NCBI GenBank assembly: GCA_010909725.1
Contig: JAACMV010000010.1
Coordinates: 1,031,501-1,095,500 of the forward strand
DNA from: Picochlorum sp. 'celeri'
Lineage: Eukaryota > Chlorophyta > Trebouxiophyceae
Direction of reading: 5' to 3'
DNA: 64,000 nucleotides
Positions 1 through 64,000 of the stretch are shown piece after piece. The position numbers were made by a program, and so were the translations under genes. Each line of letters opens with the position of its first letter. Position 1 is the stretch's first letter. The notes under the pieces are model-generated. The model did not search any database. It was not told where the DNA came from and saw only the letters and a program-made list of their open reading frames with translations.

Positions 1-2
1 AT

Positions 3-641
3 CAAAAGGTTGTGGAGGAGTCCCCACGTCTTATCAAAGACATAATACCAGAGAGCATTGTTCAACAAGAGGGACTGTGCGAGGAACTCCAGTCATACTT
101 TATAGAGAGTTTCGGGAATCGTACCCGCATAGATTATGGGACGGGTCATGAGACGTCATTTGTGGCATTCTTGTTTTGCATGGCCAAGGCAGGAATCTTT
201 CACAAAGACGATGCGGTGGATCTGGTACGGATGGTATTCGTGGAATACCTCGACACCGTACGAAAGATTCAAAGAGTATATTGTTTAGAACCAGCTGGAA
301 CCCGAGGTGTATGGGGGCTGGACGATTATCAAATCCTTCCATTCATGTGGGGGTCCTCACAATTGGTTGGCCAGAATGACATCAAACCACAAAGCGTTCA
401 ACAACCCGCAATCTTGGAAAAGTATAGCGACGAGTACTTGTATATTTCATGTATCAAATTCATATGCGACATCAAGTCGGGTCCCTTTCACGAAACATCT
501 CCCATGCTGTATGACATATCAGGCGTGGAATCATGGAGCAAGATTAATACAGGAATGATCAAAATGTACTTGGGAGAATTGCTTAGCAAAAGGCCAGTCA
601 TGCAACATTTCCTCCTTGGATCTATTCTTACAATGAGTTGA
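3..641 (+). CDS. PTPA: PTPA, PP2A phosphatase activator (5' end cut by window)
   Basis: Carboxy-terminal part of the phosphotyrosyl phosphatase activator, a peptidyl-prolyl isomerase that loads metal into and activates the PP2A catalytic subunit in cytosol and nucleus. The frame is open from the first bases of the window, so the amino terminus lies outside. Family motifs in order are GNRTRIDYGTGHETSF, EPAGTRGVWGLDDYQ, LPFMWGSSQL, TGPFHETSPMLYDISG-like (here SGPFHETSPMLYDISG), WSKINTGMIKMY and PVMQHFLLGS. The last is the usual carboxy end of the family. The stop codon (639-641) directly abuts the stop codon of the convergent LIN9-like gene. No intron is seen in the visible part. The identification is secure; the true start is unknown. 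Confidence 0.93.
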   Translation, partial: QKVVEESPRLIKDIIPESIVQQEGLCEELQSYFIESFGNRTRIDYGTGHETSFVAFLFCMAKAGIFHKDDAVDLVRMVFVEYLDTVRKIQRVYCLEPAGTRGVWGLDDYQILPFMWGSSQLVGQNDIKPQSVQQPAILEKYSDEYLYISCIKFICDIKSGPFHETSPMLYDISGVESWSKINTGMIKMYLGELLSKRPVMQHFLLGSILTMS

Positions 642-1751
642 CTAGCTATGTAATGGTGTATCATGGAGAGAGGTTTTCAGATCAGAGAGCATCTCTGGTC
701 TCATACGCAACAAAAGCAGCGTCCTCACATGTGCTTTTATTCTGTCCGCCAAGGCACCCTGTACCCTCGCCACTTCATGTATCATCCGTTGTATATGCTG
801 ATTGGTAGGGTTTTGTATCCCACTGGGCTGATGCAACAAGCACCTTCCGCCATGCCCACCCAGAGCATGTTTATTCAATTCAATTGTCTTCACACTCGAC
901 CTGTACACATCATTCACTTGAGAAAGAATTTCTTCTCTATTCAACACCTGTATTGGTTTCTTCTCCATCTGCCGAGGCATCTCATACCGCCTCCCCTGTC
1001 CCGCAGCAGCAGCAGCAGCAGGTGCCTCGGCCTCTGGCTTGGCCGCAACAGCATACTTGGGAACCACATGCACCCCTACATCCGCTCGATCAAACTGAAC
1101 CCTACATGAATCTTCTACTATAGACAAAATAACCCCGTCATGAATCTCCAACGATTCCGGATGAATCGCAGAAACCCGCTGCGCAACTGCCAAAGACCCC
1201 GCCTTTGCATAATACTCTTTACGATACAGATGCAGATCCACCCGACTATCATGTAAAAACGACTTGGATAATCGACGGGGTTTCTTACCAAGAAGCGACC
1301 GTATCGCCCACCACTCATCCGCCTGCAGGAGCGCCTCACGACCCAGCCCCAGACAGTCTACCATCTGCTGCATGCCATCCTGCTTCCCAGCACTCCATGC
1401 CCTGTCTGCCTCCGAATAGAAAAATTCACGCATACAAAACATCCGAGTATCAAACCTATCCAATATATGCTCCATAGAGCGCTGCACATGCTTTAAAGAC
1501 GGAGGAACATTGTCTTTGCCACCCTGCCCAGTATCAGCCACACCCTTGGTTTCCCGTCGTTTCGACGGAGACACACTCGACCCACCCACAGCCTTTCGAG
1601 CCTTTCCTTCGTCTCCCTTTGCACTCAGATTCTTTTTCCGACGAGCATTCTTTGCTACAGCAGACAGAGAGAGCAAGGCATAGATGCCACTCGTTTCTTC
1701 GTCATCGTAGCTGCGAGACTTTCGCTTCTTGGAGTCATCCATCGTATCCAT
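642..1751 (-). CDS. LIN9: LIN9/ALWAYS EARLY-like protein with DIRP domain
   Basis: A 369-residue protein read as a LIN9/ALY subunit of the MuvB/DREAM complexes that control cell-cycle transcription. The recognisable core is the DIRP domain at about residues 145-185 (EWWAIRSLLGKKPRRLSKSF). It is followed at about 200-235 by a small beta segment (VILSIVEDSCRVQFDRADVG) that matches the LIN9 pattern 'written for the RVQFDRPELG motif'. The amino end (1-80) is basic, Ser/Lys-rich and probably disordered. An alanine run (AAAAAA) lies near residue 250. The start is the first ATG (1749-1751). The protein is shorter than animal LIN9 and much shorter than plant ALY, which adds an amino-terminal SANT domain not seen here. 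Its stop abuts the PTPA stop, so the two 3' UTRs must overlap. Confidence 0.8.
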   Translation of the reverse strand: MDTMDDSKKRKSRSYDDEETSGIYALLSLSAVAKNARRKKNLSAKGDEGKARKAVGGSSVSPSKRRETKGVADTGQGGKDNVPPSLKHVQRSMEHILDRFDTRMFCMREFFYSEADRAWSAGKQDGMQQMVDCLGLGREALLQADEWWAIRSLLGKKPRRLSKSFLHDSRVDLHLYRKEYYAKAGSLAVAQRVSAIHPESLEIHDGVILSIVEDSCRVQFDRADVGVHVVPKYAVAAKPEAEAPAAAAAAGQGRRYEMPRQMEKKPIQVLNREEILSQVNDVYRSSVKTIELNKHALGGHGGRCLLHQPSGIQNPTNQHIQRMIHEVARVQGALADRIKAHVRTLLLLRMRPEMLSDLKTSLHDTPLHS

Positions 1752-2186
1752 TCACACATTCACCAAATCGACCAAGTACATAATTGTTGTTGGATTAAGA
1801 TTTTTCAATTAAGGAATACACGACACTCTACTCGTTTGAACATGCATCGAATCTTTTCTTCCCCGAGTCCTTCCGAAAACACGAGCATTCTCCCATCAAA
1901 GCAGCCCTTTGATGGTATACATGTTTGAAACGGAATCCCGGTGCCTGCTCGTCTCGCACGCCAACAGACGAATTAGGATCCAACCCCACGCCGCGCATGG
2001 AATTATAAACACAAATATATATGCATCGATGTATCAGGGTGAGCCAATCCGGATGACAACCTCCTTCCGTGCCCTATTCGATTGGAAGATTTGAACTGCT
2101 TTTGAGACCTCTTCTCTTCTGAATACGGCCATGTCCGATTCAGCGTCGTAGAGATATGATCATACAGTTGTAGTATTTTGATAGGA
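1752..2186. promoter_or_regulatory. Divergent intergenic region between LIN9 and a Nudix gene
   Basis: About 435 bases between two divergently transcribed genes, so it should carry both promoters. No convincing gene is seen. Short ORFs here are shadows without family resemblance. There are AT-rich stretches near 2005-2030 (aatatatatgcatc-like) but no unambiguous TATA box or long repeat. Confidence 0.4.
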
Positions 2187-2639
2187 ATGACGAAGCGGAC
2201 ACTTGCGTGTTGCATCCCTATTCGACAGCGTCGAGCTTCCGCTGGGGTCACCCTGGACAACGTGCAAGTCATGTTGGTATCCAGTCGACGGGAGGGGAAG
2301 GAGCTGCTGTTTCCCAAGGGTGGTTGGGAGAATGGAGAGAGTATTGATGCCGCAGCAGAGCGCGAAGCGTTTGAGGAGGCGGGGATCAAGGGTGTGTTAG
2401 AAAAGCCTCACTTTGCTGTGTATGAATACCATTCTAGGAAGAAGAAGGAGCCTAATGGGGAATCAAGCGAGCGGGTTGTGTACGTTTTTCTTCTTCATGT
2501 GCATGAAGAGTTGGAAGAATGGCCAGAAAAGGTGAGAACAAGGCATTGGATGGATGTGCACCGGGCCAAAGGGCAGCTCAAACATGCATGGATGAAGCAG
2601 GCTTTGGATGACTTGATAGCCATCAAAAAGTGGACATGA
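2187..2639 (+). CDS. Nudix hydrolase, diphosphoinositol-polyphosphate-phosphohydrolase-like
   Basis: A 150-residue single-domain Nudix hydrolase. The Nudix box GGWENGESIDAAAEREAFEEAG (in pieces: GGWENGES, then REAFEEAG) fits Gx5Ex7REUxEExGU and supplies the Mg-binding glutamates. The upstream strand LFPKGGWE and the compact size are typical of the DIPP/NUDT3 and plant NUDX family, which hydrolyse diphosphoinositol polyphosphates and dinucleoside polyphosphates. Substrate cannot be fixed from sequence. The frame is open slightly upstream, but the first ATG is at 2187 (MTKRTLACCIP), so that start is chosen. The carboxy end KHAWMKQALDDL is the usual closing helix. Single exon. Confidence 0.85.
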   Translation: MTKRTLACCIPIRQRRASAGVTLDNVQVMLVSSRREGKELLFPKGGWENGESIDAAAEREAFEEAGIKGVLEKPHFAVYEYHSRKKKEPNGESSERVVYVFLLHVHEELEEWPEKVRTRHWMDVHRAKGQLKHAWMKQALDDLIAIKKWT

Positions 2640-2685
2640 GCTGTTATTATTATTATTATATTGTATTTTTCTAACGATACGACGG

Positions 2686-3778
2686 ATGGAATCGACTGTA
2701 ACAACTGGGAAGGAGAAGAGAAAGTCGGAGATTCAATTGACAAAGGACGATGCGGAGGACGTCGAGGTACGGTTTATGTAAAGCATAGCGTATGCGCTTT
2801 TTTGGTATACCACTGATGTGTTTTTAATAACAGGGTGGAACGGAGGGCGTGTTTCAAAAGGCAGATGACAATGTTCTGAAAACTCGAAAAATTTGCAAAG
2901 TCAAACGAACGATTCAGACGACCACGTCAGAGGATGGGGCAAAGACAAAGAATCCATTTGCATCTGTGACTCTTCAGAAAGAGACGGGTGGTACGGCTGA
3001 GACGAAGACGGAGGGAACGGACAAGGCGAAGAGCACTGGTTTGGGGGGTGGCTTTGGTGGCATCTCATCAACGTCAGGGGCTGGTGGTTTCGGTGGACTT
3101 GCTGCTGCTGCGGGTTCAGGTAATGGATTTGGAGGTTTGGCTGCAGCGGCGGGTGCAGGGTTTGGTGGGCTTGCGTCGTCAACACCAGCTGGTGGCTTGG
3201 CATTTGGAAAAGCAGCTCATGGGGATGACAAGGGTGCTGCGGATGCGACGACACAGAGCACTGCTGCTGTACCCGTATTTGGCGGAGATAAAAAGTCTGA
3301 TTCCCAGGAGAAGAAGCAGTCTGACGCTAGCAACCAAGAGTCGTTGAAGACTGGAGAGGAGGGTGAAGATACTCTGTATTGTTGTTCTGCATCATTGTAC
3401 GAATTTCATGATAGTCAATGGAAAGAGAAGGGAAAGGGTATGATAAAAGTGAATAAAGATAAGGAGAAAAAATCGACTCGGCTGATTATGCGCCAGCAAG
3501 GAAATTTAAAGCTCTTGTTGAATGCAAATGTGTGGCGTGGTATGAAGATGACCAAGATGGACGAGTCAAAGGTGCGTATGTGTATGTCTCATTCGTGCAT
3601 CTAATGCCATCATACCAAGTAATACTAATAGTATGTGCAGGGCATGAGTTTTACTGCCGTGAATCATCTGGAGGATGCGTCAGAAGCCTCTCTCAGGACA
3701 TTTGCCATACGCGCGAGGGAGGCGGCATCCATCAATGAATTATATAGTACAATACAGCGTGCAATAGATGATATGTAA
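2686..3778 (+). CDS. NUP50: NUP50-like nucleoporin with Ran-binding domain
   Basis: Three exons: 2686-2766, 2834-3571 and 3641-3778 (318 residues). Both introns are 67-69 bp and phase 0, with gtacgg...aacag and gtgcgt...gtgcag borders. The amino end resembles the importin-alpha-binding start of NUP50 (KRKSEIQLTKDDAEDVE, then GVFQKADDNVLKTRKICKVKR). The middle (about 70-150) is a Gly/Phe/Ala-rich low-complexity stretch with GFGG units, an FG-type nucleoporin region. The carboxy end (about 185-318) is a RanBP1-type domain (DTLYCCSASLYEFHDSQWKE, then GMIKVNKDKE and MRQQGNLKLLLNANVW). The protein should act at the nuclear pore basket in importin recycling. The second intron carries an obvious branch-point-like aatactaata upstream of its acceptor. 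Confidence 0.85.
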
Positions 3779-3858
3779 ACCACGCGTGCGATATTGTTAC
3801 ACAACTATTGAGTTCGATGTCGTTCATGGAAGTCATTCGTCAGTTGACTTTAGAAATG

Positions 3859-4476
3859 TCAGACCATGTTTGTCTGTGGACCAGATGGAGTGCTTCCTCC
3901 GCTTGGACCAGATCTGTTCTTAGTAGCAAGGAAAGACATGACAGTAGACACTGTCCATGCAAACCAAGTGAGCCAACTGAAGGCACATGATGCGTCAATC
4001 CTACTGTTGGACCACCACTCGCTGACGAGAGATGACATGACAGCAGCTGCAGCCAGCCAGAACACCCACCAGATCACATTGATCACGAGTTCGATGAGAA
4101 CAATTGTCGGACTGTCACCAAGATTGGCAAAGTACAGGACCAAAAACACGAGGCAAATAACCATGGATGTCACACCAGTGAAAATCTGCACAACAGATGA
4201 GAATCACCACACGAGCATACATCTCGTAACCCAATCCAACGCACCATATAGTTGATTTTACTGGTTCCATCGTATTCAGCAACCACAGCAAATGCTATAA
4301 TGGAGAAGAGTAACTGCGGGAATGCCAAGAAGTATCAACAACGGATCTCAATGAAAGGATCAATACCGTGACAGGTTGACATAAATCATGTAATATTTTT
4401 CATCCACTTCACAGAAGCATACCTCGATAGCACGCAAGATGATATTGATAAGTTTGTGAGATGACGCGTCACCCAT
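3859..4476 (-). CDS. MARVEL-domain four-span membrane protein
   Basis: Three exons on the minus strand: 4423-4476, 4245-4313 and 3859-4185 (149 residues). The introns are 109 and 59 bp, both phase 0 with GT-AG ends. The protein has four hydrophobic segments: RAIELLFSIIAFAVVAEYD, then MVICLVFLVLYFANL, IVLIELVINVIWWVFWLAAAA and SWLTWFAWTVSTVMSFLA. A short hydrophilic tail follows. This layout and the first-helix pattern fit the MARVEL/Nce102-like family that organises membrane microdomains. No signal peptide is seen. Role and compartment (plasma membrane or endomembrane) are inferred from the fold only. The first two exons are below ORF-calling size and were placed from splice signals and frame. 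Confidence 0.65.
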
Positions 4477-4769
4477 GATTTCTACCAGCGCCTTTTTTGA
4501 GTATCGGAGTGGAAACCGAAAAGATTTTGTCTTAATGAGTGAAAATACAGTGAAATTATCAAATATTTTTTGACCAAGCGTGTGCGCGACACGGACGATG
4601 AGAATCGTGCCAATGCGTCCTGGGAGACTGATCGAATGGCAACCATCAACGAGGTCGGTTGACGGGAACCTATGCATGTACCTGACACGTGTCAAGATTC
4701 GATGTCACATTACAGTCCAAGAAGAAATGGTGATGACAGAGTATTGCTACGAGCTTATTAGTATCGTGT

Positions 4770-5857
4770 TTACTGTTTCTGAAAGTCTGGCATCAATGGT
4801 TGGCTGAATGCTGAATCATCTGTGATGAGTGTCTCTGTCGGTGCTTTGGAGGCTGGCTCTGGTGATGGTTCATCCTTTGAGAACCAGGAGAACCATGAGC
4901 TACCGCCACTTTTTTCTTCCTGCTGCTCTGGGAAAGGCGATTCTGGAGCAGCAGATCCGAGAGTTTGATCTGGCATGGAGCCAGATGGACTTGGACCTGG
5001 CATGTCCATCATGGGGACTGGTGCTGGAGGTGGTGCTGTCACCCTGGTCAATAGAATTCCAACGCCCTCAATCATGCCTAACAAAATTCCTCCGAATGCT
5101 GCTGATTTCATGGCGGACCGTAATCCTGTTCGGAGTTGGAGGACGCCTCCTGTTAATGCTGCTGCTGCTATGCTATTCCAAGGATCCTCTGCAGTATCAC
5201 AAGAGTCAAACACTCAGTGGATGGCGACATAGAGTCCAGATGGGCTTGGACCGCCTTCATCAAGGTATGACTATGTACGGTTCCACCTACCTTTTTTCCT
5301 AAGCGCTACCAAAGTACAATCAAATGTAGAAAACAAGCCACCCCAGACGGCAAAGCTTCCTCCTATTCTAGGTGCCTCTCGTCGGATCGACTGCACACAG
5401 GGACGAGTATATTAGATCATGAACTCAAAGACGATATAGAGAGAAGCAACATACCTCTATTCCTCCGCGAAAACGAGCTCCGCTGGGACTGTTCTTCATG
5501 CCTTTCAATACGTGCCAGAGACCACCGCCGACGGCACCCATACCAAACGCGCCACCAACGTCATCTAGAATACTGCATATAGAAATGATTGGTTAAATGA
5601 AGGCCCTATACGCATGTGCCTGACGGCAATACGCGAATAAACCAAAACAAAATGAAAAACAGAGAGACGCTGCCTGAACCTCTAAACGCACCGATCTGGA
5701 CACGGTTCCTGCAATGAGATAACACATGTTAATATAATATTCAAAAAATCCCATGTATCAGTCGCCATGATGGCGGCAGACAGGTTCCTGCGAATCAAGT
5801 GAACATGGCAGGCTCACGTACCCTTCCGTGATCTACGCCTGGTCCTCCTCCTGACAT
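4770..5857 (-). CDS. TIM17: TIM17, mitochondrial inner-membrane presequence translocase subunit
   Basis: Five exons on the minus strand: 5822-5857, 5692-5708, 5455-5572, 5291-5390 and 4770-5188 (229 residues). The product is TIM17, core of the TIM23 complex that imports presequence proteins. Diagnostic segments are [58 protein letters not shown] and [20 protein letters not shown]. The second exon is only 17 nt. It supplies EPCPD and part of an Arg codon, and both flanking introns have clean borders (gtacgt...ttgcag and gtgcgt...atgcag). The carboxy tail (about 150-229) is Pro/Ser-rich and acidic, ending in FQKQ, as in plant TIM17. Without the micro-exon the conserved start of the domain would be lost. 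Confidence 0.92.
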
Positions 5858-6154
5858 TTGAAAGATATATATGTAATGAAATTTGGTTGTTTGGAGACTA
5901 TGAAATACACTATGCTGCCTTTGTGGGTGGTTGCAATCGCTTTTCCCAGAATGATTCGACCGCTGTTGGGCTCGTGTGGGCAGATGCGTACTACAAGTAC
6001 GCAATTAATGACTATAAAATCTATTTACATCTATTGCAGCATACGACGTCATGATTGAAAGACATTATGGGAGGACATGTCATTCCTGGGCACTGTACAG
6101 GAATGCCGGTCACAGATGCCTTCTGACCGATGGCTCTACACAAAACATTGTTGG

Positions 6155-7735
6155 CTACACTCGAGGTCCTGCTAATCGATCGAGATAGGAAGAATCCAAA
6201 CCAGCTTCACGAAGTGACGCAAGCAATCCGGTTCTGGCAACCTCCAGGATACCGTATGGCTCCAGAATCTCCTGCAGAGCTCTCAACTTCTTCTCCTTGC
6301 CTGCAATTTCAATGGTGACTGTGGTTCTGCTGATGTCACAAATACTTCCCCTGAAAATTCGAGCAATATCGAATATTTCACCTCGCTGCTGTGTGTTGCA
6401 TGATACTTTAATGAGCATCAGTTCTCTCTCAACATGAGGCTGGTTTTCTACTTCAATGATGGAGTCTACATGCACAAGCTTGTACAACTGCTTGATCAGG
6501 TTTTGAATGGAGCTTTCACCCACTGGTACAACAATGGTAATGCGACTCATGCCTGGGGTTTCAGAGTTTCCCACAGCCAAAGATTGGATATTGAATCCGC
6601 GTCGTGCGATGACTCCGGTGACTTCATTGAGCACGCCTGGGACGTCCTCCACATTCAAGGACAAAATTTTCCCCTTTTGTCGTGGTGGTGCTTTGGCATA
6701 CGTGGCTTCTAATACTTCTTCTTTTCTCTCTATCAAAATATCCTCAGCATCCATAGAGTCCATGGTGGTTCCTCCATACACGTCCATTTTCTTGTTCTGA
6801 TTACGAACCTTGATGGACCTCCCCGCTGGACTTGCATCATCCTGGCTGCCACCCTGGAATGACGAGAGACGGTCGAACAGGTATTCTCCGCGATTAATCG
6901 CTATCCTTCCTGTACGTGAAAGCTCCATTATATCAAACTTGGCCACATTCCTAGTGAATGCCGCCAATTTACCGACATCACCGGTAAGTGCCAGGGTGCA
7001 TGATGTCTCACCAACATCCAGAATGCGGGCCCTGAATATTTCTGCCAAGTTTGTCAGCTCTACACGTGCTTCCCCTGGCGGAGCACGAACTTTGATGAGT
7101 ACAAGCTCTCTCTCTGTAGCACATGATAAACAGAAAATTAGTGAGAATACACAGGACACATGTGACAGATGCAAACCACACACCAATATGCTCAATATCG
7201 GTAATGTCCTCCACGTATCGCACATTCACCAACTTGGCCACTTGCTTGGAAAGGTTTGAAATCACGCTATCCGTCCCCGTTGCCACAATCGTAAAGAGCG
7301 CCTTGTCTTCACTCAACCCCACAGCCAATGACTCGATATTAGCTCCACGTCGTGCAAACACCCCTGCCACTCTGTTGATCATACCAGATTCATCCGCCAC
7401 AAACACCGACAAAATATGCTTCTTCACTCCTTCATCCAACTGCTCACCACTGTTCACATACACATCATATGTTTCTCGCTGGGAAGCACGCACTGCCGTC
7501 ACTGCCTGCACACACACCCAAAGAGCACACTCGTCATCAACAAGCACAGCACATTCGCATACACATTGCAGCCATTATGAAGAACATTAGAACGAACATT
7601 TTTCATCAAGAATGATCGATGGGTGGATCCAGCATGCCTCACGGAGGGGCAATGCGACCGAACTAGCCCTGTCGCCTGCACATTTTCGAGGGTGCGAGCC
7701 CGAAGGTCATGGCGACCACAATGCAATCGAATCAT
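6155..7735 (-). CDS. Acetolactate synthase regulatory (small) subunit, plastid
   Basis: Three exons on the minus strand: 7565-7735, 7184-7505 and 6155-7113 (483 residues). It regulates acetolactate synthase in branched-chain amino-acid synthesis and confers valine/leucine feedback. The protein contains two tandem IlvH units, each opening with an ACT domain: [20 protein letters not shown] (about 88 onward) and [20 protein letters not shown] (about 314 onward). Each continues into [13 protein letters not shown] or [12 protein letters not shown]. This duplicated form is that of plants and green algae. The first exon (57 residues, rich in Arg/Ser/His, few acids) is a plausible plastid transit peptide. 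The first donor (aat|gtgtat) is the least certain splice site. The other (attg|gtgtgt with acag|aga) restores [12 protein letters not shown] exactly. Confidence 0.9.
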
Positions 7736-8167
7736 GAGACCAATCACAACCAGAAGAGCAGAAATATGTATTTATTTGGAGACACTGAGGAGTTGTGTAT
7801 CGACGATGACCTTTGCCCAGTGGGCTCCTCGACAGATCTCCACTCATGAGTGGAGATCTAGATCTCTTCGTAAGATCTGTGTTCCTCTGTTGAACGAACG
7901 ATCGTTCGCGAATGAACCATGGATTACAACCGTGCTTGAGTATTTTTAAATACTATTATTAGTACTTCTTAGATATTCAGTCCTTCGATAATCGTGGGAT
8001 ACAGGCGTCACATGAAGAAAAGTTGACCAAATTCGAACGGTATTGTTGTTGGACGTCTCAAAGGCAGTCTGTGTCAAATTTCTTTAGATATTGCTCATAT
8101 AGTGATAAATAGTAATATAGTATTCAGTTTTGAAGTGAGAATACGGCATACGGTGAAGGGTGCGAGT
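7736..8167. promoter_or_regulatory. Divergent promoter region with perfect palindromes
   Basis: About 430 bases between the divergent acetolactate synthase regulatory subunit and GON4L-like genes. No gene is seen. It contains a perfect 26-bp palindrome (7834-7859), extra agatct hexamers just after it, and a perfect 14-bp palindrome (cgaacgatcgttcg, 7895-7908). The stretch 7938-7970 is AT-rich. The position makes a shared regulatory role possible but nothing shows it. Confidence 0.45.
7834..7859. repeat. 26-bp perfect palindrome
   Basis: The half-site agatctccactca is followed immediately by its exact reverse complement, giving a palindrome with no spacer. The core agatct recurs twice more within the next 25 bases. 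It lies midway between two divergent start codons. Confidence 0.85.
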
Positions 8168-10204
8168 ATGGCAGAGAATGTTGAATTGGACCCTCTGGTG
8201 GAGGAGGGAGCCGAGGAGGAGGAGGAGGAGATAATGCAGGATTATGACGCCATGTTTCCCGAGGAAGAGAATCTTTTGGACGTATTGCTATCGTCGAGTG
8301 ATGAAGAGGAGGACAGGGATGGCTCAGAGACATCTCCAAAGGGATCAGCAGCAACAGGTCAGCAGGGCGTGCCTGCTGGACACAAGGCGGGAGAGACTCG
8401 ATCGTCTCCCGCGAAACAAGTGAGCATGGATTCGTCATCACAGCCTATTGCTCGTCGAACGAGGCAGCATGAGAATTTTTCAAACATTCCAATGGATAAT
8501 TTGGAAGGATTGTTAACTGTGGATGAGCAGGAGGAGCTTGGTTTTGGAAAGGTTTTTGATGATGAGGAAGAGTACCAAAAATTCTTGGAGGAGTTGAATG
8601 TGGAACATGATGAAAACGCTGCTCCAGAGGATTCTGAGGATGAGGATTTTATGCAAGAACTTCGAGAGATGCTGGAGGATCAGATGGATGCTGGTATTCT
8701 GGATCAATCGTTCAATGTGTTTTCAGCTGGAAATTACACGTCTGAAATGCCCATGGAGCAGATTAGTTCCTTATTTCGAAGAACTAGGAGGAAAAAGGCG
8801 AGTGATGTGAAGAAAACAACAGCGGTGCGTCTGCATTTGAGGGTGTGTGTGTTGGTGGTTGTTTACAGCAGCAATCTTATTGATTGTGTTTGTTGCTTGT
8901 GCAGCATCCAAGGAGATCTCGGCGGATTGATAAAAATGACAAGCGATTGTATGCTGCAAAGCTTGCGGCGAGGAGAAATTATTCACACCCCAATACATCG
9001 CAGCACACGTTTTTGAAAGAATGGGATACATTGGCTGTTTTGATGATGGGGGATCCTCAAGCACGCAGTACAGTGCCATTGGAACAGACTTTCCTTCCAT
9101 CGGAATTCAAGCCTGGAATGTACGAAGATCTATCTAAACAGGTCGTCTGGAGACAGCCTTTACCAAATATTGTGAGAAAATCGCACTCAGAGTTGATTGG
9201 ACGACAGAAGAAGGATGCTGAGACTGAGCCACAACAGACAATTTCCTACTTTTCAGAAGAACAAAAAATTATGCTCGCCAACCATATCAGCGAGCATTTA
9301 CAGCTGCTGGTGCAAGTATTTTTACTTGGAGCTATGCAAGGGGACGAGAATGTGGTGAAAGAATCAAAGGACATGCTCATCCAGTTTGTTGGAGAGCAAG
9401 GCTCTGAAGAGCCTCTGTACCTGAAAATTATCCGCACCCATTGGAATCGGCCAGGCAGTACTCCATGGAAGCCTTGTATCCATGAAATTCTTAGTATTGT
9501 GGAAACCCACAATTTTGAGACCCCAGACGCGGCTCGAAAACGGAAGAGCAGCAAGGCACTCTGGTCATGCTTACCATATGGACTCTTGGGGAAACTGGCA
9601 AATATTCGGCGCAACTTTTCTCCAGAGAAAGAGCCTGCTGAAATACACTGGAACAGTAGGCTGACGTTCTGTCCCTCTGAAGATAGATTGTTAGCTTGGG
9701 GTATTCTCAAGTACGTTGTTGGACGTGTTATTATATATCTTTATAGAAGAGATTACAACAATCATGTGTGATGGTGTAGGTATGCATACGATTGGAAAAA
9801 GATACGGGACAATCTTTTGCCGACAAAGACTGTCGATCAACTCTTCATCCGTAAGAAAAACTGCGTCGGGCAGGGCAAAACTGGAATCATCAAGGTGCGT
9901 TTGACACGTCGAGACCCCTACTGTAGCATATATTGTAGATACCAAGGCATAACGTGTGATGATGCAGGATGTTGTCACCAGTATAACCATGCCTCTAACA
10001 CCGGCAGAAATCAACGTCATCAAGCAAGCGTTGTATTATTATGGTGAAAAAGTAACAGGGAGATGGGAGATTATTTGCAAAAATCATCTTCCCTATCGAC
10101 ACCCAAAGTGCCTTGCAAATCTGTGGGCAGAGCATTCAAAAGCCAAACCCACAGTACCATCAAGCAAAGATTACATGATCCGAATGGTACCCAAAAATTC
10201 ATAA
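8168..10204 (+). CDS. GON4L-like nuclear protein with SANT/Myb-like domain
   Basis: Four exons: 8168-8824, 8905-9710, 9780-9894 and 9968-10204 (604 residues). The introns are 80, 69 and 73 bp with GT-AG ends. The amino half is very acidic (runs of Glu/Asp at about 10-50, 150-185). The middle holds the conserved patch TPWKPCIHEILSIVETHNFE. Near the carboxy end the line SEDRLLAWGILKYAYDWKKI, then NLLPTKTVDQLFIRKKN, is the GON4L/YARP-type Myb-like module, followed by a second one (LTPAEINVIKQALYYYGEK). Animal GON4L is a transcriptional co-regulator; plant relatives are annotated only as homeodomain-like. The first ATG in the open frame is at 8168 and is used as the start. Function beyond a nuclear regulatory role is inference. 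Confidence 0.75.
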
Positions 10205-10274
10205 GCACACAGATACCTTTACATGATGTGTAAAGAAGAAATCTTCTTGCGAGTAGAAGAAATTTTTGTGAATG

Positions 10275-10430
10275 ATGTGTAAAGGGAACAAAGAAAACAA
10301 GGCCGAGAAGGCAATCTGTGTGGACCCAGCAGCAACCTGTGCAAAAGTGTGCTGTGGCAACTCAAACGCTGAAAACTGCTACATCAAGTCCCTGACGTGC
10401 ACCTCCACAGGTACCAAGTGTGAATGCTAG
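10275..10430 (+). CDS. Small cysteine-rich ORF (51 residues), candidate gene
   Basis: An ATG-to-TAG frame of 51 residues with nine cysteines at positions 2, 15, 22, 26, 27, 35, 42, 49 and 51. It includes a CC pair and a final CEC. The rest is Lys/Asn/Thr/Ala-rich with only two aromatic or long aliphatic clusters. There is no signal peptide. The cysteine density suggests a metal-binding (metallothionein-like) or disulfide-rich small protein, but the spacing matches no family that I recognise. It lies just downstream of the GON4L-like gene on the same strand. It could be chance, or one exon of a larger gene. Confidence 0.35.
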   Translation: MCKGNKENKAEKAICVDPAATCAKVCCGNSNAENCYIKSLTCTSTGTKCEC

Positions 10431-10915
10431 ACCACGATAGACATACATCGTACAATGCATCCGAGTAGAGAGTCCCAGGTCCTGCAGATGCAGGACCCCA
10501 ATTTTGTCAACCCCCTTCCCATCAACGTACGCATTTGAACGGCACAACCAACTCCATGCCCTGTGGCACAGCATGCGTGCATGTATAGATTCCTCCATAA
10601 TAATCGCCTAGATACCTGTTCAAAACGTATTTTATGTCAACATATCGTCTCCGTCAGGTTGTTCCTGAGCCATTCCACCTGAGCGGCTGCTGCATTGGCA
10701 TCCTTCAGGCTGGATCGACGTGTTGAAAATTTCACCATTCTGCTTGATTGAGATTGCTTTATATGATTTTTACTATTCAAATTCTGAATTGAAGTCATCA
10801 GATCAGCACAAATCCAGTTTTGAATCGATTTACAAAGGGTCGCTCGAGGGGGTCGTCTGTACGAAGACGCCAGGGTTGGATATTGAACGTCTTATAGGAT
10901 ATACGCATAGTTACA
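10431..10915. other. Intergenic stretch, no gene supported
   Basis: Holds an inverted repeat with 9-bp arms and a 2-base spacer (ggtcctgca...tgcaggacc, 10478-10497). It should also carry the promoter of the WNK kinase gene that starts at 10916. Minus-strand frames here do not look like protein. Confidence 0.4.
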
Positions 10916-12327
10916 ATGATTCCTAGTGACACTGAGAGTGATTTAAGGCCTAAAGTTGCCATGAACGGCAACGGAGGTCGTGCGAATACCAATGACGACG
11001 AGGACGTTGTCGTCGAACAGGATCCAGAGGGTACGTTTTCCCTTGTTCTTTGGTGTGTGTTTCAATATAAAGTGACAAAGATTGCTATGGGAGTGCAGGG
11101 AGGTTCTCTCGGTATGGAACTGTGGCTGGCTCTGGCAGATTTAAGACTGTCTACAAGGCATTCGACGAACGACGAGGGGTGGATGTTGCGTGGAGTAAGA
11201 TTGGGGCTCGGGATAACGATTTATCAGTTGATCAGACTGATAGAGTCGCTGAAGAGCTGTCCAATGGCGTAGGTTTGGATCATGCACACGTGATTAAGAT
11301 GTATCGGTGTTGGTCAGATCATGAGGCTGAATGCATCAATTCAATTACAGAGTTTTTCACGTCAGGAAATCTGCGTGAATATTGTCAGAAGCATAAAAAG
11401 ACATTGGATATCAAAGCTGTGAAGAAGTGGGGGAGACAGATTCTTCAAGGCCTTTTGTATTTGCATCAACATGATCCCCCTATTGTGCATGGAGATCTCC
11501 GTACGGACAAAATCTACATTAATGGGTACACTGGGGAAATAAAAATAGGTGATTTAGGATTGGCAGAGTTAGCACCTAGAAGGTTTGAGCCGGGAGTGAT
11601 GCCAGAGGGTGAGCCCTCTGATCAGTACACCGAGTCGGTTGATGTTTTTGCATTTGGTCTGGTCATGCTCGAGTTAGTGACACGTACAGTTATTGACAGA
11701 CGTACTACTGTTTGGAATGATATTCTGGATGCTGTGAAGGATACAGCGGCGAAGGAATTCATCACGAGGTGTCTTGCAAAATCTGATGAGCGGCCCTCTG
11801 TGAGTGATTTATTGCGAGATCCATTCTTGGCGCCACCTGCTCGAAAGGCGACATCGGCTGATCAATTGGAATCCCATCATCCGGAGAAGCATGATATGGC
11901 CATATCTGATGATGGCGTAGCTTCAAAGTCCGAGGAGTGTTTAGGGAAACTGGAAAATACCTTTGATAGTATGGTGAAGCTGTCACCAGTGAGGAGGAGC
12001 ACTGATAAGGAGCATATACGAGCTGAAATATGTGAGGCTGGTAATATCAGGGGAGAGGATTATTTCTTCCAATTTACTGGGAAAATCAAAGATGGGAAAC
12101 TTCATTTCCGATTACATATGCAGTATGAAGGTGATGAAGAAGATGAGGAGCACCAAAATGGCACCTCCAAGACTATTGATTTTACCTATGACCCAGAGGA
12201 GGACACTCCGGATGAGATTGCCGAAGAAATCAGCTCCGAGTTCAATTTATCGGCAACGGATCAGGATATATGCGCTGCTGCATTGAAGGAATGGCTTGCA
12301 GACCAAGGACCTGACCCTCAACGATGA
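10916..12327 (+). CDS. WNK-family protein kinase with altered catalytic loop
   Basis: Two exons, 10916-11030 and 11099-12327 (447 residues); the intron is 68 bp. The junction restores DPEGRFSRYGTVAGSGRFKT, the WNK kinase opening. WNK features are a glycine loop that carries the catalytic lysine (GRFKTVYKAFDE), no lysine in strand 3 (VDVAWSKI) and IKIGDLGLAEL in place of DFG. About residues 355-430 form an OSR1/PF2-like domain (YFFQFTGKIKDGKLHFRLHM). The catalytic loop reads HGDLRTDKIYIN instead of HRDLKCDNIFIN. Arg, Lys and the Mg-binding Asn are all replaced, the Asn by Lys at 11509-11511. Plant WNKs act in osmotic and clock signalling. This one may have weak or no phosphotransfer activity. 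Confidence 0.85.
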
Positions 12328-12378
12328 GGGATGTGTACATGTCCTACATACATATTTTGTAACAATACAGAATATCAT

Positions 12379-13491
12379 TCATAAGAATAGTAAATCTTTC
12401 ACAATATCCGTGACAGCATCGTTGCACGACAAAACAGCCAACTGTGTCCCTCGCGATGGACCCTCCTCATTTGTTGACAAAAAGGACACATCTGCATTCC
12501 AACACGACGAGCACCCATCAATTTTTTTTCAGAAATTCATCCGGGCATACATACATATAAACCTACCATTCTTCGCCGCTCCAGGATGCGTCTCCATCAT
12601 AACTTCGGTTTTTCTTGCCTCTGCATTATTCTCCCCTATCGCATGCCGAACCTTTTTGGCAATCTGCTGAATCTCCTGAATCACAATAGAATCCTGCATC
12701 TCACCTGTCCCTCTCACCAACGCATCAGCCCAATGATCAGCACGTATGACACGAAGAGCAACCTCATCACTCTCAGTCTTGAAAAAACAAGACTCCATCT
12801 CATAATACTTGTGCGCATGCACACCATAGTCCTCCACCTTTTCCACTGGAATAGACTGATCAGACAAGGACTGTTTCCTTCCCACATGGTCCTCCGGATA
12901 CGTTCTAAAACTCCCAATAGAAATCTTCCCAGTCTTGATCGTCTCATGAGGATCAATAACCACAGCCAAGAACGGATCCTGATACTTTTGATTCACCGTC
13001 TGTGTCGACACATCAATACCAGACAACCAACACCCATATCCAGGATGACTATGGTACCATCCAACCACACAATCACTATTTCCAGACCGCTGTAACGCCT
13101 CTAAAAACCGTACAATGTACTCATTCGCCTCCGACTGTGCATTCACCCTCGTCTCTGTCCCTTCAACAGGCAAGGGAAATACATTCAACACATGAAACAC
13201 CTCATCCTCAATCTTCCCCAGCAAGAGACCCATAACCTCCAAATTTCCGCCTGAATTCGCATGAATTCCCATTTCTACTACAGCAGAAGCTGTGAAATTA
13301 ACCCTGCAAGTATCTCAAGGAGATTTCATGTGTAAAATCGAAAAAACTTTTTTCCTTGTTATAAACCGAGTCAATATTGCGTACCTCTTAAAGTACTCTA
13401 CATCCTTTTCCCAAGACCTGTCTCTAGACGACGCTGGATTTGTTGCCTGATCCGCAAAGACCCTTTCGGAGGGAGTCAGATTCTGCTCCAT
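12379..13491 (-). CDS. CSN5: CSN5, COP9 signalosome deneddylase
   Basis: Three exons on the minus strand: 13385-13491, 12567-13303 and 12379-12491 (318 residues); the introns are 81 and 75 bp. This is the JAMM/MPN+ metalloprotease of the COP9 signalosome, which removes NEDD8 from cullins. The metal centre is intact: the upstream Glu in GNLEVMGLLLGK and the motif GWYHSHPGYGCWLSGID (H-x-H-x10-D). ALPVEGTETRVNAQ-like sequence (here PLPVEGTETRVNAQ) is CSN5-specific rather than RPN11. The last exon encodes VTDIVKDLLFL and stops, close to family length. The start is the ATG of MEQNLTPSERVFA. Expressed convergently with the WNK gene, 51 bases apart. Confidence 0.95.
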
Positions 13492-13578
13492 GTCTCGTGC
13501 TTTTTTTGATTTTATTACCAAAACAGATACTCCTCCATTCTCTCTACACAATGGGTACTTATTACTAACTAACTAGTA

Positions 13579-14432
13579 TTACAAAATCTTTAAAAGCTCG
13601 ATGTCGAATAGCAGGGTCTTATCCATCATTCCTCGGTTTTGAAGGACAAAATCCAACGATCTCTTCCCAGCAAACGACCCAGGCTCTGGGTAATACCCAG
13701 AATACCCCGTCTCAGGATACCCAATCTCAGGTGGCACAATAATCCGTCGAATACCTCCAACATGCATTCCTTGCACTGCTTCATTGAATGCAGGGATGAC
13801 CTTGTCATCCCCCACAGTGAATCTAAAAAACTCCTTTTCATCCCCTGTAAATGACCCCCCCTTTGCTTTATTACGAGCTTCAAAAATCCTTCCATAATAT
13901 CCTAGTGTAACACCACTCCAATCAACCACAACCTTGCTCCCCACGGTAGCAATGTCCGCCTGTTTACCAAATACAAGGTCCTTGTACTGCAGACCAGAGT
14001 CTGTCAAGGTAAAGTCTGGATACCTGCATGACATGGCAAGCAACAGTATGATGAAGACGACTCTTTTTCTTTTTTAATAAAAAGCAGCAGCAACAACAAC
14101 ATAGTACATACACGGTGCGCGTCTTTCCGTAATTCTTGTCTTTCAGAGCAGGCATCTGTTCCATCATCACCTGACCAGCAGAGGCAGCAGCAGGTGTCTC
14201 CTGTACGAGCAGCAGAGACAGCACTGACGATTCCATCACGAGTCGCCTCCTATATATATATATAGTGTCATTAAGTACAATAGTTGATCAATTATACATC
14301 CATCTAGACATGCATCGATCCGTCAACGTACCTGGATGTGAGGTACTGGCGCTGAATTCCATCTCTGCCTTTGTTGTCATGTGTAGAAACTCTCGCGTTG
14401 CCACTCAACGCCACGATTGTCGATGTCATCAT
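13579..14432 (-). CDS. FKBP18: FKBP18-type peptidyl-prolyl isomerase, thylakoid lumen
   Basis: Three exons on the minus strand: 14332-14432, 14112-14249 and 13579-14023 (227 residues); the introns are 82 and 88 bp. The carboxy domain is a plant FKBP18-like FKBP: LTDSGLQYKDLVFGK, VVVDWSGVTLGYYGRIFEAR, VIPAFNEAVQGMHVGGIRRI and DKTLLFDIELLKI. The amino end is a bipartite targeting peptide. A Ser/Thr/Arg-rich stretch is followed by SRRRLVMESSVLSLLL and then PAAASAG. The paired arginines plus hydrophobic core and ASA-type cleavage site point to Tat-dependent import into the thylakoid lumen. The second donor (accgt|gtatgt) is chosen because it alone keeps frame. Its exact lumenal client is unknown. 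Confidence 0.9.
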
Positions 14433-14483
14433 GAGAAATATATTACATCCTATAGTGGATAATTTCAAAGGAACAGATACATG

Positions 14484-15146
14484 TCAGCCAATGACTGAGA
14501 TTTTGAGAATGTTGATTGGTCTTTTTTCCTTAATCTCGACCAAGGTGAGGACCGACAGGGACCATGCCTGAGGTGCTCCCATGGTGGAACACGTGAGCAT
14601 TGTTCTGAATTCCACAATGAAGTACTTGATGTCATCCTTTTGGACCTGGCATGCTGTGATGACGTCGATATCCTGTACTGCCTTTTCTACTATAGGGTTG
14701 CACGCCATGATGAGTTCCTGCATCCCACTGTCTGCATTGTTTGGTATCTTGGTCACATCGGCAAAGGATGTTGTGACCAGTCCTGCTATTGTTCTTGTAT
14801 CTTCGTCGTCTGGAGATAGAGTCTGGACGTTGCGATACTGTGTGCTGTTGCTACAGACGCCCATGAGTGTTTCGACAGTTGTGTTTCTGTTCAATGGAGG
14901 TGGCAATAGTGGTGGTGGGCTGCTATCAATGGTTTTGGTGCCGTTGGTCTTTGCTTCAGCGTATACTACTACTACTCCTCGTTCCATGGTATATAGTAAA
15001 GCTATGCAGTATATTACTATTCCAAGTATACGTGCTGATGGTTGCCGAAAGCCGCATGTTCTCTGATGAGAAGAAGAAGTTGTTGTATCCTTTTGTGTTC
15101 TCATACTATGATAGTTGGTCTCTATACCTTGGGTGAGATTGGCCAT
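14484..15146 (-). CDS. Unrecognised membrane-anchored or secreted protein
   Basis: A 220-residue frame with no family that I can name. About 40 polar residues precede a hydrophobic segment (ILGIVIYCIALLYTMERGVVVV) that could be a signal anchor or cleaved signal. A Pro/Thr/Asn-rich linker with N-glycosylation sequons (NGT, NRT, NST) follows. The carboxy 90 residues hold four cysteines and a cystatin-like rhythm: DDIKYFIVEFRT after CQVQK, then a Trp in GAPQAWSLSVLTLVE. The cystatin-fold idea rests on pattern only. The frame opens at a GTG further upstream; the first ATG (15144-15146) is used. The gene is compact and intronless, with a 51-base gap to FKBP18. Confidence 0.55.
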   Translation of the reverse strand: MANLTQGIETNYHSMRTQKDTTTSSSHQRTCGFRQPSARILGIVIYCIALLYTMERGVVVVYAEAKTNGTKTIDSSPPPLLPPPLNRNTTVETLMGVCSNSTQYRNVQTLSPDDEDTRTIAGLVTTSFADVTKIPNNADSGMQELIMACNPIVEKAVQDIDVITACQVQKDDIKYFIVEFRTMLTCSTMGAPQAWSLSVLTLVEIKEKRPINILKISVIG

Positions 15147-15449
15147 ACGTTTGATGTATGTAAAATAATCTGACACGCTCTTGTCCACTATATGTATATA
15201 TATTCTGGACGAGGTGTCGTCCGATTTTTTTTTTCCTCTCTCTATCTCTGTCTTGTTATTCTTCTTCTTCTGCTAGTCTTATGCTGCTGTTTCTTCTCTA
15301 CCACTACTACCACTGCTCGTTCAACTCATACTGCCAGGATAAAATATTCACAGTATCCCTATATACTGTTGATGTTCCTTGAATGGTTGGGATTGTTTTC
15401 AATGAAGTGCGAATGACGCGGGAAAAATCACAATGTGATCATTCCAAGA
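15147..15449. other. Intergenic stretch with pyrimidine-rich tract
   Basis: Contains a long T/C-rich run on the plus strand (about 15220-15310). It produces a hydrophobic-looking but low-complexity frame with no gene character. It would hold the promoter of the minus-strand orphan and possibly that of the small plus-strand frame at 15450. Confidence 0.35.
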
Positions 15450-15626
15450 ATGGCCTGGGAGAAGAAGCTCTCTTTGCCATGGATATTAATTTCGTTGTAC
15501 GTTACATATCTGATAGAATATGAATGCAAGCATATGTCTTTTCCAAGACGTGATGATGGAATGGATGCTGAGGAAACAACATTATCAGAAGAAGAAGAAA
15601 GAAGAACTAGAAGAAGATCTGCCTAG
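15450..15626 (+). CDS. Small single-pass membrane protein candidate (58 residues)
   Basis: An ATG-started frame. A short basic start (MAWEKK) leads into one hydrophobic segment (LSLPWILISLYVTYLIEY). A Cys/His/Met stretch, an acidic patch (EETTLSEEEE) and a basic end (RRTRRRSA) follow. The clean charge layout looks selected rather than random, but no family is recognised and the frame is short. It ends 40 bases before the convergent CDC14 stop. It could be a real microprotein or chance. Confidence 0.4.
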   Translation: MAWEKKLSLPWILISLYVTYLIEYECKHMSFPRRDDGMDAEETTLSEEEERRTRRRSA

Positions 15627-15666
15627 TACACATATGTAGTTGCACTATGACTACCTATACAGTATC

Positions 15667-17388
15667 TCATTGATGTCGTTGCTCTCTGTAGCTTGATCGA
15701 TGGGCACTGACTACTGAGCGGAACGCTTCAACAAATGCATTGGCGCCTCTTCCAGCAGCTGCAGCAAAGGCTCCTACTTTGTTGGTGGCAGTAGTCGTGT
15801 TTGTGTCGAGCACCGGTTGAGCTCCGACACTCCAGTCTTCAACTGCGACAGATGCGGCGTGATGATCCTCCAATGATACACCACTCTTTTTCTTCTGCGA
15901 CAGTGCGTCTGATGAATCCATGTCCACCAAAGCTGCCTGATCAAGGTTGACTGCCAGTGGAATCTTTCTGGGTTGTCCATTGGGAGCCAGTACTCTTTTG
16001 GTGGATGATGGAGGCACATGAGTGTTTGGAGCTGCGTGAGTTGGTGTAGTCGCAAGTGTGCTAGAGGTGTCGCTGTACTGCCGTTGCTCTGGTGAACTCT
16101 TCAATGATGGCATGGGGGCAAACGTTGCTGCTTTTTCTGGAGTAGCCAATGCTGCCTTTGCTTTTGAGGTTGCTTCCACGTGCACATGATATTGGTTCGA
16201 ACCGTCGCGTTTGCCTTGTGATTCGGACCTCATGGCTGGGATTCCTTGCGTGTTTGCTCCAGAGGCATTCACATGTCCATCTGGTCTGCGTCCCATCAGA
16301 TCAATTGTTCTGGATGTCGCGACAATATTGATGACATTTGGTTTGGAGGAATTCTGAGCAGCTTGGACTATTCCACTTCGAATGATGCGGCCTTCTTGCC
16401 TCAAGAGTGCTGCTTGGTGTAACAGATAATGCTGCTGTGAGCCAATGACAGATCCAGGTCTGCAGACTCTAATATACCCCATGGCCTCCTCTGCTGTGAA
16501 GTCGTAATGCTTCATCATGTAGCAGCAAATTAAGACTCCTGTTCTTCCAAGTCCAGCTTTGCAATGCACTGCAAGAGCACCAGGCTCGTTCTCTGCAATA
16601 TGCAAGAACTTTCTGAGGATATCATCTGATGGGCATGTGCCGTCCGGGAAATACAAATCGTGATGATTGATCCCATGGGCTGTAAATCGTGCTCCATCAT
16701 ACATCTTCTTATTCAATCGAACGACAGATGTGATGTTGTTCTTCTTGAAGTAGTCGATGTAGTCCTCTGGTGTGAATGTTCTCCACCCTCCAAAATACTG
16801 TGGCTCTCCATATGGGCCTGCAAAGGCGAGAAATTTGCCAGGTACGATCCAGTTCAAGTCTCCGTTTTCGACTTGCTCATAGAATTCGTATTCCTCACAG
16901 TCGAATACCTCTCCCTTGTGCCAATTGATGAATCCAACCTCCTTGGCCTTTGCCATGCCTTTCAGAATGTCTTCTACAGCAAGAGTATATGATGGAACCC
17001 CACACGAAGCATCTCTGAACGAACAGAATGGCTCAAGATGACGAACCACTTCATATGCTCTATCAGGACTCATATTCATGTAGATAACCATATAGATGCC
17101 CACGAGAACGGCGGCATTGGCCCTCTTGTGAGGATGTGGTCCAACAACAAGATATGCCATTTTCCCCTCCTCTTCCGCCCTGTTCGTCAGATGATTCATT
17201 CGCTGACAAAACTTCCATGTATGAGCAAGATTGCATGGGCCAAAATCGGCGCAAAATGGCTCGTACACGAGATCATGGTCCACCCAATAATACAGACTTC
17301 CGTCAGGTATGGTTGGAGATGGCTTTGATGGTGTTTTCGTGAAATGCAGGTGCAACAGTCCCGGAATAACTTCTGCTTCTCCGTTCAT
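15667..17388 (-). CDS. CDC14: CDC14-like dual-specificity phosphatase
   Basis: A 573-residue phosphatase that reverses Cdk phosphorylation at mitotic exit in fungi and acts at cilia and in cytokinesis elsewhere. The non-catalytic A domain (WVDHDLVYEPFCADFGPCNL, HKRANAAVLVGIYMVI, FRDASCGVPSYTL) is followed by YEQVENGDLNWIVPGKFLAF. The catalytic domain carries the P-loop AVHCKAGLGRTGVLICCYMM, with Cys and Arg intact and the general acid in the FPDGTCPSDD loop. About residues 370-573 are Ser/Thr/Ala-rich with SP/TP sites, a likely regulatory tail. The frame opens upstream, but ATG 17386-17388 (MNGEAEVIPG) aligns with the family start. An extra 5' exon cannot be excluded. Confidence 0.92.
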   Translation of the reverse strand: MNGEAEVIPGLLHLHFTKTPSKPSPTIPDGSLYYWVDHDLVYEPFCADFGPCNLAHTWKFCQRMNHLTNRAEEEGKMAYLVVGPHPHKRANAAVLVGIYMVIYMNMSPDRAYEVVRHLEPFCSFRDASCGVPSYTLAVEDILKGMAKAKEVGFINWHKGEVFDCEEYEFYEQVENGDLNWIVPGKFLAFAGPYGEPQYFGGWRTFTPEDYIDYFKKNNITSVVRLNKKMYDGARFTAHGINHHDLYFPDGTCPSDDILRKFLHIAENEPGALAVHCKAGLGRTGVLICCYMMKHYDFTAEEAMGYIRVCRPGSVIGSQQHYLLHQAALLRQEGRIIRSGIVQAAQNSSKPNVINIVATSRTIDLMGRRPDGHVNASGANTQGIPAMRSESQGKRDGSNQYHVHVEATSKAKAALATPEKAATFAPMPSLKSSPEQRQYSDTSSTLATTPTHAAPNTHVPPSSTKRVLAPNGQPRKIPLAVNLDQAALVDMDSSDALSQKKKSGVSLEDHHAASVAVEDWSVGAQPVLDTNTTTATNKVGAFAAAAGRGANAFVEAFRSVVSAHRSSYREQRHQ

Positions 17389-18357
17389 GATTGAAATACG
17401 CGTATCTCTGCATCGGAATGTACATATCAATGGGTTAATGTTTGGGTCACTCTCACACTTTGGACAATGTCACCATTCGTCTATCGGTGCAACGATGCAT
17501 TTCCCCGATGTGGGGAAAGATAGCATCTTAGCACCCAAAAATTCAATAAAATGGACACAATAAACTGTCAAAATGACAAGCATGCCCGAAGCAAGGCTGT
17601 AGCGCACCTTTTGGTCAATCTCTCAGAGACAGATCTCGCTTGGCAGTCAAGTATCGGATCGCACGTGCTTAACGATCCAAACCCCAATAAAATTACTTTT
17701 TATAGTCTCAAAATATTATTTGAGGCACGAGCAAGACTATTCTGCGCAGACTGATCGACTCAACAAGCGAATCTATAGAATGCACCCAACTGTGAACGAA
17801 CTGAATCTATCTACGAACACAACAGCGGTACCTAATTATCCTCAAAATGAAATGTAATTGCACTCATATATAAGAAAGGATAATACTTAATGGATTGAGC
17901 TCGGCCCTTCTGTACATATAACGTCAAGGAGCGAATGCCAAAAATGTCGCGACTCCCGGATCGGTCCGACAATGCGGGCGCCACCGACCCTGCAAGGGCA
18001 ATACACCGCTTCCCCGGTCAGACCTCCCATTGACCGACCTATTTGTGTTCATCAGGTCATCATGTTTTTTTCTTATACCGGGACCAAACCTTTTGCTCGC
18101 AAGTAGCGAGTAGCTATACAGAGCTCTCCTTTTGCAGATTGAAATCGAAATCAGCAGCAGTATGCTATATTATATATCTGGTGACGCGCATCTGGGGTTG
18201 ACCAACACATTGTTGTAGCACCCTAGAGCAATTTTTTATGGGTGCCATTGTTGTTCGAAAAGAGAAACGTTACTGTGATATGGACACAATCTATACCTAT
18301 TTATATAATCCATGATACTCATAGAATATTATAGAGGAATTTTCACGCATTGACTGC
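17389..18357. promoter_or_regulatory. Long divergent intergenic region between CDC14 and a helical-repeat gene
   Basis: Nearly 1 kb without a convincing protein gene. Visible items are a short hairpin (tttcccc...ggggaaa, 17500-17518), a TATA-like tatataa at about 17867, a G+C-rich patch at about 17945-18045 with several short inverted repeats, a ctcgc/gcgag hairpin at about 18096, and a TATA-like tttatataat about 55 bases before the 18358 start. No tRNA or spliceosomal snRNA signature was recognised. Confidence 0.4.
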
Positions 18358-21162
18358 ATGAGCTGGCAATGTCGTGGTAGTGCACCTGCATTTCTGACAT
18401 GCAACTGTGGTGCTAGAGTCTCGTTTCGAGAGAGGGCTAATCCACTGCGTCAATTTCACAATTTTGACATCAGGAGGAGTTTATCTGGTGGATATCATGG
18501 GCCGGAAACCGCCAATAGCTCGCTTTCGAACGAGGAGCTTTACAAAACAGTGCTTGGAGATGCTTTGCAAGACAGCATTCGAGAGGTATGGCAGGCATAC
18601 CGGGCTTTTCGTCTCTCACAGGACCAAGACGTGGAGGTACATCAGGTCAAGTCCATGTTAAGGGATTTTCTGAAGACAGCGTTGGAGGAATTTGGTGATC
18701 GACGAGAGGATTTGCAACAATTGTCGTGGGCGGATGTGGTCAAACTGTTTTGGCTTTCTGTGCACGCAGAACTCGGACAGATCCAGCTAGATCTCTTTCT
18801 TAGTACATTGATCCCTGTTGTGCGGGATAAAGTAGATGCAGGGGAGCGTTTGTCGCACAGGTTGTCTCTTTCACTGCTGATGGCAAGCCTGAGGCTTGAT
18901 GCCACAGAAGACGTGATGAGCCTGGTGTCGTTCGAGTATAGATCTTTGAATACGGACGATATTCTTCGTCTTTGCTACATCTATGCTCAATCGAACCAGT
19001 ATGAGAGTACTGATGCTTTCGGTAAGGAATTGTCTCGCAGAATCTCCTCAAATCTGCTGGAGGAAATTCGAGGTGTGGAATTTCAGGACTTCCTGGACCA
19101 TGTTCCCAAAATCAAGTGGAATCCTTCGGTTAGAGAGAAAAAAGAAATATATAGGAAAGCAGAAGGATGTAGGACTCACCTGACGGCATCCAACATTGCC
19201 AGCTTGGTTCAACTGCTGAACAGGCCTCCATATTTGTCTGCAGAGGACATGCAGCAGGTTTCGTCCCTCGTGTCGTATAGACTGCACCTATGCAGTATGA
19301 AAGAGCTGGGAATTATTGCAAAGACTTTGAGCCGTTTTCATGAGAATAGTCCTCGTCATTGGACTGCCATCATGTTTGATGACATTGCAGCACAAGCTAC
19401 AACATGTGTTGATAGTGCCGATCCAAAAGATGTCGTCAGGCTGATTCAAGCGTTTCAAAATGCTCAAATAAAACCAGAGGGTTTATTGGATGTATTGGAC
19501 ATATGGGCGGACAAAAGACTGGCGTCCATGAATGCGCAAGGTATCAGTTTGGCCATGGCTCATTTTGCCAGGATTGGTGAAGCATCTCAGAGGTTGTTAC
19601 ACACAGCAGTCACGGTCGCTGAATCCACAATGGATCAGATGTCCTCATCAGACGCTTCGAGATTGATTTGGGCATTTGCGAGGCTGGAGTATTATCCTGG
19701 AGACAGACTGTTGCAGGAAGGGATCCAAATTTTGCAGTCTTCAACAACAGCGACAGACTTTAGCGACAGGGATACAGCAAACCTTTTCTGGGGCATTGTG
19801 AAACTTGGAAAGTACCCTTCTGCGACTGAGCATTCAAAGATCGCTTCAAACTTGTATAGGACCCCAGGAAAACTTAGTGGACAATCTGCTGCACTTTTGC
19901 TGTGGTCATTCGCCTCCTCTCAGGATGCCACTGGAAATGCTACTGCAGGGCAGAAATTTTACAGCACAATATATAGGCTGGGAATGGAAGTTTATCGGGA
20001 CATCAATCAGGTAGATTCACAGTCCATCTCAATGACTGCATGGAGTTTGGGGGTTTTGAAGGTTCCTCACAAAGAGTTTGTGTCAAGTCTGGATCAACTT
20101 GTGCTATCTAATCGGCTCAATTCTTTTGAACCACAGCATGTCTCTAATTTGTTGTGGGGTCTCGCAAAGAGTGGGGCTCATCCTAGTAAAGAATGTTTGG
20201 ACAGCATCCTACAGGTGAGGATAATAATGACACGTATCTGCATTTGATGACCACCTCTGACATGATTTGTACGTGTGCAGGTTTTGTCGGGAAACTTGCA
20301 TGCATTCTCTCCGCAAGAAATATTCAATATATGTTGGAGCTATGCCACTCTAGGAGTCGCTGCATCCCCAATCGTCCCTGAAATAGTCCTTGAGCTGGAG
20401 ATTCGTGGTACAGAATTCGAGGGGCTGGAATTATCTGGGCTTGCATGGTCACTGAGCAGACTGCTCCGCTTGCAACAAATCCAGGACGGATATCACAATG
20501 TCGATGAGTTGCCGAAAAGGATTGTTCACGTCGTTGAGCAAGAGTTGCCAAAGCATATGACCAGTCTTGAAGCGAGCCAGGTAGCCATGGCTGTGGTTGG
20601 CCTTGGTAGGTTATCAGAGATGGACAAGACAATTAATATAAATCCCTCGCTGATCGACTTTTCTCTCGATACATTCCACAAAAATATCGTAGATGAAAAT
20701 TTCAGCATCAGTTCAGTGAATACTGTACTGGAAGGCATCCAAATACTTGGTAGACAGCTCCCACCTGCCCTGCATGCAGCCTTGAGAAGCAACATTACTG
20801 TTTCTACACTCACACAGACACGGATCTGGGAGACCTGTGACTTATGTTACAACACATGCGCGTGCAATATGACGGATGTATCTCTAGAGATATTGGCATT
20901 CATTGATGAGCAAATTGCAGATAACCAGAGGATTACACCAAGAGCATCCATCATGTTGCTCCACACCATGTGCCAGTTGGACTCGTATCCCACGGCCACA
21001 GTATTTCAAACGACATCGAAACTCGCGTCCCTGTCTCCCAACTATAATTTAAGTGATAAGTGGCTTTCGGTACTGGCTCAGACAAGGAAAAACCTCCCTA
21101 TGCATATCAAACACATGCTTGAATTGCATCCAGAGTGGGAAGAAAAATTGCAAAACCTGTGA
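18358..21162 (+). CDS. Organellar-type helical-repeat protein (OPR/RAP-like)
   Basis: Two exons, 18358-20214 and 20281-21162 (912 residues); the intron is 66 bp. From about residue 190 onward it is built of repeated helix pairs with the signature W-A/S/G-x-A/S-x-L. Examples are ASRLIWAFARLEYYP, TANLFWGIVKLGKYP, AALLLWSFASSQ, HVSNLLWGLAKSGAHP, EIFNICWSYATLGVA and LSGLAWSLSRL. Such repeats occur in algal octotricopeptide-repeat proteins and in RAP-domain or TBC2-like factors that bind organellar RNA. A carboxy-terminal RAP domain is not evident. The amino end (Cys/Arg/Ser-rich, few acids) could be an organelle transit peptide. The target RNA and the organelle cannot be told. Confidence 0.65.
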
Positions 21163-21180
21163 ATCTCATTCAAATGATAT

Positions 21181-21914
21181 TTATTTATTACGCTCTTTCA
21201 TCCACTTCTTTCTATCTATAATAGGCACTAAATTCACCCCATACGACTGGAGCAGCTTGATCAGCCATGCGAGCTCTTCCAAAGCCTTCTCATGGCCATC
21301 ATCTGGATGGATATCAACCCATGCCTCCACCACCTGCGTGCCTGATCCATCACAACACTCTCCCTTTGATACCGCACCATCATCTGTTTCTTGCCCTGTA
21401 TATAAAGTGTATAATATCGTCTGCACTCGAGCTCCACGAGGTGATATGATATCGCTGGCAACCCCATCTTTGACAAGATGATACTGAACCGTATACCCCA
21501 CATCTCTCCAGGCGCTTGGAGACATTTCTCTACCTTTTCCTTCGCTCGGCATGGGTACATGTTTCGACAATCGCACAGTCGCGCAGAGACTATCAAGAAC
21601 CTTGTCCCCCCAAGGTGGCTTTGAAAATTGGGAAGCGACCCACCTGCAGAATGACAGGCGTGATGAGTGAGTCCTTCAGACAAGGCAACCCCCATTGCAG
21701 TCAGTCGGTCGTACCTCGTGCCTTCCGCATATACGCCCTTGCGTTCGTTCACACGATATCTCTGTACAACGATGTCAGATTTTGTGCCATGTTTCATCGC
21801 AATTTCGTGGATTTCAATCGGACAAGGGGTCGCCAACCCTGACATGGCAGTGAACAACTCTTTCACGTCACTCACATTCTCAGGCCTCACGATCCCATTC
21901 ACCCGTGCCTCCAT
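21181..21914 (-). CDS. MED18: MED18, Mediator head-module subunit
   Basis: Two exons on the minus strand, 21715-21914 and 21181-21643 (220 residues); the intron is 71 bp. The amino end (MEARVNGIVRPENVSDVKEL) matches plant MED18. The carboxy half (SAWRDVGYTVQYHLVKDGVA, then EELAWLIKLLQSYGVNLVP) is the conserved MED18 beta-barrel region. Two ORFs overlap here in different frames. The splice agg|gtacga...ctgcag|gtgggtc joins them into RWVASQFSKPPWGDKVLDSL with no stop. MED18 forms the movable part of the Mediator head with MED20 and contacts RNA polymerase II. Convergent with the helical-repeat gene, 18 bases apart. Confidence 0.8.
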
Positions 21915-22083
21915 ATCAAATCAATATTAGTTAATTATCATTAATGCGATGCAATCGCATGCGCAGAGGGATTCTTTCATCATCTTGCCCATTCCTACAT
22001 GTTTCAAATTCGTTCTTCTTTCTCTTTTCAAGGCACACCATGCATAGTTGCAGTCGTACTCTAAGAATGAGGGTGATACCTGA

Positions 22084-23787
22084 TTACATATGTGTGTGAT
22101 ATGGATTCCTATGGCGTTTGATTTCATCGTATGAGGCAATCAGACACCTCTTAATATCAGCATAACTGACAACCAGCATGGATGTCTCATCCCTGCTCAA
22201 AAGCATTACTTTTTCATTCAACCCAGCATCTGCCTTATTTATTGCATCAATGGTCATTCCCCAATCATTCAATGGTTGTCCTTGGTCATCCACTTGGTGG
22301 AAAAGAAAGTCTCTGAACAATTTCAAAAGATATCTGTCGCCAGTCTCAGCCCACCGAGTATCACCCATCAATTCTGCCCTGTCCACTACGGTATTCAATT
22401 TCATCAGAAATCTCGCAATCCTTCCATTCTCAACCTCTTTTGTCATTTCCATCGCTATAGTATCAACAGATGATTGATTCGAGCCGAGTTCATCGAGCAG
22501 CCTTGGTCCAAGGGCTGCGGCAACATTTCTCCAGCTTTGAAACCCACCTTTATGGGATGCAATGAGCCCAGCAACGATATGGCACAGCTCTCTAGAGTAC
22601 GAAACAATCATCTGATCCAAGCTAGGTCGTTCATTTTTCGCAGCACAGGCCAACAAGAGGATCAAGGATCCCAGTGCAGACAGATCAAGCAACTGTGCTG
22701 CCTGTACATCAACTGGCCCTTGCTGTCCGACTAGGACATCTGCGACACCTAAAAATCCAAACCGAATTCTATCAGGAGAGCATAAAAGTATTTTCGATGG
22801 ATGCATGGCCACCGGGCCAACATATAATCCAGCAGAGTGGATTGCTTTCAATGCACAAACCATTTGCACCAGATACGACCATATCATCTCCTCAGACAGT
22901 TCAGGCTTTTCCTCCTGAAGACCACCATCCTTCAGTGGATTAATGTACAGTTGCCCAAGCGTGCACGCCCCTGGATGATAGTCCGAACTGATAAACATGG
23001 ATGGAGTGTCCATGAACTCTTCTGATACAAATGCCTCTCTCATCCCCACAATATTCGGATGATTTGCGACAGTGCTCCAGGTATCAATAGCCTTTTTAGC
23101 CCGCTCTAAAAGCTCAGTGGTTGGAACAAGATGTCGGCCATCGAATCGCCTCAATATGTACGCCGCCCCATCACCATGATGAACTGCCTTCATGGCAAGC
23201 ATTGGAACAGACGCAACACACGAAGGCTGCTGCATCGACGTCCCAAAATTCTCCAACGGACATATTGAATGATACGATTGAATTGTCTCTGGAATAGATA
23301 ACGAAGTCCTAGTCTCTTCATCCAAGTGAGACATGCACAGATAATTATGTTGCTGTAGTGTTTGAACCAGAGTCTCTGAAGCAAACTGACCCACCAACTG
23401 CCTCACACCCTTGTCCACCATAAAGGTGGATATCAAAGGGCGATGTACACCCGGGCCTTGTGGTCCCCTACCTCGCCCTCGACCCCTACCTCGTGACCCC
23501 CGCCTTCCACCTCGACCAACACTCTGCTGTTGATGATAGGAACCCCGTTGGACCTGTGCACGCGCATGTCCCTCTTTAGAACCGAGCATTGATGACGAAC
23601 CTCCTGTATATCCCCCGGTGTCATGACCGAATGATCGTCGCTGTGTGCTTCCACCCGTCGTCTCGCCGAAAGGCTGAACAGCCCGAAACATGGCTGTCGC
23701 CTGATCCACCATACCAGAGGCACTAGGCCCCCCTGTTGAAGATGAGGATATTCCCAACGTATCGTCCCCATCTATTAACCCATCCAT
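22084..23787 (-). CDS. PAN3: PAN3, regulatory subunit of the PAN2-PAN3 deadenylase
   Basis: A 567-residue intronless pseudokinase protein that recruits PAN2 to poly(A) tails for the first phase of mRNA shortening. The amino third is disordered, with Ser/Gly/Gln and an RGG-like stretch (GRGGRRGSRGRGRGRGRG). The usual CCCH zinc finger is not seen. The kinase-like domain (about 185-420) has degenerate motifs, such as YVGPVAMHPSKILL in the catalytic-loop place and no DFG, as in all PAN3. The carboxy knob (GRIARFLMKLNTVVDRAE, LLKLFRDFLFHQVDDQGQP, LLSRDETSMLVVSYADIKRC) is highly diagnostic. The start is ATG 23785-23787. Confidence 0.92.
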   Translation of the reverse strand: MDGLIDGDDTLGISSSSTGGPSASGMVDQATAMFRAVQPFGETTGGSTQRRSFGHDTGGYTGGSSSMLGSKEGHARAQVQRGSYHQQQSVGRGGRRGSRGRGRGRGRGPQGPGVHRPLISTFMVDKGVRQLVGQFASETLVQTLQQHNYLCMSHLDEETRTSLSIPETIQSYHSICPLENFGTSMQQPSCVASVPMLAMKAVHHGDGAAYILRRFDGRHLVPTTELLERAKKAIDTWSTVANHPNIVGMREAFVSEEFMDTPSMFISSDYHPGACTLGQLYINPLKDGGLQEEKPELSEEMIWSYLVQMVCALKAIHSAGLYVGPVAMHPSKILLCSPDRIRFGFLGVADVLVGQQGPVDVQAAQLLDLSALGSLILLLACAAKNERPSLDQMIVSYSRELCHIVAGLIASHKGGFQSWRNVAAALGPRLLDELGSNQSSVDTIAMEMTKEVENGRIARFLMKLNTVVDRAELMGDTRWAETGDRYLLKLFRDFLFHQVDDQGQPLNDWGMTIDAINKADAGLNEKVMLLSRDETSMLVVSYADIKRCLIASYDEIKRHRNPYHTHM

Positions 23788-24085
23788 ATCAATGCAGCTG
23801 CGTCCCTGTCGTGGAGACAGCTAATGGCAAGATATTTGAGCAACGTGACGCTCTTGGGATCGCAAATCTTTGTATCTAACTACTTCCGAGTTCTATATAA
23901 ACAGCGAATAATACAATGAGCACGATTGTGGTCCCAAAACACAAACCCGCTGTCTAAGCAACAAAATAGACATCGATTGAGTCCGAATTAAGTACATTTA
24001 GAAATTTTAGAATCAGAAATTCTGATATCACAGATACGATGATTTGTACCCTGCATTGTCATTCGTTTAGATATAAAATACCATC

Positions 24086-25291
24086 ATGATGGAAATTTCG
24101 GGAATCAATCGCTGTTTGGAGACATGTCACGGTGTGTGGACCCAGAAGCAGCACCCACCTGTTGCCCGACTGCGGCCTTTGAGGCACTCCACTGTATGTG
24201 CTTCATCTACTGGAAAAGCATCTGAAAGGGTTCGCCTTGGCGATAGTGATATGTACGTCTCGAAATGCTGTTTGGGAACGATGACTTGGGGTCAGCAGAA
24301 TACAGAGGAGGAGGCACACAAACAGCTCGATTACGCGCTCGAGCGCGGGATCAATTTTATTGATACTGCAGAAATTTACCCAGTGCCCCCGGTGAAGGAA
24401 ACACAGGGCCGTACTGATAGATATATCGGGTCATGGTTCAAGTCAAGGCAGGGAGCACGAGACCAGGTTGTGCTTGCAACAAAAGTGTCAGGATATGGGC
24501 GACAGACATATTTACGGCGTGATGGATCGCTTCCTCGAGTGAACGAGAAGAATATCGTCGAGAGTGTGGATGCAAGCTTGGAGCGACTTGGTGTCGATCA
24601 TGTTGACTTGTTACAAATCCATTGGCCTGATAGGTATGTCCCTCTGTTTGGAGCACAGAGTTATGATTCATCTCAGGAAAGGCCAGACGATGTGCCTTTT
24701 GAAGAGCAGCTCATGGGATTAGAAAAGGTGATCAAGGCTGGCAAAGTGTTGAACATTGGTGTTTCAAACGAAACGTCATATGGTGTCATGAAGTTTTCTG
24801 AATTGGCAGCATCTGCTGGTCTCCCAAAGATTCAAACTATTCAGAATAGTTATTCTTTACTCGTACGAGGTTCGTTCGAGACGGATTTGGCCGAAGTATG
24901 CGCCCCTCGCCAATGCAACGTATCGCTCTTGGCCTACTCCCCATTGGCAGGAGGTTCCCTGACAGGAAAGTACATGACAGAGGATGAATCCAAAATTGCC
25001 AAGAGTCGATTCACGTTGTTCCAGGGCTACATGAAGAGATATCAGCAATCGATTGCCAAAGAAGCTGTCGCAGAGTACTGCAAGGTTGCAGAGAGACACA
25101 ACCTGTCGCCAGCTCAACTAGCCTTGGCATGGTGCCACAGCAGATGGTTTGTCGCATCCACCATCATCGGAGCCACCACCATGGATCAACTGAAAGAGAA
25201 CATAGACGCATTTGATGCCACCTTATCTGACGAATGCCTCCACGACATTGCTCAAGTCTACAAAAGGTACAGAGATCCATCCTTCAACTAA
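24086..25291 (+). CDS. Aldo-keto reductase, probably plastid-targeted
   Basis: A 401-residue NADPH-dependent aldo-keto reductase of the Tas/plant chloroplast AKR type. The tetrad is complete: Asp and Tyr in FIDTAEIYP, Lys in VVLATKVSG, His in VDLLQIHWPDRY. Cofactor-binding segments near the end (VASTIIGATTMDQLKENIDA) are present. The first 45 residues (Arg/His/Ser/Thr, few acids) precede the barrel and look like a transit peptide. The substrate is not predictable. A 7-bp inverted repeat (atcagaa...ttctgat, 24012-24026) lies about 60 bases upstream. The start is the first of two adjacent ATGs. Confidence 0.88.
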   Translation: MMEISGINRCLETCHGVWTQKQHPPVARLRPLRHSTVCASSTGKASERVRLGDSDMYVSKCCLGTMTWGQQNTEEEAHKQLDYALERGINFIDTAEIYPVPPVKETQGRTDRYIGSWFKSRQGARDQVVLATKVSGYGRQTYLRRDGSLPRVNEKNIVESVDASLERLGVDHVDLLQIHWPDRYVPLFGAQSYDSSQERPDDVPFEEQLMGLEKVIKAGKVLNIGVSNETSYGVMKFSELAASAGLPKIQTIQNSYSLLVRGSFETDLAEVCAPRQCNVSLLAYSPLAGGSLTGKYMTEDESKIAKSRFTLFQGYMKRYQQSIAKEAVAEYCKVAERHNLSPAQLALAWCHSRWFVASTIIGATTMDQLKENIDAFDATLSDECLHDIAQVYKRYRDPSFN

Positions 25292-25540
25292 GGAGGTTAT
25301 GTAGTTGGACAATCCAAGAAGAAAATGCATTCCTTGATTGAGGTCCCGGAATTTACTAACAACGCATTTCATGTAACACCCTATTCTGGAATTTGACATA
25401 TCGCTTCATTGTAAATTACCTGGAGGATACAAACAAAAGCAAAGACTCTCTCGCCTAGACCACACGTGCAACTGGAATAGGTCACAAGCGCGTTGGGGTA
25501 TTCAGAAATCGAATGCATTCCTAAACTACAAATTGAAAGA

Positions 25541-27056
25541 ATGAATTCTATAGAAAAGGATGGACAGGGCAGTGCGAATCTAGACTTTGCACTGGAGGCA
25601 GTTGGTGCTTCGGATGATGGAGAATTTTTGACTGGGGAGGAATTGACGATCGATCATATCCAACGATTATCAAGTAAGTTGAAGTTTGATTCTTGATGCC
25701 TGTAGCGTATGAGCCTGTTTGTCGGATCGCCCGGGGTGGTGTGATTCCATTGTTGTTGTTTCACTGTTTTTTACCTCTTCTTCACTGTTTTCTTCAGCTT
25801 CGACACCAGAGCTAGAGTATCAGTCGTCACCGGTGCAGAATGGAGATGGAACATACTTGAAGGTTGATGTGGAGCCATCGTCAACGGAGGCGTCGTATTC
25901 ATCAATGGGGACAGACCAGAATGTGCCTTCGCCAACAGGGTCATCATCGAGTGGCAAGCCTTCTGTGTCTCCGTTGCCGCGGGTGAAATCGCCGCGAAAA
26001 GTACCACATGATCCACCTGTGACTCCTGGGAGTCGCTCGAAGAAAAAGTCTCCCCTGCCGCGGGTGGCCATGCTGGCACAAAACTCTGCAAAGAAACCTG
26101 CAGTTGAGCAAAAAAAGTCATCGCCCCCTCCTTTCCGTACGGGAGGCAAGGCGACAGCGTTGCAAGAACCTCCAAAACGGTATATGTCAACAAGGACGTC
26201 GTCTGCGTCGTCAGTGTTGGCAAGGGACCAAAGCAGGCAGTCTAGTATGAGGAGCACTGCTGGAACAAAGTCGGCAAAGTTTGCTGAGCGTCCCCAGTGG
26301 GGAGTCAGTCAACCTCAAACATCTGTGACACCTCCTACTAGAAAGACGCAGTCGAGGACTGTCACGCCATCCTCGGGATCTAGAAGAGCAATAGCAAAGC
26401 CACCTGAGAATATAAAGCGGGCGCTTCAGGAGAGCAAGGCTCTTTCCACAATGGATTCTGTGGAATCAAAAGACGACTCGGATATGCAAAACCTAAAAGA
26501 AATTCTTCAGGATATAAAGACGATTAAATCAGAGCTCGGCGTGGAGAGCGAAACGGTGGAGAAAGAAGATGATCAGGGTGGGGAGGCCACAGCAGAGAGC
26601 GGTGTTGCAGTCTCTGAAGAGAATGGTATTGCAGCAGGGGAAGCTGCCATAGAGAATGCCAATGATGATATTTTGAAAGAAGAAAAATCAGCAGAGGAGG
26701 ATGTAGGTGAAGGCGAGCCGATTGCGGTGGAAGAAGAGTGTGTGCAGGAAGGCATTCCACAGCAGACCTCTGATGATGTCCATCATGATGATGGTATGGC
26801 CAGTGCGGCGGATGAATCGAAAGACAATCAAGTTGAAGACCAAGAAAAGAACATAGTAGAAAGCCAAGAAGACGTTGACGGTGGTGATGCTTCTGCAGAC
26901 GACAATGATGATGACAACAAGCCAGCAGTTCCTGAGGCTGATGTCGCTGATAACATGGCTTCGTTGCGGGTGGAGGCCTCTGAGAAACAATCCACTACCC
27001 TGGAAGTAGAACCAGAAGTGAAAGCCAAACAGTTGTGCTCTTGTTCCATCATGTAG
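25541..27056 (+). CDS. Disordered acidic/Ser-Pro-rich protein with CaaX ending
   Basis: Two exons, 25541-25673 and 25798-27056 (463 residues). The 124-bp intron is the longest firmly placed one in the window (gtaagt...tcttcag). No folded domain is recognised. Residues 50-250 are Ser/Pro/Thr/Lys-rich with many SP and TP sites (SPLPRVKSPRKVPHDPP, TVTPSSGSRR). Residues 265-440 are strongly acidic. A short possible coiled coil lies at MQNLKEILQDIKTIKSEL. The protein ends LCSCSIM, so CSIM is a CaaX box for farnesylation, with another Cys two residues upstream as a possible palmitoylation site. This suggests a membrane-tethered scaffold, possibly cytoskeletal or signalling; that is inference. Confidence 0.7.
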
Positions 27057-27139
27057 GCAGTGAACATATACATATTCATGTACATACATTTTTTCTTCAC
27101 CACCTTCCTTCCTTAAAAAAGAACAAAAAATAAGGGGGT

Positions 27140-27145
27140 CACGTG
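27140..27145. promoter_or_regulatory. G-box (CACGTG) upstream of a small gene
   Basis: CACGTG inside the near-palindrome ggggtcacgtggcccc, with a second ACGT core (tgacgtgtcc) about 28 bases later. It lies 186 bases before the start codon at 27331. G-boxes bind bZIP and bHLH factors in plants; binding here is inferred. Confidence 0.45.
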
Positions 27146-27330
27146 GCCCCTAACCCCAAAATGTGGTGACGTGTCCCATGTGTTGATTCCGACACGGTTC
27201 CTTCTGGACGCCGCATTCTAAATTCAACGAAAACATTTTCTCAAAAAGATTCAGATTTATTAGACGGAGGATCTACTGAACGAAATTTCCTTATCTGCAG
27301 AGAAGGCCCAAAACAAGTGAAACAAAGACC

Positions 27331-27567
27331 ATGCCACTTACAACGCAGTTTGCACCATTATCGACAGTCTTGTCTGTGGTTGTTCCATCCATCATTGCTA
27401 CCTCGGCGATCTATGAGTACTTTAGAGTCACTCACCCACCCGCTGTGAGTTTTACGTCGGCTTGGATGAGCTCCACGCATGATGCGACAGAGCACAAGCA
27501 GAGGGAGGCATCTGCTGAGGCAGTCATCATGGACCCGTTCAGGAGGGCCAGAGAACATGGCCATTAA
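27331..27567 (+). CDS. Small membrane protein, 78 residues
   Basis: An ATG-started, well-framed 78-residue protein. One hydrophobic segment (STVLSVVVPSIIATSAIYEY) follows a short uncharged start. A soluble tail with FRVTHPPAVSFTSAW and AVIMDPFRRAREHGH ends it. Size and layout resemble accessory subunits of mitochondrial respiratory complexes, but no specific family was recognised. A G-box-containing region lies upstream. The composition and lack of low complexity make it a likely real gene. Confidence 0.55.
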   Translation: MPLTTQFAPLSTVLSVVVPSIIATSAIYEYFRVTHPPAVSFTSAWMSSTHDATEHKQREASAEAVIMDPFRRAREHGH

Positions 27568-28295
27568 TCATTCATTGAATCGTACTGTCTCTGGCACAAG
27601 ATGGTTGGATGGAATGTGCTGGTATACTGGCATTGCTATGGCAGAATACCCCTCTCTTGAGGGTGTTGACTGTGTCAACCAAGAATTTGTCATGTTTGTT
27701 TTTTTGTACCTGCGAGTACATGTTTTTATACGTATATATAGTAGCTTTGAAATACGATGTTTGATGATAGAGAATGTAATGCATATCAGGAAATTTCATC
27801 GGGCTCCATGGCATGGAAGATTCCCTTTGCAAACAAATTCCCATGCTCTGCAAACCAAATATGCATGGTTTCTCACATGTGCATCCTTTGCCTGCCAACG
27901 CGACTGATATGCGTGCATATAAGAGTATCTGTTGATAGTAGCGCATAGTAGTCGTGATACAAATGACCCAAAGACATGCAATCTAATAGTTCTCGGACAT
28001 GTCACTGTACTCTCCGCAGGAGAGATACTCTTGCTATCCGTTATTTCCCATCAAGGCAGAATTTGATCGAGCAAGTCGTTCATCGAGCGTTAGTTCTCCG
28101 CCGTTTCTCTCAAGGCATGGAATCCAATTGTAGAGATTCCATCACCTACCACCGCGAATACAATATCAAAATAATAACCATAAAGTATATTAATATACAT
28201 GTATAGTTCTTCTCAGACACAGAGAAGCGTCTGTCTGAGGTCTTTCGCCCCTGAAACCAACTCAAGACGGGTGTACGAGAGTTTGAACATAACCC
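27568..28295. other. Intergenic stretch, no gene supported
   Basis: About 730 bases. Several short frames exist on both strands without family or compositional support. A TATA-like tatatata lies near 27734. A hairpin with 8-bp arms (ctcagaca...tgtctgag, 28212-28239) lies about 57-84 bases before the kinase start and may be in its 5' UTR. No RNA gene was recognised. Confidence 0.35.
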
Positions 28296-29696
28296 ATGCA
28301 AACAGACGGATTGGTGACTCGTATACATCTGAATCAAACATTTCATATGAATAGAGAGGGAATATTGAGGGCTGAGGGGGCTGCAACCCCAGGGTTTATA
28401 TCAGACGTGGAGAACACGTCACCTTTTGCGTCTGAGCAACACTCCCAGGGTGAGGAGGTTTTGGAGGCGGATCACTTTGATATATTCAATACACTCTCGG
28501 ATATACGTGATGCGAAGAATGTGATGAAAGATGTGCATTTGGGGCCTTTGCTTGGGAATGGTTCCTATGGAAACGTGTACCTTGGATACCACGAGGTGTT
28601 TGGCAAAGTTGCTGTCAAGGTGATTCCGATTCAGAGCTGCGCAAAGTTGAGAGAGTTCGATATGGAGGTGAAGACTGGCTTGGATATAAAGCATAGGAAT
28701 GTGACTGCATTGCACGAATGGAGGGTTGTGCAGACCAAATACTATGTATCCTCTGCACTGTCTGATGATGGCCCATGTCCTACCCATGTATCATCATCTC
28801 CCTTTTGCCAGAAGGCCAGTTCAGATGGTAGCCCTAATGCCGTGTATCAGCGATTGCAAAGCATGAGGCATCGGTTATATTCGAGCAACTGCTCTGCCGG
28901 GTTTTCTCGGATGAGTTCGAGCAACAGTATTGGCAGCAATCCCTCATCGACACAGGGATCTCCCGTGAAAGAGATGCAGGCATCCAATGGACAGACAGAA
29001 GAAGGAAATGGCTGTCATTGTAACATTTGCTCTAGCGAGTGGATTGAATTATGGTTGATTCAGGAACTGTGTTGTCTCGGAACTCTTTCCAAAGCTATCG
29101 AGAAGGGCTCTTTTACAGAGATTGGAAAGGATGACGGTAAAAAGTTGCGGTTTGTGACCAAGATTGCTTTGGATATTGCCAGAGGCATCGCTGCGCTGCA
29201 TGAAAGAGATGTGATTCATGGAGATTTATCGTCGAACAATGTCATGCTCGCGCGTGATGGTGATGATGAGGTGGAAGATGAGGTGTGTCTCAAACCTTGG
29301 ACATTGGATGCGTCAGACCCATTGTTCATGCCTGTGGCCAAGTTGATTGATTTTGGGCGTTCGAAATCCACCGCCAGATGTACTCAACACACAGACTCCT
29401 TGAGCACGTTGGCATACATGAGTCCCGAAATGTTGAGCAATGGCACCATCACCCCTGCGGCAGACACCTACTCCTTTGGAGTCCTCCTGTGGGAGCTTTG
29501 GATGAATGCCCTGGCATGGGATGGCCTTTTGGCCGCTCAAATTATAGTACAGCGAAGCATGGGTAAAGTTCTGGACATACCTGAGGATACACCACCCGAA
29601 CTTGAACATCTCATGCGAGATTGTCTCGCTGAAGATAGGCATATGAGACCGCTCATTGGCGAGATCATCAGCAGGCTGATATCCATGCAGCCATGA
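28296..29696 (+). CDS. TKL-like protein kinase with long lobe insert
   Basis: A 466-residue intronless kinase. The glycine loop (LGPLLGNGSYGNVYLG), strand-3 lysine (VAVKVIPI), catalytic loop (VIHGDLSSNNVML, HGD in place of HRD), metal site (AKLIDFGRSKS) and APE-like STLAYMSPEML are all present, so it should be active. About 130 residues, Ser/Cys-rich, are inserted between the small-lobe helix region (VTALHEWRVVQTKYYV) and the hinge (ELWLIQELCCLGTL). The carboxy part (YSFGVLLWELWM, DCLAEDRHMRP) follows the tyrosine-kinase-like (Raf/MAP3K) plan of plants. Pathway unknown. The start is ATG 28296. Confidence 0.85.
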   Translation: MQTDGLVTRIHLNQTFHMNREGILRAEGAATPGFISDVENTSPFASEQHSQGEEVLEADHFDIFNTLSDIRDAKNVMKDVHLGPLLGNGSYGNVYLGYHEVFGKVAVKVIPIQSCAKLREFDMEVKTGLDIKHRNVTALHEWRVVQTKYYVSSALSDDGPCPTHVSSSPFCQKASSDGSPNAVYQRLQSMRHRLYSSNCSAGFSRMSSSNSIGSNPSSTQGSPVKEMQASNGQTEEGNGCHCNICSSEWIELWLIQELCCLGTLSKAIEKGSFTEIGKDDGKKLRFVTKIALDIARGIAALHERDVIHGDLSSNNVMLARDGDDEVEDEVCLKPWTLDASDPLFMPVAKLIDFGRSKSTARCTQHTDSLSTLAYMSPEMLSNGTITPAADTYSFGVLLWELWMNALAWDGLLAAQIIVQRSMGKVLDIPEDTPPELEHLMRDCLAEDRHMRPLIGEIISRLISMQP

Positions 29697-30149
29697 TGAT
29701 GATATATGATCTGTTTCACACTGTGAGAGAAGAGAAATACTACTGAGAGTAGCGATATTGTATGTATGCATGATATGAGAGGATTCAGTCAGGCATGGTA
29801 TCGATACCCAGATGGCATCACCCTGCAGGATGATGTGCCAACAAGAATGTCAAGCTGTATACCAAGCATCAATTTGATGACAGTACTGTTATATTCCGTT
29901 GATTTTGTTATTCCGTGTTCTCATCGGTTGTTTTTGAGAACGTCAAGTTCACATGTACATGTAATCAGCACTTTGTTTGTGATTGTGACATTATTATTGT
30001 TTTGTTTGTTTTGGCAAATAGCCACTGGAAAAAACCTGCAGTCTTCTTCCAGAATATGTATAATACATAATAAAAATAATTAATGAATTTCCACAGCGTT
30101 ATAGAATCAAAGGCAGCCTGATTGAGCACAAATCAATCAAATTGTCCAC
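29697..30149. other. Intergenic stretch, no gene supported
   Basis: Holds a perfect 12-bp palindrome (ggtatcgatacc, 29797-29808) soon after the kinase gene, and aataaa-like signals near 30068. A 105-residue frame (29766-30083) ends in a hydrophobic run made of T/G-rich sequence and has no family support. Confidence 0.35.
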
Positions 30150-31549
30150 ATGGAAGCACTCGTTGCTGTGAGAGAGACGTTTCTCTCCAAACAACTCGAC
30201 TCATTAGAAAAACATGATGGATTATACGATTTTGGATCAAACTATGGGGCCTATCCAGAGATGTACAAGACGCCATACAAATCCCAAGAGGGGAAGGGGG
30301 CGTTTTATACTCTCGATACAATTGTATTCTTTGCAAAGAGATTAGGCACTGGATTTAGATTTGGTGAGTATGTGCGTGCTGCGAAGGAGGCTGGGGTAGA
30401 GACGATCAAATTGATCGATAGAAAGGTGGGTGTGCTTCTTTCTTGAATACTGCTGTGCCTTGTCCACTGTGCAGGAATATCATGATGATGATGTGTATGT
30501 GCATGTAGCATTTGGAGGATTACTTGACTGGAAAGATTGATTCATCAGAATACATACTCCCGGATCAGTTGCCCCTTCAGGACACGTCTGGCGCAGGCGT
30601 CTCTGAGCTGCGAGGGACAAAGAGACCTCTTGCAGCAGAGCCTGAAGCACAGGAGGAAGACGATGCGTTGAAGACAATTCTATCAAACGAGTTGAGATTG
30701 AGAAATAGAAATACAATGTTGTCGGTTCCAGGGAGGAGTTTTGCTACTGTGATCTCTGTATTGGAGCATGTGGCACGGGAAGAGCTTCAGCAGGCTGCCA
30801 AGGCTGGTGGCATGGCCAAGTCGGTGACGGCTCCGCGTTCATCTGGTCGTTTCCAAAGAGAGACTACGACCGATGCTGCAGTGAAGCAAATGGGAGCCGG
30901 GGCACTCGGTATCCAGAATGTTGGGTTTGGTGGTGCGCAAGCACCAAAACCAATGCGTCGGGCGCAACCAGAAGAGCATGCTGTGAAACAGCCTCTGGTG
31001 GTACCCAGGCCAATGAGCAAGGCGGCATCTCCGACCAAGCCAAAGGCTACGCCGCTGATTCTTGTACCCCCTGCGGCCAGTGCGATTTTAAACATGTATA
31101 ATATCAAAGAGTTTCTGGAAAAGGGAGTGTTTGTTCCACCAGATGTGGCCAGATCCAAAGCCCCCAAGAAACCTTCATATGAGCGATGCATGCGGTCAGA
31201 GGGTAAGAGTAAACCCGTCAAATATCATATTACGGATAAAGATCCGACAAAGAAGGAAGACTGGGATAGACTCGTTGCGGTGTGTTGTCTTGGAAAGACG
31301 TGGCAATTTAAAAAGTGGCCCTTCAAAGGGGCCTCCTCTGGAGACATGGTAGACACTTTTTTACGAGTCGCAGGCGTGTTTTTTCATTACGCTGACGAGC
31401 CTATAGATCCTCTTGTGAAGCAGTGGAACGTAAAGATGATTCCCATCAGTAGACATACGCGAGACACGGATGAGGCAGCCATGAGAGCATTCTGGTCACA
31501 CATGGATGCCTTTTTGAGTTCGAGGCAACGATCCAACGTGTTGTTTTGA
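30150..31549 (+). CDS. CDC73: CDC73/parafibromin, PAF1 complex subunit
   Basis: Two exons, 30150-30425 and 30509-31549 (438 residues); the intron is 83 bp. This is the PAF1-complex subunit that couples RNA polymerase II elongation to histone modification. The amino domain (GAFYTLDTIVFFAKR, YVRAAKEAGVETIKLIDRK, then HLEDYLTGK) is joined correctly by the splice. The middle (about 130-280) is low-complexity. The carboxy-terminal Ras-like CDC73 domain (IVAVCCLGKTWQFKKWPFKG-like, here LVAVCCLGKTWQFKKWPFKG; KMIPISRHTRDTDEAAM) is intact to the end. Convergent with the inositol-phosphate synthase gene, 89 bases apart. Confidence 0.93.
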
Positions 31550-31638
31550 CCCTTTTTCTTTCTCTCATACACGGTGTAAAAAGAATGTTGTATTACATAG
31601 ATATGTTGTGTTCATCATCAATCTCAAGCAGAAAATCC

Positions 31639-33162
31639 TCAATTCTTAAACTCGAGCATCATATTATTGTCTGGTGCAAGTCCGATGCATGCTCTGAAAA
31701 TATTCTCAAGCATGGCCCTCTGCTTTGCAAGGGCATTCACGACTGGTGTTCCTTCTGGCACGAGAGGAGCCTTTGTCAGGTACGACAAGAGCACTGCCAC
31801 GGGGTGGAAGTTGTGGAAATCAGCTTCGCCACCCTTCTTCACCTCAATCCTGGTCAACAACTCTGCCAAAATCACCAAATCCAAGATGATTGGGGCAGCG
31901 AGAAGAGAATCTTCGCAGGTGTTATGCATCACAATAGTATTGCGACCGCCCATGAAAATCTCGGACGTGTACTCGTCCATGGCTCTCTTGGAGTCACCGA
32001 CATATGGAACATACTTGATCACAACAGTATGATCTGGATGCTCTCCTGGAGCGTAGAGAATCGAGTTGGAAGCAACCATATCATCCACCACATTTGATTT
32101 GGAAATTTCCTTGGATCTAAACGTCTGCGGAGCAGACAGATTCATTCCATCATTATTTCCCAGATGATTGTATGACACAATACTGGTGGGCTTGATTCCA
32201 GCACCCACCAAAAAGTCGACCAACACGCTCTTCATCTTGGTCTGTCCACTCTTGAAATCATCCCCTCCAATCAAAACATTATTCTTCACAGCCAGCTCGA
32301 TCAATCCAGGAACAAATGTATTCTGTGGAGATCCATTCACAAACGGCACACCCTCCAAGATGCATGCCACAGCATGCAATGTCGATGGAGACACCTCCTT
32401 CTCACCCTTTTCAATCGACTTGATCAAATTATCAGCTGTATCATTCACACCCTCCATCACCTCAGAGTACCTCTCGGTATTCGCAGTCCACAACACCACA
32501 ATCTTATCAACCCCACGCTCCTGCTTGAACTGACGAATCTGAGCCCTCACAGCCTCCACCTGCTCATGCTTACTTCCCTTGATCACATTCGTAGCACGCT
32601 CTGACTGATTCGCAGCAATAAACTCCGGATCATAGATACCAGGAAGAGGCACCAAATCCTTCATGTGTGGCACCAGCTGACGCTGCAACTCCACATCCAA
32701 CACCTGAGCACGTTCCATCGCATCCGCCAAATTCAATCCAGAAATGTCCCATCCACCGAGCTCAATATCATTTGGATTCACCATTGGCAACAGACTCTTG
32801 AATGGGGTGTACACCTCCTCCCCATTCATATTCCCCACGCGGCACGTGGCAGCCTGCGTCAGCGAACCCCAGTAGTTTGGCGTCCTCAAACCTTCCTTGG
32901 TCATCCATGTAATACCATGTTTATTCGCCAAAATACCCCCTGTAACAGTAGTTCCATTGTTTCCTCCCCATCCAACAAGCATGACACCCAATTTTGGTAC
33001 CCGCGTATCCGTCTTGAATTCGTATTCTGTGCTGACTGGCGTTACAGTCACAGCATCCCCGGATTGGGTCACCTCTGTGTGCTCATACCGATATTTTGAC
33101 ACAATAGAGTCATTGGAATACTGAACTTTGTCAGAATTCACCTTGAAATTTTCAACCAGCAT
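31639..33162 (-). CDS. INO1: myo-Inositol-3-phosphate synthase
   Basis: A 507-residue intronless enzyme that converts glucose 6-phosphate to inositol 3-phosphate using NAD. It feeds phosphatidylinositol, inositol phosphates and (through GAA1 elsewhere in the window) GPI anchors. Full eukaryotic length. Landmarks are the NAD-binding [83 protein letters not shown] and [17 protein letters not shown]. The expected catalytic lysines are present in these blocks. No transit peptide, so cytosolic. Coding composition and start (ATG 33160-33162, [10 protein letters not shown]) are unambiguous. Confidence 0.97.
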
Positions 33163-33531
33163 TGTTGTCGAGTGGTTCAGCCGTCGAATGGAATGATCGA
33201 GAACAATGTATCCACAACAATGGCAGTGGGTGTCCTAAAAAACAAGTTTATCTTTAGAAGATTGTAAATAGATGAATTTGGAACGGCCGAGGTTGGCGGT
33301 GGTCGGTGGACTGGACGCATTTGGCCATGTCTCACGCGATGGTTGACAATTGACAGTCAACCTCATTATATGGATCTATATCACGATGATCCCATTGAAG
33401 AGATGGGTTGACCGGAGTATATATTTTTTCTCCAGTATTCTCCCTAATTGGCATTGTTTCTGTGTATATTAAAGAACAGCCAATATTAGCTGGTTGTCGT
33501 GAGTATAAAAAGATATTCAAAGAAGAAATCC
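33163..33531. promoter_or_regulatory. Divergent intergenic region
   Basis: About 370 bases between the divergent inositol-phosphate synthase and zinc-knuckle/WW genes. No gene or long repeat is seen. A frame open upstream of 33532 lacks an ATG, and gtgagt at 33499 could be a splice donor of an unseen 5' exon. Confidence 0.35.
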
Positions 33532-33978
33532 ATGGAGTTGCACCACAAGCTACGAAGGGATCCTTCGTGGCATCCCAATTCGTGCAATATTTGTGGTCAG
33601 CTTGGGCATCAAGCAGCGACGTGTTCAACCGGTACTGTGAATTGGAAAAATATATATGGTCCAAGGGCGTTTCTTAGACAGCCTACGGTGTTTCCGAGCG
33701 ACGTGGATAGGGCCATGGAGAAGAAGAGGGTGAATATCAAGGCATTAGATGAGGACCTGGATAGGTATCTGCAAGGGGATGGAGGGGTGATGACGCATGC
33801 AAAGAATATTACAACAACAGTGGGACAGCGTGGTCCGCCGAGGCAGGTTCAGAGGCAGGTTGTGGAGGAGCCTGACCTGCCGGAAGGGTGGGCTGCGGCA
33901 AAGGATGCGCAGGGCAAGGTATATTATTGGCACAAGGAGACGAAACAAGTACAGTGGCAGCGACCGACAGCGGCGTGA
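33532..33978 (+). CDS. CCHC zinc-knuckle and WW-domain protein
   Basis: A 148-residue protein. Residues 18-31 form a zinc knuckle CNICGQLGHQAATC, followed by NWKNIYGPRAF. The middle (60-105) is charged and Gln/Arg-rich. Residues 115-145 are a WW domain (LPEGWAAAKDAQGKVYYWHK, then VQWQRP) with both signature Trp residues (the second in QWQRP) and a Tyr-Tyr pair. The combination suggests an RNA-associated adaptor that binds proline-rich partners, as in splicing or polyadenylation factors; no named orthologue is recognised. The start at ATG 33532 is chosen. The frame is open further upstream, so a 5' exon is possible. Confidence 0.7.
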   Translation: MELHHKLRRDPSWHPNSCNICGQLGHQAATCSTGTVNWKNIYGPRAFLRQPTVFPSDVDRAMEKKRVNIKALDEDLDRYLQGDGGVMTHAKNITTTVGQRGPPRQVQRQVVEEPDLPEGWAAAKDAQGKVYYWHKETKQVQWQRPTAA

Positions 33979-34270
33979 TTGGAATGCATGTGTAGTAGTT
34001 ACAACGCAGTATCCCATGAATGGGACAATCCCATTTATGTATTTATTTATTCAGACGTGGCAGTGAAAGTTCAAAAGATGACTGCCATAGATACAGTGTA
34101 AGAGTGAAAGAATTTCAAGCACATATATCTGTCCCAACGACGATGAGGAGAATAATAATAATTGGTATTCATCCAGGTGTCCACAATTTGCAGTATCAAT
34201 GCCATGGGACTCCCTGCTGAATCAATCTCGCCGCACTCCTCCTCCAACTAGTAGTAGTATATTATTATTA

Positions 34271-35381
34271 TTATTGTTGTTGCCCCGTAAATCCAGGCAT
34301 GGCTGGCCCAGGGTAGAGTGGTTGTGGGGCACTGGGAAATGCTGCTGGGGCTGCCATGGGTGGCATGGCATATGCATATCCCGGATGGACCGCCATTCGT
34401 GCACCCACTGCCATATTACCATTCGATGGGATACGAGGACTCTGCTTCTGCTTGTATCCGAATGGATTCTTGCTAAACTGCACTCTGATGGCACCCCGGT
34501 CAGAAGACTCGAGAACCAGCCCCTGATGCTGTTTATGGCACTCGATCGCAGACTTTGTGTCTGCAAATTCAATAAAGGCTGATATGCCCTTTGATGTCCT
34601 TGCAATCTTGAGTTGCTGGAACCCTGGCTGCTTTCCAAACACGTGGTTCAATTCATCTTCGCTGACACCTTCCGTCAAGTTGCCTATGAACAAGGTATTG
34701 CAAGGCGGATTATCCTTCTCTCCTTTGCCCCCACCCACTGGTCGAAACTGCAACGGTGGGGCCACAACAGCGGCACCTGGTGCAAAGGCATACGCCGGTC
34801 CACCAGGAAAGATTGGAACCTGCTGTTGCTGCTGCTGCGCATCCATCTGATCCATCACCACACCATTCCCATTCATAGCCAAATTCACATCGTGCTGATG
34901 ATTGTTACTCGGCTGCAAAGACGCTTCCCCTGGTTGTTCACCAGTAGATTGATCCAGAGCTTCTTCTCCAACAACACGCGCTGTCAGGGTAACATTCTCG
35001 TCAAACTCGCACCCAGATATGCATCGTGCAGCATGCTTGGCAGAGAAGACCTCGTTGAACACCAATGTCCCCGTCACGTGGCTGTCCTTCCGTTCAACCT
35101 TGCAATCCTGTAGTAGCGTATGACCACCGTCAGAAACCACGCACTGGAATCCATCGCATGCAATAACAAAAACAAGGTCGATATAGTAGTACCTGAAAGC
35201 CAGGGAGAAAGCGTGCGAAATTTCGAATCTCCCGATCACGCACATCCACAGGAAACCCCTCGACGACGACATCTATCGACTGTGCGAATCCTTGGTTGGG
35301 AGGATATACTGCATACGTTGCCAATGTCTCCTGAGGCAGTGCTGCAGTATACGCCACATCGTATGGCGTCGCAAGCATCAT
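34271..35381 (-). CDS. Two-RRM RNA-binding protein (WHI3/RBPMS-like)
   Basis: Two exons on the minus strand, 35193-35381 and 34271-35143 (353 residues). The 49-bp intron is the shortest in the window. The first RRM (IDVVVEGFPVDVRDREIRNF, ARFLPGFQ, then VTGTLVFNEVFSAKHAARC) spans the junction. The second (NTLFIGNLTEGVSEDELNHV, GISAFIEFADTKSAIECHK) lies at about 215-295. They are separated by an Asn/Gln/Pro-rich linker with a run of six Gln. The carboxy tail is Pro/Met/Gly-rich, typical of proteins that enter RNP granules. The RRM pair and spacing resemble WHI3 and RBPMS/couch potato. The mRNA targets are unknown. Confidence 0.8.
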
Positions 35382-35681
35382 TGTCGTTTGGGCCCTCCGG
35401 GTTCCTTCTCGTCAAAGAATCTCTTGTTGGGTTGAATATGACTCGTATAGTACAGATATATGACAAGAAAAACTAAAATCAATTTATGTAATGGCCTTCC
35501 ACGGGGGAATTCGCGGGCAAGACCTCTGCACCTGCCATGGTGCCTAGAGATGGTGGGAACATTAGTTTGTTTTTTTCTTCTTCTGTGGAGTGGATAGACA
35601 AAATATGAGGGAGTGATTGATTGATAGTGCGACCATTTACACAGTAGAGTAGGGTAGAAGAATTCAACAACAGTGTCAATC

Positions 35682-36575
35682 TTACTTGGCTGAGAAGGCT
35701 GGATGTTCAAGGATGGCCTCAAAGAGTCGAGTGCCACGGAGCGCATTGGTCAATGGCAAATGTCCCTTTGGTGCATCAGCCTCGTACTTGAATTCCTGAG
35801 GCCATTTTCTGTAAACATCATTCTCTCCTTGCACCCAATCGATTGCTCTGAAGAAGCGGATCCACTGTCTCCTATTCTGAATCCACATCTGTCTCTGCAC
35901 TTTGTATCCAAACTTTCCATTGCTTGCTGCCGACCAGAGGGCATCCAAGGTGGTCATATCTTCGACTGGAATTTTTTTCACTTCTGACCAGTACACCCAG
36001 TTTCTCTCCTGTGCTCCAGGGCCAGCAGCCTCGATGAGCTTGGCACGGGTCTCATCTTCTGCCTCCCTCCACTTTTGCTCGGCGAGCAAATCCCTCAACG
36101 CAGTGTAGTCTACACCTACTCCGCTCTTCAGCTCCACATCCTTGATATCCACTTTGGAGACGGAGCTCGAGGACGTGCGGGATGGCATGCCACCAAGCCC
36201 AGCTGGGGGAGCTGCTCCGAGGAGAGAAGATCCCGAAGCACTGCTGCTGCTACCACTTTGTTTATTGCTATCGCTTTTAGCATCCTTTGTATTCGTTGAT
36301 GAGGGCGTTGGTGTACCTCCTAACAATGAAGAACCACTACGTGGAGCACCACCCAACAGGGAGGATCCAGACACACTGCTGCTGCTGCTGCTTCCCGACG
36401 AGCCTTCTCCTTCTGCCCGCACGCACACTCGCGGATACCCAGAATGTGTTCTCTGATATGTACTAATGGTCTTGGTTGAGGACCCATATCCCATACAGGT
36501 CGTACGGTGAGGCACTCTGCGTCCAACAAAGGGCGACGTGTTCCATCGAACACCTCCTGACTGTAACGCCTGCAT
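35682..36575 (-). CDS. GUN4: GUN4, tetrapyrrole-binding regulator of Mg-chelatase
   Basis: A 297-residue intronless plastid protein that binds protoporphyrin and Mg-protoporphyrin and activates Mg-chelatase in chlorophyll synthesis; it also acts in plastid-to-nucleus signalling. The GUN4 domain (about 150-297) is complete: DYTALRDLLAEQKWREAEDE, WVYWSEVKKIPVEDMTTL, NGKFGYKVQRQMW, FFRAIDWVQGENDVYRKWP and LPLTNALRGTRLFEAILEHP. The amino end is a Thr/Arg/Ser-rich transit peptide. It is followed by an unusual Ser/Gly linker with three near-repeats of SGSSLLGGAP. The 300 bases upstream of the RRM gene (35382-35681) hold no gene. Confidence 0.96.
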   Translation of the reverse strand: MQALQSGGVRWNTSPFVGRRVPHRTTCMGYGSSTKTISTYQRTHSGYPRVCVRAEGEGSSGSSSSSSVSGSSLLGGAPRSGSSLLGGTPTPSSTNTKDAKSDSNKQSGSSSSASGSSLLGAAPPAGLGGMPSRTSSSSVSKVDIKDVELKSGVGVDYTALRDLLAEQKWREAEDETRAKLIEAAGPGAQERNWVYWSEVKKIPVEDMTTLDALWSAASNGKFGYKVQRQMWIQNRRQWIRFFRAIDWVQGENDVYRKWPQEFKYEADAPKGHLPLTNALRGTRLFEAILEHPAFSAK

Positions 36576-36937
36576 TGATCGTGTATTGCCCTATTTGGAT
36601 TACACTGGATAATGTAGTTTTTATTTCTGTCTTCGGAAGCTGCGTTTGGGGTCTCAAGTAGGTGCCATTACCCAGTCTTATCTTGGTAGGAGATCGGATA
36701 CAGTCATAGAGACAGACTTATTCGGTACAATGCAAACTTGTTTGCTTTCTTACTCCCTTTACTCCATGCTTCTTGCATTTTATGTACAATTTCATGTTTT
36801 TTTGGGTATTGGAGACCGTTCGGGGTGCGCATGTTGGTAGACTGCGGCGATATACAGTTCAATTCATGTACATCATGAAAAAGACATGATTTACGCGGCA
36901 TAGTAGTACAATACAGTATCGTGTCGAGGATCCAAGC
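36576..36937. promoter_or_regulatory. Divergent promoter region of GUN4 and MED17
   Basis: About 360 bases between divergent start codons. No gene, long repeat or palindrome of note is seen. It must hold both promoters. Confidence 0.35.
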
Positions 36938-38398
36938 ATGTCCTTTAGTGGATATTATCCTTTGGGGTTGAGATCGAAGGATCAGGAGGCTGCTGTGGTT
37001 GTCCCGGACTCTATTGGTCCTGAAGGGGAGGAGGTTACCACGGGCTATAGGGAGGAGAATCAATGGGGGTTGTACCAGACATGCGACAAGGTTCGAGAGA
37101 GTCATAGGAAGAAGCGTTTGGGGGATGAGGAGCAGGAGGAGGAGGAGGAGGAGCAAGGCATGATGAGAAATCCCCAAAAGGTTATTGATGGTCTCATGGA
37201 GGTTCGGTCTGAGCTGGATATTGTGATGGATATTGTTCAGGTGGCAGAAGAGCAGCAGTTTTTGTCATTGACACATATTCCTCACACGGTTGATGCGAGG
37301 GTTGCTGCGAGACAGGACATGGTGCGGCAAGGGCTCAAGAGGCAGCAATTGAAAGCTATCGCACAGAGGCTGCAGGAAGCGTCAGGGGAATTGAAAAAGT
37401 CATACATGGATATGAGATTTTTAGATGAGGTGAGGGAGCTGAGGAAGAGGTGGCTGGTGAAGGAATATAGGGTTGCTGGGGGCAATGTGTTGAAGGAGGA
37501 TTGTGTGTGTGTTGACATCTCCTTCAGCGTTGAGAGGGAGGATGAGTCAATGGTGGGCGATAGAGATTCTTTAGGAAAGCACAAATTTGTGATTGCGGCT
37601 GGACAGGATGGAGAGGCGTGTGCTCTGCTGCCACATGTTCAGGAGGATGAGAAGGAAAATGTTGTGGTGGTTGGATGGCAACAGATTGACAAGGCGCTGC
37701 GCCGTCTACAGATGAGGAGGGCGTGGAAGTATATTAATGCGAGACTAGAATCAGAATCGGAGAGATTGTCTCAGTCGTTGGGGATACACCCTGAAGTCCA
37801 TGCTGCTGTCATGCGACTGGCTGCGCAGTCCAGCATGGATGACTGCCCCATGGACATGGAGCCGGACGGGTATCATGCGGTATCTGGGTATAAAGATGTG
37901 CAAGAATTCTCCATGACTGATCTGTGCGCGTCTCTATTCAAGGAAAAGGCGCTGTCCATGTTGGCAGAAGCAATCACATGGCATAGAGTCCCTTTGATTG
38001 TTCGTCAGGCAACCCCCACGAAGCCGAAAAGCTTCCTCGAAGACATGTGTATATGGATAACAAATGTCTCTTTGTGGCATGATGTGTCCAACCGTGTGGC
38101 AGCGGCAGGAAATCCGTCGGCGACGCTGGATGATTTTGTTCACAGGCTGTCTTCACTGTCCAAGGGCATCCGTGCTTCGGTGATGTTGTACAGTGGATCT
38201 GATTCAGAAGCGTTGGTTGGATCCATTCAAATGAAAGAGAATGGTGCAATGGTGTGGGAAGCTGCCATGGATCATGATAAAAGCATCACCGGCATGCACT
38301 CTGGAATGAACATGGGTCGACTGGAAGTGACACACATTGTCCGAGAGGTCATCAAGGATGGCCCCTGTCGAATCCAGATAAACTACGGCGATGAATGA
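36938..38398 (+). CDS. MED17: MED17, Mediator head-module scaffold subunit
   Basis: A 486-residue intronless protein. The central signature NPQKVIDGLMEVRSELDIVM and DIVQVAEEQQFLSLTHI is the MED17/SRB4 start of the conserved region. RFLDEVRELRKRWLVKEYRV follows. The amino end (YYPLGLRSKDQEAAVVVP) also fits plant MED17. A Glu run (about 66-73) precedes the signature. MED17 holds the Mediator head together and is needed for general RNA polymerase II transcription. A second Mediator head subunit, MED18, lies 15 kb upstream. The last eight bases overlap the start of the next frame on the same strand. Confidence 0.85.
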   Translation: MSFSGYYPLGLRSKDQEAAVVVPDSIGPEGEEVTTGYREENQWGLYQTCDKVRESHRKKRLGDEEQEEEEEEQGMMRNPQKVIDGLMEVRSELDIVMDIVQVAEEQQFLSLTHIPHTVDARVAARQDMVRQGLKRQQLKAIAQRLQEASGELKKSYMDMRFLDEVRELRKRWLVKEYRVAGGNVLKEDCVCVDISFSVEREDESMVGDRDSLGKHKFVIAAGQDGEACALLPHVQEDEKENVVVVGWQQIDKALRRLQMRRAWKYINARLESESERLSQSLGIHPEVHAAVMRLAAQSSMDDCPMDMEPDGYHAVSGYKDVQEFSMTDLCASLFKEKALSMLAEAITWHRVPLIVRQATPTKPKSFLEDMCIWITNVSLWHDVSNRVAAAGNPSATLDDFVHRLSSLSKGIRASVMLYSGSDSEALVGSIQMKENGAMVWEAAMDHDKSITGMHSGMNMGRLEVTHIVREVIKDGPCRIQINYGDE

Positions 38399-39362
38399 TA
38401 ACAGTAATAATATAAGTATGTATTGTAAGATGATGAATTCAGGGTGTATGGCGGTTGGGTTTGCAGAAAGTGAGTTGACATGCAGACCAGAAAGTTCAAC
38501 ATCTCGCAAGGATCCTCGAGCTTTTATCCTGCTCCATAGGAACAAAATAGTATCACATCCTTCTCAGAAATTGGAATTTTCAGCAGATGAGCTGGAAGGC
38601 CTCGGGAAGAGCAATCTTTGTGTCGAAGAAGGAGAAGAACACCACATGTATCTTGGCCATGACCATTCTGGAGTGGCGTACTTTGCCATCGACCTTGGAG
38701 ATGATTATAATATCGATGAAACGTTCAAGTTACATGACGTGAGATCGTTGATGAATGAATGCACGTCACGAGTGGCAATGTCTAGGGCTGGGCTTGCAGT
38801 GGCACTTGGTCGGTGGCACTCTAGGACGAGATTTTGTTCTCGCTGCGGCACAAAAACAATGCCTCATAAGCGAGGTACCCGTAGAATCTGTGAAAATGGC
38901 CATACGCAATATCCTAGGACGGATCCCGTCGCTATTGTTGCAGTAGAGCACCCTGAAGGCCACTCGCTGTTGCTTGGTCGGAGCCAGAAAATTGTGAACA
39001 AGAATATGCTCACATGCTTGTCTGGTTTTGTCGATTTTGGTGAGACAGTTCAGCAAGCAGCTGCCAGAGAAGTTCGGGAGGAATCTGGAGTCCTTGTGGA
39101 CAGAGTTGAAATGATCTGCTCACAGCCTTGGCCACTTGGTCGTGGGGGAAACCATGAGATTATGATTGGATGCTATGCCATTGCAACAACAACAGACATT
39201 TTCATGGATCCTGAAGAGATGGATATTGTACGTTGGGTCCACTTTCGAGACATTAAAAGGGCGATACAGGAGGAAACGACCGAGTTTCAAATTCCTCCTG
39301 CTTATGCACTTGCACACTCTCTTCTTACTTGGTGGGTCGAGAAAAAGTCCTTCAAGTTGTAG
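38391..39362 (+). CDS. Nudix NADH pyrophosphatase (NudC/NUDT12-like)
   Basis: Up to 323 residues. The enzyme cleaves NADH to NMNH and AMP and in some species removes NAD caps from RNA. The Nudix box GFVDFGETVQQAAAREVREE is followed at the usual distance by SQPWPLGRGGNHEIMIGCY, the NADH-specific signature (normally SQPWPFP). The zinc ribbon reads FCSRCGTKTM ... RRICENGHTQYPRTDP, with His where the fourth Cys is usual. The first ATG (38391) overlaps the MED17 coding end by 8 bases. Downstream Mets at 38418, 38430 and 38433 give starts without overlap and cannot be ruled out. It ends 53 bases before the convergent thioredoxin-like gene. Confidence 0.9.
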   Translation: MNDNSNNISMYCKMMNSGCMAVGFAESELTCRPESSTSRKDPRAFILLHRNKIVSHPSQKLEFSADELEGLGKSNLCVEEGEEHHMYLGHDHSGVAYFAIDLGDDYNIDETFKLHDVRSLMNECTSRVAMSRAGLAVALGRWHSRTRFCSRCGTKTMPHKRGTRRICENGHTQYPRTDPVAIVAVEHPEGHSLLLGRSQKIVNKNMLTCLSGFVDFGETVQQAAAREVREESGVLVDRVEMICSQPWPLGRGGNHEIMIGCYAIATTTDIFMDPEEMDIVRWVHFRDIKRAIQEETTEFQIPPAYALAHSLLTWWVEKKSFKL

Positions 39363-39415
39363 TCAATGTCAACGAAAATAAATAAATCAATAAATCAATA
39401 ATCAAGTACGCAAGA

Positions 39416-39940
39416 TCATTTGTGTAGCCACAAATGATCGTGTAATTGCTGTGCATTTGCTCCAAAAAACTGGTCCACCTTTTTCCCTCTTCTGTAGACA
39501 GCAAACGTTGGCGTATATTCCACGCCCTGGGCACCTTCAGACAGGTAATCAACCTGTGCAACACCATATTTGAGAGAGTCGAACAACTTTGACAGGGCAA
39601 TCATGTGAGGGAACATTTCATGACAGTGGGTGCACCAAGATGACCCAAAGTTCACAACAGCAGTGTCTTTCCTCGTCTTGAACAGAAACTCTTCCATATC
39701 GTCGTCGGTCCGAATACCAGACATGTTTGGAAGAATCTTTTGCAATGGACAAGCCTTCTTGACGGGCTGCGTGGTACACAAACAGTGTGTGAGAAGAGGT
39801 CAGTACCTACTAACGTTTTTTCCGCAAAGATCAGCCCAGTACTATATACTCACCTTTCTACGCGACCATGACACTGGTTTAAATCTTTTAGATGGCCGAT
39901 CGGTCCTCGATGCCGCCAGCCAAGACCAGCTGTCGAGCAT
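39416..39940 (-). CDS. Thioredoxin-like protein with WCTHC active site
   Basis: Two exons on the minus strand, 39854-39940 and 39416-39766 (145 residues); the intron is 87 bp. The thioredoxin fold shows VVNFGSSWCTHCHEMFPHM with a CTHC redox pair (CGPC in classical thioredoxins), a KYGVAQVDYL strand and the cis-proline region GVEYTPTFAVYRRGKKVDQF. The plant TRX-like 3 group has similar atypical sites. The first exon (MLDSWSWLAASRTDRPSKRF...) is basic and Ser/Trp-rich. It may be an organelle presequence, but it is placed from splice signals only. Alternatively translation may begin at the internal Met of MSGIRTDDDMEEF. Confidence 0.75.
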
Positions 39941-40197
39941 TTCACCGTGTTGTTGGGTTCAGGGAAAAAGCAACAAAGGCCAATCGTTTGCAATGATATC
40001 TCAATCACGGATGGATAGTAGTGTGAAGAGATACTCTACATGTTCTTTTAAGTCTTTCGAAAATCAGAGGCAAAGATCGAGATGACAAAGATTTGGGAAG
40101 AACGCCAGATTAGACATCATCGGTCAATAAAGGGATTTGATGGGTTACGATGCTCAAACTATCCTCAGCCATTCGATGGTGCATTCCGATTGATTGA

Positions 40198-40929
40198 ATG
40201 GGCGATGTGAACAATGCGCCTGTACATTTTATCATACATACCAGATTTGACTTCAAAATGAATTGCATCGGCGTGAGCAAGGCAACTCGTGGTGTTTCCG
40301 CAGCAGCCCAGTGTTGCCCAAGAGCAACCAGCGGTGCACTCCCAAGATGCCACAATGCGACTAGATCGTTGGTGGCGAAATCATCATTCATGTCTCATGA
40401 TAGCACTAGAATGCTCCGGATGAGAAAGGTTGGTGGTCAGGCACGCCTCTCTGGCAGGACAACAGCAGTGTCTCCAAGAGCTGAAATCTCCTACATTATG
40501 ATCAAACCAGATGGAGTGCAGCGCGGACTTGTCGGGGAAATCATCTCTCGTTTTGAAAAGAAAGGATTCAAGCTTATTGGGCTGAAGATGATGCAGTGCA
40601 CAAAGGAGATTGCAGAGGAGCATTACAAGGACTTGAGCAGCAAGCCATTTTTCCCAGCCTTGGTCGAGTACATCTTGTCTGGGCCCGTGGTGTGCATGGT
40701 GTGGGAAGGTGATGGCGTGGTAAAATCTGCAAGAAAGTTGATTGGAGCAACAAACCCTCTGGAATCCGAGCCAGGAACCATTAGAGGTGACTTTGCCATT
40801 CAGGTGGGCAGGAACGTGGTGCACGGATCTGACAGTCCAGAGAATGGAGAGCGCGAAACCGCAATTTGGTTTGGAAACGAAGGGCTTGTGTCCTGGGAGA
40901 GCACGTTGACTCCTTGGTTGATCGAGTAA
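40198..40929 (+). CDS. NDPK2: Nucleoside diphosphate kinase, plastid-type
   Basis: A 243-residue frame. The catalytic domain (about 95-243) is complete: [51 protein letters not shown] and [15 protein letters not shown], where His is the phosphorylated residue. It ends at [12 protein letters not shown], as plant NDPK2 does. It transfers gamma phosphate between nucleotides. The 75-95 residue extension is Arg/Ser/Ala-rich and fits a plastid transit peptide. The Met at 40258 ([17 protein letters not shown]) is the more transit-peptide-like start; 40198 is the first ATG. Confidence 0.93.
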
Positions 40930-40959
40930 TTTTGAAATTTTGTAACAACAAGAGCCAAA

Positions 40960-42597
40960 TCACAAAGGCACCGTTAGAGAGAGTAAGATCCATGCCAAGC
41001 TCCATCTATAGAGCAATAGACATGCGGCTAATGATGATATAAATACAGAGAAGGCAGCCTTGGTAGCACGAATGTCTCCAGCACGATGTCGCCTGGTGGT
41101 GGTTTTATCCTTCTGTGGAGCAGCCCACAACTCTGCCCAGTGTGCACAAAACTTCCACAACACAACCATGACGACAATCATCATGCATAGATTGCGGAAA
41201 ACGCTCCACATTGTTCCAAACGAGTACAGTATTGTTTTTCCGTTCACAATGTACGAAACAGCCATGGCCTGTATTGCAAAATACAGGCCAAGAAGAGACA
41301 TGAGAATCAGGACAGCTGCTCCTACTGCCGAATCCCAGGAAATACTCTTGTTCTTCTCTGCCATTACACGTGCCACTGAACGGTAGCTTTTCAGACACTG
41401 TGCAATGAATAGGAGTCCAGGGCACACCATGTACACTCCAATATCAATCACAGAGACTGGACCTGCCAAAGCATAGAGCGCTGTGGAGTGATGCAACCTC
41501 TCCTGAAGATTATTCAATGCTCGTATCATGCCTTCACACGTTTGCAACACTGATTTCATTCCTTCTATTTCTGATGAGAATTTTTTCGACGCTGCTTTTC
41601 TGGAGGATGTAAATTCCACAGTCAGGGCATCAATGCTTCTCTCGAGCAACAGAGCATGGCCTCCATCAGACAGCCCGAACGCATGTTTCCCCACAAATCG
41701 AGCCAAAGATACAACCGAAGAATAATATCGCGACAATTCAGTCTCTTTGCCACGCGAACCCTTTTTCTCGGACCACACTGCCAGTTTTGGAGCAAAAAGT
41801 TCAATGCTCCTTCGTGCCACTAAAAACATGTCAAAATTGGGTACTTGTCCATTCCATCCGTGCATTTTAATCGAAGAAGAATCCATCCAATCCACAGAAC
41901 CATCCTGTATATCAACAATAATTGATTGTTGTATCTGTCCTACCCTCCTATCCTGAGGCATGATGGACAACAGGTCATCCATTGCCAGGTGGATACCTGC
42001 ATACTTTGAAACATCCACATATGCAACAATCACATTCTTCGCCAGCCATTCCTGATCTTGGAGATACCAAGAAAGTCCATGACCGACAGACATGGCCAGA
42101 CTCGCCGCACTGGCCCCATCATCCGTACTGCACCCCATTGGGAACACGAGCAGAATGCTCTCCGTCCCATCAGACCGAGTCCCTTCCACGACATCATACA
42201 CATATGCCGTGCTATTATATCTACCATCACGATTCCATGCCAAACGATGCTGCCGATTCCTCGCATCGCTCTTCCAATGCATGCCATCCCACAACACCCT
42301 CGCCTCATGCCCCACATCCACCACCATTCCTTTGTTCCGCCCCTGAGACAGCCTTGATGCCAACCGAGCCCGCAATGCAACAACCTCTGATCCTCTTGTC
42401 ACTCCACACTGAGGATATGCCACCCCTAGCTGCAACGCCTTCTCATCAATACGGCCAGGATGAGCAGCAAAAGGCATGCTCATCAGTCCAGGTACAGAGC
42501 CACCCATGTACAACAATCCAATCACCAACAGCATATTCCTCTGCACCCAACCCCATATCCGATGCAATTTCTCACTCTTCGTGGCCATTCTAAACAT
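40960..42597 (-). CDS. GPAA1: GAA1/GPAA1, GPI transamidase subunit
   Basis: A 545-residue ER membrane protein of the complex that attaches GPI anchors. One transmembrane segment sits near the amino end (NMLLVIGLLYMGG). A large lumenal domain of peptidase-like fold follows (GTRSDGTESILLVFPM, ASLAMSVGHGLSWYL, NVIVAYVDVSKYAGIHLAMD, ILVDIQDGSVDW-like sequence). The carboxy part has about six hydrophobic helices (VSVIDIGVYMVCPGLLFIAQ, AVGAAVLILMSLLGLYFAI, LCMMIVVMVVLWKF, FSVFISSLAACLLLYRW). Two candidate starts are 42597 (MFRMATKSE) and 42588. Intronless. The 30-base gap to the convergent NDPK is tight. Confidence 0.9.
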   Translation of the reverse strand: MFRMATKSEKLHRIWGWVQRNMLLVIGLLYMGGSVPGLMSMPFAAHPGRIDEKALQLGVAYPQCGVTRGSEVVALRARLASRLSQGRNKGMVVDVGHEARVLWDGMHWKSDARNRQHRLAWNRDGRYNSTAYVYDVVEGTRSDGTESILLVFPMGCSTDDGASAASLAMSVGHGLSWYLQDQEWLAKNVIVAYVDVSKYAGIHLAMDDLLSIMPQDRRVGQIQQSIIVDIQDGSVDWMDSSSIKMHGWNGQVPNFDMFLVARRSIELFAPKLAVWSEKKGSRGKETELSRYYSSVVSLARFVGKHAFGLSDGGHALLLERSIDALTVEFTSSRKAASKKFSSEIEGMKSVLQTCEGMIRALNNLQERLHHSTALYALAGPVSVIDIGVYMVCPGLLFIAQCLKSYRSVARVMAEKNKSISWDSAVGAAVLILMSLLGLYFAIQAMAVSYIVNGKTILYSFGTMWSVFRNLCMMIVVMVVLWKFCAHWAELWAAPQKDKTTTRRHRAGDIRATKAAFSVFISSLAACLLLYRWSLAWILLSLTVPL

Positions 42598-42673
42598 ACA
42601 AATGACTCATGTAACTCTTTGACGCATGTGTACCTAATTTTTTCAAAGAGTCAGAATGTCAGTCGCGACCATC

Positions 42674-42898
42674 TCAAGCCATATCGCGCATGGATCTACC
42701 ACTCTGCTGCTCCCTTGTAAATCTCACTTTTAATACATACAGCATGCGCTGAGAGACCATGATCAACATGTGCAATGTGGCAGGTGAGATACCATCATCG
42801 GTCCTTTCAAAGGCCGTCTCCAACCGATGGCCTTGTTCACGTTGCATCTTCTGACCTTTTTTCGTCAACACGTGAATCGACAGTAGCCACAAAAGCAT
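42674..42898 (-). CDS. Small ORF of uncertain reality (74 residues)
   Basis: An ATG-started frame between GAA1 and DPH3. It has a short hydrophobic start (MLLWLLSIHVL) and a basic helical body (ATLHMLIMVSQRMLYVLKVR). No family is recognised. It would be divergent from DPH3 with only 45 bases between start codons. The internal Met of MQREQGHRLETAFER is an alternative start. It may be a microprotein, or the GAA1 upstream region. Confidence 0.28.
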   Translation of the reverse strand: MLLWLLSIHVLTKKGQKMQREQGHRLETAFERTDDGISPATLHMLIMVSQRMLYVLKVRFTREQQSGRSMRDMA

Positions 42899-42943
42899 TC
42901 ATAATATTTATTATTTTAAATAAAACAGATACATGACAGCAGG

Positions 42944-43228
42944 ATGACGTTGCACGATGAGGTATGTGTGCCATGCATGATTGAACCAACAAACCACACA
43001 ACGACCTCGTTGTAAACACAATGGGTATATATACAGGTTGATATTGAGGATATGGACTGGAATGAAGAGTTGCAGGCCTTCACCTACCAGTGTCCGTGCG
43101 GTGACCTCTTTCAAATCACACCGGCTGAGTTGGCAGCTGGGGAGGATATCGCCAAGTGCCCATCATGTTCTTTATTTGTTGCAGTTGTATACGATCCTGA
43201 GGATTTTAAACAGAATTTCGCTTTCTAG
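42944..43228 (+). CDS. DPH3: DPH3, diphthamide biosynthesis CSL zinc-finger protein
   Basis: Two exons, 42944-42961 and 43037-43228 (69 residues); the intron is 75 bp (gtatgt...atacag). It is too short for most ORF callers. The first exon encodes MTLHDE and joins in frame to VDIEDMDWNEELQAFTYQ. The CSL zinc finger has CPCGDLF and CPSCSLF pairs with the family's QITPAEL between them. It ends VYDPEDFKQNFAF. DPH3 donates electrons to the DPH1-DPH2 complex for diphthamide on elongation factor 2 and also supports Elongator-dependent tRNA modification. Full family length. Confidence 0.95.
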
Positions 43229-43279
43229 TAATACCACTCTTTTCATATGAATGAATATGCTTCGTGTAACATTTTGACA

Positions 43280-43879
43280 TCAATCATTTCCCAGCAGCAT
43301 CTCCATGGCCTTGACCTCATTCCCACCACACCTGGACAGGGCATCCATCACGACGCGCTTATCGAAACCCATATCCGTCAGCCTCTGTACTTTTGACACA
43401 TTGGATACCACCTGATCCCTATGCGCATACTCTACCGTCCACTCCTTTGCTGTCCTATCGAATGCTGCTTTATCACTCAGATACTGCTTGGCCACCACAG
43501 CATCCTGTGGGTTGTTGGGCTCAGGCGTACTCAACAACGCCTGAAGACTCAGCAGAGCCGTCTTGATCGTCAGAGCAGGAGTCCACTGATCCTTTAGGAT
43601 ATCCAAGCAAATAGCCCCACTCGCACTGCTAATATTAGGATGCCATACCTTGGTAATGAACTTCATCTTGGGTGGCACAAACGGATACTGATCGTCCAAT
43701 TCTATATCAACGTAGAACAAACCACCCTCATACGGCGTATCTGTAGGCCCCTCTAGACTCCCAATCATGTATTTAATGGACGAATCGCTCTTCAGCTCCA
43801 CTGCCACCCCAGACACGCCCTTGTCCTTTTGTATATTCGAAATCTCCTTTTGCACTCTACCCTGATCCGCTGGCCTCAT
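43280..43879 (-). CDS. UBC27: Ubiquitin-conjugating enzyme UBC27 (E2-25K type) with UBA domain
   Basis: A 199-residue E2. The UBC fold (GPTDTPYEGGLFYVDIELDD, YPFVPPKMKFITKVWHPNIS) contains the active-site Cys in GAICLDILKDQWTPALTIKT. The carboxy 40 residues (VQRLTDMGFDKRVVMDALSR, GGNEVKAMEMLLGND) form a UBA domain. This two-part layout is that of yeast UBC1, human UBE2K and plant UBC27, E2s that extend K48 chains. The frame opens upstream, but ATG 43877-43879 (MRPADQGRVQKEI) matches the family start. Convergent with DPH3, 51 bases apart. Confidence 0.95.
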   Translation of the reverse strand: MRPADQGRVQKEISNIQKDKGVSGVAVELKSDSSIKYMIGSLEGPTDTPYEGGLFYVDIELDDQYPFVPPKMKFITKVWHPNISSASGAICLDILKDQWTPALTIKTALLSLQALLSTPEPNNPQDAVVAKQYLSDKAAFDRTAKEWTVEYAHRDQVVSNVSKVQRLTDMGFDKRVVMDALSRCGGNEVKAMEMLLGND

Positions 43880-44216
43880 GGTGATACCGCAGTAGTAAAA
43901 ATAGAATACAATGCAATGCCTTTCGTGGCTCACCAGGCCAAGAAGGCTGTTTTTCTTCCGTGTCTTGTTCTCTTCGAGAACGAATAAAACAAAGGGAGAG
44001 TGTGCTTGTCAGATTGAAACCCCCTTGAATCGCTCTTCACGTATACATGACGCGTGGCATTTCAATTCAATTCAACAGTAATTCTTGCAAGCAATGATAT
44101 TATTGTTGGGTCGTCCTTTTTTCCGTAAATAGACAATTTAAGTCTCTTCTCGTACTTGAAGTCGTGTCGACTTCAAGCCATCCATCATACTCTGAAAACA
44201 TTTTGATTGAGACATC
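43880..44216. promoter_or_regulatory. Divergent promoter region of UBC27 and Psb27
   Basis: About 340 bases between divergent start codons, with an ttcaattcaattcaa direct repeat near 44065. No gene is seen. Confidence 0.35.
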
Positions 44217-44963
44217 ATGATGCCCACCACCGTCTCACAGCGACCAAGCGTCGCCCAGACGGGCATCTCTTCCTCCACAACCACACGACATGTCTGTAGA
44301 AATTTGTGTGGCCATGGGAGACCGAATACCACGATTGCCCTTTCTATAGGACACGATAGAGATGGATTGAAATTCAGCGACGGCACATTGGGATCAAAGC
44401 TCGCAAAAGCTTCCATCACAGCAGCGGCCTTTCTGGCCATACAGTTCTCAACCACAGGTGCAGAGGCCTTGGCCAGATGGGATGGCTCATCAGCAGCCAT
44501 CGGATCCTGTCCCCTTGGAGAGGCAGGAGAGGAATGTAGGAGAGGAGAATTGGCCCAGGATGCCATGCTCAACTACTCTCAGGTCAGCGGAAAGGATGCC
44601 AACTCTACAAAGGTGAGTGGCAAAGCCACTGGCGTGCCTGTGTCAGACATGTCAACGTCCGCCTACGCCAAAGACACCAAAGCATTGGCCTCGGCGATCG
44701 AGTCGTATGTATCTCTCGACCCATACGATGAGCAGCGCGTGGAATTGGTTAAAATGCTCAAGAAGGAAGGCCTGGAGTGGGTTTCCAAGTATGCCAGGGG
44801 TGGATCTGCTAGAAAAGTGTCCGCCAGAACGTTCTACATTGCAATTGATGCCATCCAGGGACACGTAGCATCCAATGGGTATGCTCCATTCCCACGATCA
44901 AAAGCCACCAAAGTGTTGGCCGATGTCAACAAGGCCATGGCCTTGCTCGAGTCTGGAAAATAG
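44217..44963 (+). CDS. PSB27: Psb27-like photosystem II assembly protein, thylakoid lumen
   Basis: A 248-residue intronless protein. The carboxy domain (about 145-248) has the Psb27 four-helix pattern: AYAKDTKALASAIESYVSLD, LVKMLKKEGLEWVSKYAR and VLADVNKAMALLESGK. The amino end is bipartite: a Ser/Thr/Arg-rich plastid part, then KASITAAAFLAIQFSTTGAEALA, a thylakoid signal ending in an A-x-A site. A segment of about 60 residues rich in Ser/Gly/Cys between signal and helices is longer than usual. Psb27 binds CP43 on the lumenal side during assembly and repair of photosystem II. It is the left neighbour of the Fanzor locus. Confidence 0.82.
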   Translation: MMPTTVSQRPSVAQTGISSSTTTRHVCRNLCGHGRPNTTIALSIGHDRDGLKFSDGTLGSKLAKASITAAAFLAIQFSTTGAEALARWDGSSAAIGSCPLGEAGEECRRGELAQDAMLNYSQVSGKDANSTKVSGKATGVPVSDMSTSAYAKDTKALASAIESYVSLDPYDEQRVELVKMLKKEGLEWVSKYARGGSARKVSARTFYIAIDAIQGHVASNGYAPFPRSKATKVLADVNKAMALLESGK

Positions 44964-45285
44964 ATGACAGACATGGGTTGGATCCAACCCGAATACTTGC
45001 ATTCATCAGGTATGACTTGAATCGGGACACAGCATGTATGCAACAACGAGGAGGGAAAACGACGGAATTGGGAGTAACTAGTCTGTCCCTGACAAGGGTG
45101 TGACTGAGGCATTAAAGAGAGACTAAAGTCAGATTTGCCCGAAGTATGATTTGAAGATATTCATCATATATAATTATATATAATAATTGATTGTTAAACA
45201 TCATACAACATCAGATGGGCCTGGACTCCGCAGGCAAATATGTCCTCAAGCCGTCAGATTTGGGATTTCGCGCAACCCATCACTC

Positions 45286-45301
45286 TCCCGTCCGGACGGG
45301 A
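45286..45301. repeat. 16-bp perfect palindrome
   Basis: tcccgtccggacggga equals its own reverse complement. It lies 25 bases before the 32-bp palindrome upstream of the Fanzor gene. Confidence 0.85.
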
Positions 45302-45325
45302 TCGATCCGCCTAGTGCATACGAGG

Positions 45326-45357
45326 CCATGCATGGCCATGGCCATGGCCATGCATGG
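45326..45357. repeat. 32-bp perfect palindrome of CATG/GGCC units
   Basis: Built from ccatgcatgg at each end and two ggccat repeats inside; the full 32 bases equal their reverse complement. It lies about 780 bases upstream of the Fanzor frame. Confidence 0.9.
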
Positions 45358-45700
45358 AGTTGATATGCTGTGACAATTCCTGTCAGACTCGATTTTTTTT
45401 TTTTTGTGAGAATTATCTCGTCCCAAACTGACGTTTGTCAACGGCATCTCGCGAAGAAACATAGCTTCGCTGTGGTAGGCTACTACAGTACCGATAGTAT
45501 AGACTCGGACGACGACTGGCGTGGTCGTGCCTTTCCGACCCTTGTTCTCGTCGTCTCGTATTATCAAAGTAGTGGTAATTTCTATAGTAGAGTTTATCTT
45601 GAAATTATAATTCCATAAAAGGACCGCCGGTGCTGCTGCTGCTGGGCGTGCGGTTGGTTGTTGAGTGGAAACACCAGTTGTTGTTGTTGTTAGTTTTTTG

Positions 45701-45738
45701 CACGGGCGTTGACCCAGCAGCTGCGATCAACGCCCGTG
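45701..45738. repeat. Hairpin with 12-bp perfect G+C-rich stem
   Basis: The arm cacgggcgttga (45701-45712) pairs with tcaacgcccgtg (45727-45738) across a 14-base loop that itself contains cagcagctg. It could be an RNA stem-loop or a protein-binding site of the element that carries Fanzor. Confidence 0.85.
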
Positions 45739-45933
45739 GAGGCCGCGCACTGATCAGCCGAGCCTGTTCGGACGGTTACAGAGACAACTATTGCACACAC
45801 AAGGTACGAATCCCATACAGACACGAAGGACCACGTTTGATAGCAGGGGAGTTACGATCAGTTTCCTTGTGTAGGTGACAAAAGGACCGTGGCGCGTGTG
45901 TGAGGAGGAAGAGATAAAGATACGGTAGTGCCA

Positions 45934-46116
45934 ATGGAAAAAGGATTCGTTAATCAAGGTCCTACCGTCGCAACATCGACGCCTGGAGGGGAGGCTCCCC
46001 ACATGGTGTGTGATGACCCAACAGGGTCCAGACCTACAGGAGACCACAGGAAAGAGGCAAAATTCAGGACTGAAAAGTTAGGTCTCTATAGAAAAAACAC
46101 GGGGAAAACAGAGTAA
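45934..46116 (+). other. Probable Fanzor amino-terminal segment in a shifted frame
   Basis: An ATG frame of about 60 residues (starts MEKGFVNQGPTVATSTPGG, ends with the basic KEAKFRTEKLGLYRKN). It overlaps the open upstream part of the Fanzor frame, which reaches back to 46082 without an ATG. A one-base change of frame within the ggggaaaac run (46101-46109) would run the two together. Either a sequence error, an allele-specific break, a small unseen intron or true decay could explain it. Low complexity plus a basic end is a common Fanzor amino-terminal style. Confidence 0.5.
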
Positions 46117-46129
46117 ATACGCGCAAGAA

Positions 46130-49009
46130 GTGAGGAAGGTGATAAAACCTGGATCTCTGGGCGGGTATCAAGACCACAACCGAACGAACAAGGGACAGTG
46201 GAAGGGTATTGCTCGCACATCCAGAATCAAAGAGCTTCTGTATGACACGGCCACGATGGTGGGCCACATATCCGTCGAAGCCACCCAAGCTGCTCACTAC
46301 CACGTGTACCGATGCCTCGAGGAAGGTATTGATCTGGGGAAGATGGATTACAACAATTTTTGGAACTACATCTTTGATGCCATCAAAGACCTCAGATATG
46401 GGGACGGCCTCAAACAGGACATCAGGACACCCCTGTACGACTCGCTCCGACAGTATGCAGAAGAGGCTCCACTACCTCAGGCAGGAGAGTCTCTGAGATG
46501 GGACGTTGACGGTCACACGGCCTGGCGTCGGCGTTGCCTCCTCGCTGCGGCGGATGCAAAGGCTCAGAATTTGCACATTATTCTACACCACAATGCGTAT
46601 CACAATCTTTGCAAGATTGTCAAGGTTCGGCTTGCACACACCTTTGGGGCACGATACGCGGATGACTTTCGTTCTTTGGTGTCTGCCGTTGCCGTTGCTG
46701 TGTGGGAGGACGTGGATTTCCGTAATGTGAAGGAAGGGTACGACAGATTGAAGAATCTAACCGAGGAAGAGGTCCAAGACATCCAGGAGACGATCGTCAC
46801 CCCTATTCGGGAGAAATTCCCGGATCAGGAAGGCCGAAAGGAAAATGCCAAGATGATGGAATTCGTGCACTTTGTTGCGGGCGAGGTGATGGAATACAAC
46901 CGCCACCGTTCTGAGCAGTCCGGCCCCGGGAGCCCACCACAGGACATCGAGTTAGTGAATATGTGTGTGGGAGAAAAACTGGCGGTGGCTATCGAGCGAG
47001 ATTTGAGGAAAGGATCGCTCACCAAGAAGGCGTTTGTCCACCACGTGAAGCATGCGCTGGACATATTCCGACAGTGTTCTGGTCCAGACGTGTTCACCAC
47101 CCGCACAGACCAGGGACTCCGGGATGGGGACAACGGACCACGTGTCGTGGACCGAAACGACAGGTATCGGGGGCAAATTTTGTGTCTTCTGTCGGAGAGG
47201 ATTCTGTACCAGAGTCAGAAGGGTGGTGCCGAATTCCTGAGCCAAGACCAAGTGGGTTGGATCGATGGCATCTCGTCTGAACTGCGCCTCCCTTCGTCCT
47301 TGGCCGACTACGACATGACCAAGAATGATTTTGCCGACTATATGGAGAGGGTCATTCTGCCCAAGCTCCGCTCGTCGTTCTTGTTCGTTGCTCCGAGGAG
47401 AAGCAACGATGCAGAGGCCCCATGGGGAAAGCGAATCCAAGTGCCGTCCGTCCTCCCCCTGGCAAAGAAGAGGGCCTGTCATATCAGCATTCCGACTGCG
47501 GCTATCACCGGTCTCGCAGAGGGCCTGGCACAGGAGAGTAGTGACATTGCTAAAGCGATACACGGCCCCCGGGAGACACTGCGCGAGGCACGGCAAAGGG
47601 TGACATCAATCGAGTCGAGAATCGTGGACATGGACAAAGAAAACTGGTTGACCGACGAGCAACAGAAGGTTAAACAGGAACTTGAAGATAATAAGAAAAA
47701 AAGCAAGCTCGAATTTGAGCAGACCCCGACAGGAAAGCGGCACCGGTACAAGAAGTCTGACGAGGAAAAGAAGCTGTGCAAGGAATTGACAGACAGGAAG
47801 ACCGCGATATTGAATGGCAGCCAAGAGTACGTGGATGCTCGAGAAGAAGTGGAAAAGGCTGCGTTGCGGTATCAAGAGTGCTGTTGGACGGCCCTGTTCA
47901 ATATCAAAGTCAGAAGGTGCCAAAACGGACACCAGTGGCTGTTTGGAGGGCAGCTGTCCACGGACGGTGTCGACGTGTCGATGCAGTATTATCGTCTGAA
48001 GACGGACGACGAAATTCGTGCCGACGAGGAGGAAAAGGAAAGGATAAAGGCCAGGGCGGCGGAGAAGGCGACGGGGTCTTCGACAGGAAAGCCGAGGAAG
48101 CGAAAACGAACGAGTAGGGCGGGGCCAGGCACCCCGCAGTCCTCGAATGTCTCCAGTCGAGGGAACCTGGACAGAGCAAAAGACCTGCTGGCCGCATCGC
48201 CCGACAACGCATGGGTCTTCGATCCAGGGCCCGATGGCCACGTGGGCATCAAGATGGAGCAGGGCAAGATGAGGGAGCTCTGCCAGGAGAACAAGCGACA
48301 CGGGGACTACGACCCGTTCGAGACGATGAGTCTGACCAACCACGAGATGCAATCGCGTGCGGGCATCCTCAAACGAAAGGCGCTGGAACGGGCGTGGTCG
48401 CAGGCCAGGCCAGGCATCGGGGCATGGAAACAGGAGGCACCCACCAGAAAGGTCGGAACAGCAAGGGATATGCTGGCATTCTGCAGAACGACCAATAGCC
48501 ACCTGAACACGGTGTATGGATTTTATTCCCAGAACTGTTTCCGGAGGCAAAGGTTCTCTGTGTACACGAGGACGCAACGAATGCTGGACTCCATGGTTGA
48601 ACGGATCTGCGGGACGAAGGACAGGGAGGCTCAGAGCAAGACCGTGGTTGTGTTTGGGGACGCCTCGATCAACTCGGGGAAACACGGAAAACAGAGGATC
48701 TGCTTTCGGGCCCTCAAGGACCTGCTGCGGCAGAGGTGCTGTTTCATCGAGATTGGCGAGTTCCGAAGTAGCCAATACTGCTGTGCCTGCCATGCCAAAT
48801 TGGAGGACCCCCCCGCGGTGGGGCTTCACAAGCGCTGGAAAGTACGCCGTTGTATGAACAATGGATGTGAGCGTGCTTTCTGGCAACGAGACGTGAATGC
48901 AGCCATCAATCTCGCCAAGTTTTTCCTGTGGGAAATCAACGGCGAGGAGAAACCAACAGTCTTCCAAAGGCCTCGGACACGAGCAGAGGAGGACATCCCC
49001 GACGTGTGA
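46130..49009 (+). CDS. Fanzor, eukaryotic TnpB-like RNA-guided DNA nuclease
   Basis: A frame of 959 codons (numbered from GTG 46130) with no intron. The carboxy end is a TnpB/Fanzor RuvC nuclease. RuvC-I is FDPGPDG with Asp698. VVVFGDASINSGKHG (Asp844) is the RuvC-II strand. EIGEFRSSQYC supplies Glu877, the shifted catalytic Glu described for Fanzors. CCACH (Cys884, 885, 887) with CMNNGC (Cys908, 913) is the zinc finger, and RDVNAAINLAKF gives Asp921 of RuvC-III. All are intact. The amino 450 residues should form REC/WED-like parts; a Lys-rich, probably coiled segment follows (about 500-600), then basic GKPRKRKRTSRAG, a possible nuclear signal. The first ATG in frame is 46256, yet conserved-looking sequence precedes it. 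The carboxy half looks richer in G+C than its neighbours. Confidence 0.9.
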   Translation: MRKVIKPGSLGGYQDHNRTNKGQWKGIARTSRIKELLYDTATMVGHISVEATQAAHYHVYRCLEEGIDLGKMDYNNFWNYIFDAIKDLRYGDGLKQDIRTPLYDSLRQYAEEAPLPQAGESLRWDVDGHTAWRRRCLLAAADAKAQNLHIILHHNAYHNLCKIVKVRLAHTFGARYADDFRSLVSAVAVAVWEDVDFRNVKEGYDRLKNLTEEEVQDIQETIVTPIREKFPDQEGRKENAKMMEFVHFVAGEVMEYNRHRSEQSGPGSPPQDIELVNMCVGEKLAVAIERDLRKGSLTKKAFVHHVKHALDIFRQCSGPDVFTTRTDQGLRDGDNGPRVVDRNDRYRGQILCLLSERILYQSQKGGAEFLSQDQVGWIDGISSELRLPSSLADYDMTKNDFADYMERVILPKLRSSFLFVAPRRSNDAEAPWGKRIQVPSVLPLAKKRACHISIPTAAITGLAEGLAQESSDIAKAIHGPRETLREARQRVTSIESRIVDMDKENWLTDEQQKVKQELEDNKKKSKLEFEQTPTGKRHRYKKSDEEKKLCKELTDRKTAILNGSQEYVDAREEVEKAALRYQECCWTALFNIKVRRCQNGHQWLFGGQLSTDGVDVSMQYYRLKTDDEIRADEEEKERIKARAAEKATGSSTGKPRKRKRTSRAGPGTPQSSNVSSRGNLDRAKDLLAASPDNAWVFDPGPDGHVGIKMEQGKMRELCQENKRHGDYDPFETMSLTNHEMQSRAGILKRKALERAWSQARPGIGAWKQEAPTRKVGTARDMLAFCRTTNSHLNTVYGFYSQNCFRRQRFSVYTRTQRMLDSMVERICGTKDREAQSKTVVVFGDASINSGKHGKQRICFRALKDLLRQRCCFIEIGEFRSSQYCCACHAKLEDPPAVGLHKRWKVRRCMNNGCERAFWQRDVNAAINLAKFFLWEINGEEKPTVFQRPRTRAEEDIPDV

Positions 49010-49255
49010 TACAACGGAAAACACTACAGTCACATAGCTACATGCATATGATGTATAATATAAATATTATCATAAGGAAATAAAAAGAAAAGAAAAAGGC
49101 AAGGAAAGACCTAATACGCTGTGTGCGGAGAGAGAAACAGAGGGACAACAACGATACCGAATCGTGTCTTGTTTTATACTCCCACAGAGTCGATCTGGTC
49201 GGTGGATAGAGTCTTTTGTATCTTATTATATTAATGTAGTGATATTGAGAGGAAT
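49010..49255. other. Fanzor 3' flank and alpha-COP 5' region
   Basis: Begins with the Fanzor stop. An AT hairpin (ataatat aa atattat, 49055-49070) is followed by a purine-rich tract with aataaa-like signals (about 49076-49110). In Fanzor and TnpB loci the guide RNA is usually encoded at and just past the 3' end of the nuclease gene, so this is the place to look for it. The alpha-COP start codon at 49256 limits the element's right end. Confidence 0.4.
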
Positions 49256-52200
49256 ATGGTACGTTTGTGCATGTGAGAGCGGGGGCGTTGGCCGTGATGA
49301 GTGATGGAGATCACCGCTCTGTTTGATACAATCTCACGGGGTGATGGTGGCATGGTTGCAGTTGACTAAATTTGAAACAAAGAGTAACCGAGTGAAGGGA
49401 CTCAGTTTCCATCCGAAGAGGCCATGGATATTGGCCTCTCTTCACAGCGGGGTGGTTCAGTTGTGGGACTACAGGATGGGGACGTTGATTGATCGCTTCG
49501 ATGAGCATGAGGGGCCTGTTCGAGGAGTGGATTTTCATCCATCTCAGCCTCTGTTTGTGTCTGGAGGAGATGATTACAAGATCAAGGTGTGGAACTATAA
49601 GCAGAGAAGGTGCTTGTTTACGCTGCTGGGGCATTTGGATTACATTCGCACGGTGCAGTTTCACAGCGAGTCTCCGTGGATTGTGAGTGCATCTGATGAT
49701 CAGACTATTCGTGTTTGGAATTGGCAGTCGAGGACGTGTGCGGCTGTGTTGACGGGGCATAATCACTATGTGATGTGTGCTCAGTTCCACCCAAAGGAGG
49801 ATTTGGTGGTTTCTGCCTCGCTGGATCAGACTGTGCGTGTGTGGGATATTAGCGCGTTGCGGAAGAAGAATGTGACCCCAGGTATGGGTCCGCGCGACGA
49901 GCTGTCGATGAGGGCGGCACAGGCGAATGCAGAATTGTTTGGAAGCGGGGATGCTGTTGTCAAGTATGTGCTGGAGGGACATGACCGTGGTGTGAATTGG
50001 GCGTCTTTCCATCCGAGTCTTCCCCTGATTGTGTCAGGAGCTGATGATCGACAGGTCAAGTTGTGGCGAATGAATGACACAAAGGCGTGGGAGGTTGATA
50101 CACTGCGGGGTCATGTGAATAATGTGTCGAGTGTGCTGTTCCATCCAAAGCAGGATCTCATCATCTCAGATTCTGAGGATAAGTCTCTTCGTGTGTGGGA
50201 TATGTCCAAGAGAGTCGGTGTGCAGACATTCAGACGTGAACATGATCGGTTCTGGATCCTTGCGGCTCATCCTAATATTAATTTGTTGGCTGCCGGGCAT
50301 GATTCTGGAATGGTGGTGTTCAAATTGGAGCGGGAGAGGCCAGCCTTTGCCTCGCATGGCACGACGTTGTTCTACATCAAAGACCGGTACATCAGATCGT
50401 ATGATTTTGCAACTGGAAGAGATGCGCCTTTGACGGCGTTACGCCGCAACCCTGCTGCGCTGTACAACCAAGGTGCTCGGTCAATGTCCTACAATCCAGC
50501 AGAGAACTCTGCCTTGGTGCAATCTGATGCAGAGGGTGGTACCTGGGAGCTGTATCCACTGCCAAAAGATGGTTCGTCTGTCAGAGATACTGGGGATGTC
50601 AAGCGCGGAGATGGATCTTCCACTGTCTTTATTGCTCGCAACAGATTTGCTTCCTTTGACAAGTCAAGCAACACGATTGTCGTGCGTGATCTGAGAGGGG
50701 ACATTACGAAGAAGGTAGCATCTCCATTGCCAGCCACTGAAGGTATCTTTTATGCTGGTACAGGCATGCTGTTGCTGCGCTCGGAGGAAAAGGTGGCCTT
50801 GTTTGATGTGCAGCAGCGCAATGTTGCTGCCGACATTTCTGCTCCAATGGTCAAGTATGTGGTCTGGAGCGGGGACATGGAACGGGTTGCTTTGCTCTCA
50901 AAGCACTCAATCATCATCGCTGATCGAAAGCTCCAGAATACAGTCACCATTCATGAGACGATCCGAATCAAGAGTGCAGCATGGGATGATGCAGGTGTGC
51001 TTGTCTACACCACGTTGAACCACATCAAGTACTGTCTGCCATCTGGAGACAGCGGAGTGGTAAGAACTCTCGAATCGCCTGTATACCTTACAAAAGTGCA
51101 TAATGATATGGTATATTGCTTGGATAGAGAGGCCAAGCCGCGTGTGGTGCAGATTAACAGTGCAGAATACAAGTTCAAACTTGCCCTGTCAGAGAAGAAA
51201 TATGATGTTGTTCTGGGAATGATTCGAGCTGGAAAGCTGTGTGGGGAAGCAATCATTGCCTTTTTGCAGGAAAAGGGTTATCCCGAAGTGGCATTGCACT
51301 TTGTGAAGGACGAAAGGATGCGCTTCAATTTGGCCATTGAGTGTGGAAATATTGAAGTGGCTCTCGAAAGTGCCCAGGCCCTCGACACCAGGGTAATGTG
51401 GCAGCGCCTTGGTACAGAAGCTCTTCGCCAAGGAAATTTCAAGATTGTGGAGTATGCGTATCAGAAAACGAAGGATTATGAACGGCTCTCATTCCTGTAT
51501 GCCATCACGGGAGACACTGACAAGCTTGCCAAGATGGGCAAGATTGCCGAAGTCCGTGGAGACATTGCTTCGGCATTCCACAATGCACTTTACATTGGAG
51601 ATGCAAAGGAACGTGTCCGCATCTTGAGGGAAGGTGGCCAGCCATCATTGGCATATTTGACAGCCTGCACCAATGGTCTTGCAGAGGAGGTGGCAGAGTT
51701 GGAGGCTGAGATTGGAGAGGAGAATTTGCCATCCCTCCCAAATCCTGCAAACGTTAAGCAACTGAGAATTCCAGTTCCAATCACGAAGGAGGCGAACTGG
51801 CCTCTTCTCACAGTGTCAAAGGGATTCTTTGAGAGTCTTGCGACAAAGGATGCAGAGAAAGCCAAAGGTGTTGCACAAGCAGCAGCTGCTGTTGCAGATG
51901 AGGTTGACCTTTCGGCTGTGGCTGATGCATGGGGTGACGAAGACGACGTGCTGGCCATTGGAGACGGTGTCGAGGAAGAAGGAGAAGGTGACATGGGCTT
52001 GGGCGAGGAAGGATCTGATGGGTGGGAGATGGAAGATCTTGATCTGCCACCTGAGGCTCTGGCAGCTGCAGATGATGTAGGTCTTGATGGAACTGGGGAA
52101 GAGTTTGTGTCGCCAAATCCAGGGCCATCCATGGCAAACCAGTGGTCTACCAATTGCCATCTTCCAGCTGAACAGGTTGCGGCAGGAGCATTTGACACTG

Positions 52201-53054
52201 CCATGCGCTTGTTGCAGCGCCAGGCCGGTATTTCTCGCTTCGAGCCAATGAAAAAGCACTTCCTCGATGTGTTCAGATGCAGTCATGGGTGCCAGCCAGG
52301 TTTATCTGGGCTGCCATCTATGACGATTCCATTGAATAGAGGATGGGATCCAGAGGTAGATGCACAAAACTTGTGTGCACCAGCCCTCCCACTGTCCCTC
52401 CCATTGCAGGAAGAGAGATTGGTTAAATCATACCGTTTGGTTACGGAGGGTAAATTCGCCGATGCATTGTCATCATTTGATGAAATCCTGCACTCTATTC
52501 CATTGCTGGTGGTTGATTCCAGGAAGGAAGCAGATGAAGTCAAGGAGCTGCTGTCTATTGCTCGGGACTATAACATTGCATTGAGAGTAGAATTAAAGCG
52601 CCGAGAAGTCAAGAGCGAGCCAACAAGGGCCGCAGAGCTGGCAGCTTACTTCACACACTGCAACCTTCAAAGGGTGCATGCTGCGCTGAGTTTGAGAAGT
52701 GCAATGACGACCTTCTTCAAGCTGAAGAACTACAACACCTGTGCGACCTTCTGCAGACGGCTGTTGGAGTTACAGCCTGATGAAAAGATGGCCACACAGG
52801 CCAGACAAGTGCTGGCAGCATGTGAGAAGAATCCAGTGGATGAGGTTCAGCTGGACTATGATCCAAGAAATCCATTTGACATATGCTCGGTCACATTCTC
52901 TCCAATATACAAAGGCAATGCATTTGTAGAGGATCCATATACCAAAGCCAAGTTCAAGCCAGAATGTGAGGGTCAAGTTTCCCCAGTGGGCAATGTTGCT
53001 GTGATTGGCGATCAATCCTCAGGACTGGTCTTGTGCAAAGCACAGTTGAAGTAA
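49256..53054 (+). CDS. COPA: Coatomer subunit alpha (alpha-COP)
   Basis: Two exons: 49256-49258, which holds only the start codon, and 49362-53054 (1231 residues). The 103-bp intron (gtacgt...ttgcag) follows ATG directly and restores the invariant start MLTKFETKSNRVKGLSFHPK. Six to seven WD repeats (LWDYRMGTL, VWNYKQRRCLFTLLGHLDY, VWNWQSRTCAAVLTGH, VWDISALRKK, LWRMNDTKAW) form the amino propeller. A second beta-rich region and alpha-solenoid follow. An acidic linker (about 870-905) precedes the carboxy domain that ends in a zinc-like region (NPFDICSVTFSPIYKG). Alpha-COP is the scaffold of COPI vesicles and reads KKxx retrieval signals. Length matches animal and plant alpha-COP. Confidence 0.96.
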
Positions 53055-53082
53055 GTCGTTTACAATGTAAAATCTATTGCAA

Positions 53083-54087
53083 TCATTTTTTCTTTGCACC
53101 AATAAATTCCTTCTTTCTACCTTCGAACCCTGCGCGAAGAAGTTTCTTCTCTCGTCGTTCCTTCTTTGCAGCCTTTTTCGAGTCAATCCTTGCCTGAATA
53201 TTATCTCGCCTCTTCTGCTGCCGCTGACTCTGCTTTTCCTTGACCTTTTCAGTTCTCTCTGCCCATGCCTGCGATTTTTTCTCTCGCAGCTTCTCGTCCT
53301 TTTTGATTGACTTCTTGAGCAACTTTGGATCATCCAGCACCTTTTCCCCATGAGCTCGTGCCAGAGCAGCTTTCCATGCCCTCTTCTTCTCCTCCTCTTT
53401 GCTCAAAACCTTTTCCTTATCCTTCTCCACCTTTTCCAAAATTTCTTGCTTCGAAAGTTTGTTCTTCTTCTTGAGACCATCCTCCTGACCAAAGTCTAAT
53501 TTCCCAAAGGAAAACTCAGATCCTGTGGCCTTCTTGGAAGCATTCACCCCCTGTTGCTTCTTCTCTACCACTTTTTCTGACCCCTTCTTACTATTCTTTG
53601 CTAGCCTATCTACCTTTGAAATCTTCTGCCGGGCCTGTTTCTGCTGGACCGCAGCCTTCTTCCTCCCCACCTGAAGAGCCCCATCCTTCCACTCCTTTGC
53701 CGATTTCACCTTTTCGCTATTTTCCTCCGCTTTACGCTGTATACGCATCTCTTCCAACTTTTTTTTCAATCGTTGTCGAAGATCCTCCTTATCAGGAAAC
53801 CCATTCTGATGATGTACAGGCGCCCCTTCATCACCTGCCAGAGCCTGCTTCCTCCCCATCTCCTGCTTCTTCAGGGCCTCCACAGTACCTCCAGCCTGAT
53901 CAGGATCCAACTTTGCCCTCTTGTTATCCTTATGCTTTCTCTTAAACTCCTCCCGAATAGCTTCCCGCTTCGTCTTTTCCAGAAAACGCATCGCTATGGG
54001 CCCCTCCTCAGGAACCAAATAGTGCTTCGCAGGAATAAGATCCACGAGGCGGTCAAAAAAGACCGCCCGTTGGCTATATACTTCCAT
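53083..54087 (-). CDS. SURF6: SURF6/Rrp14-like nucleolar ribosome-biogenesis protein
   Basis: A 334-residue, highly basic, Lys/Glu-rich helical protein. The amino end (FFDRLVDLIPAKHYLV) and the carboxy SURF6 domain (EEKKRAWKAALARAHGEKVL, DDPKLLKKSIKKDEK, KKSQAWAERTEKVKEKQ, RRDNIQARIDSKKAAKK, AGFEGRKKEF) are diagnostic. It is needed for early pre-rRNA processing of both subunits in yeast. Nucleolar location is inferred from the basic tails. Its stop is 28 bases from the convergent alpha-COP stop, so the two transcripts are likely to overlap. Confidence 0.92.
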   Translation of the reverse strand: MEVYSQRAVFFDRLVDLIPAKHYLVPEEGPIAMRFLEKTKREAIREEFKRKHKDNKRAKLDPDQAGGTVEALKKQEMGRKQALAGDEGAPVHHQNGFPDKEDLRQRLKKKLEEMRIQRKAEENSEKVKSAKEWKDGALQVGRKKAAVQQKQARQKISKVDRLAKNSKKGSEKVVEKKQQGVNASKKATGSEFSFGKLDFGQEDGLKKKNKLSKQEILEKVEKDKEKVLSKEEEKKRAWKAALARAHGEKVLDDPKLLKKSIKKDEKLREKKSQAWAERTEKVKEKQSQRQQKRRDNIQARIDSKKAAKKERREKKLLRAGFEGRKKEFIGAKKK

Positions 54088-54432
54088 CTATCTTCTACTT
54101 ACGTTTTACAAACGCCTTGCACTCCAAGCTCGCTGACACGTTCCACAGAAGCGACACAATGTGGCATGCACTCTCGTCCAAAACCAAAAATATGCCCGCC
54201 AACGATATGGTTCTATGAATCAATTCAATTGATTTGATTCAACCATGCATCGAATCTCGTCCATAATGCATCAGGACATTGTCTCATTTCCAAATTCTTC
54301 CATATAGAGATCTCTATATTAGCATAGAGATCTTCTCTCAGGTAGCTGAGAGAAAGAAAGATGTGGCTACAGTAATGATACATTCCATGATTCTAAGCAG
54401 TCTCTCCTACATACCGTAAATTTGGAAATTAC
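54088..54432. promoter_or_regulatory. Divergent promoter region of SURF6 and EngB with palindromes
   Basis: About 345 bases between divergent starts. It holds a perfect 18-bp palindrome (54302-54319), a repeat of its core (tagagatct) at about 54325, and a hairpin with 8-bp arms (ttctctca...tgagagaa, 54333-54354). No gene is seen. The agatct core is shared with the palindrome at 7834. Confidence 0.45.
54302..54319. repeat. 18-bp perfect palindrome (atatagaga/tctctatat)
   Basis: Equals its reverse complement with no spacer. It lies between two divergent genes, 114 bases before the EngB start. Confidence 0.85.
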
Positions 54433-55522
54433 ATGACCACGCCTGCATCCATAATGCTGCAACAACGAGTCCTGTCCAGACTCTTGTTGCTCCAACAACA
54501 GTCAGAAAGGACAACTGGCTGTCACCCACGCCATTTGATGACCCTGCTTCGCCATGAACGGAGCACCATAGCGCATTCTAGAAAGAAGAATATATTCACG
54601 GATCCAGGGCATGTGGACGATGAGCTCAAGGTACGCGAGTTCAATGCATGTACACACACATGTGACATGTCACGAATTTGACCTACCCACGGGACGATAA
54701 TTTCAATGTGGGCGCCTTCTTTTGCAGAATCTTTATAGTAGCAGCAGATTTAATGACGACGATGATGATGACGAGAGCATACACGGGACGCCTGTTCACC
54801 AGGAAGTGGATGAGAGTACCTTGTTGCAATCAACGTCCATCAGTTCCGACAATGACGGCAGTGGAGGCGGAGCAGGAGGAGCAGGAAAGATGCCAAAACC
54901 GAAACAAGCTAGGGTCAAATCTGCCGAGTTCATCAAGAGTAGCGTTCGAGTGGAGGATTGCCCACCTCCCACATACCCAGAATTTGCAGTGATAGGAAGG
55001 AGTAACGTGGGGAAATCGTCCCTCATCAACCTGTTGACCGGTAGGAATGCATTAGCCATGGTCTCAAAGACCCCTGGTAAAACAAAATGCATCAATCACT
55101 TTTTGATTAACAAATCATGGTACCTTGTTGATCTGCCAGGGTATGGGTATGCCCGCACCAGTAAAGAGAACATCATGGGGTGGAACAAGTTTACGCGCGA
55201 GTATTTTGCCAATAGAGAAACATTGGTATCTGTTCTCCTGCTGATTGATGCTAGCATCCCTCCCATGGATATTGACATCCAGTGTGCGTCCTGGTTTGGG
55301 GAGTCAGAGATTCCTTTTACAATTGTGTACACAAAGCTGGATAAGAAGAAGAAGGGGTGCCCACCCGCCGAAGAGAACATTCGAGAGTTTGAAGAGAGGC
55401 TCTTGGAACAGTGGGAATCGCTTCCAGTGACCCTCAGGACAAGTTCCAAAGCTGGACTAGGGAAGAATGGGGTGTTGCAGCATATTGCACAACTGAGAGC
55501 TCTATACCACCAGGAGGCGTAA
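54433..55522 (+). CDS. EngB/YsxC-family GTPase, organellar ribosome assembly
   Basis: Two exons, 54433-54630 and 54728-55522 (330 residues); the intron is 97 bp. The GTPase motifs are G1 AVIGRSNVGKSSLINLL, G2 in SKTPGKTKCINHF, G3 LVDLPGYGYART and G4 IVYTKLDKKKKG. Bacterial YsxC helps 50S ribosome assembly; plant and algal copies act in mitochondria or plastids. The first exon (MTTPASIMLQQRVLSRLLLL, many Arg/His/Ser) is a likely transit peptide. An acidic linker (FNDDDDDDE) lies between it and the GTPase domain. Which organelle is not decided by the sequence. Confidence 0.92.
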
Positions 55523-55553
55523 TGTAATATTTTTTAATCGTTTAATATCAATA

Positions 55554-56911
55554 TGAGAGTCACAGTATCGACATTTGATGATCGTTTAGTCAACGTAGAG
55601 GTGAGGAAGAAAACTTGATTTTCAAACAATGTTACTGAATCGTACTAAGGTTGATCTGGTTCCTATAGATTGATCAAAATGAATCCCTGTCTACATTTAA
55701 AGCTATTTTGGAGGCAGAGACTGGGGTGCCGAGCGGTCAGCAGGTTTTGTACTTGGGTGGCAAGGTATTGGTGAGTGGTCCTAGCGATACCAAGACATTG
55801 GCGGACTTGGGGTTGGCGGATGATGATGTTGTTACGTTGGAAAAGGTATTGCCTGAGGGAGGAGGACAGCGTTCTTCAGTGGCGGCTCCTAGGATGAATG
55901 CTGATGGTAGTTGTGAGAACCCTGAACAACTCATGGCACTGTTGTCGCAAGATCCTGTGGGGTTACAAAGACTTCCGCCTTCTATTCGGGAGACGATAGA
56001 ATCCAATAATGTAGAAGGTTTTCAGAAAGCATTGATTGAGTTGACAGCGGCGAGGAAAAAGGCTGCTGAAGAGGAGGCTCGATTTATGAGGTTGGCAGCA
56101 GAAGATCCCATGAACCCAGAGGTTCAGGCGAAATTAGAGGAGGTTATTCAGCAGAAGAATATCGCTGAGAATTTCGAAAATGCTATAGAGCATAATCCAG
56201 AGGCATTTGCGTCAGTAGTGATGCTGTATGTGAACATGGAGGTGAATGGATCTCCGTTAAAGGCATTTGTTGATAGTGGTGCTCAAATGACAATCATGTG
56301 CGTCCCGGTGATGATTTCGTCTTTAAATTTTCTTGTTCTCATGAAATGTGGTTGTTATATATTCCAGGAGCAAGAGCTGTGCGGAGAAATGTGGCATTCT
56401 GAGGCTCATGGATACCAGGTTTCGAGGGACAGCTGTCGGTGTGGGCAAGGCTGAAATCTTGGGGAGAGTCCATATGGCTCCATTGAAAGCTGGAGGAGAG
56501 CATATTCCGGTCTCTATTACGGTCCTTGATCAGGAGGGAATGGATTTTTTGTTTGGCCTGGACAATTTGAAACGACACCAGTGCAATATTGATTTACAGG
56601 CCAATTGCCTCCGTTTCCCAGCGTTGAAGATTGAGCTACCATTTTTGTCGGAACATGAAATTCCAAAGAATATTTTTACAGAAGCACAGCAGCAAGCTCA
56701 GGCAGAACAGAGCGCCCAACCTGTTCCACCACCACAGCAGCAGCGGCAGCAGCAAAGCACCCAACCTGCTGTGCCACAGCAACAGGAATTTAGTTCAGAA
56801 AAGATCAATGTATTGATGCAATTAGGATTTCCGAGAGAAAAATGCATTGCAGCTCTGAGAGCGGCGGGAGGAAACGAGGAAATGGCAGCCAGCTTGCTGT
56901 TTAGCATGTGA
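55554..56911 (+). CDS. DDI1: DDI1, ubiquitin-shuttle aspartyl protease
   Basis: Three exons: 55554-55601, 55669-56297 and 56368-56911 (406 residues); the introns are 67 and 70 bp. The layout is an amino-terminal ubiquitin-like domain (MRVTVSTFDDRLVNVEIDQN, TLADLGLADDDVVTLEK), a helical domain (NPEQLMALLSQDPVGLQRLP), a retroviral-type aspartyl protease (KAFVDSGAQMTIMSKSCAEK, then GMDFLFGLDNLKRHQCNIDL) and a Gln/Pro-rich linker. A UBA domain closes it (INVLMQLGFPREKCIAALRA). The catalytic DSG is intact. The second junction rebuilds the conserved QMTIMS segment in frame. DDI1 cleaves or delivers heavily ubiquitinated proteins to the proteasome. Confidence 0.96.
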
Positions 56912-57085
56912 CAGCCTGTCACTGACAGGTCAGCCTGGCCTTGCTTGGCCAGTCCTAGAATTCTTCCTAGATTGCTCGCATGGTACGCATTTATCCATGG
57001 AGAACACCCATATGCCGTCACTCGACAGTCAAAAAGATATATATTACATTATTGTAAGAGTCATACGTGCAAAACAACAGCAGGG

Positions 57086-57787
57086 ATGTCGGACGAGAAA
57101 GTGAGCCAAGGGTGTGGTGGGTTTGCCAAGAGGTTTTCCCCCAAAACCGAACCGGAAACCTCTTTAAAGCTTCGAGCGGGTGTGGCTCTCCCTCATGTTA
57201 CGTTACCAACTACCGAGGTATGATACATTTGATCCAGCAAATGCCGGCTGCTCCGTACCACCTAAGACAGATCACCTTGTTCACTGCAGGGAGGCAAAGT
57301 GGAGATTGGGGCACCCACGGGGCGATGGCAGCTTGTCATAGCGTACAGAGGCAAGCATGATTCTCTTGATCTGACATATCTCGCTGCACTTCAGCATTTG
57401 ATGCCAGAGTTTGAGGAGTTGAGCGTTGATGTGGTTGCTGTGTCAGCTGATACAAGGAACAAGGCATGCTCCTTTGTGGATGACCTCCGTGGAGCCGTTC
57501 TTGCCGTGAGTCCAGATACCAAGGCGGCAAGAATCATGTTTAAAGTTGCATACGGAATGAACGAGCAACAGATGAGGCGCTGGGGTCTCTACATCTCCAG
57601 GCCATTAAGCCCTGATGAGACGGTGAACCTCTTCAGTGAACCAGCTGTGTTTCTTGTAAACCCTGCAGGTCTCATTCACGCCATGGTCTACTCGAATGCT
57701 ACCTTTGCTAGGCCAGACCTGAAACAGATCATCCAGGGAATCAAAATGGTACAAGACCAAAAGATGCCAATCAGAGGAACATTTTGA
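57086..57787 (+). CDS. Peroxiredoxin-like protein without the active-site cysteine
   Basis: Two exons, 57086-57217 and 57290-57787 (209 residues); the intron is 72 bp. The fold is AhpC/TSA-like: VALPHVTLPTTEGGKVEIGA, WQLVIAYRGKHDSLDLTYLA, VDVVAVSADTRNKACSFV, YISRPLSPDETVNLFSEPAV and FLVNPAGLIHAMVYSN. In active relatives the second block reads like YRGxxCPxC. Here both Cys positions are Asp (HDSLD, 57356-57370), so classical peroxidase activity is not expected. The only Cys (besides one near the start) is in NKACSF. No signal is seen. It may be a non-catalytic thioredoxin-fold protein. Confidence 0.75.
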
Positions 57788-57812
57788 GCATTTCAAACAT
57801 TTACATGTACAT

Positions 57813-58646
57813 TCATGAGTGTGGAACAAATTCACTGGCTAAATGAGAGAGCTGGGTTTGATCTTCTTTTTCAAACGACTCCATTGACTGAATCAAATGC
57901 TCTTTCAACTTGCTCACCTCCATGTGTATACTGTTTAGGATATTCCTCTTCTTTGCCAAATCTGATGCAATGGAATCCCGCTCAGACTTCAATGCAGCCA
58001 ATTCCCCCAAGCACGTTTTCCTCCTCTCAAGCTCATGCTTCAATCTATCAATCATCAATTGATGCGCAGCATCCTCTACACCACTTGCAACCTCCTCTAC
58101 ATCCATCTCCTCCTTGCCACTCTCCCCACTCTTTCCCTCTACATCCATCACCTGCTCACCTTCCTCCACATCCTCCATCACCTCTTCTTCTTCTTCTTCC
58201 TTTACCTCGGCCTCCTTCAACGTCAGATACTCTTCCTCTGACACCAATTCCAACTCCTCAGGGGTATACTGAGACGTGTATGATCTGCATGCCTGAATTT
58301 CCCTCTGATAATGCTGCTTCTCATACAACAGATTTTGCAGATGTAGACTCGAGGTATCTAATTCAGACTTTACACCGGCAGTCTCCTCTCGAAGCCCCTC
58401 CACCACCTCACACAGGGCCCTATGGTGTCGCTTGAGATTTAAAATCTGCACTATTCCCGCACTATACAACTCATCCGCTGACGTCGCCTCGTTAATATGA
58501 GATATCTCTTCTACTACTTTATTAATTTCCTCTACTGCAGTCCGAGCATGCTGGAACAGCTCCGCATGTTCAGTCTTCTTCAAGTCAGTCACGTCCCCCG
58601 CTCCCTCCTCCTTTTTCTGCCCCGCTTTTCTGCCTTTTGTTTTCAT
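57813..58646 (-). CDS. THOC5: THOC5-like subunit of the THO/TREX complex
   Basis: A 277-residue coiled-coil protein. The conserved THOC5 core is clear: HLQNLLYEKQHYQREIQACR, SYTSQYTPEELELVSEEEYL. After an acidic run (EVMEDVEEGEQVMDVEG) comes MIDRLKHELERRKTCLGELA and DLAKKRNILNSIHMEVSKLK. THO couples transcription to mRNA export. It is much shorter than animal or plant THOC5 because the long carboxy domain is missing, which may be the algal form or a separate gene. The frame opens at a GTG upstream; ATG 58644-58646 (MKTKGRKAGQKKEEG) is used. Convergent with the peroxiredoxin-like gene, 25 bases apart. Confidence 0.82.
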   Translation of the reverse strand: MKTKGRKAGQKKEEGAGDVTDLKKTEHAELFQHARTAVEEINKVVEEISHINEATSADELYSAGIVQILNLKRHHRALCEVVEGLREETAGVKSELDTSSLHLQNLLYEKQHYQREIQACRSYTSQYTPEELELVSEEEYLTLKEAEVKEEEEEEVMEDVEEGEQVMDVEGKSGESGKEEMDVEEVASGVEDAAHQLMIDRLKHELERRKTCLGELAALKSERDSIASDLAKKRNILNSIHMEVSKLKEHLIQSMESFEKEDQTQLSHLASEFVPHS

Positions 58647-58881
58647 GTTTTTCGCGATTGTTTTATAATTCACCCGATCCTTGGGTCAAAGCTCGATGAT
58701 GCATGGATTGCTCTTTACAAATTCCCACAATGTATCTTTTTAAGGAGGCCAAGAAGCAGATCCACATAAACAACCCATGATTCTTGCATGGAATCAGATG
58801 AATGATTATTTTATAGTTGAAAAAAGAAACCAATGGGTGATAGAGATCGGTGTGTAACGCATTGACAGAATTCGTGTCAGG

Positions 58882-61415
58882 ATGAACAGACGAGCCACTG
58901 AGATTACCCGTGCATTGGAGAGGAATGACATTATTCATAATGTAATTGACTCAATAGGTGGTGTTCATGAGATTGGACGGTGTGGATCCAGGGGAGTGGA
59001 GAGAATAGCGTCGATTACTGTGAATGGAAGTCATGCTGCAGGACGGGGATTCTCGTGCCTTGCCGTGGTTGATGAGCGATATATAGATTCTTCAGGTGGA
59101 AGAGTGGCGCAGTGCTCAGGGATGTGTTCTCCTTCATCAGTGTTTGGTGATGGAACCAGTGTCAGTAGCAGGAGGAGGAGGGGAATACACTCAACAGAGC
59201 ATGGGTATTCATTTGCGTCGCAGCCTTTTAGGATGATGCATTCATCCGCATGGAGTATGTATTCGAGTTCATTAGAAGGCCAGCAACAGCAGCAGCAGGG
59301 TCAGCAGCAGACAACTGGGGTTCGTGCCAGTGTTCTGGGAAGCAGCCTTGATACATCTCGGAGCGTCGTGAAATCGAACATTCCTGTAGAAGATATTTAT
59401 GCGGATGCTGAGGAGTGCGATGAAGCTATAGAGGATTTGGAAAACGTGCGAAGGAGGGTGCAGAGCTGGAAAAAGTTGCCTCCTGGACATGTTCCGTTGA
59501 CAGTCAGGGTGAAGAACATCACCTCTGCAGTGCTCCATGGAGCGAAGGTCGTCCTATCATTTACTATATCGATTCCTGGAAGAATATATCGCTTCTATAG
59601 TCTGCCGAGGGAGGAGCGAAAAGCGACGTATTCGAGGTGGTGGGGTGTTGTCAAGATGGAAGCCAAGCATTATTGGCTTGGACTGAAGCTGCTTGGGAAG
59701 GATACAAAGATTGCTTCTCGTCTATTGGGAAGGGTTCTGTCGGGGAAGACGCTGTCTCGAAGGGAGCGTCAACAGTTGACACGAACGACTGCCGATATAT
59801 TCAGATTGGTACCCATGATGGTGTTCTTGGTGGTGCCGTTTATGGAATTGCTGTTGCCTGTGGCTCTGAAGCTCTTCCCCAACATGCTTCCTTCAACTTT
59901 CGAGGACAAGTTGAAGAAAGAGGAAGATATGAAAAAGCGTGTTGCTGCTAGATTAGAGATTGCAAGGTTCCTGCAGGACACAGTTGCGGAAATGGCTGGA
60001 GACATGACTGCACACCGCAGCGGTGACACGAGGACTTCGGCAGCAGAGCTGTATAGTTTCATGCAGCGTGTGCGAGCTGGAGAAAATGTTGATACATCCG
60101 AGCTGCTCAAGTTTGCAAAGCTGTTCAATGATGAATTGACCTTGGATAATTTGGAGAGGGTGCAGCTGGTGAGTTTGTGCAGGTTTGTTGGCATCAGTCC
60201 GTTTGGCACAGATGCCTTCCTCAAAACAAGACTCCGCAGTCACTTGATTGAAATAAAATCAGATGATCAAGAGATCCAGGAGGAAGGTATAGAAAACTTG
60301 ACGGAGGATGAGCTCAGGCAGGCGTGTAGGGCACGTGGCATGAGGGCTCCATTTGGGGAGGGAGCTGTGAAATTCATGCGCCAGCAGCTCGAGGAATGGC
60401 TTGATTGGAGTTTGAACAGATCCCTTCCATCGTCACTATTGCTCTTGTCACGGGCATTCACGGTGACATCTCCAGTTGGTCAGCCTAGCTCGGTGGATGT
60501 GTCATCCATCCGTGAAACCTTGTCAACCATGCCAGAGGAAGTGGTCGAGGATGTGGAGCTTTTCGCAACCAGCAGTGCTGATAAATCAGATGCGTACGAA
60601 AGAAAGCTCGAGCTCTTGGAGCGTGAGGAAGAACTTATTAGAGAGGAGCAGGAATGTGAAATGGATTTGAACCTCCCTGCCATGTCCACCACTGGCTCTG
60701 CTGCAGAAAAGGCAGCCACAGCCGCCGCCGCTGCGGTCGTCAAAGAAGCCGCAGCTTCGTCTCTGGCCGATGTTTTAGATAGGGAGTCTGCAGAGGAAAA
60801 GAGTTTCAAGGCAGCTGCAGCAAAGCAAGCAAAGATGCAAAAGATTCTGAATGCATTAGCAGCTTTGGCATCATCAAGTGGCGTGATTTCAGAAAGAGAG
60901 GCCTTCATGGATCTTGTAGAAAATGAAATCTCACGTTTACAGGCCAGTATGGGAAATCAAGGAACCGGCATGGTGTTCACCAAGGGCCAGCTGAATGTCG
61001 ACAGAAGCAGAATTGAGGAAGCACTCGGACAGCGACGGTTGGAGGATAGAGTCACAAACATCCTCAAGCGGGTGGAGAAAGAGTTGGATATGGTTGAATC
61101 GAAAATTGGAAATAAATTCAGAGTGTTGGATGTTGATAACGATGGAGTGGTATGTTGCATTTGTTCAAATATACATAGAATTCACTTGAATCTTTTTCCC
61201 TCATACATGTACACCTATGTATCCTGCAGATTTCCGAGGAAGAAATGAAGCTTGCTATGACATTTTTGAAAGAGCAATTGGGCGAGGAAGAACTCAAAGC
61301 CATGCTTGAGCAGCTTCAAATGGAAGGATCCGGCGGTATTGATGTGAAAACTCTCATGAGGCATGGTCTGCCAGACGATGATGATGATGAGAACAGCAAG
61401 AGTCACCAGTCATGA
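58882..61415 (+). CDS. LETM1: LETM1-like mitochondrial inner-membrane protein with EF-hand
   Basis: Two exons, 58882-61149 and 61230-61415 (817 residues); the intron is 80 bp. The first 150 residues are Arg/Ser-rich with a Gln run and act as presequence and linker. The LETM core follows: EERKATYSRWWGVVKMEAKH, a transmembrane segment (RLVPMMVFLVVPFMELLLPV), LFPNMLPSTFEDKLKKEE and LSKFAKLFNDELTLDNLERV-like sequence. DELRQACRARGMRAPFGEG continues the ribosome-binding-like domain. Coiled, Ala-rich sequence leads to an EF-hand (DVDNDGVISEEE) that is created exactly at the splice junction. LETM1 controls K+/H+ or Ca2+/H+ exchange and mitochondrial volume. The stop is 9 bases from the next gene's stop. 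Confidence 0.94.
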
Positions 61416-61424
61416 TGTAACCAA

Positions 61425-62268
61425 TTAACTATTCTTCTTCCTCAAAAACAGAGAGGATATCAACGCGATACCCGTGGCAATGACAGCAATAGCAGCCTTG
61501 GGATTCAACTTGCCAGCCCTCTTACAGACAAGAAACCCATGCGTCTTCCTTCCCCCATGCACACCTGCATCATGCTCCGCTACCGTTCCGTTTTGATGCA
61601 ATTCCATAAGCTGCATTTGGTGCATACCCATCGCAAAAGACAGTAACCTCGCGTCCACCTCGACACCTTCCCTGCGCTTCCTCTCCAACAACCACGGTAA
61701 CAAATCATTCCACGGTGCAAATTCTACAGAAATAAACTCCCCATCGTGCAGCTCCTGACTCACATTCCTATTCTCCTCCGAATCCAGATCAATCTCAACC
61801 ACAGCCATCATCATATTCGCATTCGTTATCCCAGGATCATTGAAACACACTGGTGTCACTGTGAGAATTTTACCATGATACCCAGTCTCCTCTTTTAATT
61901 CCCTGATCGCTGCAACCCCCGCATCCTCCCCTTCATCAATCAACCCCGCAGGCATTTCTAAACAATTGCTCCCCACCGCTGGCCGATACTGCGAGATCAC
62001 CAACGCCTGAGGCTCCTTGTTTTTCTGCACTGCTCTAGCAACCACAGCAACGGCGTCCACACCACTAGACGCCGTTGTTCGACGCTCCACGCTCTCCCAA
62101 AATCGACTTCGACCAACAGGATCAACCCACTACACACCAATCTCCCCCATAAGGCGCAATCACAAGGGTTTCGTTATACAATTGTCGCACCTCGATCCGC
62201 TTCAGAGTCAACCAACTGAACCCATGAGGTCCGAAATCTTGTTTCGTTTTAATATATGGTTTCGACAT
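61425..62268 (-). CDS. Nudix ADP-ribose pyrophosphatase with tail anchor
   Basis: Two exons on the minus strand, 62191-62268 and 61425-62129 (260 residues); the intron is 61 bp. The joined start gives WLTLKRIEWVDPVGRSRFWE then SVERRTTASSGVDAVAVVAR, as in NUDT5. The Nudix box is GLIDEGEDAGVAAIRELKEE, preceded by NCLEMPA and followed by NDPGITNANMMMAVVEID. NUDT5-like enzymes hydrolyse ADP-ribose. Unusually, the protein carries an extra 60 residues that end in a hydrophobic helix (AAIAVIATGIALISSLFL) and RKKNS. This is the layout of a tail-anchored protein, probably of an organelle outer membrane or the ER. The enzyme call is firm; the anchor is inferred. Confidence 0.88.
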
Positions 62269-62451
62269 TGTGGTAGTTTGACACGGTATTCCGATTGTTA
62301 AAAAAAATTACAAATTTGGTGTATGTATTACACGAGTGGGTCGACTGGACTTGTTTCATTTTGAAAACAAAATTGATTCTTGTCCATGCGTGAATCCATC
62401 ACCTAGATCTGCCATGCAATAACAGAGAAATCATCAACGTAATAGATAGAT

Positions 62452-63900
62452 ATGGCTCAAGTAATGCGCCAGGGGCTTGGCAGACAGTGGTGGTGGAAGA
62501 GAGTGTTGGGAACACAGAGTATATCTGGAGGTGGGATTCTTGCTCAAGAGAATGGAGATGGTGATCATCGCACGGTGTCCATTGATCGATCTGGGCTCAT
62601 TCTACCGAATCGATCGGAGGACAAGGACAGCAACGCTGGGCAACACAAGGTGGACAAGGAACAGGAGACTGAATTAGTCAAGCATCTCCAGTCTCTTATA
62701 CAGGTAGGGCAATGTGCTGTGTTATGTATGCATTCTCATTCTTAGAGACAGACCATCTCCTCTCGTAATCTTGTGCAGTTTCGAGGAGGACCGCTCACCA
62801 TTGCAGAGTACATGTCAGAGGTGTTGACACACCCCACAGAGGGATATTATACGACGAGAGAGCACGTGTTTGGGTCATCTGGGGATTTTGTCACATCTCC
62901 AGATATTTCACAAATGTTTGGAGAAATGATTGGGATTTGGTGCGTGGCGATGTGGCAGCAGTTGGGGTGTCCCAAGAAGCTCATGCTTGCAGAGTTGGGC
63001 CCAGGGAAGGGAACTTTGATGGCAGACGTCCTTCGCGGCACTGCTCCATTCAAGGATTTTAATAAAGCATTAGAAGTTCACCTTGTTGAGGTGAGCCCAC
63101 GGTTGAGATCGCTGCAGGCTGAATCCCTGGGATGCCATGCCCCATCGTCCTCATCCTCGTATGGACCCACTGTGACCTGGTGGAGTACTCTGGATGACGT
63201 GCCTTCGCCGCCTGATACACCCGTCCTATACATTGGGCACGAGTTTTTAGACGCTTTGCCCATCCATCAATTCGTCAAAAAGCCGAATGGGTCGTGGCAT
63301 GAGGTTGTTGTGGATATATGCAATGAAGCACACGATCCAAAGCACTTTCGCTTAGTCTTATCTCCTCATGATACGTTTGCATCCAAAACTGTTCTTCCAT
63401 CACGACTTCAGGACATTGATCGCGAGCGCATACAGCAATTAGACTCGATCGAAATCAGCCCAGCATGCATTGGCCTTGCTGATGGGTTGGCAACCAGAGT
63501 TGCACAGCAGGGCGGTGCCGCCCTCCTCATCGACTACGGACAAGACGGACCGTACGAAAATAGTATTGTAGCCATCAAGAACCACAAATTCGTAGACCTA
63601 CTCTCCCATCCGGGCCAGGCAGATGTCAGTGCATATGTAGACTTTGATGCCATGAGGACTGCTGTGAAGAGCAGCCCATACAATGCCATCGTCGACATGC
63701 ATGGCCCCATCGATCAATCTGTATTCTTAAAGTCCTTGGGTATAGACTCGAGGCTACAATCTCTGATGGAGGTGGCAGATGCCAAGCAACAACAGGCACT
63801 GCTGGATGGGTATAAAAGGCTCATTGGCAGTCCTGGCATGGGAGATCGATACAAGGCTATCTGTATAGGCAGCAAAACCACCATTCCAATCACATTTTAA
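62452..63900 (+). CDS. NDUFAF7: NDUFAF7/MidA, protein arginine methyltransferase for complex I assembly
   Basis: Two exons, 62452-62703 and 62779-63900 (457 residues); the intron is 75 bp. Domain order is a mitochondrial presequence-like start (MAQVMRQGLGRQWWWKRVLG), HLQSLIQ joined to FRGGPLTIAEYMSEVLTHPT, GYYTTREHVFGSSGDFVTSP, the S-adenosylmethionine motif LMLAELGPGKGTLMADVLR, PVLYIGHEFLDALPIHQFV and ALLIDYGQDGPYE. It ends YKAICIGSKTTIPITF. It methylates NDUFS2 and is required for early complex I assembly. The downstream 100 bases of the window hold no gene. Confidence 0.95.
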
Positions 63901-64000
63901 TTAAACCTCTGGAATGTAATAGAGGAGGATCGAGTCAGAACAGAAACGTAGGGAACAACAATGTCGATACAGCATTGCTCTGCAACCACAGCAATAGATG

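Follow-up and report, generated by a model that had tools for sequence, protein, structure and literature searches.

The analyzed stretch of DNA (the window) comprises 64,000 nucleotides of contig 10 (C10) of the green alga Picochlorum celeri, whose genome assembly contains 27,412,692 bases in 30 contigs and has been described as phased diploid, with 27.43 Mbp in two sets of 15 scaffolds and a G+C content of 46% (PMC7225527). C10/C16, C11/C19 and C14/C18 are homologous contig pairs. On the plus strand of the window, between a Pbs27-like photosystem II gene (44217–44963) and the coatomer alpha gene (49323–53054), both of which are also on the plus strand, lies an open frame at 46130–49009, which has 959 codons counted from a GTG and 975 codons from stop to stop, starting at 46082. 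The frame is as a sequence-only reading of this DNA had described it. No Rfam match and no tRNA was found within the window. The gene belongs to the Fanzor1 family, whose members are kin to RNA-guided DNA cutters of the CRISPR type, and is carried by a dispersed element, which we term family A. The features of the locus are as follows:

45326–45357, no strand assigned: perfect palindrome of 32 bp at the 5´ border of the window copy of the element; none of 200 shuffles equals the folding of the 56 nt around it
45343–49074, plus strand: approximate extent of the family A element, common to the C11 and C19 copies at ~96% identity, with differing flanks
45934–46116, plus strand: native ATG and N-terminal frame as in the C11, C19 and C16 copies, ending after 60 codons in the window copy
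46092–46097, plus strand: A-run that differs in length by one base from the C16, C11 and C19 copies; a frame shift or an assembly error
46130–49009, plus strand: Fanzor1 open frame (open reading frame listing, profile and fold matches); 46082–49009 from stop to stop
48221–48223, plus strand: codon of D698, the predicted RuvC-I Asp (invariance; the DPG of the family aligns to the DPG of GtFz1)
48758–48760, plus strand: codon of E877, the predicted RuvC-II Glu (column of SpuFz1 E541)
48779–48868, plus strand: C4 zinc finger C884, C887, C908, C913 of the TNB domain (Pfam and invariance)
48890–48892, plus strand: codon of D921, the predicted RuvC-III Asp (column of SpuFz1 D606)
49028–49049, plus strand: noncoding 22-nt motif AGTCACATAGCTACATGCATAT past the stop codon, which both family A and family B conserve; a candidate for the element 3´ end or an omega-RNA scaffold

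As a nuclear start codon, the GTG at 46130 is implausible: the frame of the sister copies continues upstream to an ATG equivalent to 45934. Within the long frame of the window, the first ATG is at 46256. In C11 and C19, the frame has 1034 codons from stop to stop and encodes 1024 amino acids counted from the upstream Met. Several properties that had been read as special are ordinary in this genome: the absence of introns is shared by the neighboring alpha-COP gene, a single frame of 1243 codons, and the large size falls within the 801–1034 codons of the sister frames. The C-terminal half is indeed slightly richer in G+C (55.8% versus 54.2%), but it is the whole frame that is the outlier, with a GC3 of 0.658 versus 0.425–0.559 in 15 other long open frames of the window. 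Directly upstream of the element, short repeats at 44956–45294 recur at many other chromosomal sites.

The assignment to Fanzor1 relies on residues, profiles and fold. Every residue named beforehand is present: D698 (VFDPGP), E877 (GEFRSSQYC), C884, C887, C908, C913 and D921 (WQRDVNAAINL). D698, G700, G843, E877, S881, C884, C887, C908, C913 and D921 are invariant in seven proteins from five Fanzor subfamilies of the genome, three of the seven being family A copies; judged from these sequences, such invariance across five subfamilies is far beyond chance. By alignment, the predicted catalytic D, E and D occupy the positions of the catalytic residues of the solved Fanzor1s, the SpuFz1 residue numbers (E541 and D606) being those of the published text. 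The C-terminal motif described for Fanzor1, D-X(125,275)-[TS][TS]-XX-C4-X(5,50)-RD (PMC3627910), is found in the window protein at residues 698, 880–881, 884–913 and 920–921, with 181 residues between D698 and S880. E877 had been regarded as displaced, but Fanzor, TnpB and Cas12a have this Glu in the loop that follows the fifth strand and precedes the zinc domain (PMC11423790), and E877 lies there.

The window protein alone matches the Pfam family Cas12f1-like_TNB with an E-value of 7.7e-5 and 23.2 bits, below the cut-off of 26.3, and the same domain is found in 34 of the 36 members of alignment A6. The A6 profile matches PpFz1 (1.6e-15), SpuFz1 (2.1e-15) and GtFz1 (7.3e-14), and hhalign connects the proteins of families A and B (alignment A7) with the relatives of a further family, C (alignment A9), at 99.8% and an E-value of 1.2e-28. 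On their own, the A/B proteins (A7) have no Fanzor among their sequence matches in the PDB, and a single-sequence search places GtFz1 at an E-value of 7.2; the link to Fanzor thus runs via intermediate families and the fold. The proposed profile search therefore gives a significant match to Fanzor1s through the intermediates (A6 profile; A7 versus A9), but not with the window protein alone. The proposed structural comparison is positive as well: with an AF2 model of pLDDT 72.7 and pTM 0.61, all seven PDB matches at E ≤ 0.001 are Fanzor1. By profile, hhalign, fold and invariant residues, the suggestion of a Fanzor in an algal nuclear genome is confirmed, and its class is Fanzor1. The window gene is a real, divergent Fanzor1, and its genome contains an unexpected wealth of Fanzor subfamilies.

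Copies of family A occupy two differently flanked loci, C10/C16 and C11/C19; family B (58% identity) is found at C14, and truncated pieces of the 3´ side elsewhere (C3/C23, C4, C27:56k, C14:1153k/C18:1134k, C15:38k/C27:47k, C18:10k and C18:5k/C14:5k). The mobile-element context that had been surmised is therefore borne out as dispersed, multi-copy DNA. None of the seven fragment loci at ≥ 60% identity extends upstream of residue 590, and the 5´ noncoding part of family A is found at the four full copies only. The ends of the element are not sharp at base level. Terminal inverted repeats of family A are within chance (as good in 204 of 1000 shuffles for the window copy and 750 of 1000 for the C11 copy), those of family B are not above shuffles, no target-site duplication is seen at the family A copies, and no transposase lies inside the element. 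Family A thus lacks the terminal inverted repeats with TA target duplication that characterize Tc1/mariner-type elements. No clean empty site was found. The C18 allele of the family B locus was considered as an empty site and rejected, since what remains there is a decayed copy that has kept the same 3´ end: the C14 locus (L005, 382–388k) carries an intact family B, whereas the C18 homologue (L040, 385–388k) keeps only a diverged 5´ part (70%) and 3´ remains that are 95% identical.

Two further observations concern the surroundings and pieces of these elements. The C11 and C19 copies have the 3´ flank in common, and their 5´ flanks differ by an apparent local inversion of ~1.7 kb, the inversion alleles (C19:29–31k, L041; C11:1146–1148k, L043) adjoining the 5´ edge of the Fanzor element. 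The truncated family A pieces at C4:78.5k (L008) and C27:56k (L009/L035) have different flanks but start at the same base (window 48428) and reach the 3´ end or almost do so, as would be expected if a short derivative moved independently.

The intact state of this particular copy is in doubt. The frame that opens at the ATG at 45934 stops after 60 codons because the A-run at 46092–46097 is one base longer than in the C16, C11 and C19 copies. In the C16 allele, the N-terminus is preserved, but a C-run near codon 895 shifts the frame before C908, C913 and D921. Neither allele, as assembled, codes for the whole protein in one frame. Compared with its allele and the two intact copies, the window copy has a shift near the N-terminus, and the allele has its own shift elsewhere, so the statement that the protein could be active is unsupported in that form. 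Between loci, the coding sequence appears constrained. For the window and C19 copies, 40.5 changes are nonsynonymous and 33.5 are synonymous (dN/dS 0.34; p = 6e-6 in a Fisher test with the counts rounded), and dN/dS decreases to 0.136 (p = 0.001) over residues 691–959. This substitution pattern between loci indicates that the family as a whole is kept functional. The C11 and C19 alleles differ by 11.5 nonsynonymous and 8.5 synonymous changes (dN/dS 0.39), a constraint short of significance (p = 0.10). The window copy and its C16 allele differ by six nonsynonymous changes and one synonymous change when the shifted codons 894–899 are excluded, which is too few to distinguish neutral from constrained evolution, though compatible with relaxed constraint.

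Alternatively, the window copy may be intact in the living alga, with both shifts being homopolymer errors of long reads and both alleles being working Fanzor genes. Both shifts are single-base length changes in homopolymers (an A-run and a C-run), and polishing of the assembly, which used only long reads, reached better than Q40 (PMC7225527); with ~0.6 errors expected at Q40 over two frames of 3.1 kb, a pair of errors would not be exceptional, and assembly error stays a serious rival. However, the C11 and C19 copies have similar runs and their frames stay continuous across them, and the allelic changes, few as they are, show no constraint. Although such errors are conceivable, we lean against them; it is more likely that the window copy and its allele, each shifted at a different place as assembled, are decaying than that they are mis-assembled, and the window copy may be inactive.

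Downstream of the stop codon, families A and B have 21 of 22 bases in common, AGTCACATWGCTACATGCATAT, with a score of 39 versus a best score of 37 in 5000 single-base shuffles. Synonymous sites between A and B are saturated, yet this motif is common to both; their 5´ noncoding parts have nothing in common (264 of 500 shuffles are as good). The pattern AGTCACATWGCTAYATGCATAT, with ≤ 3 mismatches, occurs at 15 sites in the genome versus 0 for a reversed control. Nine of the 15 are at copies or pieces of Fanzor A or B, and two (alleles on C8/C17) lie behind an old Fanzor relic. Two with three mismatches (alleles on C11/C19) have no Fanzor remains in the 3 kb compared. The remaining two, alleles at C2:111288 (L074) and C22:98272 (L083), are solitary, 23 nt past the stop codon of a gene for an SNM1/DRMBL-type DNA repair nuclease, and may be a ghost-like remnant or a solo end. 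Folding of the 3´ RNA is weak, with z values of −0.65 and −1.98 for the window, −1.36 for family C and −0.11 for family B. In SpuFz1, the omega-RNA scaffold lies between the stop codon and the element end, and the guide derives from beyond it (PMC10432273); by analogy, we infer that family A would have the same layout.

Family C provides a contrast to family A, which is less well bounded and whose loci are further apart (96% identity). The family C element has 2571 bp, one frame of 801 codons and imperfect inverted repeats of 26 columns including the outer TA (0 of 1000 shuffles are as good). It is present at C19:1186516–1189086 and 18 other places (L016–L020, L047–L050, L053 and L059–L073); these 19 copies match a 150-residue query at ≥ 99%, and 17 of them are within 100 kb of a contig end. 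The four copies compared over the whole element are 99.38–99.96% identical, and four copies have one flank in common. The left end is present in 16 of the 19 copies examined, and all 16, which represent eight distinct flanks, have ATA outside; this trinucleotide is a candidate TAM. For the C27 copy, an empty site was sought, and three paralogous subtelomeric sites match the left flank only. Family C looks like the Spu-1 type and looks to have spread recently, in part by subtelomeric duplication. Two additional subfamilies, D and E, lie within 14 kb of each other near a contig end (C20:34628–37060, L054; C20:45147–48221, L052) and have counterparts on C5.

Fanzor1 was already reported in Chlorophyta in 2013 (Bao and Jurka, PMC3627910). 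Like family A, CRe-1, -2 and -3 of Chlamydomonas reinhardtii are green-alga mobile elements with a Fanzor1, and their truncated copies keep the 3´ ends; by description, however, the CRe genes have 5–10 exons and their ends are in common with a known Helitron (PMC3627910), whereas family A has one exon and its carrier is only hypothetical. SpuFz1 of Spizellomyces punctatus (PDB 8gkh and 9ceu) shares 14–15% identity, and the Spu-1 elements have inverted repeats (PMC10432273), whereas family A has none above chance. In GtFz1 of Guillardia theta (PDB 9cer), the third catalytic residue is Asn (PMC11423790), whereas family A keeps Asp921. A Fanzor repeat of Auxenochlorella, compared here by its description, is an uncharacterised green-alga Fanzor element and the most abundant repeat there (PMC12633428). 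The protein M9434_000408 of Picochlorum sp. BPE23 (P0001) is 52% identical over 75% of the query; its record of 759 amino acids breaks off a short way past the first RuvC Asp, its N-terminal sequence almost equals the family B one, and it is likely a truncated gene or gene model. P0001 was the only match among 7997 scored candidates in a protein search with alignment A11; the absence of others means little, as only these candidates were scored and P0035, 30% identical over almost the whole length, exists and was not returned. Searches of the open literature for algal Fanzors and Picochlorum transposable elements gave no title concerning Picochlorum Fanzors.

How family A came to be dispersed can be explained in several ways. 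It may be a non-autonomous Helitron2-type element with a Fanzor1, similar to CRe-1, -2 and -3, that is moved by a resident Helitron. Consistent with this, terminal inverted repeats are not above chance, and the truncated copies retain the 3´ side, an overabundance also described for CRe-1, -2 and -3 (PMC3627910). But detection is biased to the conserved C-terminal half, and the C3/C23 and C4 pieces are short of the full 3´ end. The 5´ palindrome of the window copy is unmatched in 200 shuffles, whereas that of the C11 copy (32 of 200), the 3´ hairpins (25 to 142 of 200) and an ATGCATG(G/T)AG repeat near both ends are within chance. Helitron_like_N occurs at eight places (four loci with two alleles each), while DDE_3 and, in a six-frame search without introns, the serine resolvase PF00239 have 0 matches in the genome. 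No serine recombinase partner lies in the element, in contrast to the IS607-type Fanzor2. However, no end sequence is common to family A and the resident Helitrons at the two of four loci compared, and we consider a Helitron carrier somewhat improbable. The Helitron_like_N frames at C10:643724–648745 (L092) and C10:1185793 onward (L093), one of which has 1674 codons without stops, are possible mobilisers of other elements.

Domestication as a host gene would account for the purifying selection between loci and for the related protein P0001 in Picochlorum sp. BPE23, but the copies at several places with different flanks, the truncated pieces, the frame shifts at the window locus and the decayed C18 allele of family B make it extremely unlikely. 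A recent transfer from a virus, which had also been suggested, is hardly more convincing. The atypical GC3 is compatible with it, but the GC3 of the sister family B is ordinary (0.446), and the sole close relative found is a Picochlorum protein. Viral proteins, mostly of giant viruses, account for 20 fold matches at E ≤ 0.001, which show only that viruses carry Fanzors too. Pattern scans of IMG/VR, of limited reach, with the window protein or alignment A11 returned no related contig; a scan with the family C alignment A9 returned three weak loci of 40–45% over 53–62 residues. We regard a viral source as very unlikely.

The reading that we favor, and consider probable, is that family A is a low-copy mobile family with a Fanzor1 as its only gene, RNA-guided by analogy and functional as a family, in which the window copy and its allele are likely decaying. 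The window would thus be one locus of this family, whose sole gene encodes a large, divergent Fanzor1. By analogy with the solved Fanzor1s, the 3´ end of the element would give rise to a short omega-RNA that binds to the intact protein, the guide would be the variable sequence just past the conserved 3´ motif, and matching DNA would be cut by the RuvC site formed by D698, E877 and D921. Such cutting would help the element to be copied again into the homologous site that lacks it, a selfish function in persistence. A more specific version, which we offer tentatively and think unlikely in full, is that A and B form a distinct lineage of long (~1000 amino acids) Fanzor1s, whose omega-RNA would end in AGTCACATWGCTACATGCATAT directly after the stop codon and take its guide from the variable flank beyond, and whose carrier would be a transposase-less Helitron2-like element.

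The window gene itself is modest news, a divergent Fanzor1 that may be dead in this copy. Five Fanzor subfamilies reside in one haploid algal genome of 13.7 Mb, and one of them, with precise ends, looks recently amplified. The role of Fanzor for its host elements is discussed as an open question (PMC10432273). P. celeri has a small, phased genome, in which, as assembled, intact and broken copies of the same Fanzor stand side by side and the young family C is present as well; a review mentions editing of this alga with Cas9 RNPs (PMC10820777). The coexistence of intact copies, broken copies and a sharp-ended young family would allow guide use, homing and copy-number effects to be tested directly, and the alga would lend itself naturally to finding out how Fanzors serve their transposons.
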